A stretch of 64,000 bases of DNA from Spirogloea muscicola (taxonomy: Eukaryota > Streptophyta > Zygnematophyceae > Spirogloeales > Spirogloeaceae). Position 1 is the first letter of the stretch. The number at the start of each line of letters is the position of its first letter. The stretch lies in the NCBI GenBank assembly GCA_009602725.1, contig WELB01000090.1, positions 452,955-516,954 of the forward strand. Reading direction: 5' to 3'. The translations under genes and the position numbers were made by a program. Shown in pieces: positions 1 to 64,000 of this stretch. The notes beneath the pieces are model-generated. The model was not told where the DNA came from. It saw nothing but the letters and a program-made list of their open reading frames with translations, and did no database searches.

Positions 1-615
1 CGCGGGCAGAAGGTGCTCCTCGAGGCGGGCTCGCAGCTGCCCCTCCACGAAGGCCGGCGTGCCGATGGGGACGCCCAAGAGGGTGAAGCCATCCGCCGGA
101 GTCCGGCATCCGGGGGGCAGCGCCAGGGTGGGTGGAATAACGCCAGGGGACCAAGCCGCGCACTTCGCCGCCCGAATGGACAGGCCGAGGGAGGCCAGCT
201 GCTGCTCGAAGGTACCGAAGGCCGCCGCCACGTCCTCCGGAGGGCCGACTATTGTGGTGTCGTCCGCGAAGGTTGGGAGAAGGACTCCCGGGTGGGCCGC
301 TGCGGTTGCCTGCAGAGCCCGGTTGTGCGCGAGCGCAAAGAAGAAGCCGGCAAGGGGGTCCCCTTGCCGCGTGCCCGTGCGGGACTGCAGGACCTCCACC
401 TGTTCACCCCCTGTCCGCCAGAGGAGGTCGCTGGGCTGACCATACCCCAAGCGGAAAAAGGGTACCAGGGAGGGGAAGGAGGCCCGGAGCTCCTCCGCAA
501 TGCTGGCGCGCTCCACGGTGTTGAAGGCATTCGCCACGTCGACGGCCAGCACCAGCCACCCCGGGTGCTGGTCCAAGGTCGCACGGACCCCGTGAACGAC
601 GGCCTCGCCTCTGAC
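1..615 (-). mobile_element. LINE reverse-transcriptase fragment, cut by left edge
   Basis: Reading right to left, one open frame encodes part of a non-LTR retrotransposon reverse transcriptase. In order it shows AVDVANAFNTVE (the conserved Asp block), TGTRQGDPLAGFF, the catalytic FADDTTIVG box, and a downstream GVPIGTPAF segment. The frame runs off the left end of the window. It begins abruptly near 615 beside an unrelated tail sequence, as in a 5'-truncated or rearranged copy. Compared with the two RT pieces near 38-39.7 kb, this one keeps the catalytic Asp pair and looks the best preserved. The family name within LINEs cannot be assigned. Confidence 0.8.
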
Positions 616-951
616 AAAGGGCTTGAGGACCCTCCGTCATTTGGCCCGTTCGAAACTTTGTCAATTCTTTTCGGGCTGGCTTTTCAACAGCCCTTGACCC
701 AAAGGCCGCCCGGGCCCCAGAGAAGGCGCGCGGTGCGCATGAAGTGGAAAGAGAGCAAGGGCTCGCCCCTTGAGGGATAGGGGCTGGGAAAGCCAGCCCA
801 ACGAACGAACAAGGTACGAAAGGGTGGCCAAATTAAGCCAACACAATGTGAAGGCAAGAGCGTGTGATTTAAGAGATGGGGAGGCCACGTGTGGCCAAGT
901 ACAAAGGCAAGCACTGACAAACGTACGTCACCTGCTGCTAGGCTGACCCGC
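616..951. repeat. LINE 3'-tail repeats with hairpin motif
   Basis: A gene-free stretch made of tail sequence. A perfect hairpin GGGCTGG-GAAAG-CCAGCCC lies at 781-799 and a looser version at 673-693. At 890-915 the type-A tail (GGCC...GGCCAAGTACAAAGGCAAG) is read from the minus strand, leading directly from the stop codon of the minus-strand fragment at 952. The same blocks recur across the window. Confidence 0.6.
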
Positions 952-1314
952 TCAGTAATGACGAGTCAGCATGTAGAGGTCGCTAATTGATGCCCGAATA
1001 CCGGACGGCAATCGACAAGCTCTTGAGCTACCCGCTAAGGCTCGACCAGCTTTCTGATGCAACGCATGAGCCTGAGCTCGCTGCAGACAAGCTGACACTA
1101 TACGACGCAAGAATGACAAGTATGCTGCCGGCGTGCTCATCTGAGCTGGAATCATATCCTCCCGTCGGGCGTATCCCAAGTTTGCAATAATCTGCAGTAA
1201 GCTGTGGAAGCGAGGGCCCATGCAGCCAAAAGTGTCGATTGCCGCCGGTAGGAGGTGATCGCTGCGGGGGTAGTCAGAATAGTGTCGGAGCTTTCTCTGC
1301 TCAGCACCTCCCAC
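952..1314 (-). mobile_element. LINE ORF C-terminal fragment
   Basis: The minus frame ends with the phrase SDLYMLTRHY and a stop. This is a variant of the SDLHLLTRGY / SDLRLLSRGY ending seen at 41.3, 48.8, 49.1, 50.3 and 54.7 kb. Upstream residues ALHQKAGRALAGSSR match the HLRAGRALAAASG block of the other copies. The repeated position before a retroelement-like 3' tail suggests the end of a LINE ORF. That assignment is inferred from the repeat pattern and a general resemblance to LINE C-termini, not from the RT itself. Confidence 0.5.
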
Positions 1315-4149
1315 TGCGTGGCCAGCAGTGTGCGTCTGAGAGAGCCCGACTGCGCACAGGGTGCGAGCTCTTCCAAAACTGACGCAGCTTCTCCGAAGGG
1401 GGCAGGAGCTGTGAAGAAAGAGAGAAGGTGCGCGGTGCGCATGAGATACAAGGGAGGCCAGTTGAAGCCAGCTTCAGAAAATATTCAGGCAGATACTAGT
1501 GCAAAATAAAGAGGCTAGGTAAAGTATAGCCCTACGCTGAGGTGGCTAAGGTAACAGTGTGGCGTTGGTAAAGGGAAGAAAGAGAGAAAGTAAGAGCTTC
1601 GAAAGCCAGCCCTCACAATGACCTCAGAGAATGTGGCGGCTGTGAAAGAGAGGAAGACTCTTCCAGTATAGGGCGATGGCTGTGGAAGGCCAGCCCTGTG
1701 ATTACTTCACACTGCACAGATTGCGGCGGCAAGAGAGAGCTCGCCCAAGGAGGGCGATGGCTGTGAGGGGCCAGCCCAGGACGAAGGCACGGTTGTAGAC
1801 AAAGCGCATATCACGCAGCCACGTCGGTGGCTACTACAAACAGATATCCAGTAATTCTTGGTCAGGAAGTCAGAGCAGCTCGCAGCCGGAAAAGTTGCCA
1901 CATTGATGTGTATGTGCTCACTCGTAGGTACTGACGTCCTCTTTCAGCCTGCATCCACACTGTTACCTTAGCCCCCCTTAGCATAGGGCTTCCTTCTATG
2001 TAGCCTCACTAATTGCACTAGCTTTTGCCTGAACAATGTGTTGGCTTGATTTGGCAACCCTCTCCAAACCTGCACAAGTAGCGAAGCGGATGAAGGCGGA
2101 GGCGGTGGTCGGCCGTCCGAAACAGCTGAAGTAGCGATAGAATACGAGGCATTGGTGCACGTTTGGCTTGATTCCATACGTGCTAGCTCTAGCGCTTCCC
2201 CTTGCCCACTCGCACTTTGTTCATTCTTTTTGGGCTAGCCTTTCCCAGCCCCCATTCTCTATGGACGAGCACCTCTCTCTCTAGTAATACGAGAGGTGTT
2301 ACCCAGCCGTCTTTAAAAGGGAGGGCACTGTGCTGTTGGCCTGGCCTGAGCAGAAAGAGAGGATATGCTCTCCCTAAAGGAAGCTTTTGTTTTTGCCCGA
2401 ACAACGTATTGGCATGAATTGGCCACCCTCTCATTTCATGAGCACCGCGCGCCTTCTCCTTCTTTAAAGGAGGTGATGGCTGCTGAAGGCCAGCCCAGAA
2501 CGAGTGGACAGTCACCAGGTCCAAAGGGGCCAGCAGAAAGCAGAAGCCAGCAATTAGCAGCAATCCGAGCAAGGCATAGCATGTGTCGCGAGCCAACAGC
2601 CAGAGCAGGGACCACCTGCCTGTCTGGCCTGCCTGCCACTGCCACAGCCCGCGCAAGCTTTGACGTCTTGTCGACGGTGGCGCTTTTACTAGTGACGGCC
2701 GCCCGCCCTGGTCGCGATGTCCGCCATCATTGCCATGGCTGCCTCCTACTCCAATCGCTGCGCCAATTTCACGGCGCAAAGCCGCTGTGCTTAGCCCCCA
2801 CAATGGCGCCGTCGCTAGTGCGCGGCCGCTGTTCCTCTCGAGCGGCGGCTCTCCTCCCCAGTTTACTTCACATCGCACTGGTCACTAGCCTTAACGTCTT
2901 GCCGGGATCTCTTGGGGGGGTAAGATCCCAGGTGCACTTGCAACTCCTCACTTCTTGTATACGATCATGGGCCCCGCTCCATGCCCTCCAGGACATGCAG
3001 ATGGCCTTAACCAGTTTCAGAGGCTGCAGCACTAGCGCCAGGCGCACGTCCTTGGCAGCCAGCCACTTCACCAGGCCGAGGTCGTCTAAGCTGGGTTTGA
3101 CACGGTGGTCAATTAATGCCCACATGCAAACACCTTACGCATTGAGCCCAGCTTTCGCATCAGCAGGGGCAGCTTGAGCCCGCCCCCCCCCCTCCGCGGC
3201 GCCAGTTTGCTGGCCCGCCCCAGCCTACAGTTGTTGCTGCCACCACCTACTGCCGCAGAATGCTTCGGCTCCTTAAGTTAACCTGTCCAATTCGTAAGTG
3301 CTCACTTATGGGAACTATAGCCTCCTTCCAGCGGTCCTTCTGCTCTGCATCTTAAGCCTCTCCAGGCCTAGGGCTTCGCCTGGTGTAGCCCCATTGGTTG
3401 CACTTAATTTGCCTTTAGCATGACAGTGTGTTGGCTCGGCTTGGCCTTCCTTACGTTCCACTTCACGCGCACCACACGCCTTCCCTTAACAGCATAGGCC
3501 GACAGTCCTAAACTTAAAGGCGTGGTTGACTAATGTTGCAGCTGGTTGCCTCCTCATTCAAGTGGCCACTTTTCCGCTTTACAGGCCCATCTGTAGTTGC
3601 GGAAGATGCAAGACCTTACCAGTGCTTTCCTCCTCCTCTCCCTTTGAGGACTAGATTGTCCATAGTCACTGCTCCTGTTCAATGCTTCTGCCCCTCGTGA
3701 GCACATCATCTTGGATGTGCAAAGAAAACCCTATGCATGGCAGCCCTGTGCATACGTCCTCAGCTGCTACTGCTAGCTTGAACCCCACGACCAATTGTGA
3801 ATGCGACGGGCAAAGGGAGAGTTGAATTGTGCGGAGCTAGATCCCATCTCTTACCTACACAACCAGCTGGTAGTCACTAGTACTGACTGTTAAGAGCCGC
3901 TGCTCCTTGCCGCTTAAGCATGACCAGTAGCCGCCAGATGTGTCACCGTCCTCCTACATGAGCACCCTTGTCGTCGAATGAAAGTATTGATCTGTTTACT
4001 TGCCAGCAAGACCCAAAGGTTTCAGGGAGGGTGGCGCAACGTGGAGAATGTGAAGTGTGAGGCCCTTGGGTGCCGGCCCTAAGCATTACTGAGATACAGG
4101 ATCTACGTGGAGGCGACGCCACATTTCTCCTTTGACATATCCGCACGGT
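1315..4149. other. Repeat-rich intergenic region, no recognised host gene
   Basis: Contains several hairpin-type LINE tail blocks (near 1600-1720, 1740-1780, 2218-2280, 2480-2500). Two long overlapping open frames are present, 2365-3177 on plus (270 codons) and 2189-2878 on minus (229 codons). Both run through tail repeats and resemble no family I know, so I treat them as chance frames. From about 3180 to 4150 I see no coding sequence, RNA gene or recognisable repeat. Confidence 0.5.
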
Positions 4150-4400
4150 GGTCTTACGCTGAGGGTGGTCCGAGCCCCTTGTGCCTGTAGGCTCCCGCTT
4201 CCGTCAGGGCGACGTCTTTCCGCCGGCTAGCTACTCGGACTTGCATCTCCTGACTGGAGATTACTGAGCGTTCCCTGGCTGATGTCGTAGTCCTAGTCCT
4301 TCGTACTCCGGCTCCTTCAGACCTTGTCCATTCCTTTGGGCTGGCCTTTCCCAGCCACCAGTCAATCTGGCCGCGCTTCCTTGTAGGCTCAGGGTCTGGC
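4150..4400 (+). mobile_element. LINE C-terminus and 3' tail (type C)
   Basis: Plus-strand copy of the ORF end (GDVFPPASYSDLHLLTGDY-like reading) followed by the type-C tail: TGAGCGTTCCCTGGCTGATG, then CTCCGGCTCCTTCAGACCTT, the hairpin GGCTGG-CCTTTC-CCAGCC near 4341-4359, and a CTGGCCGCGCTTCC end. Near-identical tails occur at 11120-11235, 41330-41450 and 55430-55550, so this is a recent, repeatedly inserted sequence. Confidence 0.6.
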
Positions 4401-6345
4401 TTTTCCTTCACTGATCCTGTACCGTGACCTCTTGTGACGTTCTATTTGCATCATCTGTTCTCGCTGGTCCCGGCCTACAGGCCACGCGACTGGTGCCACA
4501 GCCACATTCCCTTGAGGAGCCACTGCTCCGCCTGCGCTCAACCATGGCTCCCTTTCGTGGAGCGTCGCACTCTTCGCCGAGCTCGGAGCACAGATTTCAG
4601 TGCCAGGTGCCAATGCCACTCGCTTGAGCAATTAACGACACCTGTAGTGAGTGATGGAGGGCCTGAATTGCTAACTAGAAAGACAAGCACATCTGCAGAT
4701 GTACACCACCTGCTCCTAAGCCGAACCACTTAGTAACCACGGGTCAGCAAGTAGAGGTCGCTAATCAATGTCCAAAGACTAAAAAAGACTAGACTGTTCA
4801 TTCCAAGCCCTTCTGCCACTAATCAAAGCTCGTCCAGCAATTTTGGTGCAAAGGGAAGGAGGAGGAAAGCGGCTGCTGATATGAAAGAATCGGCTGTGAA
4901 ATGCCAGCCAGATGCATACAGGTGTTCATGACGGAGCCAAAGGCTAGGCAGACAGGGCGCCCTCAATACCCCCGTGTCAGCAGTAGGAAGTCAGATGAGC
5001 TGAGGGGAGGAAGAGCAACCCCGCTGCGCAAGCCAGAGGCTGCTGCAAGGAGGATGGATTTTGTATTGAGTGATGGAGGGCCTGAGTGACCAAGTACGAA
5101 GGCAAGCACATCGACAGATGTACAGGGAGGTGGGGTTACTAAACTTTGCCAAGTGTAGGTGGCCACATTCTGGCTGTCCAAATACCAACAACCGGAAGCA
5201 CTTGTTCATCTATATACAGATGTTATAGGCCCATGCTTTGCCCTCCCGTGGCCAGCTGTATGTAGGAGTTTCCGAGCAGGCTCCATGGCCATGATGAGCA
5301 CCCACTTCTTAGAGTTATGCGGGGTTGTAAACGACCTCCTTGCAGCTGTACCTGGGCCGCCATGCTCGCAGCCAGTCTTGCATCGCAATTGGAGGTGAGC
5401 GCCCTTGTCATAAAAGTAGTGGAGCAGACAGAATGCACACGTTCAGCCATGGCAAGGGCCAACTGCTGCCCTCAAGCAGACGCACCTTCGAAGCCAGTGT
5501 AAATTAATCACGCACTCCGGCTGAGGAGTGAGGGGCGAAGGGGGATGTCACTGAACAATTACAAGCAAACATAATGTGTATCATAGTACCACATCAAAAA
5601 TTACTTAGCATTACAGTGGAATTGACATGGCGTTCTAGATGGCATAACAAAAGTACTTTGAGAGATGGCAGGATTACATCTCCTTTCCTCAACAGAATCA
5701 GCAAATACAAAAGTAGATTGCAAGCTACTTCAGTAGCTGCAGCATGAGGTGGCCATTCAGCTCTGTGCCTCGAAGAAGCAAGGTGCTTGAGCCCTTTTGC
5801 TCTTCCGAGTGCCTCTACTCAGACAACTGTCAAGGGCGTCACTATGGGGCTCTTCCAATGAGCAACATACTTAGCCTCGATAAGATGAGAGCAGTAAGGT
5901 TTACAACCCCTCCCCTCTCTAAAGTTCCTGGACCCTTTCCTTCTGCAACAAGCACCTGTTGCCAGGGACCAAGAATGCATGGCACACCTACTTAATGGCT
6001 GAGAGACAACGTCGTCCTTCGTCATCTGACTCAGAATCAGAGGAGCTCAAGCCCGATGAAGACACGCTTCCCACGCTTCCAACAGGTGGTAGCACGAGAT
6101 TGCGAGGTGCACGAGCAATCGGCACACTAAGCGGCTTGGAAGGTCGTGGCAGTGCTCGCAAGGTGGCATTGTTAGCCTGCCCATAGCATGACATCTGTTA
6201 GCACACGAAAAGAAGTGAAGCACATCTGCAGCTAGAAGAAGAAGCAAAGATGCAAACCAAGTCAAGGCACACTACTCTCTCTTATGCACACTGCAGCAGG
6301 ATGTCTACTGGCCAAAACAACACATGACTGCAATGATTTTAGCCA
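4401..6345. other. Intergenic region with type-A tail copies
   Basis: No gene recognised with confidence. Type-A LINE tails (GTGATGGAGGGCCTGA...GGCAAGCACATC) occur at about 4640-4770 and 5065-5135. A small minus frame at 5988-6194 (68 codons, ending in a Ser/Asp/Glu-rich tail) sits just downstream of the vasculin-like stop codon. It may simply be that gene's 3' untranslated region. Nothing else is supported. Confidence 0.4.
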
Positions 6346-9300
6346 TCAAGAATGTAGAGCAGGTAAAGCAAGTGCATGCCACTTTGCCCTGTCCTGGAGA
6401 GCTACCTCTTTGTAGAAGGCGTTTATCTCTTCCTCAGTCAGTGCATCGTCGCCCTCCTCTTCTCCCTCCTCGGTCCATCCAAGCGAACGCAAGAAGGCAG
6501 CTTCCTCTTCCTCCGAGCCCCCGGCGATAGACAATCGGCTCACCTTCCATTCCCCAGACTGCTGCTGCTGCTGCTGAGCTGGCAGCAGCTGCTGACCCTG
6601 CTGCTTAACTTCATTAGTGTCGGGCACCTCAATTCCTCGCCCTTCTAGTGCCTGCAGACGTTTGCTGTCATCACTAGGTGTGCCATTCTGCAAGAAGGCC
6701 ACCTCCTGGAGCTCAACCTTAACCTGTACCGGGTGATCTTCGTCTAAGCTGCCATTTGGCTGATGACCTCTTGGACTCCCGCCAGCTTCAGCTCTCTGTG
6801 CTGCGAGCTTCTTCTCCTCGGTTGTCCCATCGGCATCCCCAGCAACTGCTCCTGGCAGGCTGTCACTTATGGCCACCTTCCCGCCTGCCTTCTTGCGGAG
6901 AGCGTTGAAGAAGTCGGTCTTGGCCTTCTTCTCCTCCACCGTAGCGCTCGTTGAAATCACTGGCATGGGGCCCTCCTTGGCCTTAAGCCCTGATACAAGC
7001 GACACGTTCGACCCAGCAAGCTGCGCCGTCGTGATCGGCAGAGCATGCCGATCTAAGAGCTGCACTTGCTTTCGGGGCCCACTGGCAGTGACCACTCCAG
7101 AAACCGTGGCACTTGCCACTACTGGAAGCGATGCCGAGGTGGCATCCTGGCCCTTGAGTGCTATCTCTTTGGAGGAAGTGGAGCGCATGACCACAAGCTT
7201 GCTCCCTAAGGGCTTTGCAGATGCCTCTGCCCCGCGCGGGCCACCTGACTGCCGTGCAGTGATGGCTGGCGGTGTCGTCGACAATGGTGATGGTAAGTCA
7301 GAAGCACGCCCAATCGAACCTCCAGGTGGTGCTGAAACTTTGAGCTTGCCCTTGTCCCTCGGGCTTTGACCCTGCTGATATTGTTACAGATATCATGATC
7401 AGTGGTCAAGCTTGGTTAACAGAAGGTGGAAACAATCACTAGACAGTGGCGCTCATTGAATATGCGCCGTCCGTTTCATGCTTGTCAGGTCAATCCTTGC
7501 GGCCAGATGACATACGCCACCAATTATTGGGTAGTATTCAAAGCAATCACTCCCCATGCTAGGCTCACCAAATGGCACATTTAGGTCTTGTTGTATATCA
7601 GGATAGAAGCTTGACCCCTAATGTACTTGCTCTTGCTAAAGCTTCAGGAGAGTGTTGGTTCCTAACATCATCATGAGGAGGATAGACCTAGTCGCTACTA
7701 CATATCTGATTCCTCACCAGAGCCTTTGGAAGTGATGGCTTCATTGGAATGAGCTGTCGTGATTGCTTCAGGGCAATTTCCTCCAGCCTCTGAGCCTCCA
7801 AGCTCGCCTGCACTCCAAGGGAAACATAGAAACATCACAATCTTTTCAGTCGTACAAGAAATGACAGAGGACCTGAACGAGAGTCACTAACTTAAAGGTG
7901 ACTACCGCAAACAAACATATGAAGTTGAAAGGCCTGTCCACATGCAAATAGTGCTAGTTTCAAGTCAATCCTAGGCTGATGATTCTCAGGTGCTGAGTCT
8001 CAAGAGTAGAATTAAGCAAGCAGGCATGCCCATGGCCATACCTGCGCTGGCTGTCTGGAACGGCCTGCACTCTGCACAAGCGCCTCAGCCATCTTCACCG
8101 AGGCCCCTCCAGCAACAGCTGGACTCGGGATGGAACCCAAGGTTGAGACAGAGGAACCCGATACAGGAGGAGAAAGGGCTGCTGCACTGGCAGCAGCAGC
8201 TGCCTGCGCAGCTGCAGCGGCCGCGGCTGCTGCAATAGCAGCCCCTCCTTCAGCAATGGGTAGACTTGCCATCAGCGTTGACGGGACCTCTGCAAGCGCT
8301 GAGCTCCAGCCTTCGGCTGCTGGCGCAGGTCCAGAGCTCAGCCCCAGCCCGCTCGAGATGTGCAGCGGCCCATTGGACAGACCCCTTGCTGCTCGCGGAA
8401 CATCGCCGCGCGGGGATGCGGCAGAGGACTGCCAGAGTGATCGTGGGCTGCCGGCGCTTCCCTGGTTGCCCGTACCCAGAGCATGGCCTGGAGCAAGCTC
8501 CGGCGTGCTGAGGGATGGAAAGTTGCGCTCGAATGTCATCTTGGACATGCCGCTGGCAGTAGCAGCGGCGCTAGCTGTCGCTACCGCAGCCGCTGCTGCC
8601 GCTGCCGATGCCGCCGCTATTGGCGTCACTGCTCCAGACTGATGTTCCCCAGACTTGCGGCGCTCGTTTTCGCGCTGCTCCTCTGCGAGGAGCCTGCCAG
8701 ACGGCGTGGAGGCCAGGGACTGCGACCGGCGTAGACCAGGAGCATCCTCGTAAGCACGGAGGACACTGCCACGGCGGACAGGGCCAGCTTCCTGCCGGTC
8801 CACCGCGTCCCTCTCCCTCTCCCGCTCTATCACTCTGTCCCGCTCCCTCTCGCGCTCCCGTTCGTCAACCTCGTGGCCAAGGTCCCGTTGGTCGCGCTGG
8901 TCCCGCTGCTCCAGGTGGCTGTCGCGGTGGTGACCGTTCTGCGTGCGGTCGCGGTCGCGGTCACGGCCCCAGTCGAGGTCTGAGGCCTCCTTGTAGACGC
9001 GGTGCGAGCTGCTCCGCCCGAAGCTCGGATACGCCCGCGGCTGCTGGTCGCGACCGTGTGCATACATGTCGCGGTCGCGGTCGCGGTCGCGATCACGATC
9101 GCGCTCGAACGACCGCTCTCCGGCCCCCACCCCTCGGCTGCCTGAGAAGAAGCTGGATCCAAAGCGTGGAGGCTCATAGGTGGTGTCGTGGTGCAATGGT
9201 CGCTGGTGCCGCGGCTGGGCGACCGCCGCCACCTGCCCTTCATCTGTGCCACAACGCCACATAGCATGAGCATGAGTTCCTGCATTGAGTGCTAAGAGGG

Positions 9301-9749
9301 CCTTACTTTGCACAGCAGAATCTCATTACTTTGTCGTACCCTTCAGCTTAAGAAGAGGGGTGACGGCAAGGCAAGTTGCATGCTTCTCTCACAGACTATG
9401 CTGCCGCTGCCAGGGCTACAGAGCAAAGTAGAACATCAGTCTTTTATTTACGCAGAGAAGTGCAATCATGTGGGCGCCTTGCAGCATGTGACAGACTTGG
9501 ACAAGCATTTCACGTGCTCCTGCTGGCAGCTGACGTCTTTTGGAGCTCCAGACAGCATGTAAGAGGTGTGCTTGCTGACGTACCTTGGTGAAGGCCTCCA
9601 CCTCCGCCGCTCTGCTGCGAGAGATGGCCGGCGCCGGAGCCAGCACTGGTGCTGGTGCTGGCGCCGTTATTGCTGCCGCCAGCGGCGCTACTGCTGCCGG
9701 TGGTGCCCCGCAGCCATTGTGGAACCAGAGAGAGCTCGCTTCTCTCCAT
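6346..9749 (-). CDS. Vasculin-like (GPBP1-family) protein, 4 exons
   Basis: Predicted nuclear regulatory protein of the vasculin/GPBP1 family; animal vasculin binds GC-rich promoters. Exons on the minus strand are 9749-9584, 9243-8042, 7807-7718 and 7371-6346. All splice sites are GT-AG and the phases close to 827 residues. The start gives MERSELSLVPQWLRG, the opening typical of plant members. Exon 2 holds an Arg-Asp/Arg-Glu dipeptide-rich stretch, the FERNFPSL motif and long Ala runs. Exon 3 reads LEEIALKQSRQLIPMKPSLP, conserved in plant homologues. Exon 4 carries KAKTDFFNALRKKAGG (like the KSEFLKALKR block of animal vasculin) near residue 640 and the C-terminal FLRSLGW...ALTEEEINAFYKEV box, the family signature. 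Function is by family only; DNA binding in algae is not established. Confidence 0.85.
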
Positions 9750-11911
9750 GCCTGCCGCAGACCATCTTAGGGCCACACCTCAATCAAGCAACCCCTGCCG
9801 CAGTGGCAATCGTACCCCTCCAGCTTCAGTAACGCAGCAGGGGGCTGCTGCGCACACGCAAGGCCGCGCTCGCGCAAGACCACGCCAGAGCCGCAGCCGG
9901 AGTCACATGCTGGTGGTCGCCTGCATTCGGCTGTCTCGGAGGTGCTGCCCAGTGCCGGCCTGCCGGCGCCAGTGCCAAATGGGAGCTCGGCGCAGGCCGT
10001 CCGCGCCAGGGGCAGCGGCCCAGGATGCAGGACCCGGGGCGAGCTCGGGGCTGCGCCTATGGCGCCGTGCCGCCACGCATGGCCGTCGGAAGCTCCGCGA
10101 CGAGGGCGTGCACTGAGCCCTTGGGCCTCGTCCACCTAGTGGGGGCTGCAAGCGCGGGCCTTTCCTGCAGCCTCCTCTCCGCGCAAATGGAAGCACGAGA
10201 TGAAGGCCACACACGGCAGCGGCGCCGCCGTGAGCGCCGACGAGCCGCGCCAGCAGCGCGGGAGCGCCGGCGTGGCCCCGGGAGCAGCCGGCGCGGCCCT
10301 AGTCCATCCAGGCCATGACGGCGAAGTCCTCCCGCGCCGCTGNAGGGTTACTATGGAGGAGCAGGTGGTGCGCAGAAGGATTGGGGGGCTGAGGATGGTG
10401 AAAACCCTCCCCTTCCCTCTCCCTCCCCGCGCCCGCACTGCCGATTACCGGACCGCTTGCCCGGGAGGAGGGGGGTCGCGCATCCCGTCCCCCATCAAAT
10501 CGCGCGAGCTGTCAAACAAAAACGCCAGTGGCCCGCAATCGAATCCCGAGGCCCTCGGTCCAGCGGCAATATATTGAAGTATGTATTGATTGATGGACGG
10601 CCTGAGTGGCCAAGCAGCGGCGGCGGGGCTCTGGCCCGAGCTTATCGTTCGGCCACGGATCGCATTTCAGGCGCACCCCGGCTGGGCGGATGGGTGACCC
10701 GGAGAACGCCGCCGAAGAAAGGGGAAGAAGGCTGCGGCTGCTGCAGAAAGAGAAGGTGCTCGCCCATTGAGAAGAGGAGCTGGCAAGCGGGGGACTCGTC
10801 AACCTGCCGGGGCCGCCATGGCCGCCTGCGGCGGCCACGTCGCTTCAGTCCCTCTCATCACGCCTTTGGCTCCCTTTTTTAGTGCGTTACTTCTTCATGG
10901 GCTGCCCTTATAACAGCCATTACCCACTCGTGGGACGAACTTGCAGTGCCTCGGTCGTCTCACTGCCGCCCAGACGTGGACACTTGCACTTCTCCCAAGC
11001 TTGGCTCCAGCGGCTTGCTCTTCTACCCGAGCTTAGCCCCAGCGACCTTCTTATCCTTGTCCTACCTCTTTTCGGGCTGGCTTCCATATCCTCAATGGGC
11101 GAGGCCTTTCTAGGTCACTGAGCGTTCCCTGGCTGATGTCTTAGTCTTAGTCCTTCGTACTCCGGCTACTTCAGACCTTGTGCATTCCTTCGGGCTGGCC
11201 TTTCCCAGCCACCAGTCATTCTGGCCGCGCTTCCTATGTTTCTTCTTTCTGTCACCAGCCCTCGCCCCCTTCGGATGAGATTACTCTCTTCTCTGGTGGC
11301 TCAATCAGAGGTCTCTCACGCTTTTTTGGCTGCAACCGGCCCTTTCACTTAGCTACAGACTTTGCATGAGCCTGTCATAGTAAGCATGCAGGCGGCGCCG
11401 ATGGTAGTGCAGGCACAGACAGTTGATGACGAGACAACAAGTGGCTTCTTTCTTGCTATGACATTTCGAAAAATCCACCGTGCTACTGTGATGCTTGGGC
11501 TATCAGGCCCACACATTGGATCGCACAACTGCAGGTCAACCCTTGACGCTCCGCCAGGGAGTTATCTCCCCTCCTACGAGTACCTAAAATGCTCGAGAGC
11601 GTCAGGATGTCACCGTCAGCACCAGGTGCTGGCCTCTCCTCCTAGCACGTACTTTACTGCTTGAGATTGTGAGGATGGTAACAGGCTGGATCTCTTGGTT
11701 GAACTTTTGTTCCACCACTTATGCAGCTCAAGCTGCGTCAACATGTGTAGCACGTATTGCTTTCCAAAGGGCACTCAATTGCTTGTACCTATGCATGAGA
11801 GGAGTAGGAAGCTGTCGAACGACTCACATTTCACTACTTCTGTCGGCAACAATACTAAGGTGAGCAGGAAGGGGGGGGTTGGTGATAGCACTGGAGGACC
11901 AATGTACATCA
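9750..11911. other. GC-rich 5' flank and LINE tails, no gene recognised
   Basis: From 9750 to about 10500 the sequence is GC-rich and probably holds the vasculin-like promoter and 5' leader; an ambiguous base lies at 10343. A type-A tail piece occurs near 10565-10620 and hairpin tail blocks near 10740-10790 and 10900-11100. A type-C LINE tail runs from about 11115 to 11235 on plus. From 11240 to 11911 I see no supported feature. Confidence 0.4.
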
Positions 11912-13548
11912 TCAGTTGTTCATCACTGTGTCCTGTCGGACGCTATCTTCCTTAGACCTGTACACATCTCCTTTGCTACCCAGATTGAAGGTGCTACCTG
12001 TGAAAATATTTTGAGGCACATCTGAGGAAGCAAGGAAGGACGGAGACGAGGGACCTGTGGCACCAAGTGAGGGTAAACCAGCCAGCTCAGGCTGGAGCAC
12101 AGCCTGAGCCGGCTGCCGGAAGCTAAAATCAACACCTCCCGAATTGTCCACCAGTAAGGTAGCCGCACTGTCGCCAAATATCCGAGTTTCGTACTCCTGC
12201 AATTGCTTGGCAATAGCTGGACCAGAAGCACAGCAAGGCAACTCAACCAAAGAGATAATTCATGTGACGTAGATAAATGTGATAAAGCTGGACAACGCCA
12301 ATGATCGCAGAAGCATTGAAAGCCTTGCCGCATTTTTAGGGTGGCAAAAGTGCCAGAACCTGCTTAAGTAGCTGACTGTTCAACTGCATGTATAATGTAC
12401 ACTGTAGAGATGCTTGCTCACATATGCTGATGCTTGTTGATGGTCGTCGCTCCTTCACCCATAGGTAGCTCTCTGGAAGCCGCCATTGCTTGTGATGCAT
12501 CAAGAATGAGATAACAACAGCTGGCGAACTGTGCAAGTACCGCCATTGATAGGCATAGTACAACATTCAGGACCAGCACAGATGTAGGATGGGACATGTG
12601 ACATGTTACTATGGAGCAGAGCTGGACATATAAAGCTTGACACGCTTAGCCTGCTTGACAATATCACTAGAGCTGACACAGAGAGGCGTCTAGTCCACCT
12701 TAGTATGTGGTCAACAAATCTGAGACAGCTGTGGCAGAGTTCAACGTTCAATATCATACCTGTTCTGACCAGACATACAGTGGACCAGAACACGCTGTTT
12801 CTCGTGCCCTGCTTGCTCTGTCAATGACAATCTCTGCTGATTCAGTTGCGCTCTATGATGCATTGCTGGTAGTCCCAGAATAGGTGATGCACTATTTGCA
12901 GCCGCCCGGTATAGGCTATGAGCCACTCCATCCTGCCTGCAGCCGGTAGCGAAGCATGTCAATGTTGGGGAGCTCACCAATGAAGGCCACGCAATCATCA
13001 AAGGGGATGCTTGTTCCACCTTTGTCGTCCTTGACACAGAAGTAGCTGAATGACTTCCGGTACAGATTTTGACACGAGGGAACCGTCTGCACAATGTCGA
13101 GGGCTGCTGCTTTTTACTCTCACGGAGAACCCCCGTTGCGATTGGCTCCTCACAGCCACTGTTTCTCAGAAGAACGCAATAGCTTGTTCTTTCTCCTGAA
13201 GCAGGAGAGGGATTGTGATATGTGCAGGCAAGAGCGAGCTTTCAAAGTCTTCTCAGAAACACGTTTGGGGCTGTCATTGTCAGCAGAATGTAGCACTTCG
13301 TTCTCACTCACATTCAGTATGCAGTTGATGCCTTGGGCTCGAAGAATCTCTGCACGGGACGCGTTATCATAACTGCCGAGGTACAGGAAGCCCGGGAGTA
13401 TCTCCGTGCTGAATGCGCTGTGCTGCTGCACCTTCTCCTCGCCCTCAATCAGACGGTGGCCGCACACCGCGCAGGGCTCGCCATCCGCGTAGTTGTGGTG
13501 GTGCTCGCAGATCTCGCAGGGGTTCTCGCGCTCCCGCTTTCTCATCAT
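11912..13548 (-). CDS. IBR5: IBR5-like dual-specificity phosphatase, 5 exons
   Basis: Predicted dual-specificity protein phosphatase of the plant IBR5 family (in Arabidopsis, linked to auxin and abscisic acid responses). Exons on minus are 13548-13312, 13086-12978, 12817-12760, 12528-12422 and 12216-11912. All are GT-AG and the phases close to 271 residues, close to the roughly 257 of Arabidopsis IBR5. The N-terminus MRKRERENPCEIC with further CxxCGH pairs (residues 11-32) is the characteristic IBR5 zinc-ribbon-like segment. FLYLGSYDNASRAEIL opens the phosphatase domain. TVPSCQNLYRKSF and KDDKG (candidate general acid near residue 99) follow. The active-site loop HCMSGQNR has Cys129 and Arg135, so the enzyme should be active. 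ESYLWVKERRPSTSI and QLQEYETRIFG complete the fold. Confidence 0.93.
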
Positions 13549-14119
13549 CCGCGGGTGGCCGCCAATGCCTGGGTGCTCTATGCCCCAGGCACGCTCGACC
13601 GCATCACGCCCGCGACCCTCTGCTTGGACGGCAAAGCCGCCGCCGGCGGTGGAGGGCAGGCCTCAATGGCGCGCCACGGATGCGGGAGGCGCCGCGGCCG
13701 CTCGCGCGGGCGCCGTAGCGCGCGTTGGGAGGCTCAGGAAGTGCAGTTGGAGGTCGGCCCAATGGTCAACGACGGGGCGGAGTGAGGCCGACGCCAGCCG
13801 AAACGACGGCTACAGTTACGGGCCGTGGCCCACCTTCAGAGGGATTTGCGCCAACGGCAGCATCAAGCGGAGAAAGACTGTCCTGTAGAGGGCGGGCAGG
13901 AGCGTGCCCCTTGACCAGCTCCCGTTCGTCTCTTCCACTGGTTTTCATTGCAATATCTTGTGCCTGAACAATGTATTGGCTTGAATCGGAAAGAAAGTGC
14001 TCGCCCATTCTTTATAGGCCTCCCTCTGCATTTCCCTTCTTTCCAGCACCTGTTGTGCCTCTTTGATTTTTGTGCATTCTTTTTTGGCTGGCTTCTGCCA
14101 GCTCCTCTTTTCTATGGAG
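13549..14119. other. 5' flank of the phosphatase gene, GC-rich
   Basis: GC-rich up to about 13900, presumably the promoter and leader of the minus-strand phosphatase gene. Open frames here on plus (for example 13333-13785) overlap the phosphatase first exon and are shadows. Around 13960-14110 short LINE-tail words appear (GAACAATGTATTGGCTTGAA, TTTTTGGCTGGCTTCTGCCA). Confidence 0.4.
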
Positions 14120-14590
14120 AGATCGTGTATTAGAAAGAAATGTAGGCCAAATGGCCAGGTACAAAGGCAAGCACATCTAAAAATCTACATAACCTACAGC
14201 AGATTGACCCGCTCAATAACCACGGGTCAAAATATAAAGGTCACTACTCGATGCATGAATACTAGATGCCAGGAACGGAAAATGGGCGAGCTCCTGCAGG
14301 GGGAATTCCGTGTATTAGAAATCAATGTAGGCCAAATGGCCAAGTACAAAGGCAAGTACATCTGAAGATCTACATAACCTGCAGCAGATTGGGCGAGCAA
14401 TTTCTTCTTTGATTGACCCAGGCTCTGCAGGGCTCCGTTTCTGGCACCTAGTATTCATGCATCGATTAGTGACCTTCATGTTTTGACCCGTGGTTATTGA
14501 GCAGGTCAATCTGTTGTAGGTTATGTAGATCTTCAAGATGTGCTTGCCTTTGTACTTGGCCATTTGGCCTACATTACTTTCTAGTACACG
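14120..14590. repeat. Three type-A LINE tails, two direct and one inverted
   Basis: Plus copies of the type-A tail begin near 14125 and 14310 (each reading GTAGGCCAAATGGCCA then GTACAAAGGCAAG). The same sequence is present reverse-complemented from about 14450 to 14590, including ATTCATGCATCGATTAGTGA and TTGACCCGTGGTTATTGAGC. The blocks start or end with the same GGAATTCC / GTGTATTAGAAA junction. The inverted copy could fold back on the direct ones. Confidence 0.65.
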
Positions 14591-14791
14591 GAATTCCCCT
14601 CTGCACTGATTGTTGCCTGAACAATGTATCGGCTGGCTTGAATTGGCCTCCCTTTCACTTCATGCGCACCACGCGCCTTCTCGCTTGCCGTCAGCAGCCC
14701 TCGTCGCGAGGGGAGGCGCTACTTGCGAGGCCACTGCGGAACCTTTCCTTTGCGCCGCCGCCGCGGCGGCGAGGCTGCGGAAGCGCGCATC

Positions 14792-16558
14792 ATGTCAGCC
14801 CGTGCGTTGCTACTCCGGGCCATCCGCCGCGCGCCGAGCTCCGCCGTAGCTGCGCGTGGCTGTACCAGCTGCCGGCCCCTTGGAAGCCATGCCGAAGATG
14901 CCCTCCAAAGCACGACATCTGCGAGAACGTCTACGGTTCACGGGACATTGCAGCTTCAGCGCACAGCGGCGCCACTGTCAGGGCTCTTCATTCGAAGAAG
15001 ATCGCTTGCAAGTAAGCAAGCAGGCGCGTCTATGAGCTGCAAGTCGTCTGTAGAGACCAGGAGCCACAAGGCTGTTCAAAGTCTGCTAAGCGATATTTTG
15101 CGCTACAGAGGCCGTCGTACCTGCTATTATCGGTCTCTGTAGTCTGTCCACTTCTAGGCATGCATGACACGACATGCGAGTGTTACAATCTCGTCTTGAT
15201 AACAAGGAGCTTGAGCATGCATGTGAAGGTTACTGATATCTTCGTCGTGCAGGTGCAGCTTCTTTCAACGTACTTCAAGTCAAGACGGACAGCGAGTTTG
15301 CTGCTGCTCTTGAAGCAGCAAAAGGTAAGGTGCCCCTGCACTAAGAAGAGCAGTGTGTCTGATCAGTTCCCTCAATCTCTAGTATAATGAATCTGAGAGT
15401 GCTACTCTGGCAAGCAATAAACTCAAAATTACCAGGATCAGGAGGTACCCACTGGTCACACTGGTCTCTACCTATTTACTTCTTGAAGGAGATTTGTTTA
15501 ACATGCAGACAAGCTGGCGGTTGTTGATTTTACAGCCAAATGGTGTGGCCCATGTACGATGACAGCCCTCTGCCTTTCCAAACGATTATGGTGGCTTCAG
15601 CGTCATGTATTAGCCTACCTAATGGATGCTTTGATATCTTTATGAGCTCGATAGGAGCAGGGCAATCTTTCCTCTTAGCTGCAAGTGAAGATCTTCACAC
15701 ACGCTGACATACCACTTTTTCCACAACAGCAAGGATGAGGACGAAGCCAGTACATGTAGTACAGGAGGGTGCAAAGGACAACTATGGCAATATAGTTCTT
15801 AGCATTAGTTACGTATCTGGGCGTGTTGCCCTTATGTGTGCTACTTATCACTGCTCACCTTTTATGATGAGGCTGTCAGGCAGAACAATCGCGCCAGCCT
15901 TTGAGCTTCTGAGCAACGAATTAGATCACGTTACCTTTGTGAAGGCTGACATCGATGAGGTAAGGCTCTGCATATCAGCCAGTTTAGGCACCTGCTGCAT
16001 CAGATTGTTGCTGATTCATGAGTACCGAAGTTGCTGATCAAGCACACCCTATTGAACAGCTTCTGAGTCGTCCTGTCCACTAATGCATCTTCTTTCGTCC
16101 TAAGGTGAGGGACTTCCTTGAGGAGAGTGCAAGCTGAGGCATCTCCCTTTGTTAAAACAGAAATCATTATTACAGTCATCATTATTTAGAGTGTGCTGAC
16201 ATCCCTGCATTTGAGCAGGAAGGCTTGCAGAAGACAGTAGCTGAAGCTGGGATTAGTGCTGTGGTGAGTGGCACTAGTGCTGGTGTGCTCAGACTGACAA
16301 TACTCATTCAATGGTGAACTTCTCCCACATGACTTGCTTATTCGTCCTGCATGCACACCACAAGCTCATAAAAGCAGTAGGCCTTTGTTGTCCCCTTGTC
16401 TGCTTTCTAAAAGAACTTCTGGCACGTTACCCCTGAAAATATGTTGTACGGTGCAGCCAACTTTTCACTTCTACAAGACATCCACAAAAATTGGAGAGTT
16501 CTCGGGTGCTGATGTTAAGAAATTGAAGGACATGGTCACAGTTCTACGACAAAAATAA
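14792..16558 (+). CDS. TRXO: Mitochondrial thioredoxin o, 6 exons
   Basis: Small disulfide reductase of the plant thioredoxin o type. Exons: 14792-15011, 15253-15324, 15509-15553, 15880-15959, 16219-16263 and 16457-16558; phases close to 187 residues. The first exon encodes an Arg/Ala/Ser-rich, acid-poor leader (MSARALLLRAIRRAPSSAVA), a likely mitochondrial presequence of about 70 residues. The mature part follows Arabidopsis TRXO1 closely: SFNVLQVKTDSEF, then VDFTAKWCGPC at residues 103-113 with both redox cysteines, IAPAFELLSNEL, FVKADIDE, and the cis-proline in ISAVPTFHFY (Pro155). The C-terminus GEFSGADVKKLKDMV is type-o-specific. An intron splits the codon of the second active-site cysteine. 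The expected partner is NADPH-thioredoxin reductase; this is family knowledge. Confidence 0.95.
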
Positions 16559-16559
16559 A

Positions 16560-16873
16560 AGGTGGTATGCTCACCAGCTTCAATCCAGGCTTGTTTTATG
16601 TCATCAACTTTCACTTTCTTCGTGTGCATCATGTGGCTCATCAGGATGCCCTTGACGTCACTGCGAGGTTGGTCTGTACATGTCCATTGTCCTGATGAAT
16701 GTTCGGAGGACAATCTTCAGAAGCTTAGAGGAAGCGGATGGGGTCATCACCCCATCAAAGTTGTCAAGCTGGAAAGTCTTTGTAGGACTCGCCTGCAACA
16801 GATCAGCTGCACAATGGAGCAAGCCTCTAGTTGTATCATGTGAGAATGACAGGCTACTGTTCACATACTTCAC
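16560..16873 (-). other. Possible exon(s) of an unrecognised minus-strand gene
   Basis: Just downstream of the thioredoxin stop, the minus strand has a good acceptor (TGTTGCAG ending at about 16792) leading into LDNFDGVMTPSASSKLLKIV and LRTFIRTMDMYRP. In another frame, SDVKGILMSHMMHTKKVKVD...IKQAWIEA stops at a good GTGAGC donor near 16577. The two frames do not join by a believable intron. This could be the end of a convergent gene or noise; I do not recognise the family. Confidence 0.25.
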
Positions 16874-17960
16874 AGTCTATTGAGGAAGTGTTCCAATGGT
16901 TGGTGCAAACATCTCTTCCTAGTGTTACATTACTTTTGGCGACGTCGTGGTGCTTCTTTCAGCATGCATACGAGCGTCGGGGTTGCAATATTGAGCTCTA
17001 AGCAGGGTGTCTCTACATATCTCTACTTGTCAGGGCAACTTATGGGGTACCTTAGTAGGGAGTACATATTGCAGTGGTGACATGGAGTTTGTTCAGTGCA
17101 TCAACCCAAATACTTAGCAAGCCGTACATGGCGTTAATTTTTTAAAGATTATACAGGTCATTGACTTGAACAAAATACCTGCTGAGATCGTCAGGCCGTG
17201 AAGTCACAAGTCCTCATTGCGCTTTGGCTGTTGACCACATGCACAGTTTGCTCTGCAGTCTGGTCAGCAAGGACACAGATGCCTGTATTCAATTTCCAAT
17301 GCATGCACAGCAGGCGAGCCATAGCTATGATTTAGCTCTGAACATCTGGAGCCAGCTGTTGACAACTGCAGCTGAAAAGGTTGTAGTGGGCAGCAATACG
17401 AGGAATGGTTGTCTTAAAGCCACTGGATGTGAGTGCGCCATTTGACAAACCTGGTGCTGTCAGAGAGAGCCCCAGCCTAACAATGTATGTTATTTTGCCC
17501 TTGTATCATTCACCAATTTGACGCTCTCTTTCATGCCTCATGCTTCTGTATTTTGGTAAGTCTTTCCTTGCAAGTTACAGCGATCTGCCTTCATAGCAGT
17601 GGTGAATAGTGCCGGCATTGGCTGTGGCGGCAGTGCTGGCCGTACGGCAGGTCTGCCGCCAAGTTGAAGAGTCATGACCACAGACTACCGTCCGATGCCT
17701 ATGATGGAGTGGAAGCATTACTTGCTCTCGTGTCCTCGTGCTCATGGAGAATCATATAACAAGGTTCGAATGGGCCAGACAAGTGCTAAGCACACAGCGA
17801 CTCAAGTGGCCACTAGGAGCTCAATATCCCCTGTTGAGCAGCCGCAGGTCAGAGGAAGTAGTGGTAGCGGGTCCTCTCTATAGCCAGAGGCTGCACAAGG
17901 TCTAAAGAGGCCACAATGCGCTAGTATTCCACACGCAAGTGGCTACCATCAATGGGTGCT
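16874..17960. other. Intergenic, nothing recognised
   Basis: AT-richer sequence with only short frames of no recognisable family. No tRNA, tandem repeat or LINE tail stands out. Confidence 0.4.
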
Positions 17961-18900
17961 CCCAACCCTAAAGTCAGCAGAATTAAGGAGAAGCAGCTTC
18001 CAGAAGATAAGAGATCAGTTCTTCTTCCAGAAAAGGCACGGAGAAGCTAGCTCTTCCATAGGAGGGCGAGGGCTGTCAAAGGCCAGCCCGAAAAGAATGG
18101 ACAAATGTAGCAAGGGAAACGCGGCTGCAAACGGGACTTATGAAGTGCGAATACTGCTGCTGGCATTGAGGGCGGCTGTGAAAGCCAACCGACTGCATAC
18201 AGACTTAATAATAGATATTAAAATTAGAAATAGGAAAAGAAGGAAGACTCTTTCAGTAGAAAGCGATGGCAGTGATTGGCAGCTCCAGAAAAGAGAATGA
18301 ACAAAGTTTGATTGATTGATTGGGCCAAAAAAGGGTCAAAACAACAAAACGACTCAGGTGGCTACTCGAGTGGCCAAGAAATAGCTCTTCCATTGTAAGC
18401 AAATGGCTGTGAGAGGCCAGGCCAGTGGAAAAATAGCTTGTCCAGGTAAGGCAATGCTTGTGAGAGGCCAGACCAAAGGAATGACCAAAGTCGGACTGAA
18501 GGGGGGAGAAGCTGCAGGGAAAGCGCGGCCAGATTGACTGGTGGCTGGGAAAGGCCAGCCCAAAAGAATGGACAAGGTCTGAGCGAGCACCTTCTTGAGT
18601 GCGAAGAGAAGCTGCACCGTCGTGCCGGCAAAGCCCTCGCTGCTGCCTCTGGGTCTGGCCAATTCCAGGAACCTAGCATCTCTGATCTGCGGCTGCTTAG
18701 CAGGGGTTACTGAGTGATGCGTAGCTGCTTAGTTTCTTTGTGTGCTTGTTTATCTTAGCGCTTCCCTGGCCCCCTTCTCGTACTATGTTCATTCTTTTTT
18801 GGGCTGGCTTTTCCAGCCCAAATCATCAATGGGGGGAGAAGGAAGAAGGACTCCGTGTATAAGAAACAAATGTAGGCCAATTGGCCAAGTACAAAGGCAA
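17961..18900. mobile_element. Cluster of LINE C-terminal and tail fragments
   Basis: Hairpin tails in minus orientation appear near 18060-18110, 18265-18290, 18375-18480 and 18535-18580 (GGCCAGCCC followed by AAAGAATGGACAA). On plus, 18600-18714 encodes the ORF end (RRAGKALAAASGSGQ, then SISDLRLLSRGY and stop), followed by its type-B tail: GAGTGATGCGTAGCTGCTTA, CGCTTCCCTGGCCCCCTTCT, and the perfect hairpin at 18801-18819. A type-A tail follows at 18855-18900. These look like insertions nested into one another. Confidence 0.6.
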
Positions 18901-19832
18901 GAAGGGGAGGGGGAGTAGGGAGGCGAAATTTTGCTAGTGATCGGCGCGACCCCACGCATGCCAATTGATGGCCCGCCCCCACCGCAGCGCGGCTCGTCGG
19001 AGTGGGCTAACCGCGGTGGGAGTTGTAAGCACCCAAAAGGTTGAGACGAGTCGGCTGACCGGGGCGTCCGGCGGGGGCCCGGCGGCTGACCCAGTTGACG
19101 AGGCGGCTAACTCCGCCAACCGGTTGGCAGCACGACCCTGCGGCTGACCCGGGTGACGGGGCTGCTAACGCCGCCAATTGGTCGGCAGAGCGAACCTCCC
19201 CCAGCCGGCCGGAGTGCAAGGCCCCCGGGTTGACCCGACCGCACGGTCGCCGCGACAGTCAGTCCCATTGGAAATGATTGGTTGTACAGCAGCTGGGGCC
19301 CCGCCCGGGGGAGATGGACCCGTGATCGGATCCGTCGGCGAATGGGGCCCCGGGACAAATCCCCGCCCTCCGCCCACCCGCGGATTCTTCCGGCCCCGGC
19401 GCGGCTGACTGCCCTTGACTGCCGCCCTCGCCGCAGCCGGCCCACGCGGCGACGGCGACGACGGGGCGCGGCGCGGCCGCCGCCATGGCCGCCCCCGCCG
19501 TCGACGGCGTCGCGCGGGCCCGGCGCTCCGACAGCCTCCTGCCGCCGCCTTCGCCGCCTTCGCCGCAGCTGTCGCCCGCCGGTCGCCGCTGCGAGCCGAG
19601 CGCCGGTCCGCCGCCGATCCGCCGGCGGCTATGACCGGCGGCGCGGATATGCGCAGGAGCGCCGGGAGCTGCCCGGCCTGATGCGGGCGCGCCGCGGAAC
19701 GACCAGGCCAGCTCGGCGCTGCGACGGAGGGCCGTCGATCCTCGTCTCCTCGGCACGTTCCTACGCGGCTTGGTTTGCTGGTGAGACGGTGCGTTGTGGC
19801 CTCCGGTAGAGGCCGGGGCGGCGCTCTCTTCG
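18901..19832. other. GC-rich flank with degenerate tandem repeats
   Basis: Very GC-rich DNA upstream of the BAR-domain gene, presumably its promoter and leader. Two diverged units of about 57 bases lie head to tail at roughly 19084-19140 and 19141-19198, sharing CGGCTGACCC, GCTAAC(T/G)CCGCCAA and GGTTGGCAGCACGA / GGTCGGCAGAGCGA. Several open frames cross this area on both strands because stop codons are rare in GC-rich DNA; none resembles a protein family. Confidence 0.4.
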
Positions 19833-22800
19833 ATGAAGTCCTTGCGACGGCTGGCCCACGGGGCCAAGGCACAGCCCCGTCAGGACGAGCCTGCGCCGGC
19901 GCTGGAGCAGCCGGAGGACGCCGAGGAGTTCGCGGAGCCTCTGAAGGTACATGCAGAACACTGCGCGCTCTGCGCCTGATGAGAGCGGACAGAAGCACGA
20001 ACCTCGAACGGCAGAAGTCCTTGTCCTGGTCAGTGGCTGGCTTGACTGCTAGAGAGAGGCACCAAGGACAGGACTCGGCGAGATCTTGTTAGCGAGGTAG
20101 AGAAAGACAAGCGAGTGATGCAGGTATCAAGGTGGAGCAATGAGGAGTGCCAAAGGCAGACCGGCAGACCAGCGCTCTGCATCATAGGGCCTTGGTTACC
20201 TTGGCTCTCAGGACTTTGTGCCTCTGCAGTGTCACAGCAATTCGTGTGTGCCACAGCACATAGTCCAGAGTGGAGGTAGCAGGGTTTATTGTCTTAACCA
20301 CTTCAAGGGTCTAGCAAAGAGGAGCAGCCGGCAACAAGATGAGTACCAGCTGCTTCGAGCTTTGGAGCAACAGTCTCGAGTGTAGAGCTTAGAAGCTTTG
20401 AAGCTTTGGAGCCCCAGGTCTTGAGCCTACTCGACACGATACTGTCACATGAACGAGGGCAGCAGAGAGCACAGTTGGCATCACACTGAGATGAGTCTGC
20501 TAAGACCTTGCGAAGACGAGGGTGGCCACCTAGACATTAGCGTCTGTACTGACTCCAGCTGACCATCTATACATGCTGGAGTTGTGCAGGAAGCACGGGC
20601 AACTCGCCTGAAGTACCAGAAGCTTCTCAAAGCATCGTATTGTCTTCGAGAGACTGCCAAAGGTGAGATGCTGCTGACAGCATCATTGGCCAGCAACCAA
20701 GCCCGGCTTGTTGCTGACTTTGTGGTCAGTGTGTGGGTGAGTGAGTGTGTCATTCTGTGATATTGTGATGCCAAGCTCAGTCAGAAGGAGTACTCCCTTG
20801 AGGTCAATGAGATTTATTGAGTAGCAGAGCAACGCAGTCAATGAGATTCATTGAGTAGCAGAGCAACGCAGTCAATGAGGTTTGTTGAGTAGCAGAGTAA
20901 TGCCTGAGTATCTTCCGCATGGATCTCTTGGCCGATGACTTCTTGCAAGTCTGTTGATTGACAGCGGTAGCCAAGGCCTCCTTGCATGTGGCTACCACAT
21001 TGGCAGAAACGTTTGGAACCAGCAAGGACAAGGGCATAGGTGAATCATTCTGACAACCTGCCCCCAAAATTCTGATCATCATAAGAGAATGAATGACTGG
21101 GATGTCTGGCACACTGTCTGACATACTTCGCCCTTGCGACAAAATCCCCAACCACTTCTTGCATAAGAGAGGCTGATAACAGGACCTATACTGTGCAGCA
21201 CAATATGTTAGGAATCAGCTTCATACATGGTAATGTCAATGCAACTATAACATTCGTTTGTGTGATGTGCAGGGGAGAGCTTCAGAACAGCGTCAAGAGT
21301 CCAGATGGACCTCTCAGCATTCATGAGCAGATATGTGAGAAAGCTTTGTAGACATGCACCCTTGTTTTACGGCAAGTGATATTCTTACACCGCTTCTTGT
21401 CATAAGTGGCTGTCACTTCTTTGGAAGTCGGTACCCTTACTCAGGCCCTGCTGTCTAGTGGGTCTTCACCTTTTCCTTGGGGCCACTTGTGCTTGCTGTG
21501 CAGAGCCGCTACATTGAGCAGACAATGCTTAGCTCATTGGAAGTACTACTGAAGGAATTGGATCAAGTGGAAGTGAGTGCCTCGTTGCTTGGCCATGAAG
21601 ATGTGCACGTTGATGAGAAGAAGCTTGTCTGACTGCTACGCGGATTCTTCAATCATAGCAAGCTTCAGAGATGTATGGTTTCAAGGCGCATTTGCCAGCT
21701 AGCAGTTCAGGTGGATGCCTGCCTTGCAAGACGCCTGCATTACTTATATGACCGGTCTTGCCGGTGCTCACGCTGACAAACCTCAATCTGATTGTGACAG
21801 GAGACCAATGACGCCTATGAGTTGAAGAGGTACAGTGCATCTACCTCCTGTGCTCCTCCCAACTTCCAGTGTCGTTGCTCGTCTCTGCTGCTAAATGGTC
21901 ATCACCTATGGATGATGTCAGTGTCTTGTATCTATGGTGTATTACTTGGTCCTGAGGGTTGATGCCTCTTCCTTGTTGAGGGCCTCTATCAGTAGTCAGT
22001 GATTGATTGCATGGCACATTGTGCTACTTCACATGATGTTCGTGTCTGACATGCAGTACTGGGCCTGCAGGGTTCAATATACTGAGCATCGCCTTCGGGC
22101 AGCCAGGTCAAAGCCTAGGGAGGGTTTAGGTTCCAAAGGAGAGGGCTCGCCTGCCAACGAGCTGCAGCAGGCCAAGGAGGAGTTTGATGAGATAGCAATG
22201 ACTTTGGGGTGCCGTCTGCTCTCGCTTGAGCAGAGGCAAGCCCGGAGCCTCATTTCGCAGCTTGCCAGGCACCACCGTGCACAGGTGCTTTTGCCACCAC
22301 TCTCATCTTACGTTGTATACCCCAAAGGCTTTAGGATCAAATCCGGAGCCTGATTCTTGCATCATCAGCTGGACCCGCAAAGCTCATACTGTCAAGCTCA
22401 AGTTCTCTGACAAGAACATCTCCAGCCTGCCGCTTGACGTGCCAGCTGTTTTAGTTGGGCAGTATTGAGAAGGTTGTTGAATTCAGTAACAGCTTGTAGT
22501 CAAATACTGCAAATTAACACTGCATGCTTGATCTCTCTGGTTTTGTTGTGCTTGACCTCTCTGATCTTGTTGTGGACTTGCGAACAGGTTGTCCTTCATA
22601 AGAAGTCGCTTCGCAGGCTGCACTTGGCAAGCTCGTACATTCATGCTGTTGCCATGGAGCAGCAAAGTGAGGTTCGGCTAGTGCCACTAGATGGTGAAGA
22701 TGACAACAGGGAGCTTGAGGATGAAACTGAGCAGGTCAGTCCTTGTTGCTGCTTGTGCTTGACAGCTACTTCAGTGAGGTGATCCACCCTAGCAGCTGGG

Positions 22801-25800
22801 AATCTCCACCATAGTAACTCATAGAGGCAGCTGTTGTCTCATGATTGTGCTGTCGTTGAAGTCAGTCTTATCACTTCAACCACAGCTTACATGAAAATTA
22901 CAGGAACGGCCGCATTCTTGGTACCACTTATAAGTTTTGTCTGCAATCTTGCAAAGTGCCCAACAAAGTTCGCAGTCCGTAGGATTCGTGAAGCAGCTAT
23001 TAAAAGGAGAAACGACTTCAAGCTCAATCTAAATTGTGAATCACTGTGATGTTGGGGAACAGACGTTGCAGGAGCCAAGGCAACTCAGTGTTCAGTCCTC
23101 TCCAATCATCTTTGCCACCGAGGCAAGCTTTTGGCAGAACCAAGCACGGCAGGCTGCCTATGCCGTTGTATGGGCTTACTTGCTTGAGCATGCTGTTTAC
23201 CTGCGATATGTTGGTTTGCTTTGCTATGCACCTCTTGAGGTGCTGAGCAAGAACTCTTTGATTTGGCTGACTCTTTGCAGCTTGCTCTTGGCCTGTAGGT
23301 CAAGGATGTACCTCAGGAGCTGCCCTCAGAGTGGTCCATTCTTCTGTCAACCCTTGACCAGACACTCATGGCAATGGGACTCTCGACTTTGAGCCCATCA
23401 GACACGGTATTCACATTGAATGCTGTTCTACGAGCTGCAGCAGAGGCCGGCGAGTTGTTGCACATGCAGGCTGGAAGGGCGAGTCATAAGGGAACCTTGC
23501 CCAGCAAATCTGCGCCGCTATCGTTCACTGCACGCACTGTCGCCCAGCGGCTGTCTCCACCATTAGACGCGGCTACGGAAGACAATGGCAGCCAGGAGGG
23601 CAGGCCTGCAAATGGAGGGACAGCTGGCAGCAGCAAGCTGGCATTGGTGACCTCCAACGTGGTCTTGGGAGGGGCGACAGATGCTGCAATTGGCTCATCA
23701 GAGCCACTGCAACCACAAGAGTTGGCAGTCAATGTGAAGCGCACAGTTTATCAGCGATCAGAGTCAGGACCGCTGGCACTACCGGCAGGCATGGAGCTGC
23801 CAGCGCTGAAGGTTGACTTTAAGAAGGGTCTGCAGACAGTGGCGGCGAGGTCCACCTTGGCCCCAACAAGGACTGACCAGGGCCTGTTTATGGCAACGGC
23901 AGCCATGCCCAACAAGTCTCCTGTCAGTAAGTCGGGGCCTCTTCTCTCCCCCCCAGTTCATACCCAGTCCTCATCCTTGGCGTTGCAGTCAGGTGGCAGG
24001 CCCGGCGTGCTACCCTCGCCTTCGTCGCTTGCAGGCCAGGCTCAGGTCAGCGCTGCCATGGCTCCTCGAGTGGGTTTCAGCACAAAGCTAGGACCCCTCT
24101 CCCGCGGTCCTCTTAGCAGGAGCTACAGTCACTCAGGACCTCTATTACGGTCAGGGCAGCAGCTGGCAATAGCCAGCAGCTCCTCTCTTCAGACTCCTGT
24201 GCAACCTCCTGCAACGGCCGTCGGCAAGCAGAAGCCGGCAAAAGCAGAGTTGAGGTCGCCAGTGTCCGATTCTCCAACCGTCTCGCCGCCGTCCTCCCCA
24301 CAACAGCTTCACAGGCTCCCTCCACCTCCTCTCGCCACTGCTCAGCCCGCTTCCTTTGCCAAGCAAGCAACTCCAATCTCTTCCTCTGGCACTCTTGTAG
24401 ACCCGTCGAAGAAAGCTGGTAGGTCTCTCCCCATGAGCTGGCCCCTGAGTGGCCCACTTTACCTTGACAAGCCTAGCGCAAGTACCAGTTACTCTACTAG
24501 TAATCTGGGGGCATCTGGGCCCCTGCTGCCAACACTGGCAGTGCCCATGCCCCTGCCGTCCCCGTCTGATCCTTCCTTAGCTGCAGCAGCCACCACCCAG
24601 GCTCACTTGGCTGGCCCCAGCGGTCAGAAATTGCAAAGGTGGCAGAGCCACCAGCGGATTCCCTCGCAAATTGTGGAGGTGTCAGATGAGGGGGAGTCCA
24701 TGAGGGAAGACTCACCTTCTGGCGCATCCTTGGTCTCACCAACCGGGCCAGGATACCCCCCACCCCCGCCAAACCCACCACCTGCTCATCCTGACATTAG
24801 CAGACAGGACGGTGCAACAGTAAGTACATGTGTCCACCTGTCATGAGGGTTGCTGGTCTGCACCCAGTTCTATCCTGCAAGTGTGCAATGACAGATATCT
24901 CCCCTTTTGTCCTGCTTTCTTTGATGCCGTCAAGTGCTATGAAAGGGCAGCTTTGGGTTTGAAAGGTTCTCCATGGTGCATGTTCAGAATTCTTTGGCTT
25001 GCTACCAGTAGACTTCTGTGGTGCACTTCTGTGAGTCTGTAAGTTCGTCTATCTGCATGCGCATGCCTATGCATCAATTCATCATGTCCTGATAAAGAAT
25101 GTAATATTCCATGTGTCTTCAGATGTACTTTCGTACGCAAGTGTACAACTCTCCTAAGCCCCGAATTGGACCAGGAGGATGGCCCATTTTTTATGAACCC
25201 ACACAGTCCCAGGCCGCAAAGGGGCCACAAGAGGCGGCTGAATATCATCATGTCGCAGCTGGTCCCCTAGATGGTAAGCATGTTGGACCACTGCTATGTA
25301 CTGCCGCATGTTATTGACATGCTAATTACCTCCCAAACTGCTATGCAAGGTCCTCTAGCTACTTTTACAGGCATTTGTTTTAGGCATATAGCTCAAGGTT
25401 CACTTTGATTCTGTCTCACAATATATTTTGCTTCTGTCAGCTTCTCTGGTCGTTATTGAGAAGGGTTCTTTCCAGACAGACTTTGGCCCTTAGCTTGCCA
25501 GCACTTGGTGGCCTGCTAGAAGCACCTACTCTTGTTTTGATCAAGGGTTGCTGACTTGCAGCAACTCTTATTGCAGACTTGAGCATGCAAGAGAGGAGTG
25601 AGCTTGTGGAGCAGGTGCGTAATGTGCGCTGGCACAGCAGCGCCAACTTCGCTGTGCCAGATTGGTCAGCCCTTCCCCAATCGGATCGCCAGCGCTTGCT
25701 CCAGGTAAAGTCAATGAGCAGGGGCCATCCTTGCCCCATCGAGAAGTGCCACATAAGTAGGAAGGCTCGTCCAAAGGGGGCAACTGCTGTGAGTTATGCT

Positions 25801-26205
25801 TAGGCACGAGGCAAATTCGTCTACAATGTTCTACATGATTAACTGTGGCCTGTATTTCCTGTGTATTGAGCATCCATATCATCTAGCTCAGGTGCAGTGT
25901 CACAGTGTGCAGCAGAGTGGTATGAACCACTTAACACCAAATATCATATTGGAGAGAAGGGCCATACTTGTGAATGGTGCTTCGAGTTGCCCTTGCCTAC
26001 AGAAAGCTCTCCCATAGTCATGTCTGGTGCAAAGCATTGCAATCACACTTGGCACCTTATGCTTTGTTGGCTTTGTGTGCAGGCTCTTGCAAGTGTGATC
26101 AAGTCCAAGCGGGGCACTGCGTGGACCGACAGCGGTCAGCTCCTGGAGCTGCGGGCGAGGAATGGTGCAAGCCCCCCTCAGCCCGTCCTCAGCAGAAGGC
26201 CCTAG
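19833..26205 (+). CDS. Plant-type BAR-domain protein with SGPL-repeat tail, 11 exons
   Basis: Predicted membrane-curvature (BAR) protein of the plant family once annotated as hydroxyproline-rich (Arabidopsis At2g33490/At3g26910/At5g41100). Exons: 19833-19946, 20590-20662, 21273-21334, 21504-21572, 21801-21829, 22071-22284, 22588-22734, 23299-24819, 25123-25273, 25577-25704 and 26083-26205; phases close to 876 residues. The start MKSLRRLAHGAK fits the family MK...LRR opening. Coiled-coil helices of the BAR fold span about residues 39-225: KYQKLLKASYCLRETAK, YIEQTMLSSLEVLLKELDQV, and the best-conserved QAKEEFDEIA...LLSLEQRQARSLISQLARHH, then HKKSLRRLHLASSYIHAV. The large exon 8 (residues 237-743) is low-complexity with repeated (K/S)SGPL phrases, including SYSHSGPLL, as in Arabidopsis. 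The C-terminal 130 residues are unfamiliar. Exon choices in the tail are less certain. Confidence 0.82.
20803..20904. repeat. 34-base tandem repeat, three units, in an intron
   Basis: Three head-to-tail units begin at 20803, 20837 and 20871, each reading GTCAATGAG(A/G)TT then TTGAGTAGCAGAG. The first two differ at a single base, the third at several. They lie inside the second intron of the BAR-domain gene. Confidence 0.9.
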
Positions 26206-27264
26206 CATGCTTGACGATGTAACCTCCCCCACATCACATCAAAGAAGATGCTTGCAATCATGGCCTCTGTCAGCAGAGTGGGCAGCTTCAGGTGAATACT
26301 GGGCAGACAGGATTTTCTCATCTAACGCTCAAATTCTTGCGTGCAATTGGGCACCTGGCTCCTAAATTGCTGTCACTCCTGCCGTGCATCGGTTAAGCCA
26401 TTGGAGGAGGGCTGGTCGCATTTAGCTTCCTGATGCCTCAAAGCTCCCACGTCATGGTCTTCGTGTTTGGCTGCCCATTACATTCACTTACAGTGTACTT
26501 ACAACAAGCAAACTCTGCTTCCTCTTCACGCTGTCATGCGCTGTGATAGTGAGGGTGCATTGCAAAGCCTTAGTCGGGGGATGGGTCCCACGATTTGGCA
26601 AGGCAGTGCCTTCCTGCAACCTCTTTGTGCTGTTGTGTTGGGGACCTTTAATCGAGGAATTGAGGCTGCTACTGAAGCTGTGCAAGCCAGACAGCTGCTG
26701 AACTGAGGATCACATCAGTCGTCCTCATCGAAAAGGTTGGCAATCTTTGCTTTCATCAACAGTACGACTGGACATCCATGGAGCATCTTGGTGCACTCTC
26801 TAACATTGCATTCTCATATATAGGAAGAATTCAATGGGGTTCAGAACTACTATGTGGCAACCCTGGCACGGCCAGCTTCACATTTAGCAGAGTCAGGTAC
26901 TAAGCAAGGCACAACACTAATAAGTCAATGCAGCCTGAGACTTCAGGCTAGCAGCCCTGCGGCTACAGCAGAGAGAAGCGCGACCACAAGATGGATGACT
27001 GTAGCAGGACCGCTGTATGTGGCAGCGCTGGGTGGGGGGCTTGAGCTAGGGCTGCCAGGTGAAGGAACGACAGACAGACTGTCGCAGGAAAACGTGGTGC
27101 TGACAGTGCCGGGCTCGGGCTCCGTGCCATTGAACACGCCAGGCTGGAAGCTGCTTGCCCAAGGAAGCAAAGAGCATGCCATGAGCCAACCATCAAGTAT
27201 GTTTGTACTTCTCATGTGTCCATCTGCCTATGCTGTTGTGGGACTTGACGCCACAATGATTTGC
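26206..27264 (+). other. Spacer with possible unrecognised exons
   Basis: Between the BAR gene stop and the convergent propeller gene. Plus frames at 26640-26706 (RGIEAATEAVQARQLL, stop) and about 26824-27288 (EEFNGVQNYYVATLARPASH... rich in Gly, Ala, Leu) could be exons, but I recognise no family and cannot fix splice sites. Part may be 3' untranslated sequence of either neighbour. Confidence 0.25.
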
Positions 27265-30257
27265 TCAGCGGGAAATCATAATTGCTGAAGATATCACCTC
27301 GCACATTGCACAGAGTAAATTGTAGGGCAAGCTAGCAGATGACAGGCTGATGTCCTGCTCAAGAGGCGAATAAGGAGCTGACCTGATGAGCTGAGGGCCT
27401 TCGATGTCATACTTCTTGATCTCCTGAGTGTTGTGATTGTAACAATAGACAGCATTCTCATAGGCAGCAGTGGTACAGATGGCGACCACACCACCACTCA
27501 ACGGCCTGCTCCCTGACACATTGCTGTAGAGAGCATCCCCAACGAAGTTGTAGCCTGAAGCGCCCAAAGGATTCTGCATACAGTGGACAATGTCAGAACC
27601 TCTGATCAGATGTATGGGAAACTGAATATGAATGCATGTGCGGCAAGTGAGAATGCATGTCCTGGGCGCACATTGCTGATCGCTTGCATTGGATATCAGC
27701 TGGGATGCTTGTCTAAGGCCCACTGGGCAAATGTGGCACCTGTTGACCCATTTTTATGATTGTGATGTAGCTGTTCAACTTGCTCGTTGGACAATTGGCA
27801 CCACAACTGAAGATCTTCAGAAGGTCGACCGCAGCCATCCCTGGCCCGTTGGCCAAAGATATATATGCCATATAGGACGATGCTCCCTGCCATGAGCAGA
27901 GCACGGAGAGTTGAGCAAGCTTTGAGGCTTACAGCTGGAGGCTACACAACCTGCGTCAAGGCATCCAGCTTTTGGTTGCATGTCTCATGTAGCAGCACGC
28001 CCTCACCGATGCAGACGTGATGGGGTAGAAAGCGACACTCGACGGTGTCCCGTTGACAGTAATGGCAGTGTAGTTAAAGCTATTTCCAGCTGTGAAGTGC
28101 AAAGTATGTATGATATTTCGATCTGGTGCTACTGCTAGTAAGTAGGACGAATCTGGCGTAACATATACGTGATCAGCCTGCAGGACGAGGTCAGTCTAAG
28201 GTGCGTGAGATGGCTGCAGAGACATCATTGTAGCTTATTGTGCTACTGCGCGACATGAAAGGTCACTTTTAGTCGCAAGTACTCACCCTGATCTCCCAGA
28301 AGCCGGTAATCTCATTGTTATCAGGATTGAATTCCACCATGCCAGGTTGGGGTCCACTTGCATCTCCACCTTCGCTTTCACTGGTGCAGACAACAAACAC
28401 GCGACCAGCTACTTGACTGTAGCGGAGATCGTGGGTCCCTGGTCATCAAGGAACAAGACGAACTTGAGATTTCACCCAGCGTATTCTTGGCCCTATCTTC
28501 TTAGCTTTGACAGTGCCATGAGATCTGATCGCTTCCACCAGGAGTGAGAGCATCAAGTCAGGATGTCATTGATATGACATGCATAGCCTAGCTCTGCATG
28601 AGTCAGTGAGCCGATGTGACTGCAGCTCTTATGCAAGGGGTTGTCAGTGGCTCTTCCTCCTACAAAGAGAGGTCTTTGTTCCTGTGTGTGATCTACCTGG
28701 ACAGACGATTGTTTTGTTGTTTACTGATCCAACAGCAGTGAAGTTCAAAAACGACACACGATTGTTTGCCTGCCCCGTTGCATCCTCGAGCAGATTGACC
28801 TCATATACTCCTGGCTGATTGACATTAGTGACATACCCGATGTTTGGCTCCGTTGCTGCATGTCAAGGAACATTGTGGAGCAGCTTGTCAACTTGTCAGG
28901 AACGACATAGTGAATCGATCATCCTGAGCGAATTTCATGTTGATATAATTGTTGCAGGCAGAAGGGGACTTCACCAGGCATGAGTGTTGCTACTCAGGAA
29001 GGACGATGCAGTAGATGTGATTTCTTTGAGTGACTACCATCTAGCACATTGGTGGGTTGGGACGATGTGGTGAGTGGGCTTGCCTATGTTGAATAGCAGT
29101 GCGCCATGCCCAGGAATCTTCTCACTCCCATCGAGCACAGTGTTAGAAATAATCTCATACGGCGGCTTTGCGTCAATTACATCAAAGGTTCCCTCTGAGT
29201 CGGAGTGTGACCAGATTTGTTGCTGCAAAAGAACAGGCAGGCCTGAGAATATGTGAGATGACGAGTCCGCAGGGCATGCTCCTTGCAAGGGACCAACACG
29301 ATGCTTGACACAGTTAGTGATCTGCGAAAGTTAGTTTCTGCTCTGCACGGGCTAGCAAAGCAAGTCCAAGCTGCCATGATATCAAAGCACGAGAGCGCAG
29401 GCAAGCACACAATGCGCAAAGCAGCAGAAAATCGTGCTGATCGTCACGGATAAGCCCACCAAGTAAGGAATGTAGTAATTGTGGACGGGCCTGGATGTTA
29501 GCACGATTGTGGCAACCACTGCCTGTTGCTGAACATTGAGAACAAAGACCGCGCCAATCGTCTCGTTGTAGATCACATTGACGAACAAGGTATGGTCCGC
29601 TGAGGCAGTGGAGGCGCTCCAGCGTCCACTGGCGAGGGGAAGAGCAAGCTTGCTTTAGGACGTACGCTCCCCAACCAGCTCGTACAGAAGGTGGTGCTTG
29701 GCACGAGCTAGGCATACCAGTACGCTGTGAACTTGCCACAGCAGATGGTTCCTAGGAGGCCACAACAAGACGACTCACTTGGCGGGATTGTTGGGACAGC
29801 TGTTGGGAAAGGTCAGATTCGTAGTCGGGATGTTCTTGACTACGAGCCCCCGAGCTGCATCAATGGCGACTATCTGTGGGGCACGTTGTGAGGGAAGAAT
29901 GATATTAGCACCGCGATGTGTAGTGATCACCACGTCGGCAAGGCAGCTGGCTCATCGATACAGCGCGGCAGCCTGGAGAAAGCATGCAGTGTCACTCGTG
30001 TGAACGGTGGCTAGCATGCATTGGAGACACGGTGGCCGTCGTACGGCGACGGCGGCGGGCGGCGCCGGCACCTGGCCGTCGGCGAAGACGTAGAAGAGCC
30101 CGGCGTTGTTGACGTCGATCACCGGGTCGCCGCCCGGCTGGTGCTCGCCCGTGTTCCCGCCTTGGTCCGCGGACGGCTGTGCGGCGACGAAGGTGCCGGC
30201 GCCGGCGGCCAGGGTCAGCGCCCAGAGCGCGAGCGCCGCTGCGGCGCGGGGCGCCAT
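27265..30257 (-). CDS. Predicted secreted YncE-like beta-propeller protein, 9 exons
   Basis: Extracellular or vesicular beta-propeller protein of unknown ligand. Exons on minus: 30257-30072, 29873-29779, 29628-29460, 29222-29048, 28855-28760, 28438-28287, 28177-28007, 27886-27740 and 27573-27265; phases close to 499 residues. Residues 1-27 form a clear signal peptide (MAPRAAAALALWALTLAAGA, then FVAAQP). Blade-like repeats follow: IVAIDAARGLVVKNI, HTLFVNVIYNETIGAVFVLN, SRPVHNYYIPYL, QIWSHSDSEGTFDVIDA, IGYVTNVNQPGVYEVN, YSQVAGRVFVVCTSESE, VEFNPDNNEITGFWEI and YVTPDSSYLLAVAPDRNII. The RPVH and FVVCTS...V-FNP spacing resembles YncE/cytochrome-d1-like surface propellers. Several N-x-S/T sites (YNETI, NLTF, NFTA, NYTA, NVSG) fit secretion. 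The exon 5/6 junction and the last 40 residues are least certain. No enzymatic residues are identified. Confidence 0.7.
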
Positions 30258-32800
30258 GGCGGCGGCGGCGGCGGCGGCGGGGCGGGTGAGGACTGTGCGG
30301 GGCTCGGGGCGGGGCCTCAGCCAGGCGGCGCCTGGCCGCGCTCGTACTTGCTGATCAAATGTGTTCAAGCACCTGTCGGCCCCTTCGGACCCGGTCAAGA
30401 CCTATCGGGCTGGCTCTTCACCTGGCCCCCTCTCTCGTACTCTGTTCATTCTTCTTTGCGCTGGCTTTTCCAGCCCCTATCCTCAATGGGCGAGCACTTT
30501 CTTCACAGCCTCGCCCCTTTTAGTCGCGTGCACAGCTGTGTGGTTTAGACGCCTCTCGGCACTTTGGACCTTGTCCATCTATGTCGGGCTGGCCTTTCCC
30601 AGCCACTACCCCCATTTGAAGAGCTTACTCTTCTTGGAAGGGCTCACACCTTCCTCTCGTACGCGGCGCGCGCTCGTACTGGCAGAAGCGGAGAGTGTCC
30701 ACTCATTTTTGGTGACTTGTGGTCTGTTCCTCACTCGTGGTTGCTAAGTGATCCATCCTACCCAAGCTCCGCGCTTTTGGCCCCTCCGGACCTTGTCAGT
30801 TACGTTCGGGCTGGCTGGCTGTTCACAGCCCTCGCCGCCCTTACTCCGACCTGCTGCTGCTCTCTTACTAGTTACTGAGCTCCCATCTGCAGTAGTCTTG
30901 TGTCTAGCTGTGTAGTTTAGGCGCCCTCCAGCTCTTTGAGCCTTGTCCATTCTTTTCGGGCTGGCTTATCACAGCTCTTGCCCCCATTGGGACAGCCACT
31001 TGTCAATCACAGCCATTGCCCCCATTCGGAGAGCCACTTGTTTCCCAGCCCCTACCTTCTATCAAGCGTTAAGCAGCTACGAAGGGGCCTGAAGATGCTA
31101 TGTCAGAACATGGACCACTCAGTCGTTACGAGTGAGGAGCCTCAAATGCGACAGACTAGCTGCCGGACAACTATCCCCTGACGAAAGCCAGAGGCCGCAG
31201 CGAGAGGACGGCCAGCACGCTGATGCAACGCGTGGGCAGGACAAGAGAAGAAGGTGCTCGCCCATTGAGAAGAGGGGCTGGCAAAGCAGGACGCAAGACG
31301 ATGGCTCACCCATAGAAAAGGAGGGGCTAGCAAAGCGAGCCCAGAAAAGAGTGGACAATGCAAGAGGATGAGGGAGCGCGCCGGGGCGTCGTACGAGCGG
31401 GCGGGCCGCGCCGCTCGTACCGGGCCAGCCGGGCCGCCCCCGCCTCGCACCGCCCCAATACACCGGGCGCCTGTACGAGCGCGCGAGGCCGGCCTGCAGC
31501 CGCCCCCAGCTGCCCCACAGCCGCCCGGCATTCTGTGCAACTGTATACTGCCTAATCAGTGCATCACTGACTGTAGGTTGTGAGCGGTTTCACGGTCTCG
31601 GCCACCCTTTCATTTCATGCCCACCGCGCGCGCCTTCTCTTATCCCCTTTTTCGCACGAGCCCCCCACCGCGACGTCTCCTCAGGCGAGCCTGAGCCATC
31701 CGCATCGTTTTGCAGCCGCCGCCGTCGCCGCCACCCATCGCCCTTCACACTGCCACCTTGGCAACAAGAAGAAGTGCGCGCCCATAGAGGATAGGGGCTG
31801 GGAATGGCCAGCCCAGGAAAAGAAAGAAACCCTTAGCCACCTTAGCATAGAAGGTGCTCGCCCATTGAGAAGAGGGGCTGGCAAAGCCAACCCAAAAAGA
31901 ATGGACAATGTTCAAAGCCAAAGAAAGAGGTGCTGAAAAAGGACTAACACTACAAAGTGCAAGATGGTGCGGAGGGAGATGCAGATGGCTGCTCAGTATC
32001 CACGTGTGAGCAACAGCAGATCAGAGTAACTCGGAGCAGGAGAAGCGGCACTTTGCCGAGACCCGGAAGCAGCTGCCATAGCACGGCCAGCCCGCGCGTG
32101 GACCGCATGAGCCAAAGAGCGCTGCAGCGAGACCGCCCCTTAGCATAGGGCTAAGGGCTTCGTCTCATGTAGCCCCACCCTTTGCAGTAGCTTTTGCTCA
32201 AACAGTGTATAGGCGTGCATGGGCCACCCTGTCATGTCATGCGCACCGCGCGCCTCCTCCACTCGTGCTTCTCGTCCCACTCCCGCCAGCCCCTCTCCGG
32301 TTCTTCTTCGTACTCTCCGCAAACAGCTCTTCCGAAATAAGAAGAAAGCGCGGCCAGATTGACTGGTGCCTGGGAAAGGCCAGCCCAAAGGAATGGACAA
32401 GGTCTGAAGGAGCCGGAGTGCGAAAGGCGGTGGCCGAGAGAGATCCAGCCCTAAGATACTGATCAAGGTCCGCAACTGTGTGCTGGCTCGACTCGGCCTC
32501 CGTTCTGTTCCATGCCCACCCCGCGTCGTCTCTCGTGGGCTCGGGCCTGCGTCGTGTGCGCTCCACGATCCAGGCCCTCCCGCTCCGCCTGCGTGCAGCA
32601 ACCCCAGATTGGAGGTGTGACCTCGTCATCTGTCTCCTCCACAATCTCACCTTCAGATGGGACAGTGTGCCGAGCCAGAGCCTGTATGTGGCGGAGCATC
32701 CTCCCCCCGCCCTGCCTGAATAGTATATCGGCTTGAATTGGCCACCCTTCAATTGGCTCATTGGCGCCGCGCGCCTTCTCCCCTGCTGTCCTTTCTCGGC
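30258..32800. mobile_element. Dense LINE-tail and C-terminal fragment cluster
   Basis: After the propeller gene's GC-rich promoter (to about 30350) the region is almost entirely tail sequence. Plus-oriented hairpin tails lie near 30420-30510, 30560-30620, 30790-30835 and 30940-31060. A minus-oriented ORF end (HALHQRAGRPLAAASGFRQG) lies at about 31130-31235. Minus-oriented tails lie near 31240-31300, 31310-31360, 31770-31830, 31850-31910 and 32340-32410. Repeated words such as GCTCGCCCATTGAGAAGAGG mark the tail boundary. The plus frame 31580-31936 and minus frames 32140-32807 are read through these repeats and are not credible genes. Confidence 0.55.
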
Positions 32801-34687
32801 AGCTCAAGAAGAGGGTGGCTACCAGTTGAATTTGTAAGTCGAGAAGCGCCCGAACTGTGTGCTGACCAGGCTGACCTGCCTACAAAGCCTGGCCTGCTGT
32901 ACTCGTCGTGACCTGCCCGTCTGAGAAATGGGCGGCTACTATTTATCGTGATATCTTTCAATGTCGAGGAGGGCTCGAAGAGTGTGCAGAAGTATGGGCT
33001 GACCTGCCTTACAAGTCGACCTCGGACTGCAGGGTCATTGTAAATTACAGCATGCCTTCATATGCTTCTTGCCAGACGCCCTCTTTGCTGCCGCAACACC
33101 AAGCTGCTGGATCAGATATCCCTGACTAGCCCAAGACAAGCTCTCTTGCAAAGTCTCTGGATCGCAGAGCTGCTCCCGGATACCCCTTGACCAGGCACCT
33201 ACACGAGCTTAGGTGTTATCTCGTCTGAAGGTTCCTCTCAGTGAGGAACCTTGACCGTGACCTGCATGAGGTTGGGCATCCTTGCTGAGGAGATAGCAAC
33301 CATGACTCAGTCGAATTTTCATCAGTCGCAGTGCATGTGCATTTGCATTAGGTCACTCGGTCTGCATGCAACTGCCAATGCAGGAGCTTCGAGAATAGCA
33401 TTCAACTCCTTCACACATCTAATGCTGCATACTCTGGCCACGCGCTGCTGTGGCTGACCTCAGTCAGATCTGACCGTTGACTCGCTCGTGCAATGTCCAC
33501 CAGCCGTGATGCAAAAATGACTGCGCAGAGCTGCTTGTGCTTGCCACCCATAGCCAGAGTTGGCCAATCGACGTCACCAATGTACAAGGCCTCTGCTGTG
33601 CACCATGTCTGACGTGCTATGTACCTGACAAAAGCATGACTCTCAATAGACGACATACTACATGGCCTCCTCCTCAAGCTTCGAAGCAAAGCGCTAGAAT
33701 GGATTGAAGAAAGGCACACAAGAGCTTCACTGCTCAAGCATATTATAGCTACACCAAAATGAGCATTACACTCCTGTATGTCAAGCCACAGTCCAATTTA
33801 ATAATGAGGGCCCCTCTTACTAGAAAGCATCGCAGCTTGAGGAAGTGCCCTGACTAACAGGTACCCTGAAAAGGCGCCTGAAGGATGTGCAAGTACAACA
33901 GTGATGCCTCGAAGAAGAAATGGATGTCGTTGACAATCTGGCTGAAGGTGACTGGCACGTGTTCGGAACTCAGATAGCCACAAGCTACTCTGTTCCACAT
34001 TGCAGAGGTCAACTTGAATGCTACTTGGAGGCTAATACAATGACTCAAATAGGGCACCACTAATAGCAGCTGCAGGTATGCTGCAGGTCATTGAAGAGAA
34101 CCTGCTGTATCACGCCGAGATACTATATCGCTGATACAGCACACTCGACTGCAAGCAATTCCACTAACTCTGGTGCATGCAATGGTCAAAATCTGTCAAC
34201 AAATATTGCCGATACAGCACAGTCAACTGCATGTTTATTTGATTCTGACGTATGCAACACATATGGAAGACCTTGTAGCAAGATCTATGCTTTGAATATG
34301 TTGCTTGAAGTCAAGGCTGCTCTTTCACGAGTGTGGTTTAGAGGAGACCAACTGCTTGATGCTACATGGTTAATCACAAAGTATGTGCAAGACTCCACAG
34401 GAACTCAGCCACTAACAATTTGCACATGTTGCTCCCAATCTGGCTGCTCTGCAATCAGTTTAGCATGGGGGACCCCAACACTACATGCTACACGAGTTAG
34501 TCAGCGGACTTTGCAGACAGTTTCTTATCTGTATAGAAGATTGATTGGGGGCGAAAATGTAGAGAGGTAGAGCCAAGTAAAGGACAGACGGACTTGCCAC
34601 CTCCTCTGAAGTAAAGGGGTGCTTGTAATTGGCAATCCGCTTTGAAATTGCAGAGTAAATAACACTACTGAAGGCACAAGGCCCGCA
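32801..34687. other. Intergenic, only unrecognised frames
   Basis: No supported gene. Minus frames around 33411-33737 (ALYIGDVDWPTLAMGGKHKQ) and 33854-34060 (VAFKLTSAMWNRVACGYLSS) look somewhat protein-like but belong to no family I know and lack fixed splice sites. The plus frame 34091-34570 (159 codons) contains two imperfect copies of an 18-base phrase, GCTGATACAGCACACTCGAC and CCGATACAGCACAGTCAACT, and is probably not coding. Confidence 0.3.
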
Positions 34688-37579
34688 TCATGAGCCGCCG
34701 TCTTTTCCAACGCGCACAGCCAAGTTCCTGGCTAGCTCACCCACAGAGATGGCGTAGAGAGTGGAAGGGTTGTATCGCATGATAGCCCTGAAGTTGTCGC
34801 ATGCCAGGTATGCGTAACCGTGGGGTCCATCTGGTGTCAGCTGCAGACACCACAGATGGTTGCATGTAGCAGCCAGGCTGAGCTGGACCCATGTCTCGCA
34901 ATAGTAAGAACATTCACTTGCAAGTATCAAAAGGAAGCAACCATCCCTCACTTGGATGACACATCGAGCAGAAAATAGCAATTGGAGGGTGCTGTTTCTT
35001 TGCGTACCAGGCTAGCAAGGGCGTCAGCTGGCAGAACTGGCTCCCCAGTTGAGCACAGAGGGCTGACTTGGTGGAGCGTTTCCCACTCTCGCACCGGCTT
35101 CTTTGTTCTCAAGCCGAGCAGGCTCCTGTCAATCTTACCTAGAATCTCAACCTACAGTACCGGGTATCAGCAGATGTTCAGCGACAAGCAATCAGCGAGT
35201 CACAAGCCTTGCACTGACTGTGCAGTATGCAGACAACCACGTATCAGCATTAAGAAGTCAGGTCTAGCAAGGGATGAACATCCGGCAGCTTTCATGCGCT
35301 CAGGTAAGCAGCACATTCAAGGTACTATGCATGCGGCAGCAAGGGAGGACTCACTCTTTGGCCATAAGGGTCCCCGACCTGCCAACCATTCTTTCGAAGG
35401 TAATTGGCCATGGATGCAAATACATCAGCTTGAGATGACCAAATATCTGCAAGGCCAATGTTCACACCGGGCAGTTGAGCTTCGTAGTCAAGCTTTCGGC
35501 AACTATTTGCAAGCCTCGCAAGAGCGAGTCAGTGACACCAATCAATGAGCAAATGGTCAATGGCAGGACTTCAAAGTTAGGCACAGTGCAAGCACTCTCA
35601 TGGTGCTTCTTTGTGCAAGATCCGGAACAACTTCTCCAGAACTGCTCAAAGCAACAACATCAAGCAGACGGCCCTGAGTGTATACTGTGTCACTGACCGG
35701 CCGTGCCATCGTGGTCGTAGTCCACAGCATATGCTCGGTAGCTGGAGGGCATGAACTGGCACTGCCCCATGGCGCCCGCCCAGGAGCCTTTGAGGCGCCA
35801 ATCCTGGGGCGTCAACGCCATGTCCTCCATGATGTGCATTGCGTAAATGAGCTCCTTCCGAAAGTACGTGGCACGATGGGGCTGGCAGATAGTAGAGCCA
35901 ACTGAAGGTTTAGAGCAGACGTCAACTTTGGATTGTCGCTCACATCAGGCTTGCACATACAAGAGCCTCAGCAAGCAGCGGGAAAGCAACCGGCAGGGCT
36001 CGAGACCAGGAGCGACAAAAGCATGCGGCCGACAGCTTGCCTGCGAATTGTTGTACGCGAGAGTCACAAGGGCCTCGATCAGGTCCCAGGAGCCACAGTT
36101 CTGGCCATAGCTTCACCCAACGAAGGAGCAAAGCTCCCCTCTCAGCAGACGCCATTAGGCACGTCACTGCTCGGAGCCTTGATGCAAAGCAATTTATATG
36201 TTCTTCAGCCACCATGCGATGTGCATTCTTCGGTCCAAAGAGGTTGTTGCTATACCACCTTGCCGCTTGATACATGCACTTGCTACATTTCAGCAACTGA
36301 GGTGGTGAGATAGGGAGATATTCCTCAGTGCTGGATACGAGCAGCACCTGCTCTCGATGCCCCACAGAGCAGCGAGGATCGGCGCCGGCACGCCGTACTC
36401 CGCCTCCACCCTCTCCAGCAGCAGCCGGGCCTCCTCATACGCCGACACGCCGCGCGAGATGCGCGGCTCGCTGACTACGCTGCGGAGGTTTGCCAGGCAC
36501 TACTTGGCAGCTTTAACTTTTAGGGTTTAGGGGTTTAGGGGTTCAGGAGCTAGGGTTTAAGGTCAGCAGTGCCGCTTCAGAACCTGCTGACCAACGTGCT
36601 CCACAATGGGGCCACCCGGATTGGCTCAGCGGCTCCTCACCTGGCGATGTAGTCCTGCGCCGAGAGCCGGGCCTCCGGCTGGCTGGCGTCCTTCTCGACG
36701 ACGCTCTCGGCGGGCCGGACGCCGGCCAGCGCCGCGTCCACGACCGCCCGCCGGATGCCCGCCCCCACGGCCTCCTCCTTGACGCCGGCCACCCAGAGCT
36801 CCAGCGCCGCCTCCCGCCGCACCGCGGCCAGCCACTCGCTTGGCGGCAGCGCATCCGCTAGCGCCAGCACCGCGCAGCCGGCCAGCGAGCCCATGCGGGC
36901 GTGCCACCGCGGCGNNNNNNNNNNNNNNNNNNNNNNNNNNNNNNNNNNNNNNNNNNNNNNNNNNNNNNNNNNNNNNNNNNNNNNNNNNNNNNNNNNNNNN
37001 NNNNNNNNNNNNNNNNNNNNNNNNNNNNNNNNNNNNNNNNNNNNNNNNNNNNNNNNNNNNNNNNNNNNNNNNNNNNNNNNNNNNNNNNNNNNNNNNNNNN
37101 NNNNNNNNNNNNNNNNNNNNNNNNNNNNNNNNNNNNNNNNNNNNNNNNNNNNNNNNNNNNNNNNNNNNNNNNNNNNNNNNNNNNNNNNNNNNNNNNNNNN
37201 NNNNNNNNNNNNNNNNNNNNNNNNNNNNNNNNNNNNNNNNNNNNNNNNNNNNNNNNNNNNNNNNNNNNNNNNNNNNNNNNNNNNNNNNNNNNNNNNNNNN
37301 NNNNNNNNNNNNNNNNNNNNNNNNNNNNNNNNNNNNNNNNNNNNNNNNNNNNNNNNNNNNNNNNNNNNNNNNNNNNNNNNNNNNNNNNNNNNNNNNNNNN
37401 NNNNNNNNNNNNNNNNNNNNNNNNNNNNNNNNNNNNNNNNNNNNNNNNNNNNNNNNNNNNNNNNNNNNNNNNNNNNNNNNNNNNNNNNNNNNNNNNNNNN
37501 NNNNNNNNNNNCGGCGGCGTTTGCGCGCCGGCGGCGGCGGCGGCGGGGGCGGCGGCGGCGCCAGCGCCGTCAGCGCCAT
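34688..37579 (-). CDS. MltB-type peptidoglycan lytic transglycosylase, intron-containing
   Basis: Predicted membrane-bound lytic murein transglycosylase B family enzyme (SLT_2), which cleaves peptidoglycan glycan strands to 1,6-anhydro products. Visible exons on minus: up to 36641, 36479-36348, 36110-36041, 35881-35698, 35446-35355, 35151-35008 and 34840-34688. Phases agree throughout. The 5' exon enters the N gap (36915-37511); a possible start is MALTALAPPP at 37579, so any targeting peptide is hidden. Domain order matches E. coli MltB: ELWVAGVKEEAVGAGI, YGVPAPILAALWGIES with the catalytic Glu in GIES, LIEALVTLAYNN, ATYFRKELIYAM, LKGSWAGAMGQCQFMPSSYR, AYAVDYDHDGTADIW, ASMANYLRKNGWQ, and the final AIMRYNPSTLYAISVGELA. 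All core motifs are intact. The intron after 36041 has a GC donor. This is a bacterial-type enzyme in a eukaryotic gene setting, so ancient or plastid-related acquisition is likely. Confidence 0.92.
36517..36562. repeat. Telomere-like TTTAGGG repeats inside MltB intron
   Basis: The + strand reads TTTTAGGGTTTAGGGGTTTA then GGGGTTCAGG and TAGGGTTTAAGG, a short degenerate run of the plant telomere unit TTTAGGG. It lies between the MltB-type exons ending at 36641 and starting at 36479. Shorter CCCTAA-like words occur near 58862 and 59556. Confidence 0.75.
36915..37511. other. Assembly gap (597 N)
   Basis: Unknown sequence within the 5' end of the MltB-type gene. The flanks are extremely GC-rich (CGG/GCC runs), the usual reason for a sequencing gap. 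Its true length may differ from the N count. Confidence 0.99.
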
Positions 37580-37699
37580 GGCAGTTGGCGGTTGACGGGT
37601 GCTCCACCTCCCGGGGGGGGGAGGGGGTGGGGATTTGGGTCGGCTAACCCTGCTTGCCTTAACCACGTCCTCGGCGGGCTTGTGGCTGGATAACCGGGT

Positions 37700-39165
37700 T
37701 AAGTCGGACGTCTGGCGCGGGTGAACTCCCGGCCCGGGCAGCGGGCGTGGAGACGACCATCCGCCCCACCATTGAGGGTCATGACACCGGACTTACTCCA
37801 TGGCCACGGTGTGGCCCGCCTCCAGGAAACACACCATTCATGGCATTCCAGAAGTCTTACACTCGTGCAAAAGCTTGGCCGCCGCCGCCACGGCGCCGCC
37901 CCTCTCGACGTGCGGCCGAGAGAACGACGCTTCCAGGAGAGGGCGATGGAGGCTCCAGAGGAGGTCGTGCGTGCCGGTCGACACCACACCCTCGAGGCAG
38001 GGTGAATGGAGGCCGAGGAGGTGGTGGACTGTCGTCCGGAAGCTGTCGTCCGGCACCTTGAGCGCCGCGTAGATGGGCAGCGCCGTCAACCAGGCTGCGG
38101 CCCAACAAGTGCGCGCGCTCACGATGGTCGCCCACAATCAGGAGCTCCACAGCGGCGTTGGAAGAGGCCTTCTCCATGTCCGCCATGGAGCGAGCTCGGG
38201 CCTGGAGGTCGGCAGTATGCGAGAGGCGTGCGAACGGGACTGCCTGCCAGGGAGGGCCTGGACCAGGTACTGCGGGCGCTGCGCAACACACCTGGTAAGC
38301 ACTGCCAGCGCCAACTGTATTTCCTGCAGCTCCGGAAGATGTTCCGCCTGCCTGAGGTGCTCCAGCAGCCGTGCTTGCGATTGCTCCATCATGAACGCTG
38401 GAGTGCCAAAGGGGACCCGAAGGAGGGTGAGACCGCCTGTAAGTGGCTGCCATCCGGCGGGCAGTGGCAGAAGGATCGGCAGGCGTTGCAGCAACCAGGC
38501 AATGCACTTCAGTGTGCAGATGGCCAGACCAATCGCTCGGCTGCCTTTCAAGGTGGCGAAGGTGACAACGACATCCTCTGGCTGCCCCACCAGCGTCGTG
38601 TCGTTGGCGCAGGTGGGCACGAGGACGCCAGGATGTGCAGCAGCCGTGGGCTTCAGAGCGCGATTGGGGGCCAACGCGTGAAAAATGCCGGCCAGAGGGT
38701 CCCCCTGCCGTGTGCCCGTGGTGGACCTAAGGACCACCATCTAGCCTTTATTCGTTCTCCAGAGCTTGGTCACGGCTAGGCTGGCTATAGCCAAGCCGGA
38801 AGAAGGGCAGGAGGCATTGGAGGCCTCCTGTGGCTCCTCGGCGACAACGGCTCGGTCTACGCAGCTAAAAGCATTGCAGACGTCCACTGCAAGTACCTCC
38901 CAATTGAGGGTAGGTCTAGAGTGGCCTGCACACCGTGAACGATGGCTTCGCTGCCACTCCACAACCTAGAAGTGTACTGGTGATGCCCCAAAAGGGTCTG
39001 GGCCTGCCCTACGTGCTGCTGCCACAGGACGAGTCCCACTAGGCGGTTGAGCACCTCCCCAATAGCGATTGGCCAGGTCAGGGGCAGGCCCAGACTCGTT
39101 CGACGCCTCATCAACACAGCGCCAGCCTGCGGATCGGTAGCGAAGCTGTCGTTCACGGTGTGCGG
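37700..39165 (-). mobile_element. LINE RT fragment, decayed, minus arm of inverted pair
   Basis: On minus, from about 39165 downward: a segment with EAIVHGVQATLDL, AVDVCNAFSCVDRA, then in another frame TGTRQGDPLAGIF, CANDTTLVGQPEDV and GVPFGTPAFMMEQ-like sequence, then a region with LEGVVSTGTHDLLWSLHRPL. The catalytic box reads CAND where active enzymes have xADD, and the reading frame shifts several times, so the copy is dead. The frame between 38740 and 38138 is open for 200 codons. It runs toward the MltB-type gene's upstream flank. Confidence 0.75.
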
Positions 39166-39985
39166 GCCACCCTAGACCTGCACCTAGACTTGGCGTTACT
39201 TGCAGTGGACATCTGTACCTTTTTATTGCGTACACCGAGCTTTTTTGCCGAGGAGTTGCGGGAGACCTTGCCATCCCTCCTGATTCCAGCTTGGCTAAGG
39301 CCAGCCTAGCGACCTCCTCTGGAGGACAGGGTGGAGCTTCAGTCCACCATGGGCACTCGGCAAGGTGACTCGCTGGTGGGCTTCTTCCACGTTTTGGCCC
39401 CCAACAACCGCCCGCTTTAAAGCTCACGGGCTGCTCATTCTGGTGTCCTTGTGCCCACCTACGGCAATGATACCACGCTGGTGGGCCAGCCTGAGGATGT
39501 CGGTGCCGCCTTCGCCACCTTCCAACGGCAGCTGGGCAACATCGCCCCAGCCCTCTGCAAGGAAAGGGCATTGGCTGGTCGCGCCACCCCTCTGCCACTG
39601 CCCGGCGGATGCCAGACCCCTACAGGCGGCCTCATCCTCCTTGAGATTGCCTTTGGCACTCCTGCCTCGTGATGGAGCATTTGCAGGCATTGCTGCTGGA
39701 GCACCTCTGGCCGGCGGACCACCTACCGAAGCTGCAGAACGTGCAGTTGGCGTTGCCAAGGCTTACCAGGTGCCCTGCGCAGCGCCCGCAGTACTGGTCC
39801 GAGCCCTCCCCCCTCTCCGACAGCGCAGGCCATGTATGTGAAGTTCTGACAGCCCAGAAAGGGCAGCAGAGCGAGCAGCCCGACTTCAATGCCGTCGGGT
39901 TGCTTGCTCCGGTGTACAGAATGCGCCTGGCCATCCCTCTGCAGCATTCTATGGCATTTGACGTGCACTAAAGGGCAGGCCGCGC
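39150..39985 (+). mobile_element. LINE RT fragment, decayed, plus arm of inverted pair
   Basis: Plus-strand counterpart of the neighbouring fragment: VVHGVRATLDLHL near 39155, GTRQGDSLVGFFHVLAPNN near 39355, YGNDTTLVGQPEDVGAAFAT near 39460, and LPGGCQTPTGGL. The catalytic box reads YGND rather than YADD, and frames are broken. It ends with a C-terminal phrase (VYRMRLAIPLQHSM) at about 39915-39957, joined closely after the RT, which suggests an internal deletion. The two arms share their starting sequence, giving a head-to-head palindrome centred near 39150. Confidence 0.7.
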
Positions 39986-42045
39986 CTTAGCTGCCATCTG
40001 CAGGATCCGACAAGGCTAAGCTAATCTGCCCTCTACTTATTCTGATTTGCACTTGCTGACTAGAGGTCATTGAGAAATCACTCGCAGGAGTCACGGAGAG
40101 TAGTTTTGCATTTTTGGAGCCTTCCAGCCCTTTCAGATCCCGTTTGTACCTTTGGGCTGGCCTCTCACTACCATTGCCAGCCGTATGTGGGGAGGGCTAT
40201 TTCTCTCTATCTGGGCTGGAGTCGTGCCGTATCCCGTCGGTGGCTCATGTGTGTTGACTGACAAGGATGGTGAGGTGGCAGCACACGTGGACCAATAAGG
40301 TGGACTCAGAGTTGATCTTGTGTGAAAAGGAGTGGCAAACATGGTCCGTCCACTTCAGCTCCGGTCAAAGCGCCCTTTGTTACTAGATAGTCAACGAAAT
40401 CCGCATTTTCAAGCTCCTCATTCTGCACCATGTCATCTGCTACAACTTTTTGCCGTATTTTCTGCACTACTCTGCTTTCCAGACTTGGTTTGCTTTGCTC
40501 TGCTCGCCTGCCACGTAGACCTTGACACGTCACTCCTTCGCCTACAATCTGACCTATTGACGTGGTATGGCAATCCACATCTTTGGAATAGCTATTTGCT
40601 TGGTGGTGACAGGGCGAATACACAAGGGGAGGGGGGGCTCTAGTACCCACGAGTGAGCCGACAGGCTGACTTGGGGAACTGAAGCTGCAATCCAGTAACT
40701 TTTCTGCGCTTTTCAGCCCAGTCGAATCATGTCCACTCCTTTGGGCTGGCTTTTCAAAGTCCTGCGCCCTTTGTGTGAGACGGAGCACAAGGGAATGGAG
40801 CGTATATTGATTAATGGAAGGCCTGAGCGCCCAAGTGCAGAGGCAAGCACATCGAGCACAAGGAGACGGGGAAGCTTCTTCAGTTCGGGGAGGGAGAGGC
40901 GCAGAAGAAGAGAAGGCGCGCTTGGTACGCATGACATGAGAGGGTGGACAATGTGAAGTCATACACTGTTCAGGCAAGCGGTGGGCGCAAAAGGAACGTA
41001 AATACTCGGATCACCCTGTGGGAGACGAGTTTGTCTCACTCGCCGTCGACGTACGCAACGCCTTTGGCACAAAATAGCTTGACCTGCTTCACGGCCGTGC
41101 GCGGCGAGCAGCGGCCCGCCGCCTCGGGCAGCAGGGCGAGCAGCCTGGCTTCAATGTCGCCGAGTCCCTCGCTCACATCTTCCGGATGCGCTTGGCCATC
41201 TCTTTGCAGCGGTCCCGGCCTTCGCAGTTCACTTGCGCGCAGGCCGCACTTTGGCGGCGGCCTCCGGCTTCCGTCAGGGCGACATCTTTTCACCTGCGAG
41301 CTATTCCGACTTGCATCTTTTGACTAGAGGTTACTGAGCGTCCCCTTGCTGATGTCTTAGTCCTTAGCACCCCGGCTCCTTCAGACCTTGTGCATTCCTT
41401 TGGGCTGGCCTCTCCCAGCCACCGTTTTAATGTGGCCGCGCTTTTCGTTCAGACAACAGCTAGTGCAACACGTGGGGATACGTAAGTCGAAGCCCTATGC
41501 TAAGGTCAACTCTATTCGGGCTCGCTTATCACAGCGCCCCAATCGGAAGAGCCACTTCCATGCTAAGGTGGCTAAGAGAGAAGGCGCGCGGGGCGCATGA
41601 ATTGAAAGGGAGGCCAATTCAAGCCAATACATTGTTCAGGCAGAGTCGAGTGCAGACTAAACAATGCTACATAATACGGAGACCTAATCTAAGGTACCTA
41701 AGATGACATTAGTACCCACGGGTGAGCACAAACAAATCTGACAAGCTAACTTGGGGAGCTGGAGCGCCGCCACGAAAGCCGGAGGCCTGACTTAGAGCGC
41801 GCCCTGCACGTTGATGAAGAGCCAAAGGTAGAAGGAAAGACACAGCTCTTCCAATGGAAGACACTGGCCGTGAGAGGCCATCCCAGGTAACAGTGACGTG
41901 AGTACCCACGGGTGAGCACTTGACGGCTTCGACAGGCTAAGTCAGAAATCCGAAGCCAGTTGCGCCGCCGCCAAGTGTCGCCTCTGCCGGTCGGCCTATC
42001 CGCCCGGACACGGCGGCGCTGCAGGCGCCGATGGCGGTGCTGGCG

Positions 42046-42076
<31 letters not shown>

Positions 42077-42500
42077 CGCCTCCGCAGCGGGGGCGACAAG
42101 GGGAAGGCTGTCTTTGGCGGCCACTCCGCGCCGGGCGATGGCCTCGGTGATTGCGCCGCCGGCTGCGGCGGAGCCGCGCGCCGACGCCGGCGGCCTCCGC
42201 GCCAGCCGNAGCTGCGGCGGCCAGCGCGGCCATGCTGACCTTCGCCTCGCCGTCCGCGTCGTGGTCGAGCGCGCCGCCGCCGCCGCCGCGCCGCCCGAGC
42301 AGCGGGCCGACAGCGCCTCCGCCGCACCACCACCCGACGCAGGTCCGAGAGCCCAGCAGCGGCGCCACGGCCATGGGGGGCCCAGTCGCCGCGTTGCCCG
42401 CATGGAGCCCATCGCCGCCTCTCCCGCAAGCAGACTCGAGCGCGTGGGCGTCGCCCTGACGCCGGCGAGGAGCGTCGGCGTCAGCTAGGAGCGTCACCGT
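39986..42500. mobile_element. LINE C-terminal copy and tails; GC-rich flank
   Basis: Hairpin tails lie at about 40120-40200 and 40720-40770, and a type-A tail near 40795-40870. A plus ORF-end copy at 41030-41335 reads SLAVDVRNAFGT, FRMRLAISLQR and SDLHLLTRGY across more than one frame, followed by a type-C tail with hairpin to about 41450. Further tail words occur to 41930. From 41950 to 42500 the DNA is a GCC/GCG-rich stretch with one N at 42209; long frames on both strands there reflect composition. It may hold the promoter of the membrane-protein gene. Confidence 0.5.
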
Positions 42501-42589
42501 CATGCCCAAAGTGCACGCAGCCAGGCCAGAGGGCCGCCAGGAGCAGAGGCCCAGTTGCCGCGGCGGAGCCCACAAGCGGGCTCCGTCAT

Positions 42590-43321
42590 GTGGCCCTGGC
42601 TGCGGCAGCCGCCGGAAGGTGGAATGCCTGGCCGGGCAGCACTGAGCCGCCTCCGTTGTGGGATTCTGTCTTTGACGCCGTGCCAGATGGGACGGCGGCG
42701 GCGAGCATCCGGAGCAGCCTGGACCTGCTGGAGAGGCTGGCGAGCCCGGGCAGGGCCGGCGGTGAGCCTGGTAATCGAGCGATCGTGAGACCTGGCAAGG
42801 TGTCACAGGGTTTGGCTGGCAGAAGCAGTAGCCAGCAGGCCAGGACTCACAGAGTGGCAGAGCTCTCATCTGTCACTCCGACGAGGTGGACAATGTCCAG
42901 TGTAGTAACGAGCTGGCTGTCGCTGCTTCAGCTCAGTTAGAACGCCAATCGCGCTGTCGGATGGAATCTTCGTGCGTCGAGATTTAGGCGGTCGTGCTGG
43001 GCACTGTTTTGACAGACGCCTTGGGCTGGCTGTGTGCCAGGCGACAGCCGGCGAAGCCAAGGCGGGGCTGCCTCCATAGCTGAGCAGCTCAGAGACAAAC
43101 TTGAGGAAAGCGATGAGGAGGACGAGGTGAGGCTAGCGCTGGTCAGGCCTGAGCTGACCATCTCGCAGCGGCGAAATATAAGACGGCAGGCTTACTTAGA
43201 TACAGTGGCCAAGCGGAACGATGTACCCCTCTTTCTGGGCATCGGCCTGGCAATTCTACTTCCCCCTGCCGGTATTCTTGGTTACCTCCTCCTTGCTGGC
43301 TTCATTGAAGTGCCCTTTTGA
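42590..43321 (+). CDS. Small conserved membrane protein, 5' end uncertain
   Basis: Two exons are clear: one ending at 42761 (GT donor) and one at 43041-43321, with matching phase. The first shows LWDSVFDAVPDGTAAASIRS and SLDLLERLAS. The second begins Gly/Ser-rich with an acidic ESDEEDEVR stretch, then SQRRNIRRQAYLDTVAKRND, a pattern I associate with uncharacterised plant membrane proteins, and closes with one long hydrophobic segment (VPLFLGIGLAILLPPAGILG, YLLLAGFIEVPF). No in-frame ATG lies just upstream of 42590, so a further 5' exon is likely. Function and membrane are unknown. It converges on the PDF/M41 gene, 266 bases away. Confidence 0.6.
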
Positions 43322-43586
43322 GCCATGGCACGGGTGAAGCGCCAGCAGACCATCCTATGCATGTGTGGCGCACTAGTCGGCGCGGACAGAAGGCTTTGTG
43401 AATGCCTATGAGCGCAGCAAACAGATGAGTGACACGTACAATGTAGATCCTCTGAAACTAGTGTATTTATACTCAGGTGTGCTTACCTGTAAGCCCAGCA
43501 GATCGTACAGTCTGCCAGCACAGGCTCAGTCGTGGGATGATCCATTGGTTATTTTTTTGTTTCTGCAGCTCTATGAGCTGTTAAGG

Positions 43587-46500
43587 TCATCTCAAAGTTC
43601 CGTTTATCTCGGATGTGGAGGCCCGTCCTCTATCCATAAGTAGGCCAGCAATGTTGTGCAGTGCACTCTCATGCTCAACCAACAATTTCTTAGCAACCTG
43701 GGAGGCAACAAAATAACATCTCAGCTCGGTGGGCATGCCCTGCACTTTCAGCTGGAAGTGGTGCTAGAAGGAGCTTTCAAGCAGGTCTTGTTCTTATTGG
43801 TGGCAATAAGAACAAGCTCAAGGGTGAGACCTTCAAAGTGGAACCTCAGCACCAGGCAGTATCGACATACATTGGGGTGGACAGAGAAATATGTAAATTA
43901 CCTGATAAGCTGAGTCGACCAGCTCAAGCATACGGCTTTCGTGAGGCCCGCTGCATTGTAAGGACAAGGGTCGCCTCCAACATGAGTTGGTGGGAGCAGA
44001 CAGAGACCCAGCGTCTTGCCGGTCTCCAGGCATAGGCCTGACTGATGCATGTGTGATGGTCTTGCCGAGATGCACAGAGCCTCCTGGCATGTGGGCTGCC
44101 CAGTCTTTAATGTTGATTGCTGTATCATCATCCTCGACCTGCGCAGCCACTGGAGCTGATGCGGTCCTGACCCAACAATTTGAGCTCTGTAAGGAAGCAG
44201 CAGCAGTAGGCTGAGCCATATGGGACCATGTGAAGAGCGGCTGAGTCCAGCCCGTGCTTTCAGGCGCACTTGCCAAGTTCCGCAGAGCTCCATCCAATTC
44301 GCTGGCCCCGCATGCTCGAGCCTGCTCTACGCGGCAGGCGGCTGCAAACGCTGTCGTTAGAGCAGCCACTGCACCAGCAGCAAGACGACAGTAGAGAGCT
44401 TATTGGGTCCAGGCATACAGCAAAAGCCAGGATGAAGGCGACTCAAAGGGCAGGTAGTGCTACTTGATCTTGCAGGCACTGGCTTGCCGCGCTCCGAGAA
44501 GACAGAGGAGGGCGGTGCGCTTGAAGTAAAGTGAGGCCAATCGAGCCAGTAATGTTCAAGTATAACACAGGAGGAAGTGCACAGAATGAGACTATGTAGA
44601 GCGATTGCCTGAGGCTAAGAGGTCATTTGACCTGGTAGAGCTCACCATTGACAAGGTCGTCCGAGAAGGTGATGCAACCCTCCCTGCTGCCATACTGATC
44701 TGCACGCCCAAACATCAGCTCCTCTGCCGCCTGCAGAGGCAGGTGTTAGTGACTTCCAAATAGAGTGCATGTACCTGAGAATACAACAAGCAGCATCCTA
44801 TGTTGTATACGATAAGGTAGACCTCAAAATACCAGTAGCATTGAGAGGACTATTTGTGTAATGTACGCCCAGTTCCTGACATAAGGTACTATCTAAGAGC
44901 AATTGAGCGGTTTGGCATCATACCAGTCCCCCTAGCCAGACAGCCATTGCTTGCCGAATCCGGTCTTCGAACTGCAGCTCTACTGCCTGCCAGACGATTT
45001 CGGTGCCTCCTGTATAGTCCCGCCAGCCTCTCCTCGTCAAAGACACTCCCTCAACCTAAGCTCCACATACAAATATCATCAGTCATCAGTTACCAGGTCA
45101 TTGATTATGCGGCTCAGTAACCATCAACTACCAACAAAATAACAGGAAAACACTCTCCCACTCCAAGCTTGCATACCCGAGTCAACGGCAACAGGCAGCC
45201 CATGACAGCATGGCCTGCTTCGTGGTATGCTGCAAAGCAAGCGGGGTGGTCCATCCGGGGCCCACAACTGTGTGAACGCCACTGCATCGAAGCTGCCCAC
45301 ACTGCAGCTTCACACTTTTGCGCAACTAGGCTGTGCTTCTGGCACATGTTGCAAGCAGCTGCTTCTTGTGCTCGCAGCTCGTGCCGTAGTGCCCTCCTTG
45401 TCTGCAAGAACAGATGTTGGCAACCTCAGGAGGAAAGTAAGCGAGCACATAGCACTAACGACCACACACCGATTTGCCTCTGTAGTTGGGGCCTCTCTAT
45501 CATTAATACCTTCTCTTGTACTCGGTCCAGAGGAAGGATGCCGGCAATGTAATCAATTCCGCGTCCCAAAGCGCGTGCTTCTCTACCACGAAGCTGCTCT
45601 ACACCACAAGTAGCGACACAGAGCAGGACACTGTTGCTTCATTTGGAGCGAGAAGAGTTTTTTTGGCTGTCTGGCTTCAATGCAGCCGAGACTGCTTCAT
45701 TGTGAAGGAAAACGACATGCAAGCATGAAGTTTGTCACAAGAACGCCATTCATCTTGACCTTCATACTGCAGCAGATGTACTCAGGGATCAAGGGACTAA
45801 CCAGTGACAGGAACCACCTGCCTTTACTATTCCGTGCTGCAACGAGTAAGCATTCTGGTCTTTGTTTGATCAGTAATCCAAAGAACCTGATTAAAGCGCT
45901 TGTAATTCATACATCCAGCTAGCTATTTCCTCATTCATGCAAGCAACTTTCACCACTTTGAATGCAAGAATTTGACGAGCAGCAATAGCGCAAATGCAGT
46001 CACAATTGTTGATTTGCTTGACCACCGTAAGCGAGTCACTCACAGCAATGCCAAGTGACAGGCCTGGCAGGGATGCACAGCTCTCCTTGGCTTGCTTTGG
46101 AGCCCGAGATTGCCAAATGATGTATGGATTAATGAACAGCTGAATCTGCTCTGCTTGAGTCCCCTGCTTGCGCTGAGTTGCTACCACAAAATTCAGTGCC
46201 ACTACTTTGTAAGGCAGGCCGAGTTGGGGCGCTGCAATCGCGTCTAGCTTGGTCCTGATACAAAATAGAAGGGACTTATGGAATTAGCGAACCTGGACTG
46301 TACATCTTGGCACTTAAAAGTACCAAAGTATCACCACTCTAAGTAGCATGTCCTACCCTTTTGCCTAGTCATTGGTGTATGTGAGCACGGATAGATCCTG
46401 ACAAGCGGCTCTTCATATTTTGTCTGGCCATGAGACTCTAAGACAGTCATCTTTCAACAAGGAGTCTAAGTCAACAAGTTGAGACCTTACCTCAATAGTC

Positions 46501-47368
46501 TGGCCTCTAAGGATGATATGACCTGGCTGAGATTTTGTTGAAGAGCGTTGATGCTTGCACAGTCAGCAACTCGTGCTTGCAAGCGAGTGAGAGGGTATAT
46601 CATCTCCCTCTCTACACCTGCATTTATGACACTCGTGCTCCCTTCCGTGTGAAGGGGCATCTGCAGATTTTGAGGACGGGTAAGTCCTCACACAGCCTTG
46701 GCCTTTGCTAAGAGATTGAAGCATGGGATGGCCAAGTTTAAGTAGATAGGCTGCATAGTCGTCTACCGCCCTGTGATGGCTTGCTCATATGGTCATGCCT
46801 TGCCTGTGCTATCCTGTCAGCTCCCAGGTTGCCCAAAGTCTATCAGCAGACTTGGCTCATATTGTTCAAGTATCACATAATTACGCCAGCTTGGACAAGC
46901 AAATCTTACCAGGTGCCGCCACACTGTCCAGAAGTCCTCTTGATGCTGCACCGTTGGGAACTCATGCAGGCTACCGTCTGGCAGCTCAGCTTTGACTATG
47001 CAGCTCCTTGTGCCAGCCGAAGCCTGGGAAGTGACACTCTTTGCAAACTTCTGCATCATGCAAACGCAGAAGAGCTGACATCGTCTTGTTAGCTTGCAAA
47101 CCGTGGACCGCAGCCAGCGAGCTGCGTTCTGACAATGCAAGTGGTTCATCAGGGAGGTGCTGTTTACCTTGTCATTGGAAGTACCAACAATGGCATCATG
47201 GGCGATGCTGGTGCATAAGTTTGCCATCTGTTGTCCTCTTTGCTTAGAGATACATGGCAAACTATTGGTGTCCAGTGTCCCATATCCTTCGAGGCGGCAG
47301 CTGGGGCTGGAGCGGCAAGTGCTTGTGAACAGGCAGGACAAGGCCGAGACAGCGCTTGCTTGTAGCAT
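43587..47368 (-). CDS. Peptide-deformylase-like domain fused to FtsH-type M41 peptidase domain
   Basis: Exons read on minus: 47368-46910, 46603-46491, 46254-46044, a short one from 45766, 45598-45510, 45401-45177, 45055-44924, 44730-44646, one from 44368, one near 43960-43912, and a last ending at 43587. Phases agree over most joins; the exons from 45766 and 44368 and the exon near 43940 have uncertain ends. The N-terminus MLQASAVSALSCLFTSTCRS is transit-peptide-like. The PDF-like part shows LDAIAAPQLGLPYKVVALNF (motif 1, degenerate), ESCASLPG (motif 2, Cys kept), then GREARALGRGIDYIAGILPL where QHExDH (motif 3) is expected, so the HExxH metal site is gone. The M41 part shows YHEAGHAV with HExxH intact, DRIRQAMAVWLGG, AAEELMFG, FSDDLV (third ligand Asp), MLELVDSAYQ and HESALHNIAGLLMDRGRAS, the usual FtsH C-terminus. 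No AAA ATPase module lies anywhere in the gene. Likely organellar. Confidence 0.72.
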
Positions 47369-48000
47369 GCTCAGCGGCTTTGGAGAATGTCAAAGCGAGA
47401 ATGTGCGACTTCTTGACAAGTCACTGCAAAAACAGCCCTCGAGGCTCAAAGAGCTGGGATTTTGGGCGACTAAGTAACGATGGCCCGGGACCCTGTTCCT
47501 TCCTCAGCCTGCATTGCGTGCCTGGTCGCTAGGTGCATCCCCGAGCCTGGGAGCCCCATCAAGAGCGTAAAGGAGCTCGGAGCAGCTCAGCAAGTGCAAC
47601 AGCTACAGCGCTGTCGCAGGCGCTGCCGTGCCGGCGCTTAGAAGTCGTGCACACCGCCCACGTTGCAGCCGCCAGGGCTTCGGCCGCCGACAGAAACGTA
47701 CTTGCCAATCACCGTGGTTTCACTGCACAAGGCTAGTGACGCAGAGAGCAGAGCGTTCGGGAAGGCCAGGCGAAGTGCTGGATAAGGAAGGGTCTGCGCT
47801 TCCCGGCCCCTTCACACCTTATCCATTTCTTCTGGCCCTTTCGAGCTTTGTTCTTATTATTTGGACCGGCCCACCTCTTCCATAGCGACTTTCCACGTCC
47901 GCAGCCATCGCCTCCTATTGACAAATCTTGCTGTTGTCTTTGGCTGGCCTTGAATGGCCAGCCCAACAGGTGCACAACGAGACGGGCCAGATAGCGCAGC
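47369..48000. other. Upstream flank of the PDF/M41 gene
   Basis: No gene recognised. Short plus frames at 47533-47736 and 47628-47885 have no known family. The hairpin-tail repeats resume at about 47930. Confidence 0.35.
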
Positions 48001-50530
48001 AAGATAGAAGTGGCACTCCCAATGGGGGCAAGGGCTGCGAAAAGCCAGCCCTAAAAGAATTGACAAAGGTTTGGAGGGGCCTACAAGCGCTTAGCAGCTA
48101 CAAAGGGGCCTGAAGATGCTACGTCAGAACAGGGGGAGGAGGGATCACTCAGTAGTTACAAGTGAGGAGCCTCAGATCCGACAGACTAGCTGCCGAAAAA
48201 CCATCCCCCTGACAAAAAGACGGAGGCCGCAGCGAGAGCGCGGCCAGCGCGCAGATGCAGGGCGTGAGCCATGGACCGCTGAAGGGATGCTAACAATCTC
48301 ATGCGATACACTTGAGCCCACGAGCCAGCGGCGCTGAAGTCAGCCGGCTCACCGCGCCTGCGGGACACAGCGCGTCACGCAAGTCTGGCAAAAAGCAAGC
48401 GCGGCCACATTGACCGGTGGCTGGGAGAGGCCAGCCCAAAGGAATGCACAAGGTCTGAAGGAGCGGAAGTGCTAAGTACCAAGACATCAGCAAGGGATTG
48501 CAGTGCTCGCAAGGGACGCTCAGTACCCTCTAGTCAAAGTTTCTGCCTTGCACCAGAAAGCTGGACGAGCTCTAGTTTTTGGTAGAAGGGCTTCGTATCT
48601 GACATCTAGTATTCAGGCATCAATTAGCGACCTTTATGTTTTGACCCGTGGTTACTGAGCGGGTCAATCTGCTGAAGGTTATGTATGTCTTCAGATGTGC
48701 TTGCCTTTGTACTTGGCCATTTGGCCTCCGTTTTCAAATACACGAAATGTCTCTAGTCAGAAGATGCAAGTCGGAATAGCTCGCAGGCGGAAAGACATCG
48801 CCCTGACGGAAGCCGGAGGCCGCCGCCAAAGCGCGGCCTGCGCGCAAGTGAACCGCGGAGGCAAGGGACCGCTGCAAAGAGATGACGAAGCGCATCCGGA
48901 AGACTTCAGCGAGGGACCCGGCGACATTGAAGCCAGGCTGCTCGCCCTGCTGCCCGTAGCGGCGGGCCGCTGATCGCCGTGCAAGCAGTGTATTACCCCA
49001 TCGAAGAGAGGGGCTGGCAGAAGCCAGCCAAAAAAGAATGGACAAAATCCAAAGAGCTACAGGAGAATCACTCAGTAACCTCTGCTAAGCAGCCGCAGGT
49101 CGGAGATGCTAGGCTCGTTGAAGTGGGTCCCCTGGCCAGAGCCAGAGGCAGCAGCGAGGGCTCTGCCGGCACGAAGGTGCAACGCCCGGAAGGCGGTGAA
49201 GCAGGTCAAGCCATCTTGTGCCAAAGGCGCCGTGTACGTCGACGGCGAGTGGGACAAACTCGTCTCGCGCCGGGTGATCCGAGTACTCGGATCACCCGTT
49301 CCCTTCGCGCCCGCCGCTTGGCGGACTGCGTAGCCCTCCTCCTACGACGAGCGTTTGGCGCTCCTGGAATCAAAGAAGAAAACAGTCAGTCGTGACAACG
49401 TCGGCGATGAGCCGAGGCCCCCCGCCGAAGAAAGTGCTCGCCCATTGAGAATAGGGGCCGGAAAAGCGAGCCCAAAAACGAATCAACAAAGGCCGAGCGC
49501 GCTGGCAACGAGATCGGCGCGTCGGGTGTGGAGGCGGCTATCCGCCCCAGCAGTCGGAAGGCATGATGCTGGTGTTCTCGAGCGCCACCGTGTAACCGGC
49601 CTCGACAAAGATGCCAAACATTGCGTTCCGCAGCAGGTCGTGTGTTCCTGTCCGCTCCCCGCCCCGTGCGCACCTGAGCATATGAGCTGCCAACGATGCC
49701 GCGTCTGAGCTGCGCTCGCCGCACTCACACCGCTACTTATCAATAAAGCAAGTAATTATTACCAACCTTGGCATTCTCATTGCAAGAGACTACCAACAGG
49801 AGCCCACCGAGTTCCTTTTACCCACAACTCCTCGCTTGCCAGCAACTACGCCACCTTCCTGAGTTGCTGCCGGTTTGCCTACGACCGCTCACACCCAGCC
49901 CAATGTGTCATCAAGGCTGGGTATGCGGTCGCCTGCGCCGCTCGGGCTAAGGAGCTTAAATATGCCGATCATCCACGGGAAGACGAGTTCTTCCTGCTGG
50001 CGATCGACACGCATGGGGCGTTGGGCGCTCGGTGGCTCGAGTTGCTCAACCAGCTCGCCCGCCACGCCATTGTCCGCCGCTTCCATGGGGAGCCGGTGGA
50101 CTTTCCTGCAGCCGTGTCATTAGCGCAGGTGTACCGGCTGCGCTAGGCCGCTTCGGTGCAGAGGTCTATGGCCCGCGCGCTGCACCTGCGCGACGGCAGA
50201 GCCCTCGCTGCTGCCTCTGGCTCTGGTCAAGGGACCCACTTCCAGGAGCAGCCTGGCGTCTCTGACCTGAGGTTGCTTAGCAGGGTCACCGAGTGATTCG
50301 TAGCTGCTCTATTATTTGGTGTGCTTGTTTTTCTTAGCGCTTCCCCTGGCCCCCTTCTCGTACTTCGTTCATTCTTTTTTGGGCTGGCTTTTCCAGCCCC
50401 TATCCTCGATGGGCGCGCCCTTTCTTCTGCTTCCTCGAAGTCTGCTGCCATCACCGCCATGGGCAAGAAGGAGCGGACAGAGCACGGCACTCCCTCGAGG
50501 AGAGTCGCTTCTCCAACGCATGAGCCCCAA
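48001..50530. mobile_element. Several nested LINE C-terminal copies with tails
   Basis: Minus ORF ends lie at about 48180-48310 (VYRMRLLASLQRSM, HLRAGRALAAASV), 48755-48990 (GFNVAGSLAEVFRMRF, SYSDLHLLTRD) and 49070-49260 (SISDLRLLSRGY). A plus type-A tail lies at 48590-48740. The best plus copy is 49880-50295: AGYAVACAARAKELKYADHP, FLLAIDTHGALGARWLELLN, then SLAQVYRLR, ALHLRDGRALAAASGSG and SDLRLLSR, followed by a type-B tail with the perfect hairpin at 50381-50399. The order (RAxxAKxxKYA, then a GALGxxxLxLL block, then SLQR) resembles the region after the RT in other algal and protist LINEs. Confidence 0.6.
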
Positions 50531-50539
50531 CTGAGCAAC

Positions 50540-52085
50540 GGTCAAACTCCTAGCAGCGGTCTATCAAGAAATGCATTGAGCTCAGTCCAAGCTGTAAGTA
50601 TGAAATGTGAAGGGGAGAACTTCTCTCTTTGGAGTTATAGGGTGAAACCTGTGCTGCAAGCCGTATTTGTGTGGAACCTAAGTGTTGGTAGTCATACACA
50701 GCCTGCAACACATCGCCAGAGCATGGCTTATGACGTTGTATCGACTGTCAGGCTAGGGCAGTCAATGTTCTTAATCAAGGACATAATCAAGTGCGTTACA
50801 TTGAAGTCCTAAACACCTCAACAGCCTGTTGGCGTGAATCTTCAAAATGGCCTGTTGGGCCATGGCTCTACTTCGTCGTACAGAGCCAAGCTGAACACCT
50901 ATCTGCTGGAGAAACATCCAAAGTTGAAATCCCAACACCTGAGATCTACCTGAACAAAGTCAGTATTCTCAGAAGAAGCCTTCATGACTGTGCCTAACAC
51001 TAATACTACTAATGTTGGGGAAGGTGGAATGTGTAGTGGATAGATTCTGGAGCCACTCAGCATCTGCCACATGACATGGTTCTATACCTACCACAGTACT
51101 TTACCTCTAATCGTCACGATGCCCATGGATATCTTGGATAGGCTGTTGGTAAAGCTCCGTCAAGGCCAGGCAGAGATCTTTGGTATCGTGGATATGGGCA
51201 TCTTGGACACAACAATCTCAAGGAGCTCTTTCACGGGAGATGGTGAGAGGGATTAGTTTACCTAAGTGTCAGCCTGATGTCTTTTGTGAAGGTTGTGCTA
51301 TAAGCAAGCAGCATAGGTACCCCTTTCCAAGGGAAAGCGCAATAAGAGCTTAAGAGTTGCTAGAGTTGGTCCACAGTGATATACGTGAAGACAGTCTAGA
51401 GGTACTTGCAGTGTATGTAGATGACTTGATTCTGCTCAGCAAACATCTCAGTGACTTACTCTGTTGAAATCTCAAGTCACTTCTACATTTGAGATGAAGG
51501 ACTTAGAAGAGTTGAGTCACTGTCTGGGAACAAGTTCAGAGAGATGGAAGTAAGAAGATTGTAACTAAGTCAGTGCAAAGTTGTGTCTGATGTGTTGCAG
51601 AAATCTAATATGGACGACTACAACAGTGTCAATTCCTGTAGACGTCATTATGAAACTTTCCAAGGAGGAGTCACACACTGTGGCAGTCGTCCATATTAGA
51701 TTTCGGCATCACATCAGACACAAACTTGCAACTCAGTGCTGATTCGTGTTTAGGTCCTTAGGTTCAGGCTGACTCACTGAGTTGCTTCTCTTACTTCCAT
51801 CTCTCCGAAGTTAGAGTTCCCAGTAACTCAACTCTCCTAAGTTCTTCATCTCATAAGTAGAAGAGAGCTGAGATAACAACAGAGTCCAAATCTAATCACA
51901 ACATCAACATACAGTGCAATCATCACGAGAGTGTGTTCACGTCTAAGAATGTAGACACTATGATCTGCAGAAGACCTCTTTAAGCCCATCTCCTGCAAGA
52001 AAGTGTCAATCTTTTGACACGCTCTAGGAGCTTGCTTCAGACGATACAATGACTTCTGCAACTTGCAGACAAGGTGGTCAGTACT
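50540..52085. mobile_element. Ty1/Copia LTR-retrotransposon fossil, broken
   Basis: A degenerate Copia-type element. Parts recognisable: a gag-like segment near 50600-50660 (FSLWSYRVKPVL), a GAG-pre-integrase-like segment near 51270-51340, and reverse-transcriptase segments near 51400-51540 and, on the opposite strand, 51850-52060. The right part appears as an inverted partial duplication of the left RT part. LTRs are not evident. The element is clearly broken in many places (more than five) and looks old. It is flanked by LINE tails on both sides. Confidence 0.7.
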
Positions 52086-55000
52086 TACTTCTTGATGAAC
52101 ATAGCCCTCCCCGTATTGCCACTCAATGACCTCTGGTCAGCAGCAGCAGAAAGACAAGAACCATATCGTGGACGGTGAAGGCCGGCCTTGAAGAATGGAC
52201 AAGGTCCGAAGGGGCCGGAAAGGGGTTGCCTGAGGCGGCCCGGCCAGCACGCAGGTGCAAGGCAGGGTCGCTGCAATGACATAAACAGACGCATGATGAA
52301 ACACAAGGGCCAGTGAGCTCGCGGCATATGTTCCTTGCTACTCCTTGTGCTCACTCGTGGATACTCATGGCCTCCTCCAACCGTCCTTACGCCCTGCTTC
52401 CTTTAACCCACCCAATCAGGCTTTCACCTTGTGTAGCCCCCCTGTTTGTTTGATGATTGGTGTACTGGCTCGGCTTGGCCTCCCTGTCATCTCGTGAGCA
52501 CCGTGCGCCATCTCCAGCTGCTGCCCCTTCCGTGGAGACACCACTCATTGTCGCTAGCCGCTGGTGAAGAGAAGCTGTTCCAAAAGGCAGCAAAGGCTGT
52601 GAAAGGCCAGCCCAGCAATTAATGGGAACGTCTGAAGGGGGCTGGGAAAGCACACAGCACACAGCACAGAGAAAGTGGCTACGTCAAACGGGTGCAACAG
52701 AGTGGCGAAAGAAAGCCAGATGAGCCCGCCAGGTGAGGAAGGAGGAAATGGCCTTCCAGATTAAGGTGATGGCCGTGAGAGGCCAGCCCAAAGGGATGAT
52801 CAAGTAAGCTCATCTGAGAAGGGCGAGGGCTGTGGAAAGCCAGCCCAAAGGGAAGGACAAGGGCCGAAGCGGCCGGAAAGCGTTGAGACACACTCAACTA
52901 AGCAAGGACCACGAAGTCTGGGCACTTAGTAACCCCCTTGGTAAGCAGCCGCAAGTTAGAAAGACTAGCCGCCGGAAAGCAGGCCCCTGACGGTAGCCAA
53001 AGGCAACAACGAAGAACAATGTCAATGAAGAGAAGCAGCCCTGATCAAATAATTAGCGCTTTCATGGTAAGGCAACTGCTGTGAGAGGCCAGCCCGAAAG
53101 AATGTATAAGGTCAGAGAGGGCCGGAAGGCCAAAAAGTACGGAGGTACACTCCATGACTGCTGCGAGTGGTATAGTAAGCTTCGAAGGGAAGCAAGGAAG
53201 TAAGCTCTTGTGAAGGGGGCGAGGGCTGTGAAAGCCAGCCCTCCCCCACTCGGGGTTTAAAGAGCAGATGGCATGCCAGAGGCAACAAGAATGAACAAGG
53301 TTAAGCAAGAGAGGGTGTCAAGGAAGAGAAGCAGCCCTTCCTAAAAGGAACAAATTTTGAAGGGGCCAGAAAAGGGCTGAAACATAGCGACTCAAGCGAC
53401 CACTGGGTGCTTGACAATGGCTGTTGAATACAGAAGAGCTCTTCCAAATTGACATCAATGGCTGTGAGAGGCCAGTCCAAAGGGTTGGACAAGGTCGGAA
53501 AGGGCCGGATGGCGCAAAAAGCAAAACACAAGTTTCCAAGACGTCAGCAAGTAGGCTCTCAAAAACCTCTAGTCAGTAAGTGCAAGTCAGAAGAACTAGA
53601 GGGCGGACTAGTCGCCCTGACGGAACTCAGAGGCAGCAGCCAAGGCGCGGCCTGCACTTAAGTGGACGGCAAAGGCGAGGGACTCTCTGCAGAGATTTTG
53701 CCAGGCGCATCATCGTTACTAAGCTCCCCTCCACTATGGTCTCGTGCATAGAAAGCAAGCGCGGCCACATTAACTGGTGGCTGGGAGAGGCCAGCCCAAA
53801 TGAATGCACAAGGAAAGCACATCTCGTGCATAGCTGTGTGCTTTCAGCGCCTTTCGGCTCTTTGAACCTTGTCAATACCTGTTGGGCTGGCCTTTCCAAG
53901 CGACCTTCGAAATGGGGCGAGCGTTTTGCCCACGCCTTGCATCTGCGTGCTGGCCGTGCTCTCGCTGCGGCCTCCGGCTTTCGTCCGGGGATAGTTTCCC
54001 AGCAGCTAGTCTGTCGGATTTGAGGCTCCTCACTCGTATCTTCTGAGTGGTCCATCCTCCCCCTGTTCTGACATAGCATCTTCAGGCCCATTCGTAGCTG
54101 CTAAGCGCTTTAGGAGAAAGTGCTCGCCCATTGAGGATAGGGGCTGGAAAAGCCAGCCCAAAAAAGACTGAACAGAGTACGAGAAGGGAGGCCCCTCAGC
54201 ATCTCTGACCTGCGACTGCTTAGCTGGGGTTACTGTGTGATCCTGCTTTGTATCAATTTTGTGCTTGTCTTTCTTAGTGCTTCCCCTGGCCCCCTTCTCG
54301 TAATTTGCTCAGTCTTCTTTGGGCTGGCTGTTCCAGCCCCTATCCTCAACCGGCGAGCCCTTTTCCTTCCGTCATTTGGCCCCTTTGCACCTTTGTCAAT
54401 TCTTTGCGGGCTGGCTTTTCACAGCCCGCTGGCAATTGACACCCGTGGGGCGCTGGGCGCTCGATGGCTCGCGCTGCTCAATCAGCTCGCCCGCCACGCC
54501 ATCGCCCGCCGCTTCCCTTGGGAGCCGGTGGCCTTTCCTGCAGCCGGGTCGCTCGCGCAGGTGTACCGCATGCGTCTGGCCGTCTCGCTGCAGCGGTCTA
54601 TGACCCGTGCGCAGCACCTGCGTGCCGGCAGAGCCCTCGCAGCCTCTGGCTCTGGCCAGGGGACCCACTTCCAGGAGCCTGGCGTCACTTACCTGCGGCT
54701 GCTTAGCAAGGGTTACTGAGTGATTCGTAGCTGCTTTGTTTCTTTTTTGTGCTTGTTTTTCTTCGCGCTTTCCCTGGCCCCCTTCTTGACTTTTGTTCAT
54801 TCATTTTTGGGCTGGCTTTTCCAGCCCCTATCCTCAATGAGCAAGCCCTCCTTCTTTTCACAGCCCTTGCCCTTACTGGAAGTACCACTTCTCTCGTACT
54901 GTCATCCTGTACACTTGAGCGAACGAGGAGGAAGCGCGGCCACATTAACTGGTGGCTGGGAGAGGCACTCCCAAGGGGGGCAAGGGCTGTGAAAAGCCAG

Positions 55001-55640
55001 CCCGAACATAATCGAGCAAGTGACCCGGCGTTTTTGGGCCGGCTTTTCCAGCCCCTATCCTCTATGGGCGAGCATTTTCTTCCTGAAGCCGGGCTGCTCG
55101 TCCTTGGCGCCTGTTGAGCAGGTCAGGACCCGAACCCCAAACCCTGGCTCCCTGAGGCCCTTTGGCTTCGACGTCGCGTCGCCGGGTCCCTCGCTCAAGT
55201 GTTCCGCATGCGTTTGGCCATCTCGATGAAGAAGCGCGGCCAGATTGACAGGTGGCTGGGAAAGGCCAGCCCAAAGGAACGGACAAGGTCTGAGGGAGCC
55301 TGAGTACAGCGGTCCCTTGCCTTCGCGGTTCACTTGCGCGCAGGCCGAGCTTTGGCGGCGGCCTCCGGCTTCCGTCAGGGCGACGTCTTTCCGCCGGCTA
55401 GCTACTCAGACTTGCATCTCCTGACTAGAGGTTACTGAGCGTTCCCTGGCTGATCAGCCCAAGTCCGCACTCCGGCTCCTTCAGACCTTCTCCAGTCCTT
55501 TGGGCTGGCCATTCCCAGCCACCAGTCAATCTGGCCGCGCTTCCTGTTTCCAACCCGAACGGCGGAGCGCGGGAAGCCCGCGGAAGCGCGCCACGGGCGC
55601 CCGGCGGGGCCACGCGCCCGGCGCCCGCCGCGCGCGTGCC
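52086..55640. mobile_element. LINE C-terminal copies and hairpin tails
   Basis: Minus-oriented tails occur near 52160-52210, 52560-52640, 52760-52870, 53060-53110, 53220-53245 and 53450-53510. A minus ORF end lies at about 53585-53660. Plus ORF ends lie at 53930-54045 (HLRAGRALAAASGFRPG) and, best preserved, 54427-54719: DTRGALGARWLALLNQLARH, SLAQVYRMRLAVSLQRSM, then TYLRLLSKGY and stop, followed by a type-B tail and hairpin at 54809-54827. A perfect minus hairpin lies at 54141-54159. Type-C ends lie at 55310-55555 on plus. Plus and minus copies alternate, suggesting repeated nested insertion. Confidence 0.6.
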
Positions 55641-55809
<169 letters not shown>

Positions 55810-56387
55810 CATGGCGGCCAGAGCCTGAGGCGGCCCGCCGCGCCGCCGCCGCCGCCGCCGCCGAGCGGCGCTGCCGCAGCGGCGTCCAGCTCCTGCTCAT
55901 GCATCGAGTGCTGGCCCCCGCCCTCTGAGAGCGACACGGATTCCCGCGCCGGCCTGCGGCCTGCTGCCTCGGGCTCCGTCTCCCGCCTCGCTCTCGCTGC
56001 CCGCGCAGCACCAGCACCCGCCTCCTCGCAGCCCCTCTCCGCCTGCCGCGGGGTCAAGGCCGCCGCGCGGGCTCTGGAGCATTGCTTGCTCTTTCTGGAG
56101 CGCCTGCAACGACGCACGCACTGTGCTTCGCCCGGGTGACTGCTGCGCCCTTCTATGGCGCCCATCCCCATGGCACAGAGGTCAGTGCCGCTCGTGGCAA
56201 TTTGGGATAATTGGTTCACATTTCTTCATGCGCCAGGGCTCGCTGCAAGTCTACTTCAGTCGCAAGTTTGCCATGCAAATTGCATTCTTGCAAGCATGTC
56301 GCGTGCTGGGGCCCGCGGCCCAGCGAGCGCAAGCGGAGGTCCTAATATTCTGCAATAGCATCAAGCAGGCTTGGAGTGCCGACGACA
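55810..56387. other. GC-rich 5' flank of the PLATZ gene
   Basis: GCC-repeat-rich to about 56100, then ordinary composition up to the PLATZ start at 56388. Frames crossing the poly-T (poly-Phe or poly-Lys) are meaningless. Probably promoter and 5' leader. Confidence 0.4.
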
Positions 56388-57918
56388 ATGTCATTCGACA
56401 TTGACAAGCCGTCTTTGCCGGATGAGAAGTTACCCTTGTTGGAAGAGGGAACTCCTCCTTTGGATGAGAAGTGGGCCCCTTTGCTAGGTGTCGCAGTCTC
56501 CAACAGCTCAGTAAGCATTGCCTACCCTAAAGATTTCAGCTCCTGCTTTGAACTTTCTTCTTTTGCTTGGAACGCTTGGATCACGACTTTGACGACAACT
56601 GCTGCGATGCCAGTCCACCTAATGTCAGCAGCAAAATGCTGGTCTTATCTGCTTCCATGCAAGCAGAACGTATTTGCTCACGCACAATGCTTGAGAGCGA
56701 TGTAGCAGCTTGCAGCAGCTTCTTTTGGCAGTATCGGTTGCCAACTGATGCCAGGGCATGGTGCTATGTTCCAACCTGGCAGATTGGCATTATGCTGCCA
56801 GCACCGGAAGCAGCAGTAGCTCCTCGGATTGGGCCCTTGTGGCTGGACACTCTCCTGCACACGGATTTCTTCAGTGCTTGCCCGGTCCACAATAAGCTGC
56901 ACAAGTGCGAGCGCAATCACTTCTGCCTGGACTGTGCCACGGAGTGCATTTGCCAGTTCTGTGCCGAGGAGAGTCACACGGGCCACATGGTGATCCAGGT
57001 GTGCGCTCGTCTCTCAAAGTGCGTCAGGATGTGCACTTTAATGTCATTCTGTCAACAGAGTTGCAGAGGATGCTACCAGTACCAGCAACAGGACTAGGCA
57101 TTGGTAGTTCTTTAGAAGCACAGTAGATGGCATGTGCTACAACTGAAACACAGATAGTGAGTGACTCGAGCAGATCCGACGGTCATCATACCATGATGTA
57201 GTAAGAGCATCCGACATCCAGAAGCAGGTCGATTTGACAACCATCCAGACTTACATCATAAATAGTGCTCGGGTCGTGTTTATACGCGAGCGGCCCCAAC
57301 AAAGACTTGCCAAAGGAGTCACAAACCTTTGCGAGTCCTGTGGACGAAGCTTGCCTGACAGTGTACGATTCTGCTCTCTCCAGTGCAAGGTAAGGCGCTC
57401 TGCCAGCGACCAATTGGCAGCATGTTTTCAATGCCGGCTCATTGCTCTCTCAAGGTTGTCTGCCATGCCAATACAAGCAAAGTGGTTACACCAAGACAAC
57501 TGATGATTCGTCTCGAGTGATATGGCAGCTCAAAGGAATCTTGAAGACAGACTCGGATGCCACCTTGAGTTTGAATATCGAGCATAAGAAAGAGGGTGAC
57601 AGGGATGATCCTGTAAGTCCATCCAACAAATCTTCGCCCAAGAAGAAGCGCGGCCGCACCTCCTCTCCCAAGAAAAGATCGCCTCGCCCGGGAAAGATAT
57701 CAAAGAGCGCATCGCCACAAGCGAGCGAGCTGCCGCTGGCCAGCACACCCCCACCATCGGGCGAGCTGTTGTTGGCGAGTACGCCGCCATTGTCAAGCAT
57801 TTCGTCCCCAGCACCACCATCAACGCCTGCCAACCACCCCCAACAATCTGGCTTCCGTTCCATCGACCGTGCCAGGAGAAGGAAAGGGGTGCCCTCAAGG
57901 GCGCCCAGCACCTTCTGA
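56388..57918 (+). CDS. PLATZ-family zinc-dependent DNA-binding protein, 4 exons
   Basis: Plant AT-rich-sequence and zinc-binding (PLATZ) transcription-factor family. Exons: 56388-56510, 56783-56998, 57174-57389 and 57478-57918; phases close to 331 residues. Exon 1 encodes a short acidic leader ([20 protein letters not shown]). Exon 2 starts the domain with [20 protein letters not shown] and the Cys/His cluster [11 protein letters not shown]...CICQFC...HTGH. Exon 3 continues with the family core [31 protein letters not shown], and the second Cys set [20 protein letters not shown]. Exon 4 is Ser/Pro/Lys-rich with KKKRGR-type basic patches (possible nuclear signal) and ends in [11 protein letters not shown], matching the RRKGIPHRAP ending of land-plant PLATZ proteins. 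The acceptor of exon 4 is the least certain splice site. Confidence 0.92.
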
Positions 57919-59655
57919 CGATTTTGACTGATGGGCTGTAAAGATTTGAGCAACTACTTCAGTTACTTCAGCCAGAACATGTAGCTCTGGGAGTCACATG
58001 CATCCTGTTCATTCTTTTATTATAGTTCTAGGTCTTTGTAGCACTGTAGGTCTAATCACCTTGTACATATGTGGCAGGCGCTTGCCAACCACCTGTTGTG
58101 GAGGGGTTTCAGCAATCGCTGGATTTCTATTACACATACAAATGCCAATTGATTGGCTGTAGATGGCTGCTCAGTGCCTTCGAAACACGTTCTCAGCTGA
58201 GAGGGTGGCAAGGCGGGCGGGCACCGGCTAACAAAACTGGAGGCCAGAGGAAGGATCAGGGTTGACCGGTCTGTCTGAGAAACCTGTCACTCCCGGTGGT
58301 ACTGCAGCACTGGCCCGGCTGGCTTGAGGACTTTAAGGTTGCTCGCTGCACCAGTGTTTGATTCCACAAGTAGCTTACTATAGCACAACAATCATTGCCT
58401 AAGAACAGGCCAATGTCTGTGCAAGATTTCATAGCAGATGGAGATGGTGACGATTTATACAGATTGGATGAAGTCAGTCCAAGATTGAAGGGATGGGCAT
58501 GAATGTTGCACACTATGCATAGACTGTCAGCAGTCTAGGTGAAGCACGTAGGTGGGCTTGCAAGTGGAGTGGAGTACCTGAGGAATGGTCATAACCATAT
58601 CTGCAGCTTACATAGCACGGCAGGTCACTGACGTCTTGGCAGTAAAGTCCTCTTTGCACCCCAGTCGGGTCATTCTTGTGGGCACACTTCTCGTAGTATG
58701 GAGATGGTCCATCTTACCGCAGAACCCATGAATTAGTATTAAAAGTCTTCCATAGGTATGTACATGCAGAGAGTCCACTTTGGTTGGTGTATTGACCGAG
58801 TAGTGCCTGGCGGACAGAGCGCGCCATGGCTGCTGCACCCTGGGTCTTGTCGGGGTGCCTAAACCCTAATCCCTGAACTCTTCCAGTGCTTGGCGGGCAG
58901 GTCGTGTCATGGCTGCTGCCTCTGGGTCTCGTCGGGGTGCTCTTTTCCAGCTGCAAATTACTCCGACTTGCGGATGTTAACTCGGGGTTACTAAGCTCCC
59001 ATCCGCTGTGGTCTCTTGCATATCTCTGTGATTGTGTCGCCTTTAGGCCCTTTGAACCTTGTTCATCGGCCCCCTTGTAGAAGATGAAAAGACGCTTCCA
59101 GTAGAGGGCGGTGGCTGTGCGAGGCCAGCCCAGAAAGAGGAATGAAGGAAAGGTCGAAGGGGGGAAAGGCGCGCGGGGCGCATGAAATGAAAGGGAAGCC
59201 AATAAATTGTTCAAAGCAGAGGCTAACGCAAACTAAACGAGGCTACATAATACGGAGACCTAAAGTAAGGTGCCTAAGGTGACATCAGTACCCACGGGAG
59301 AGCAGAAAGGGGGAGCACATGAGAGCATTTCTTATCTGACGATCACCTGAAGTGGTGTACCACCGCGCGTCTGGAGACTGCCAACGTAGGGCCGGCCTGG
59401 CGGAATTCCGTCTATTAACAACGTAACAGTAGCCGGATGGGCGCCGTCCTCGTTGCTTTCACGTTGGCTCTCTCAGCCACCAGTTAATGTGGCCGCGCTT
59501 TCTCTTTAAGGGCTGGGAGGTGGAGATCAGGGTTAGGCCTGCACACCGCAAAAAACCCTAGCTTGCAGGCCCGGGTGTGTCCGCCGCCGCCGCCGCCGCG
59601 TTCGCCGCCACCGATCGCGGCGTCTCGGCCGGGGGCCTGCTGGAAGGCCGCCGCC
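57919..59655. other. Intergenic, with LINE tails near the right end
   Basis: No gene recognised from 57919 to about 59000; the minus frames 58608-59214 have no known family. Hairpin tail blocks lie near 59045-59150 (minus) and 59455-59510. Degenerate CCCTAA words occur near 58862 and 59556. From 59570 the GC-rich leader of the CWF19L2 gene begins. Confidence 0.4.
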
Positions 59656-62600
59656 ATGCTCAGCGGCGTGAGGTTCGTGTCCCAGGAGGAGGTGCTGCGG
59701 CTGGAAGCGCAGCGCAGGGCGGTGGAAGAGGACCGCCCGCCGGCGGCGCCGGCGGAGGCGCGCGCCGCCATCGCGCCGTCGCCGCGGAACGCCGGCCGGC
59801 GCCGCGCGGGCGCGGAGAAGCGGCGCAAGCTCGCCGACGGCGAGGTGCTCGCTGCAACCGCCGCTGGCCGGCCCATCTCTTGCCGACAAGCCCGGTCGAC
59901 CTCCTCGACATGGCGTCCTCACGATGGCGCAGCCCTGGCAGCAGAGGCGGCCCTTGAGCGCCGTCGTGGTGGTGGGCGCAGGCGGCGTGGGTGGCGCCGG
60001 GGATCGAGGCCCGTCTAGGACATGGCGATGCAGGGCGGAGCCCGGTGGACGCCTCCGAGCGTGATGGAGGAGGAGCGAACAGGACTGCGACGGTGGCGGA
60101 CGCCGGAGGTCGCTTCCTCGGCCCTTATCCCCATCACCTCGCAAGCCAAGGAGTTGACTCCGCCACGACTACATTGTGCTGCTTGGGGGCCACTCGCCGT
60201 GCGACAGCCGCTGCAGGCGTGTAAGAGCAGCCGGATAGCAGCCGTGGCCAACAATGGTGTTGTGCACTCTGAGGCATTCGAAGTTCCTGGAGCTGTGTGG
60301 CCATGTTCAGGTTCTAAGCTTAGGGGTCCAGTAGAAGGGTTCAGGAACGTAGGCTTTGGTGGACACACGAGCAGAGCTGATGAGAGTAGACGGCACAAGT
60401 GTGCAGCAGACGCTGCGGTACTTGCAAGAACCCCCGTCACAAGGGAAGCAGCGGGCCTGGACTGGATGATGAGCGCCCCGGCGCGGCCCTTTGGAGTCGG
60501 CGCCAAGGAGGAGGACGCCCCAGTCGTCGAGGAGAAGCTCGAGGGAGACACCCTGGTAGGCTCTTCGGCAAACACTCCTTCCTATATCCTTCTTGCATTG
60601 ACCTTAATCTTGCCTAAACTCTAGATCCTGAACTCTAAACCCTTGGACATGAACCCCAACTCCCTTGATTTTGCACGCCCTTGGATATGGCCATCAATTT
60701 TGGCGTTTGGCCATTGATTGTGTTCCTTGCAGAGACCGACTGGCAATGTCCGAGAGCTCAACCCTCACTGGAAAGATGGCGGCGACGGGATGCCCACGGA
60801 GGACACACGACCAGCAGGGGCGGGCCGGCCTTCCCGCCCGCCCATGGTTGGGGATGGTGGCGCCAGCTGGCGCCTCAAGGCCCTCAAGCGGGCTCAGGAG
60901 CTGGCCGCTAGGGAGGGCAAGGGTCTCAGCGAGGTCTCCTCCCGCCTCCTTGCACGCAGCACAAGCTTAGACTTTCTGCCAGCATTGATATTTGAGGCTC
61001 AACTTACCACGATTTAGCTCCTTGCATCCTAAGTTGTACCCTAATTTACCTTGACCTGATCTTGATTGTACTGACTGACTTGACCGCGAACTTGACTGTA
61101 CATCAACGTCCGCGGGATCCAGGTCCCGTCAGTCAGTCCTCCCGCACTCCACCGTCGCTAAGACGTCGTTGTCGCCTCGATGCTTCTAGGTCGTAGGGGA
61201 CCGCTGGGGCTCGCTGGCGTCCATGGCGACGAGCGTTGCATCCGGGCGGGCTGCACCCGGCTTCGCCCACCTGCACGCCAAGCGGGGGAGGATGAGAGAG
61301 GTGGAAGCAAAGACGGGCGGCGCGGCAGCTGTCACTTCCTCTGACGGTGGCAGTGATGTTGCCGCCAAGAAGGAACCCAACACAGCAGCAGGGGTTCGTG
61401 GGAGCAAGTTGCCACAGGGGGGAGAGCGCAGTCGTACAGAAGGACAAGTACAGATGGAGGATCGGGAGGACAAGAAGACAAGTACTCAACGCAAAGAGCG
61501 AGACGGGATTGATGATCGAGGCCGTGAGAGCAGCGGCGCTAATGGTCAAGCGGAGACTGTAAGAGCTCGTGACAGTGGGAGGGACTACCTGCGGGATGTG
61601 AGATCGGAGCGGTCCCAGATGCGGATGCCTGGCGATGACCGCTCCCTGTCGTGGCGGCGGGGCAGCGGGGACCGTGGGCGGCCGCCGCTGGCGCGGCCAA
61701 TGCGCGAGGCTGACGCGGCAGTCCTCCAGGGTGCTGCAGCGTCCTTGAACACATATAAGTCCGACGGGAGCTTCCTGAAGGACTTCTTAGAGTCGCAGGG
61801 TGGCAGTGCAGCGCCTCCAGAGCACGACAATGGCGCATCTTTGGGCACGGGCACAGAGCAGGCGCAAGAGACCAATGGTGCAACTTATACAGAGGAGGAG
61901 CTTCAGAGTGAGAGGCTGAAGCTGAAGGCTTTATTGAGTAACTCAACGAAGATGGCTCCAGCTCCTTCCGACGTGTCGCGCCCACAGAGCAATGCCAGTG
62001 GAGGTGGCGATGGAGGAGGGGGTGTGGCCAGCAGCGTGGCAGGCGGCCTGACTGCCAATCAGCTGGGGGCTAAGGCCATGCGCCTTCGGCTTGCAGGCAA
62101 GGCGGCCGAGGCCGATGAGCTTCAGGTATGGTGCAAACCTCAATTGAGGTCATAGGCCTCAGGCTGTGTTTGGGTCTTGAGTTTAGCTGCATAAGTGACA
62201 GTTTCTTGAGCAAGGACGCAGGACTAGCTAGGGTTAAGGTGACACAGTAGGCAAGCTGTGCATCTTCATTGGATGAGGCTTGGACGTTATCCCACCCCGC
62301 GTACACAGAAGCAAGCGGAGGTGCTTAGGGCTGCCAATGTCGTGGAGCTCCCGTTGGTGGATGCGCGGGGGCATGCTGCTGCGGGGGCTTTCGGCAAGCC
62401 CGGCTTGTCGAAGCCCCAGGAGGGCAATGAGATGCAGCGGCCGAAGCGGGTCCAGCGCTACGAGCTGAGTGCTAATGGCAAGCCCGCTGGCACGGAGAGG
62501 AACAGGCGAGCACCTTGTTGAAGCCAAACTTGATAGTCGATTCTGAGATTCTTGAGGAGGCAAGCAGCAATTGGTCCTGACATTCTCACCATGTCAGCAG

Positions 62601-64000
62601 CTTTGAGATTAGCTGCTGGTGCTTTATCCCTCTTCATAATCAAGAGCGAATGGCGAGTTTGCTTGCAGGTACTATGCGGACGACGATAAGCTGGACTTGA
62701 AAGCTCTGGTGGCTCAGCAGAAGCACGGGGCAAATGAGGACGACTATGATGCCAACTTGGCCGCCAACATTGCCCGCAAGTCTCGGTATAAGGGCCCTCA
62801 AAGTGTTGACGACGAGTATGAGCACGATGATGGTCTGGAGATGCAGGAGAGTCGCAACAAGAAGGGCACCAGGTGTGAGATTCTTCGGGGTCTTGTCTGT
62901 TGTAAGGGTTTCAGGATTGCTATGATTCAGTCAGGCATAGGGTGTTCAGGATGCTACACATCGTCCATGTGCTTAACATTGCTGCTTGTTAGGCACTTGT
63001 GAATCTAAGAAGCACCCTCTGTTTTATGTGTGTCCTGGCAATGATGTTAGTGGCACGAATAAGCTAAGGGAAGTAGCACCAAAGTTGATCACAAGCAGCC
63101 TATAGCTCACGGGTGAGGTCGTTCCTCATTGTTCTATGCAGCAAGAAGCGAGCAGAGCGGCAGCACTCGCTGCAGGTCGCAGATGCCAGGCGGCTGCAGA
63201 CGCAGTCCGAGCGCTGCCAGCTCTGCTTTGATAATCCGCAGAAGCCAAAGCACTTGTTTGTTGCGATGGGCAATCGAACATACCTCATGCTGCCACCACG
63301 TTCCCCCATTGTTGCAGGCCACTGCTACATTGTTCCCATGCAGGTCTGCACCTGTGACTGCTCTGTGGTTGAGTTTGAGCTGGCCGCTAAACACAAAATG
63401 GCATCCTCTTTAGTGAGCCTTCACACGTGTGCCTTTGATGAGGATAAGCTGAGGACTCTGCTCACAAACTCCTACTGCATGTCATCTAGGTCTAATTGCC
63501 TGCAATGACAGCTCTCTGTCCATTGGCTGAGCTGTTTGGATTTGGCTGCTGTCATCAGCACGAAGGGTCCACTCGTAGCGTGGACGAGGACGTGTGGGAG
63601 GAGCTGCGCAACTTCAAGAAGTGCCTCTTGAAGATGTTCACGCAGGAGGAGGAGAAGGACGTCATATTCCTGGAAACCTTCATGGCCAGCCAGAAGCGGA
63701 AGCACTGCTTTGTGGAATGCATACCCCTACCGTCGCGGATAGCGAAGGAGGCGCCACTGTACTTCAAGAAGGTGCCAGTTGCAGAGGCGTATGCGTGCAG
63801 GAGTATTTTGCTTCACTTGCGTGTGGATTGTAACAATTGGAACATGTCAAACGCATTTTCGTCAGAGCACGAAGGCTTGCTCATCACTTATACTGCTGTA
63901 TGCTGAGCGAATCTGTGTGCAGGCAATTGATGAGGCTGAGGATGAGTGGAGTCAGCACAATAGCAAGCGCCTGATAGATACAAGGCAAAAGGGGTTGCGG
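59656..64000 (+). CDS. CWF19L2: CWF19L2 / CwfJ-family spliceosome-associated protein, cut by right edge
   Basis: Splicing factor of the CWF19-like 2 family, linked to late spliceosomes and lariat turnover. The first exon starts at 59656 (MLSGVRFVSQEEV, the plant-type start). Later exons: one ending at 60555 (AAGLDWMM), 60733-60933 (NVRELNPHWKDGGDGMP, WRLKALKRAQELAAREG), 61190-62125 (RWGSLASMATSVASG; Arg/Glu/Ser-rich), 62309-62505, 62669-62872 (RYYADDDKLDLKALV), 63142-63343 (CQLCFDNPQKPKHLFVAMGN, then GHCYIVPMQ), 63559-63771 (DEDVWEELRNFKKCLLKMF, IFLETFM, ECIPLP) and 63923 onward (IDEAEDEWSQHN). These are the CwfJ C-terminal domains 1 and 2 with the HIT-like GHCxIVP...H segment; phases agree from 60733 on. 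The intron after 62505 has a GC donor. The 3' boundary of exon 1 and the start of exon 2 are unresolved. The last part lies beyond the window. Confidence 0.93.

Follow-up and report, generated by a model that had tools for sequence, protein, structure and literature searches.

On the minus strand of the window, the whole 64,000-nucleotide stretch analyzed here, a gene of 11 exons running from 47368 to 43587 encodes a peptide deformylase-like domain followed by an FtsH-type M41 peptidase domain. The two parts very probably form one gene, and on the evidence of DNA alone, through which it is known here, the fusion gene is real and selected. The catalytic motif of the deformylase-like half is lost both in the window (copy A) and in a second copy of the gene elsewhere in the genome (copy B), and the M41 half keeps its zinc-binding motif.

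Domain content of the spliced protein

When single ORFs were compared with Pfam, the ORF at 46283-45891 matched Pep_deformylase PF01327 (E = 1.3e-8), the ORF at 45638-45426 with the motif-3 exon matched the same profile weakly (E = 0.099), and the HEAGH ORF at 45425-45114 matched Peptidase_M41 PF01434 over 17 residues, under the curated cut-off (E = 0.0038). From single exons the fusion claim is thus thin. The spliced protein matched PF01327 at 1.6e-14 over residues 132-277, corresponding to profile positions 12-155 of 156, with scores of 54.2 bits in copy A and 50.4 in copy B (cut-off 22.8), and PF01434 at 5.4e-13, in two stretches, with scores over the cut-off (49.7 and 47.4 bits; cut-off 29.9). 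NCBIfam returned a deformylase (4.3e-13) and FtsH_fam (8.8e-10), the latter limited to the M41 part (profile positions 420-492 of 598); all five NCBIfam matches were below their curated cut-offs.

Two features by which an FtsH is recognized, an AAA module before the M41 domain and a membrane anchor, were not found. The spliced protein gave no AAA family match at E ≤ 1 in Pfam and NCBIfam, and no clear membrane segment on a simple hydropathy scale, where the best 19-residue means were 1.4 for copy A and 1.8 for copy B and the maxima of both copies fell inside the deformylase domain. The earlier note had proposed one gene with a deformylase-type domain, an M41 domain and no AAA module, and the Pfam matches together with the intact copy B bear this out. 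An AAA module encoded further upstream was rejected because an in-frame stop precedes the ATG in both copies, 8 codons away. A match of copy B to TEX13 in Pfam (E = 0.13, under the cut-off) was taken as chance. Eight further ORFs, out of the 73 listed, matched no Pfam family at E ≤ 0.1, which also speaks against an upstream AAA module.

Gene model and the junction of the two domains

The exon model was built from GT-AG splice sites and phase continuity. It starts with the ATG at 47368, ends with the TGA at 43587, and holds a single open frame of 608 codons. The coordinates, minus strand, exon ends, phases and 108-bp junction intron given in the earlier note were reproduced exactly in the spliced frame (47368-43587).

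Exon 1 (47168..47368) contributes the start ATG and a Ser/Ala/Cys-rich, transit-peptide-like N-terminus of 67 codons, and exon 2 (46910..47023) a conserved segment of 38 codons with 94.7% identity to copy B and GT-AG kept; no Pfam match at E ≤ 1 was found in exons 1 and 2 and the start of exon 3. The deformylase-like domain begins in exon 3 (46491..46660) with the helix 1 region, the Pfam match starting at residue 132, and continues in exon 4 (46040..46254) with motif 1 (IAAPQLG) and motif 2 (ESCASLPG). The donor of exon 4 at 46039 is one of two adjacent options.

The borders of exon 5 (45745..45780), a 36-bp beta-strand exon of the deformylase-like domain, are the least certain and were picked by phase and PF01327 profile score. 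The exon has a poor donor context and an identity to copy B of only 83.3%, with A/B differences biased to the third position. Its omission lowered the PF01327 score from 58.1 to 51.9 bits, and its start at an acceptor found only in copy A lowered it from 58.1 to 54.5 bits. The sequence beyond the chosen donor is conserved with some third-position bias, and the 3' border is therefore provisional.

Exon 6 (45510..45598), with the motif-3 region and GRGIDY at 45566-45549, ends at 45510 in phase 0, and exon 7 (45177..45401) starts at 45401 in phase 0. The two halves meet at intron 6 (45402..45509), 108 bp long, which has GT...AG in both copies, no indel, and 84.3% identity, in line with the other introns (74-89%). 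Two adjacent genes at this place, the first small, deformylase-like and finishing within exon 6 or beyond it, the second an M41 gene starting at the first Met of exon 7, are improbable. Such an arrangement could draw on this Met, which comes after 18 codons, on the in-frame stop that a retained intron 6 would bring in both copies, and on a promoter inside exons 5-6, which is conceivable on DNA evidence. It is opposed by the splice sites of the phase 0/0 junction, kept in both copies, and by the C-terminus from a retained intron, which would have 27 residues in copy A but 3 in copy B. The codons of exon 7 before the Met also look constrained, with three of their four A/B changes synonymous; the signal is weak (p = 0.056), and these codons lean toward being coding.

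The statement of the earlier note that the junction leaves no room for a terminator and a promoter is an argument and not proof, and the frame and splice sites preserved in copy B are the stronger evidence for one gene. The green-algal polyadenylation signal TGTAA is missing from the minus strand throughout 43000-48000, and its absence from this whole interval gives no information on the junction.

The M41 half begins in exon 7 with a helical linker, then AYHEAGHAV (HEAGH at 45224-45210), where PF01434 matches. It continues in exon 8 (44924..45055) with the M41 core and a C-terminal AVWLGGL, aligned to PF01434 and FtsH, in exon 9 (44646..44730) with AAEELMFG...SDDL, and in exon 10 (43902..44350) with an M41 helix, a fast-evolving linker, and the beginning of the C-terminal helices. 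Exon 11 (43587..43697) completes these helices, which align to the FtsH C-terminus, and carries the TGA stop.

Copy B and selection on the two domains

A search of the genome (153 Mb, 471 contigs) revealed copy B as a collinear gene on contig C261, with 85.8-86.1% DNA identity to copy A on contig C90. GT-AG was kept at all 10 introns, as was the start ATG, and the open frame encodes 615 amino acids, extending 5 codons beyond the stop of copy A. With 10 introns and the whole frame kept in a second copy, a chance arrangement appears very unlikely. Other duplicated loci in the genome showed a slightly higher identity of 87.1-89.7% in all 12 pairs tested, and the A/B divergence, being near theirs, roughly fits an old genome multiplication. 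For an assembly or contamination artefact on a chimeric contig no supporting point was found; the collinear gene on two contigs and the A/B identity just below that of the other duplicated loci both stand against it, and its probability is negligible.

The two indels between the coding sequences of the copies (3 bases in exon 3 and 9 bases in exon 4) are both multiples of three, compared with 3 of the 32 indels in introns (Fisher p = 0.018). The density of indels was 1.1/kb in coding sequence versus 16.4/kb in introns.

To judge from the substitutions, both halves of the gene are under purifying selection. Between copies A and B, dN/dS was 0.23 for the deformylase exons 3-6 and 0.34 for exons 7-11, with single-exon values of 0.65 (exon 1), 0.40 (exon 2), 0.15 (exon 4), 0.14 (exon 7), 0.06 (exon 8), 0.00 with no amino-acid change (exon 9), 0.61 (exon 10) and 0.43 (exon 11). 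Within exon 10, dN/dS was 0.70 in the first 23 codons, 0.75 in the linker and 0.17 in the last 27 codons. Changes were synonymous more often than expected in the deformylase exons (26 of 47, p = 4e-6) and in the M41 core of exons 7-9 (16 of 21, p = 5e-7); the excess was borderline in exons 10-11 (20 of 57, p = 0.053), and constraint was not significant in exons 1-2 (9 of 27, p = 0.15).

Queried with PF01327, with the M41 half and with the deformylase half, the genome yielded no third copy of the fusion gene, whereas PsaD and the two ordinary deformylases are each present in three; the search with the M41 half also gave three weak matches to FtsH (E about 0.2). Together with the lost motif 3 and the dN/dS values of exons 1 and 10, the lack of a third copy would suit a gene decaying into a pseudogene and surviving by chance in two of three homeologous copies. 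This account is rated at least as improbable as that of two adjacent genes. Neither copy has a frameshift or premature stop in any of the 11 exons despite about 14% divergence and the many intron indels, and synonymous changes are strongly over-represented in the deformylase exons and in the M41 core.

Active-site residues of the two domains

The deformylase half aligned over its full length with deformylases of known structure, including chloroplast and mitochondrial ones. Deformylases have a Gln in motif 1, a metal-binding Cys in motif 2, and in motif 3 the sequence HExxH with two metal-binding His and the catalytic Glu. The motif 1 Gln172 (46226-46224) and the motif 2 Cys221 (46079-46077) were kept in both copies, motif 2 reading ESCAS instead of EGCLS (ESCASLPG in copy A and ESCASLAG in copy B). 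Motif 3 aligned as GRGIDY in copy A and GRAFDY in copy B with QHEFDH or QHEIDH of the solved deformylases, and thus the two metal-binding His of QHExDH and its catalytic Glu are absent from both copies. With HExxH replaced by RGIDY or RAFDY, the domain should hold no metal and be inactive, a predicted pseudo-enzyme. Ordinary deformylases are encoded elsewhere in the genome by two genes, each in three copies by PF01327 matches; the first has QHEFDH and EGCLS in all three copies, and the second has QHECDH in both copies examined, two of the three.

In the alignment to FtsH, the M41 half retained AYHEAGHAV, with HEAGH at residues 335-339, LGGLAAEELMFG, SDDL and the C-terminal helices. Asp419 (44658-44656) is presumed to be the third zinc ligand by its position in one pairwise alignment, which pairs AAEELMFG...SDDL with VSEELIFG...SSDI from locus L001, an FtsH encoded in the same genome. 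The suggestion that both domains act on proteins is not supported for the deformylase half as an enzyme, HExxH being lost there in both copies.

Proposed function

The most economical reading would be a reader of N-termini joined to a zinc peptidase. According to this reading, to which somewhat less than an even chance is given, one gene yields a soluble protein of 608 residues that combines a dead deformylase as the reader with an ATP-independent organellar M41 peptidase. The transit-peptide-like N-terminus would direct the protein into an organelle, the former deformylase pocket with its kept Gln and Cys would dock N-termini, for example of peptides ending in Met or formyl-Met, and the M41 domain would cleave without ATP. 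Because no unfoldase is present, the substrates should be short or unfolded chains. Selection on a deformylase domain whose catalytic core is gone is as expected of a domain that only binds. The further claim that this represents a novel type of organellar protease independent of ATP, with a dead deformylase that picks substrates by their Met or formyl-Met start in place of ATP-driven unfolding, is doubtful. The idea of N-terminal quality control in the earlier note could stand only if modified, with the dead domain as a putative reader in place of an active deformylase.

M41 domains form a ring in FtsH, and the same fusion may instead provide a regulatory or structural partner, with its M41 domain docked into hexamers of FtsH while the dead deformylase brings a client or the ribosome, a role like the one that inactive FtsHi subunits may have in plants. 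This role is rather unlikely but deserves weight. Catalysis may be impaired by the large fast-evolving insert in exon 10, and plant and algal FtsH-like proteins presumed catalytically dead, as presented in PMC8643629, set a precedent. The intact zinc ligands, the third of them in exon 9, which is free of amino-acid changes between the copies, point the other way. Assembly into an FtsH ring without cleavage is not much weaker than the reading as a substrate reader with an active peptidase.

Searches of viral contigs, GTDB genomes and phages found no relatives; the search covered only prokaryotes, viruses and phages, so the absence of an orthologue there means little.

Relation to known systems

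The fusion protein shares with FtsH (TIGR01241, PF01434) the aligned segments HEAGH, LGG.AAEELMFG and SDDL and the C-terminal helices, and differs in that no AAA module and no clear membrane segment were found, in an extra insert before SDDL, in the exon 10 linker of roughly 100 residues, and in the joining of M41 to a deformylase-like domain. With PDF1A and PDF1B (PF01327) it shares the profile positions 12-155 of 156, the motif 1 Gln and the motif 2 Cys; in contrast to them, the HExxH of motif 3 is lost and the domain is fused upstream of M41.

FtsHi proteins carry an AAA module. Arabidopsis and Chlamydomonas FtsH-like proteins without the zinc motif are described in PMC8643629 as presumably catalytically dead. 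These pseudo-proteases, as that article portrays them, offer a precedent for organellar proteolysis keeping an enzyme domain that is presumably dead; in FtsHi the zinc motif of M41 is lost, whereas in the fusion protein the M41 site is kept, AAA is absent, and the dead part is the deformylase.

Arabidopsis VIRESCENT3 (VIR3) is described as a putative chloroplast metalloprotease without an ATP-binding domain, in which 235HEAGH239 is required for function and for whose protease activity no in vitro assay was possible in that study (PMC9166295). By this description it resembles the fusion protein in having HEAGH without an ATP-binding domain in a plastid setting. In contrast to the fusion protein, VIR3 has transmembrane domains, and the account of it in PMC9166295 that was compared mentions no deformylase-like domain. 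If confirmed, the fusion protein would be another M41 domain without an ATPase, besides VIR3, and would show that in nature a deformylase has been converted to a module without catalysis.

Among the open-access literature matches listed, no title pointed to a fusion of a deformylase with FtsH or M41, and no title relevant to inactive or deformylase-like proteins was found in the open-access literature. Peptide deformylase and M41 are old, well-studied families, and to our knowledge no described protein has both domains. The fusion is undescribed as far as the literature searches reach, and the dead deformylase is a notable twist in it. The host is likely close to land plants, so the fusion should be traceable among a limited number of sequenced relatives.

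Genome setting and flanking DNA

The green-alga setting assumed in the earlier note fits the presence of PsaD, which occurs in the genome in three copies, as do some other genes. Many genes, among them those for deformylases, FtsH and PsaD, were found in two or three copies with 87-90% identity. By their sequences, these multi-copy genes point to a triplicated genome, and a genome triplication is mentioned for Spirogloea muscicola in PMC9065682 and PMC11547041. PsaD gives its best scores against entries that are apparently mostly from land plants; taken with the genes in three copies and the published triplication, this suggests a zygnematophycean host such as Spirogloea muscicola.

Intron 8 of copy B (in C261:1-10000) is 368 bases long versus 193 in copy A, a difference of 175 bases. 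The main insertion in it spans 158 bases; it duplicates the first bases of exon 9 along with intron sequence close by, and it possibly gives a decoy acceptor.

Downstream of the fusion gene, a convergent ORF on the plus strand (43013-43318) with a hydrophobic end stops about 270 bases from the stop of the fusion gene. It had no Pfam match; in its last part the A/B differences fall mostly at one codon position, and for this reason it is probably coding.

Upstream of the gene, the region 48006-50434 consists of dispersed repeats, parts of which have 74-94% identity to dozens of sites on other contigs (at least 40 candidates scored), the best block among the matches listed being about 550 bases long (49877-50430). 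The region also holds a pair of inverted repeats (49113-49189 and 50173-50249) and probably represents a mobile element.
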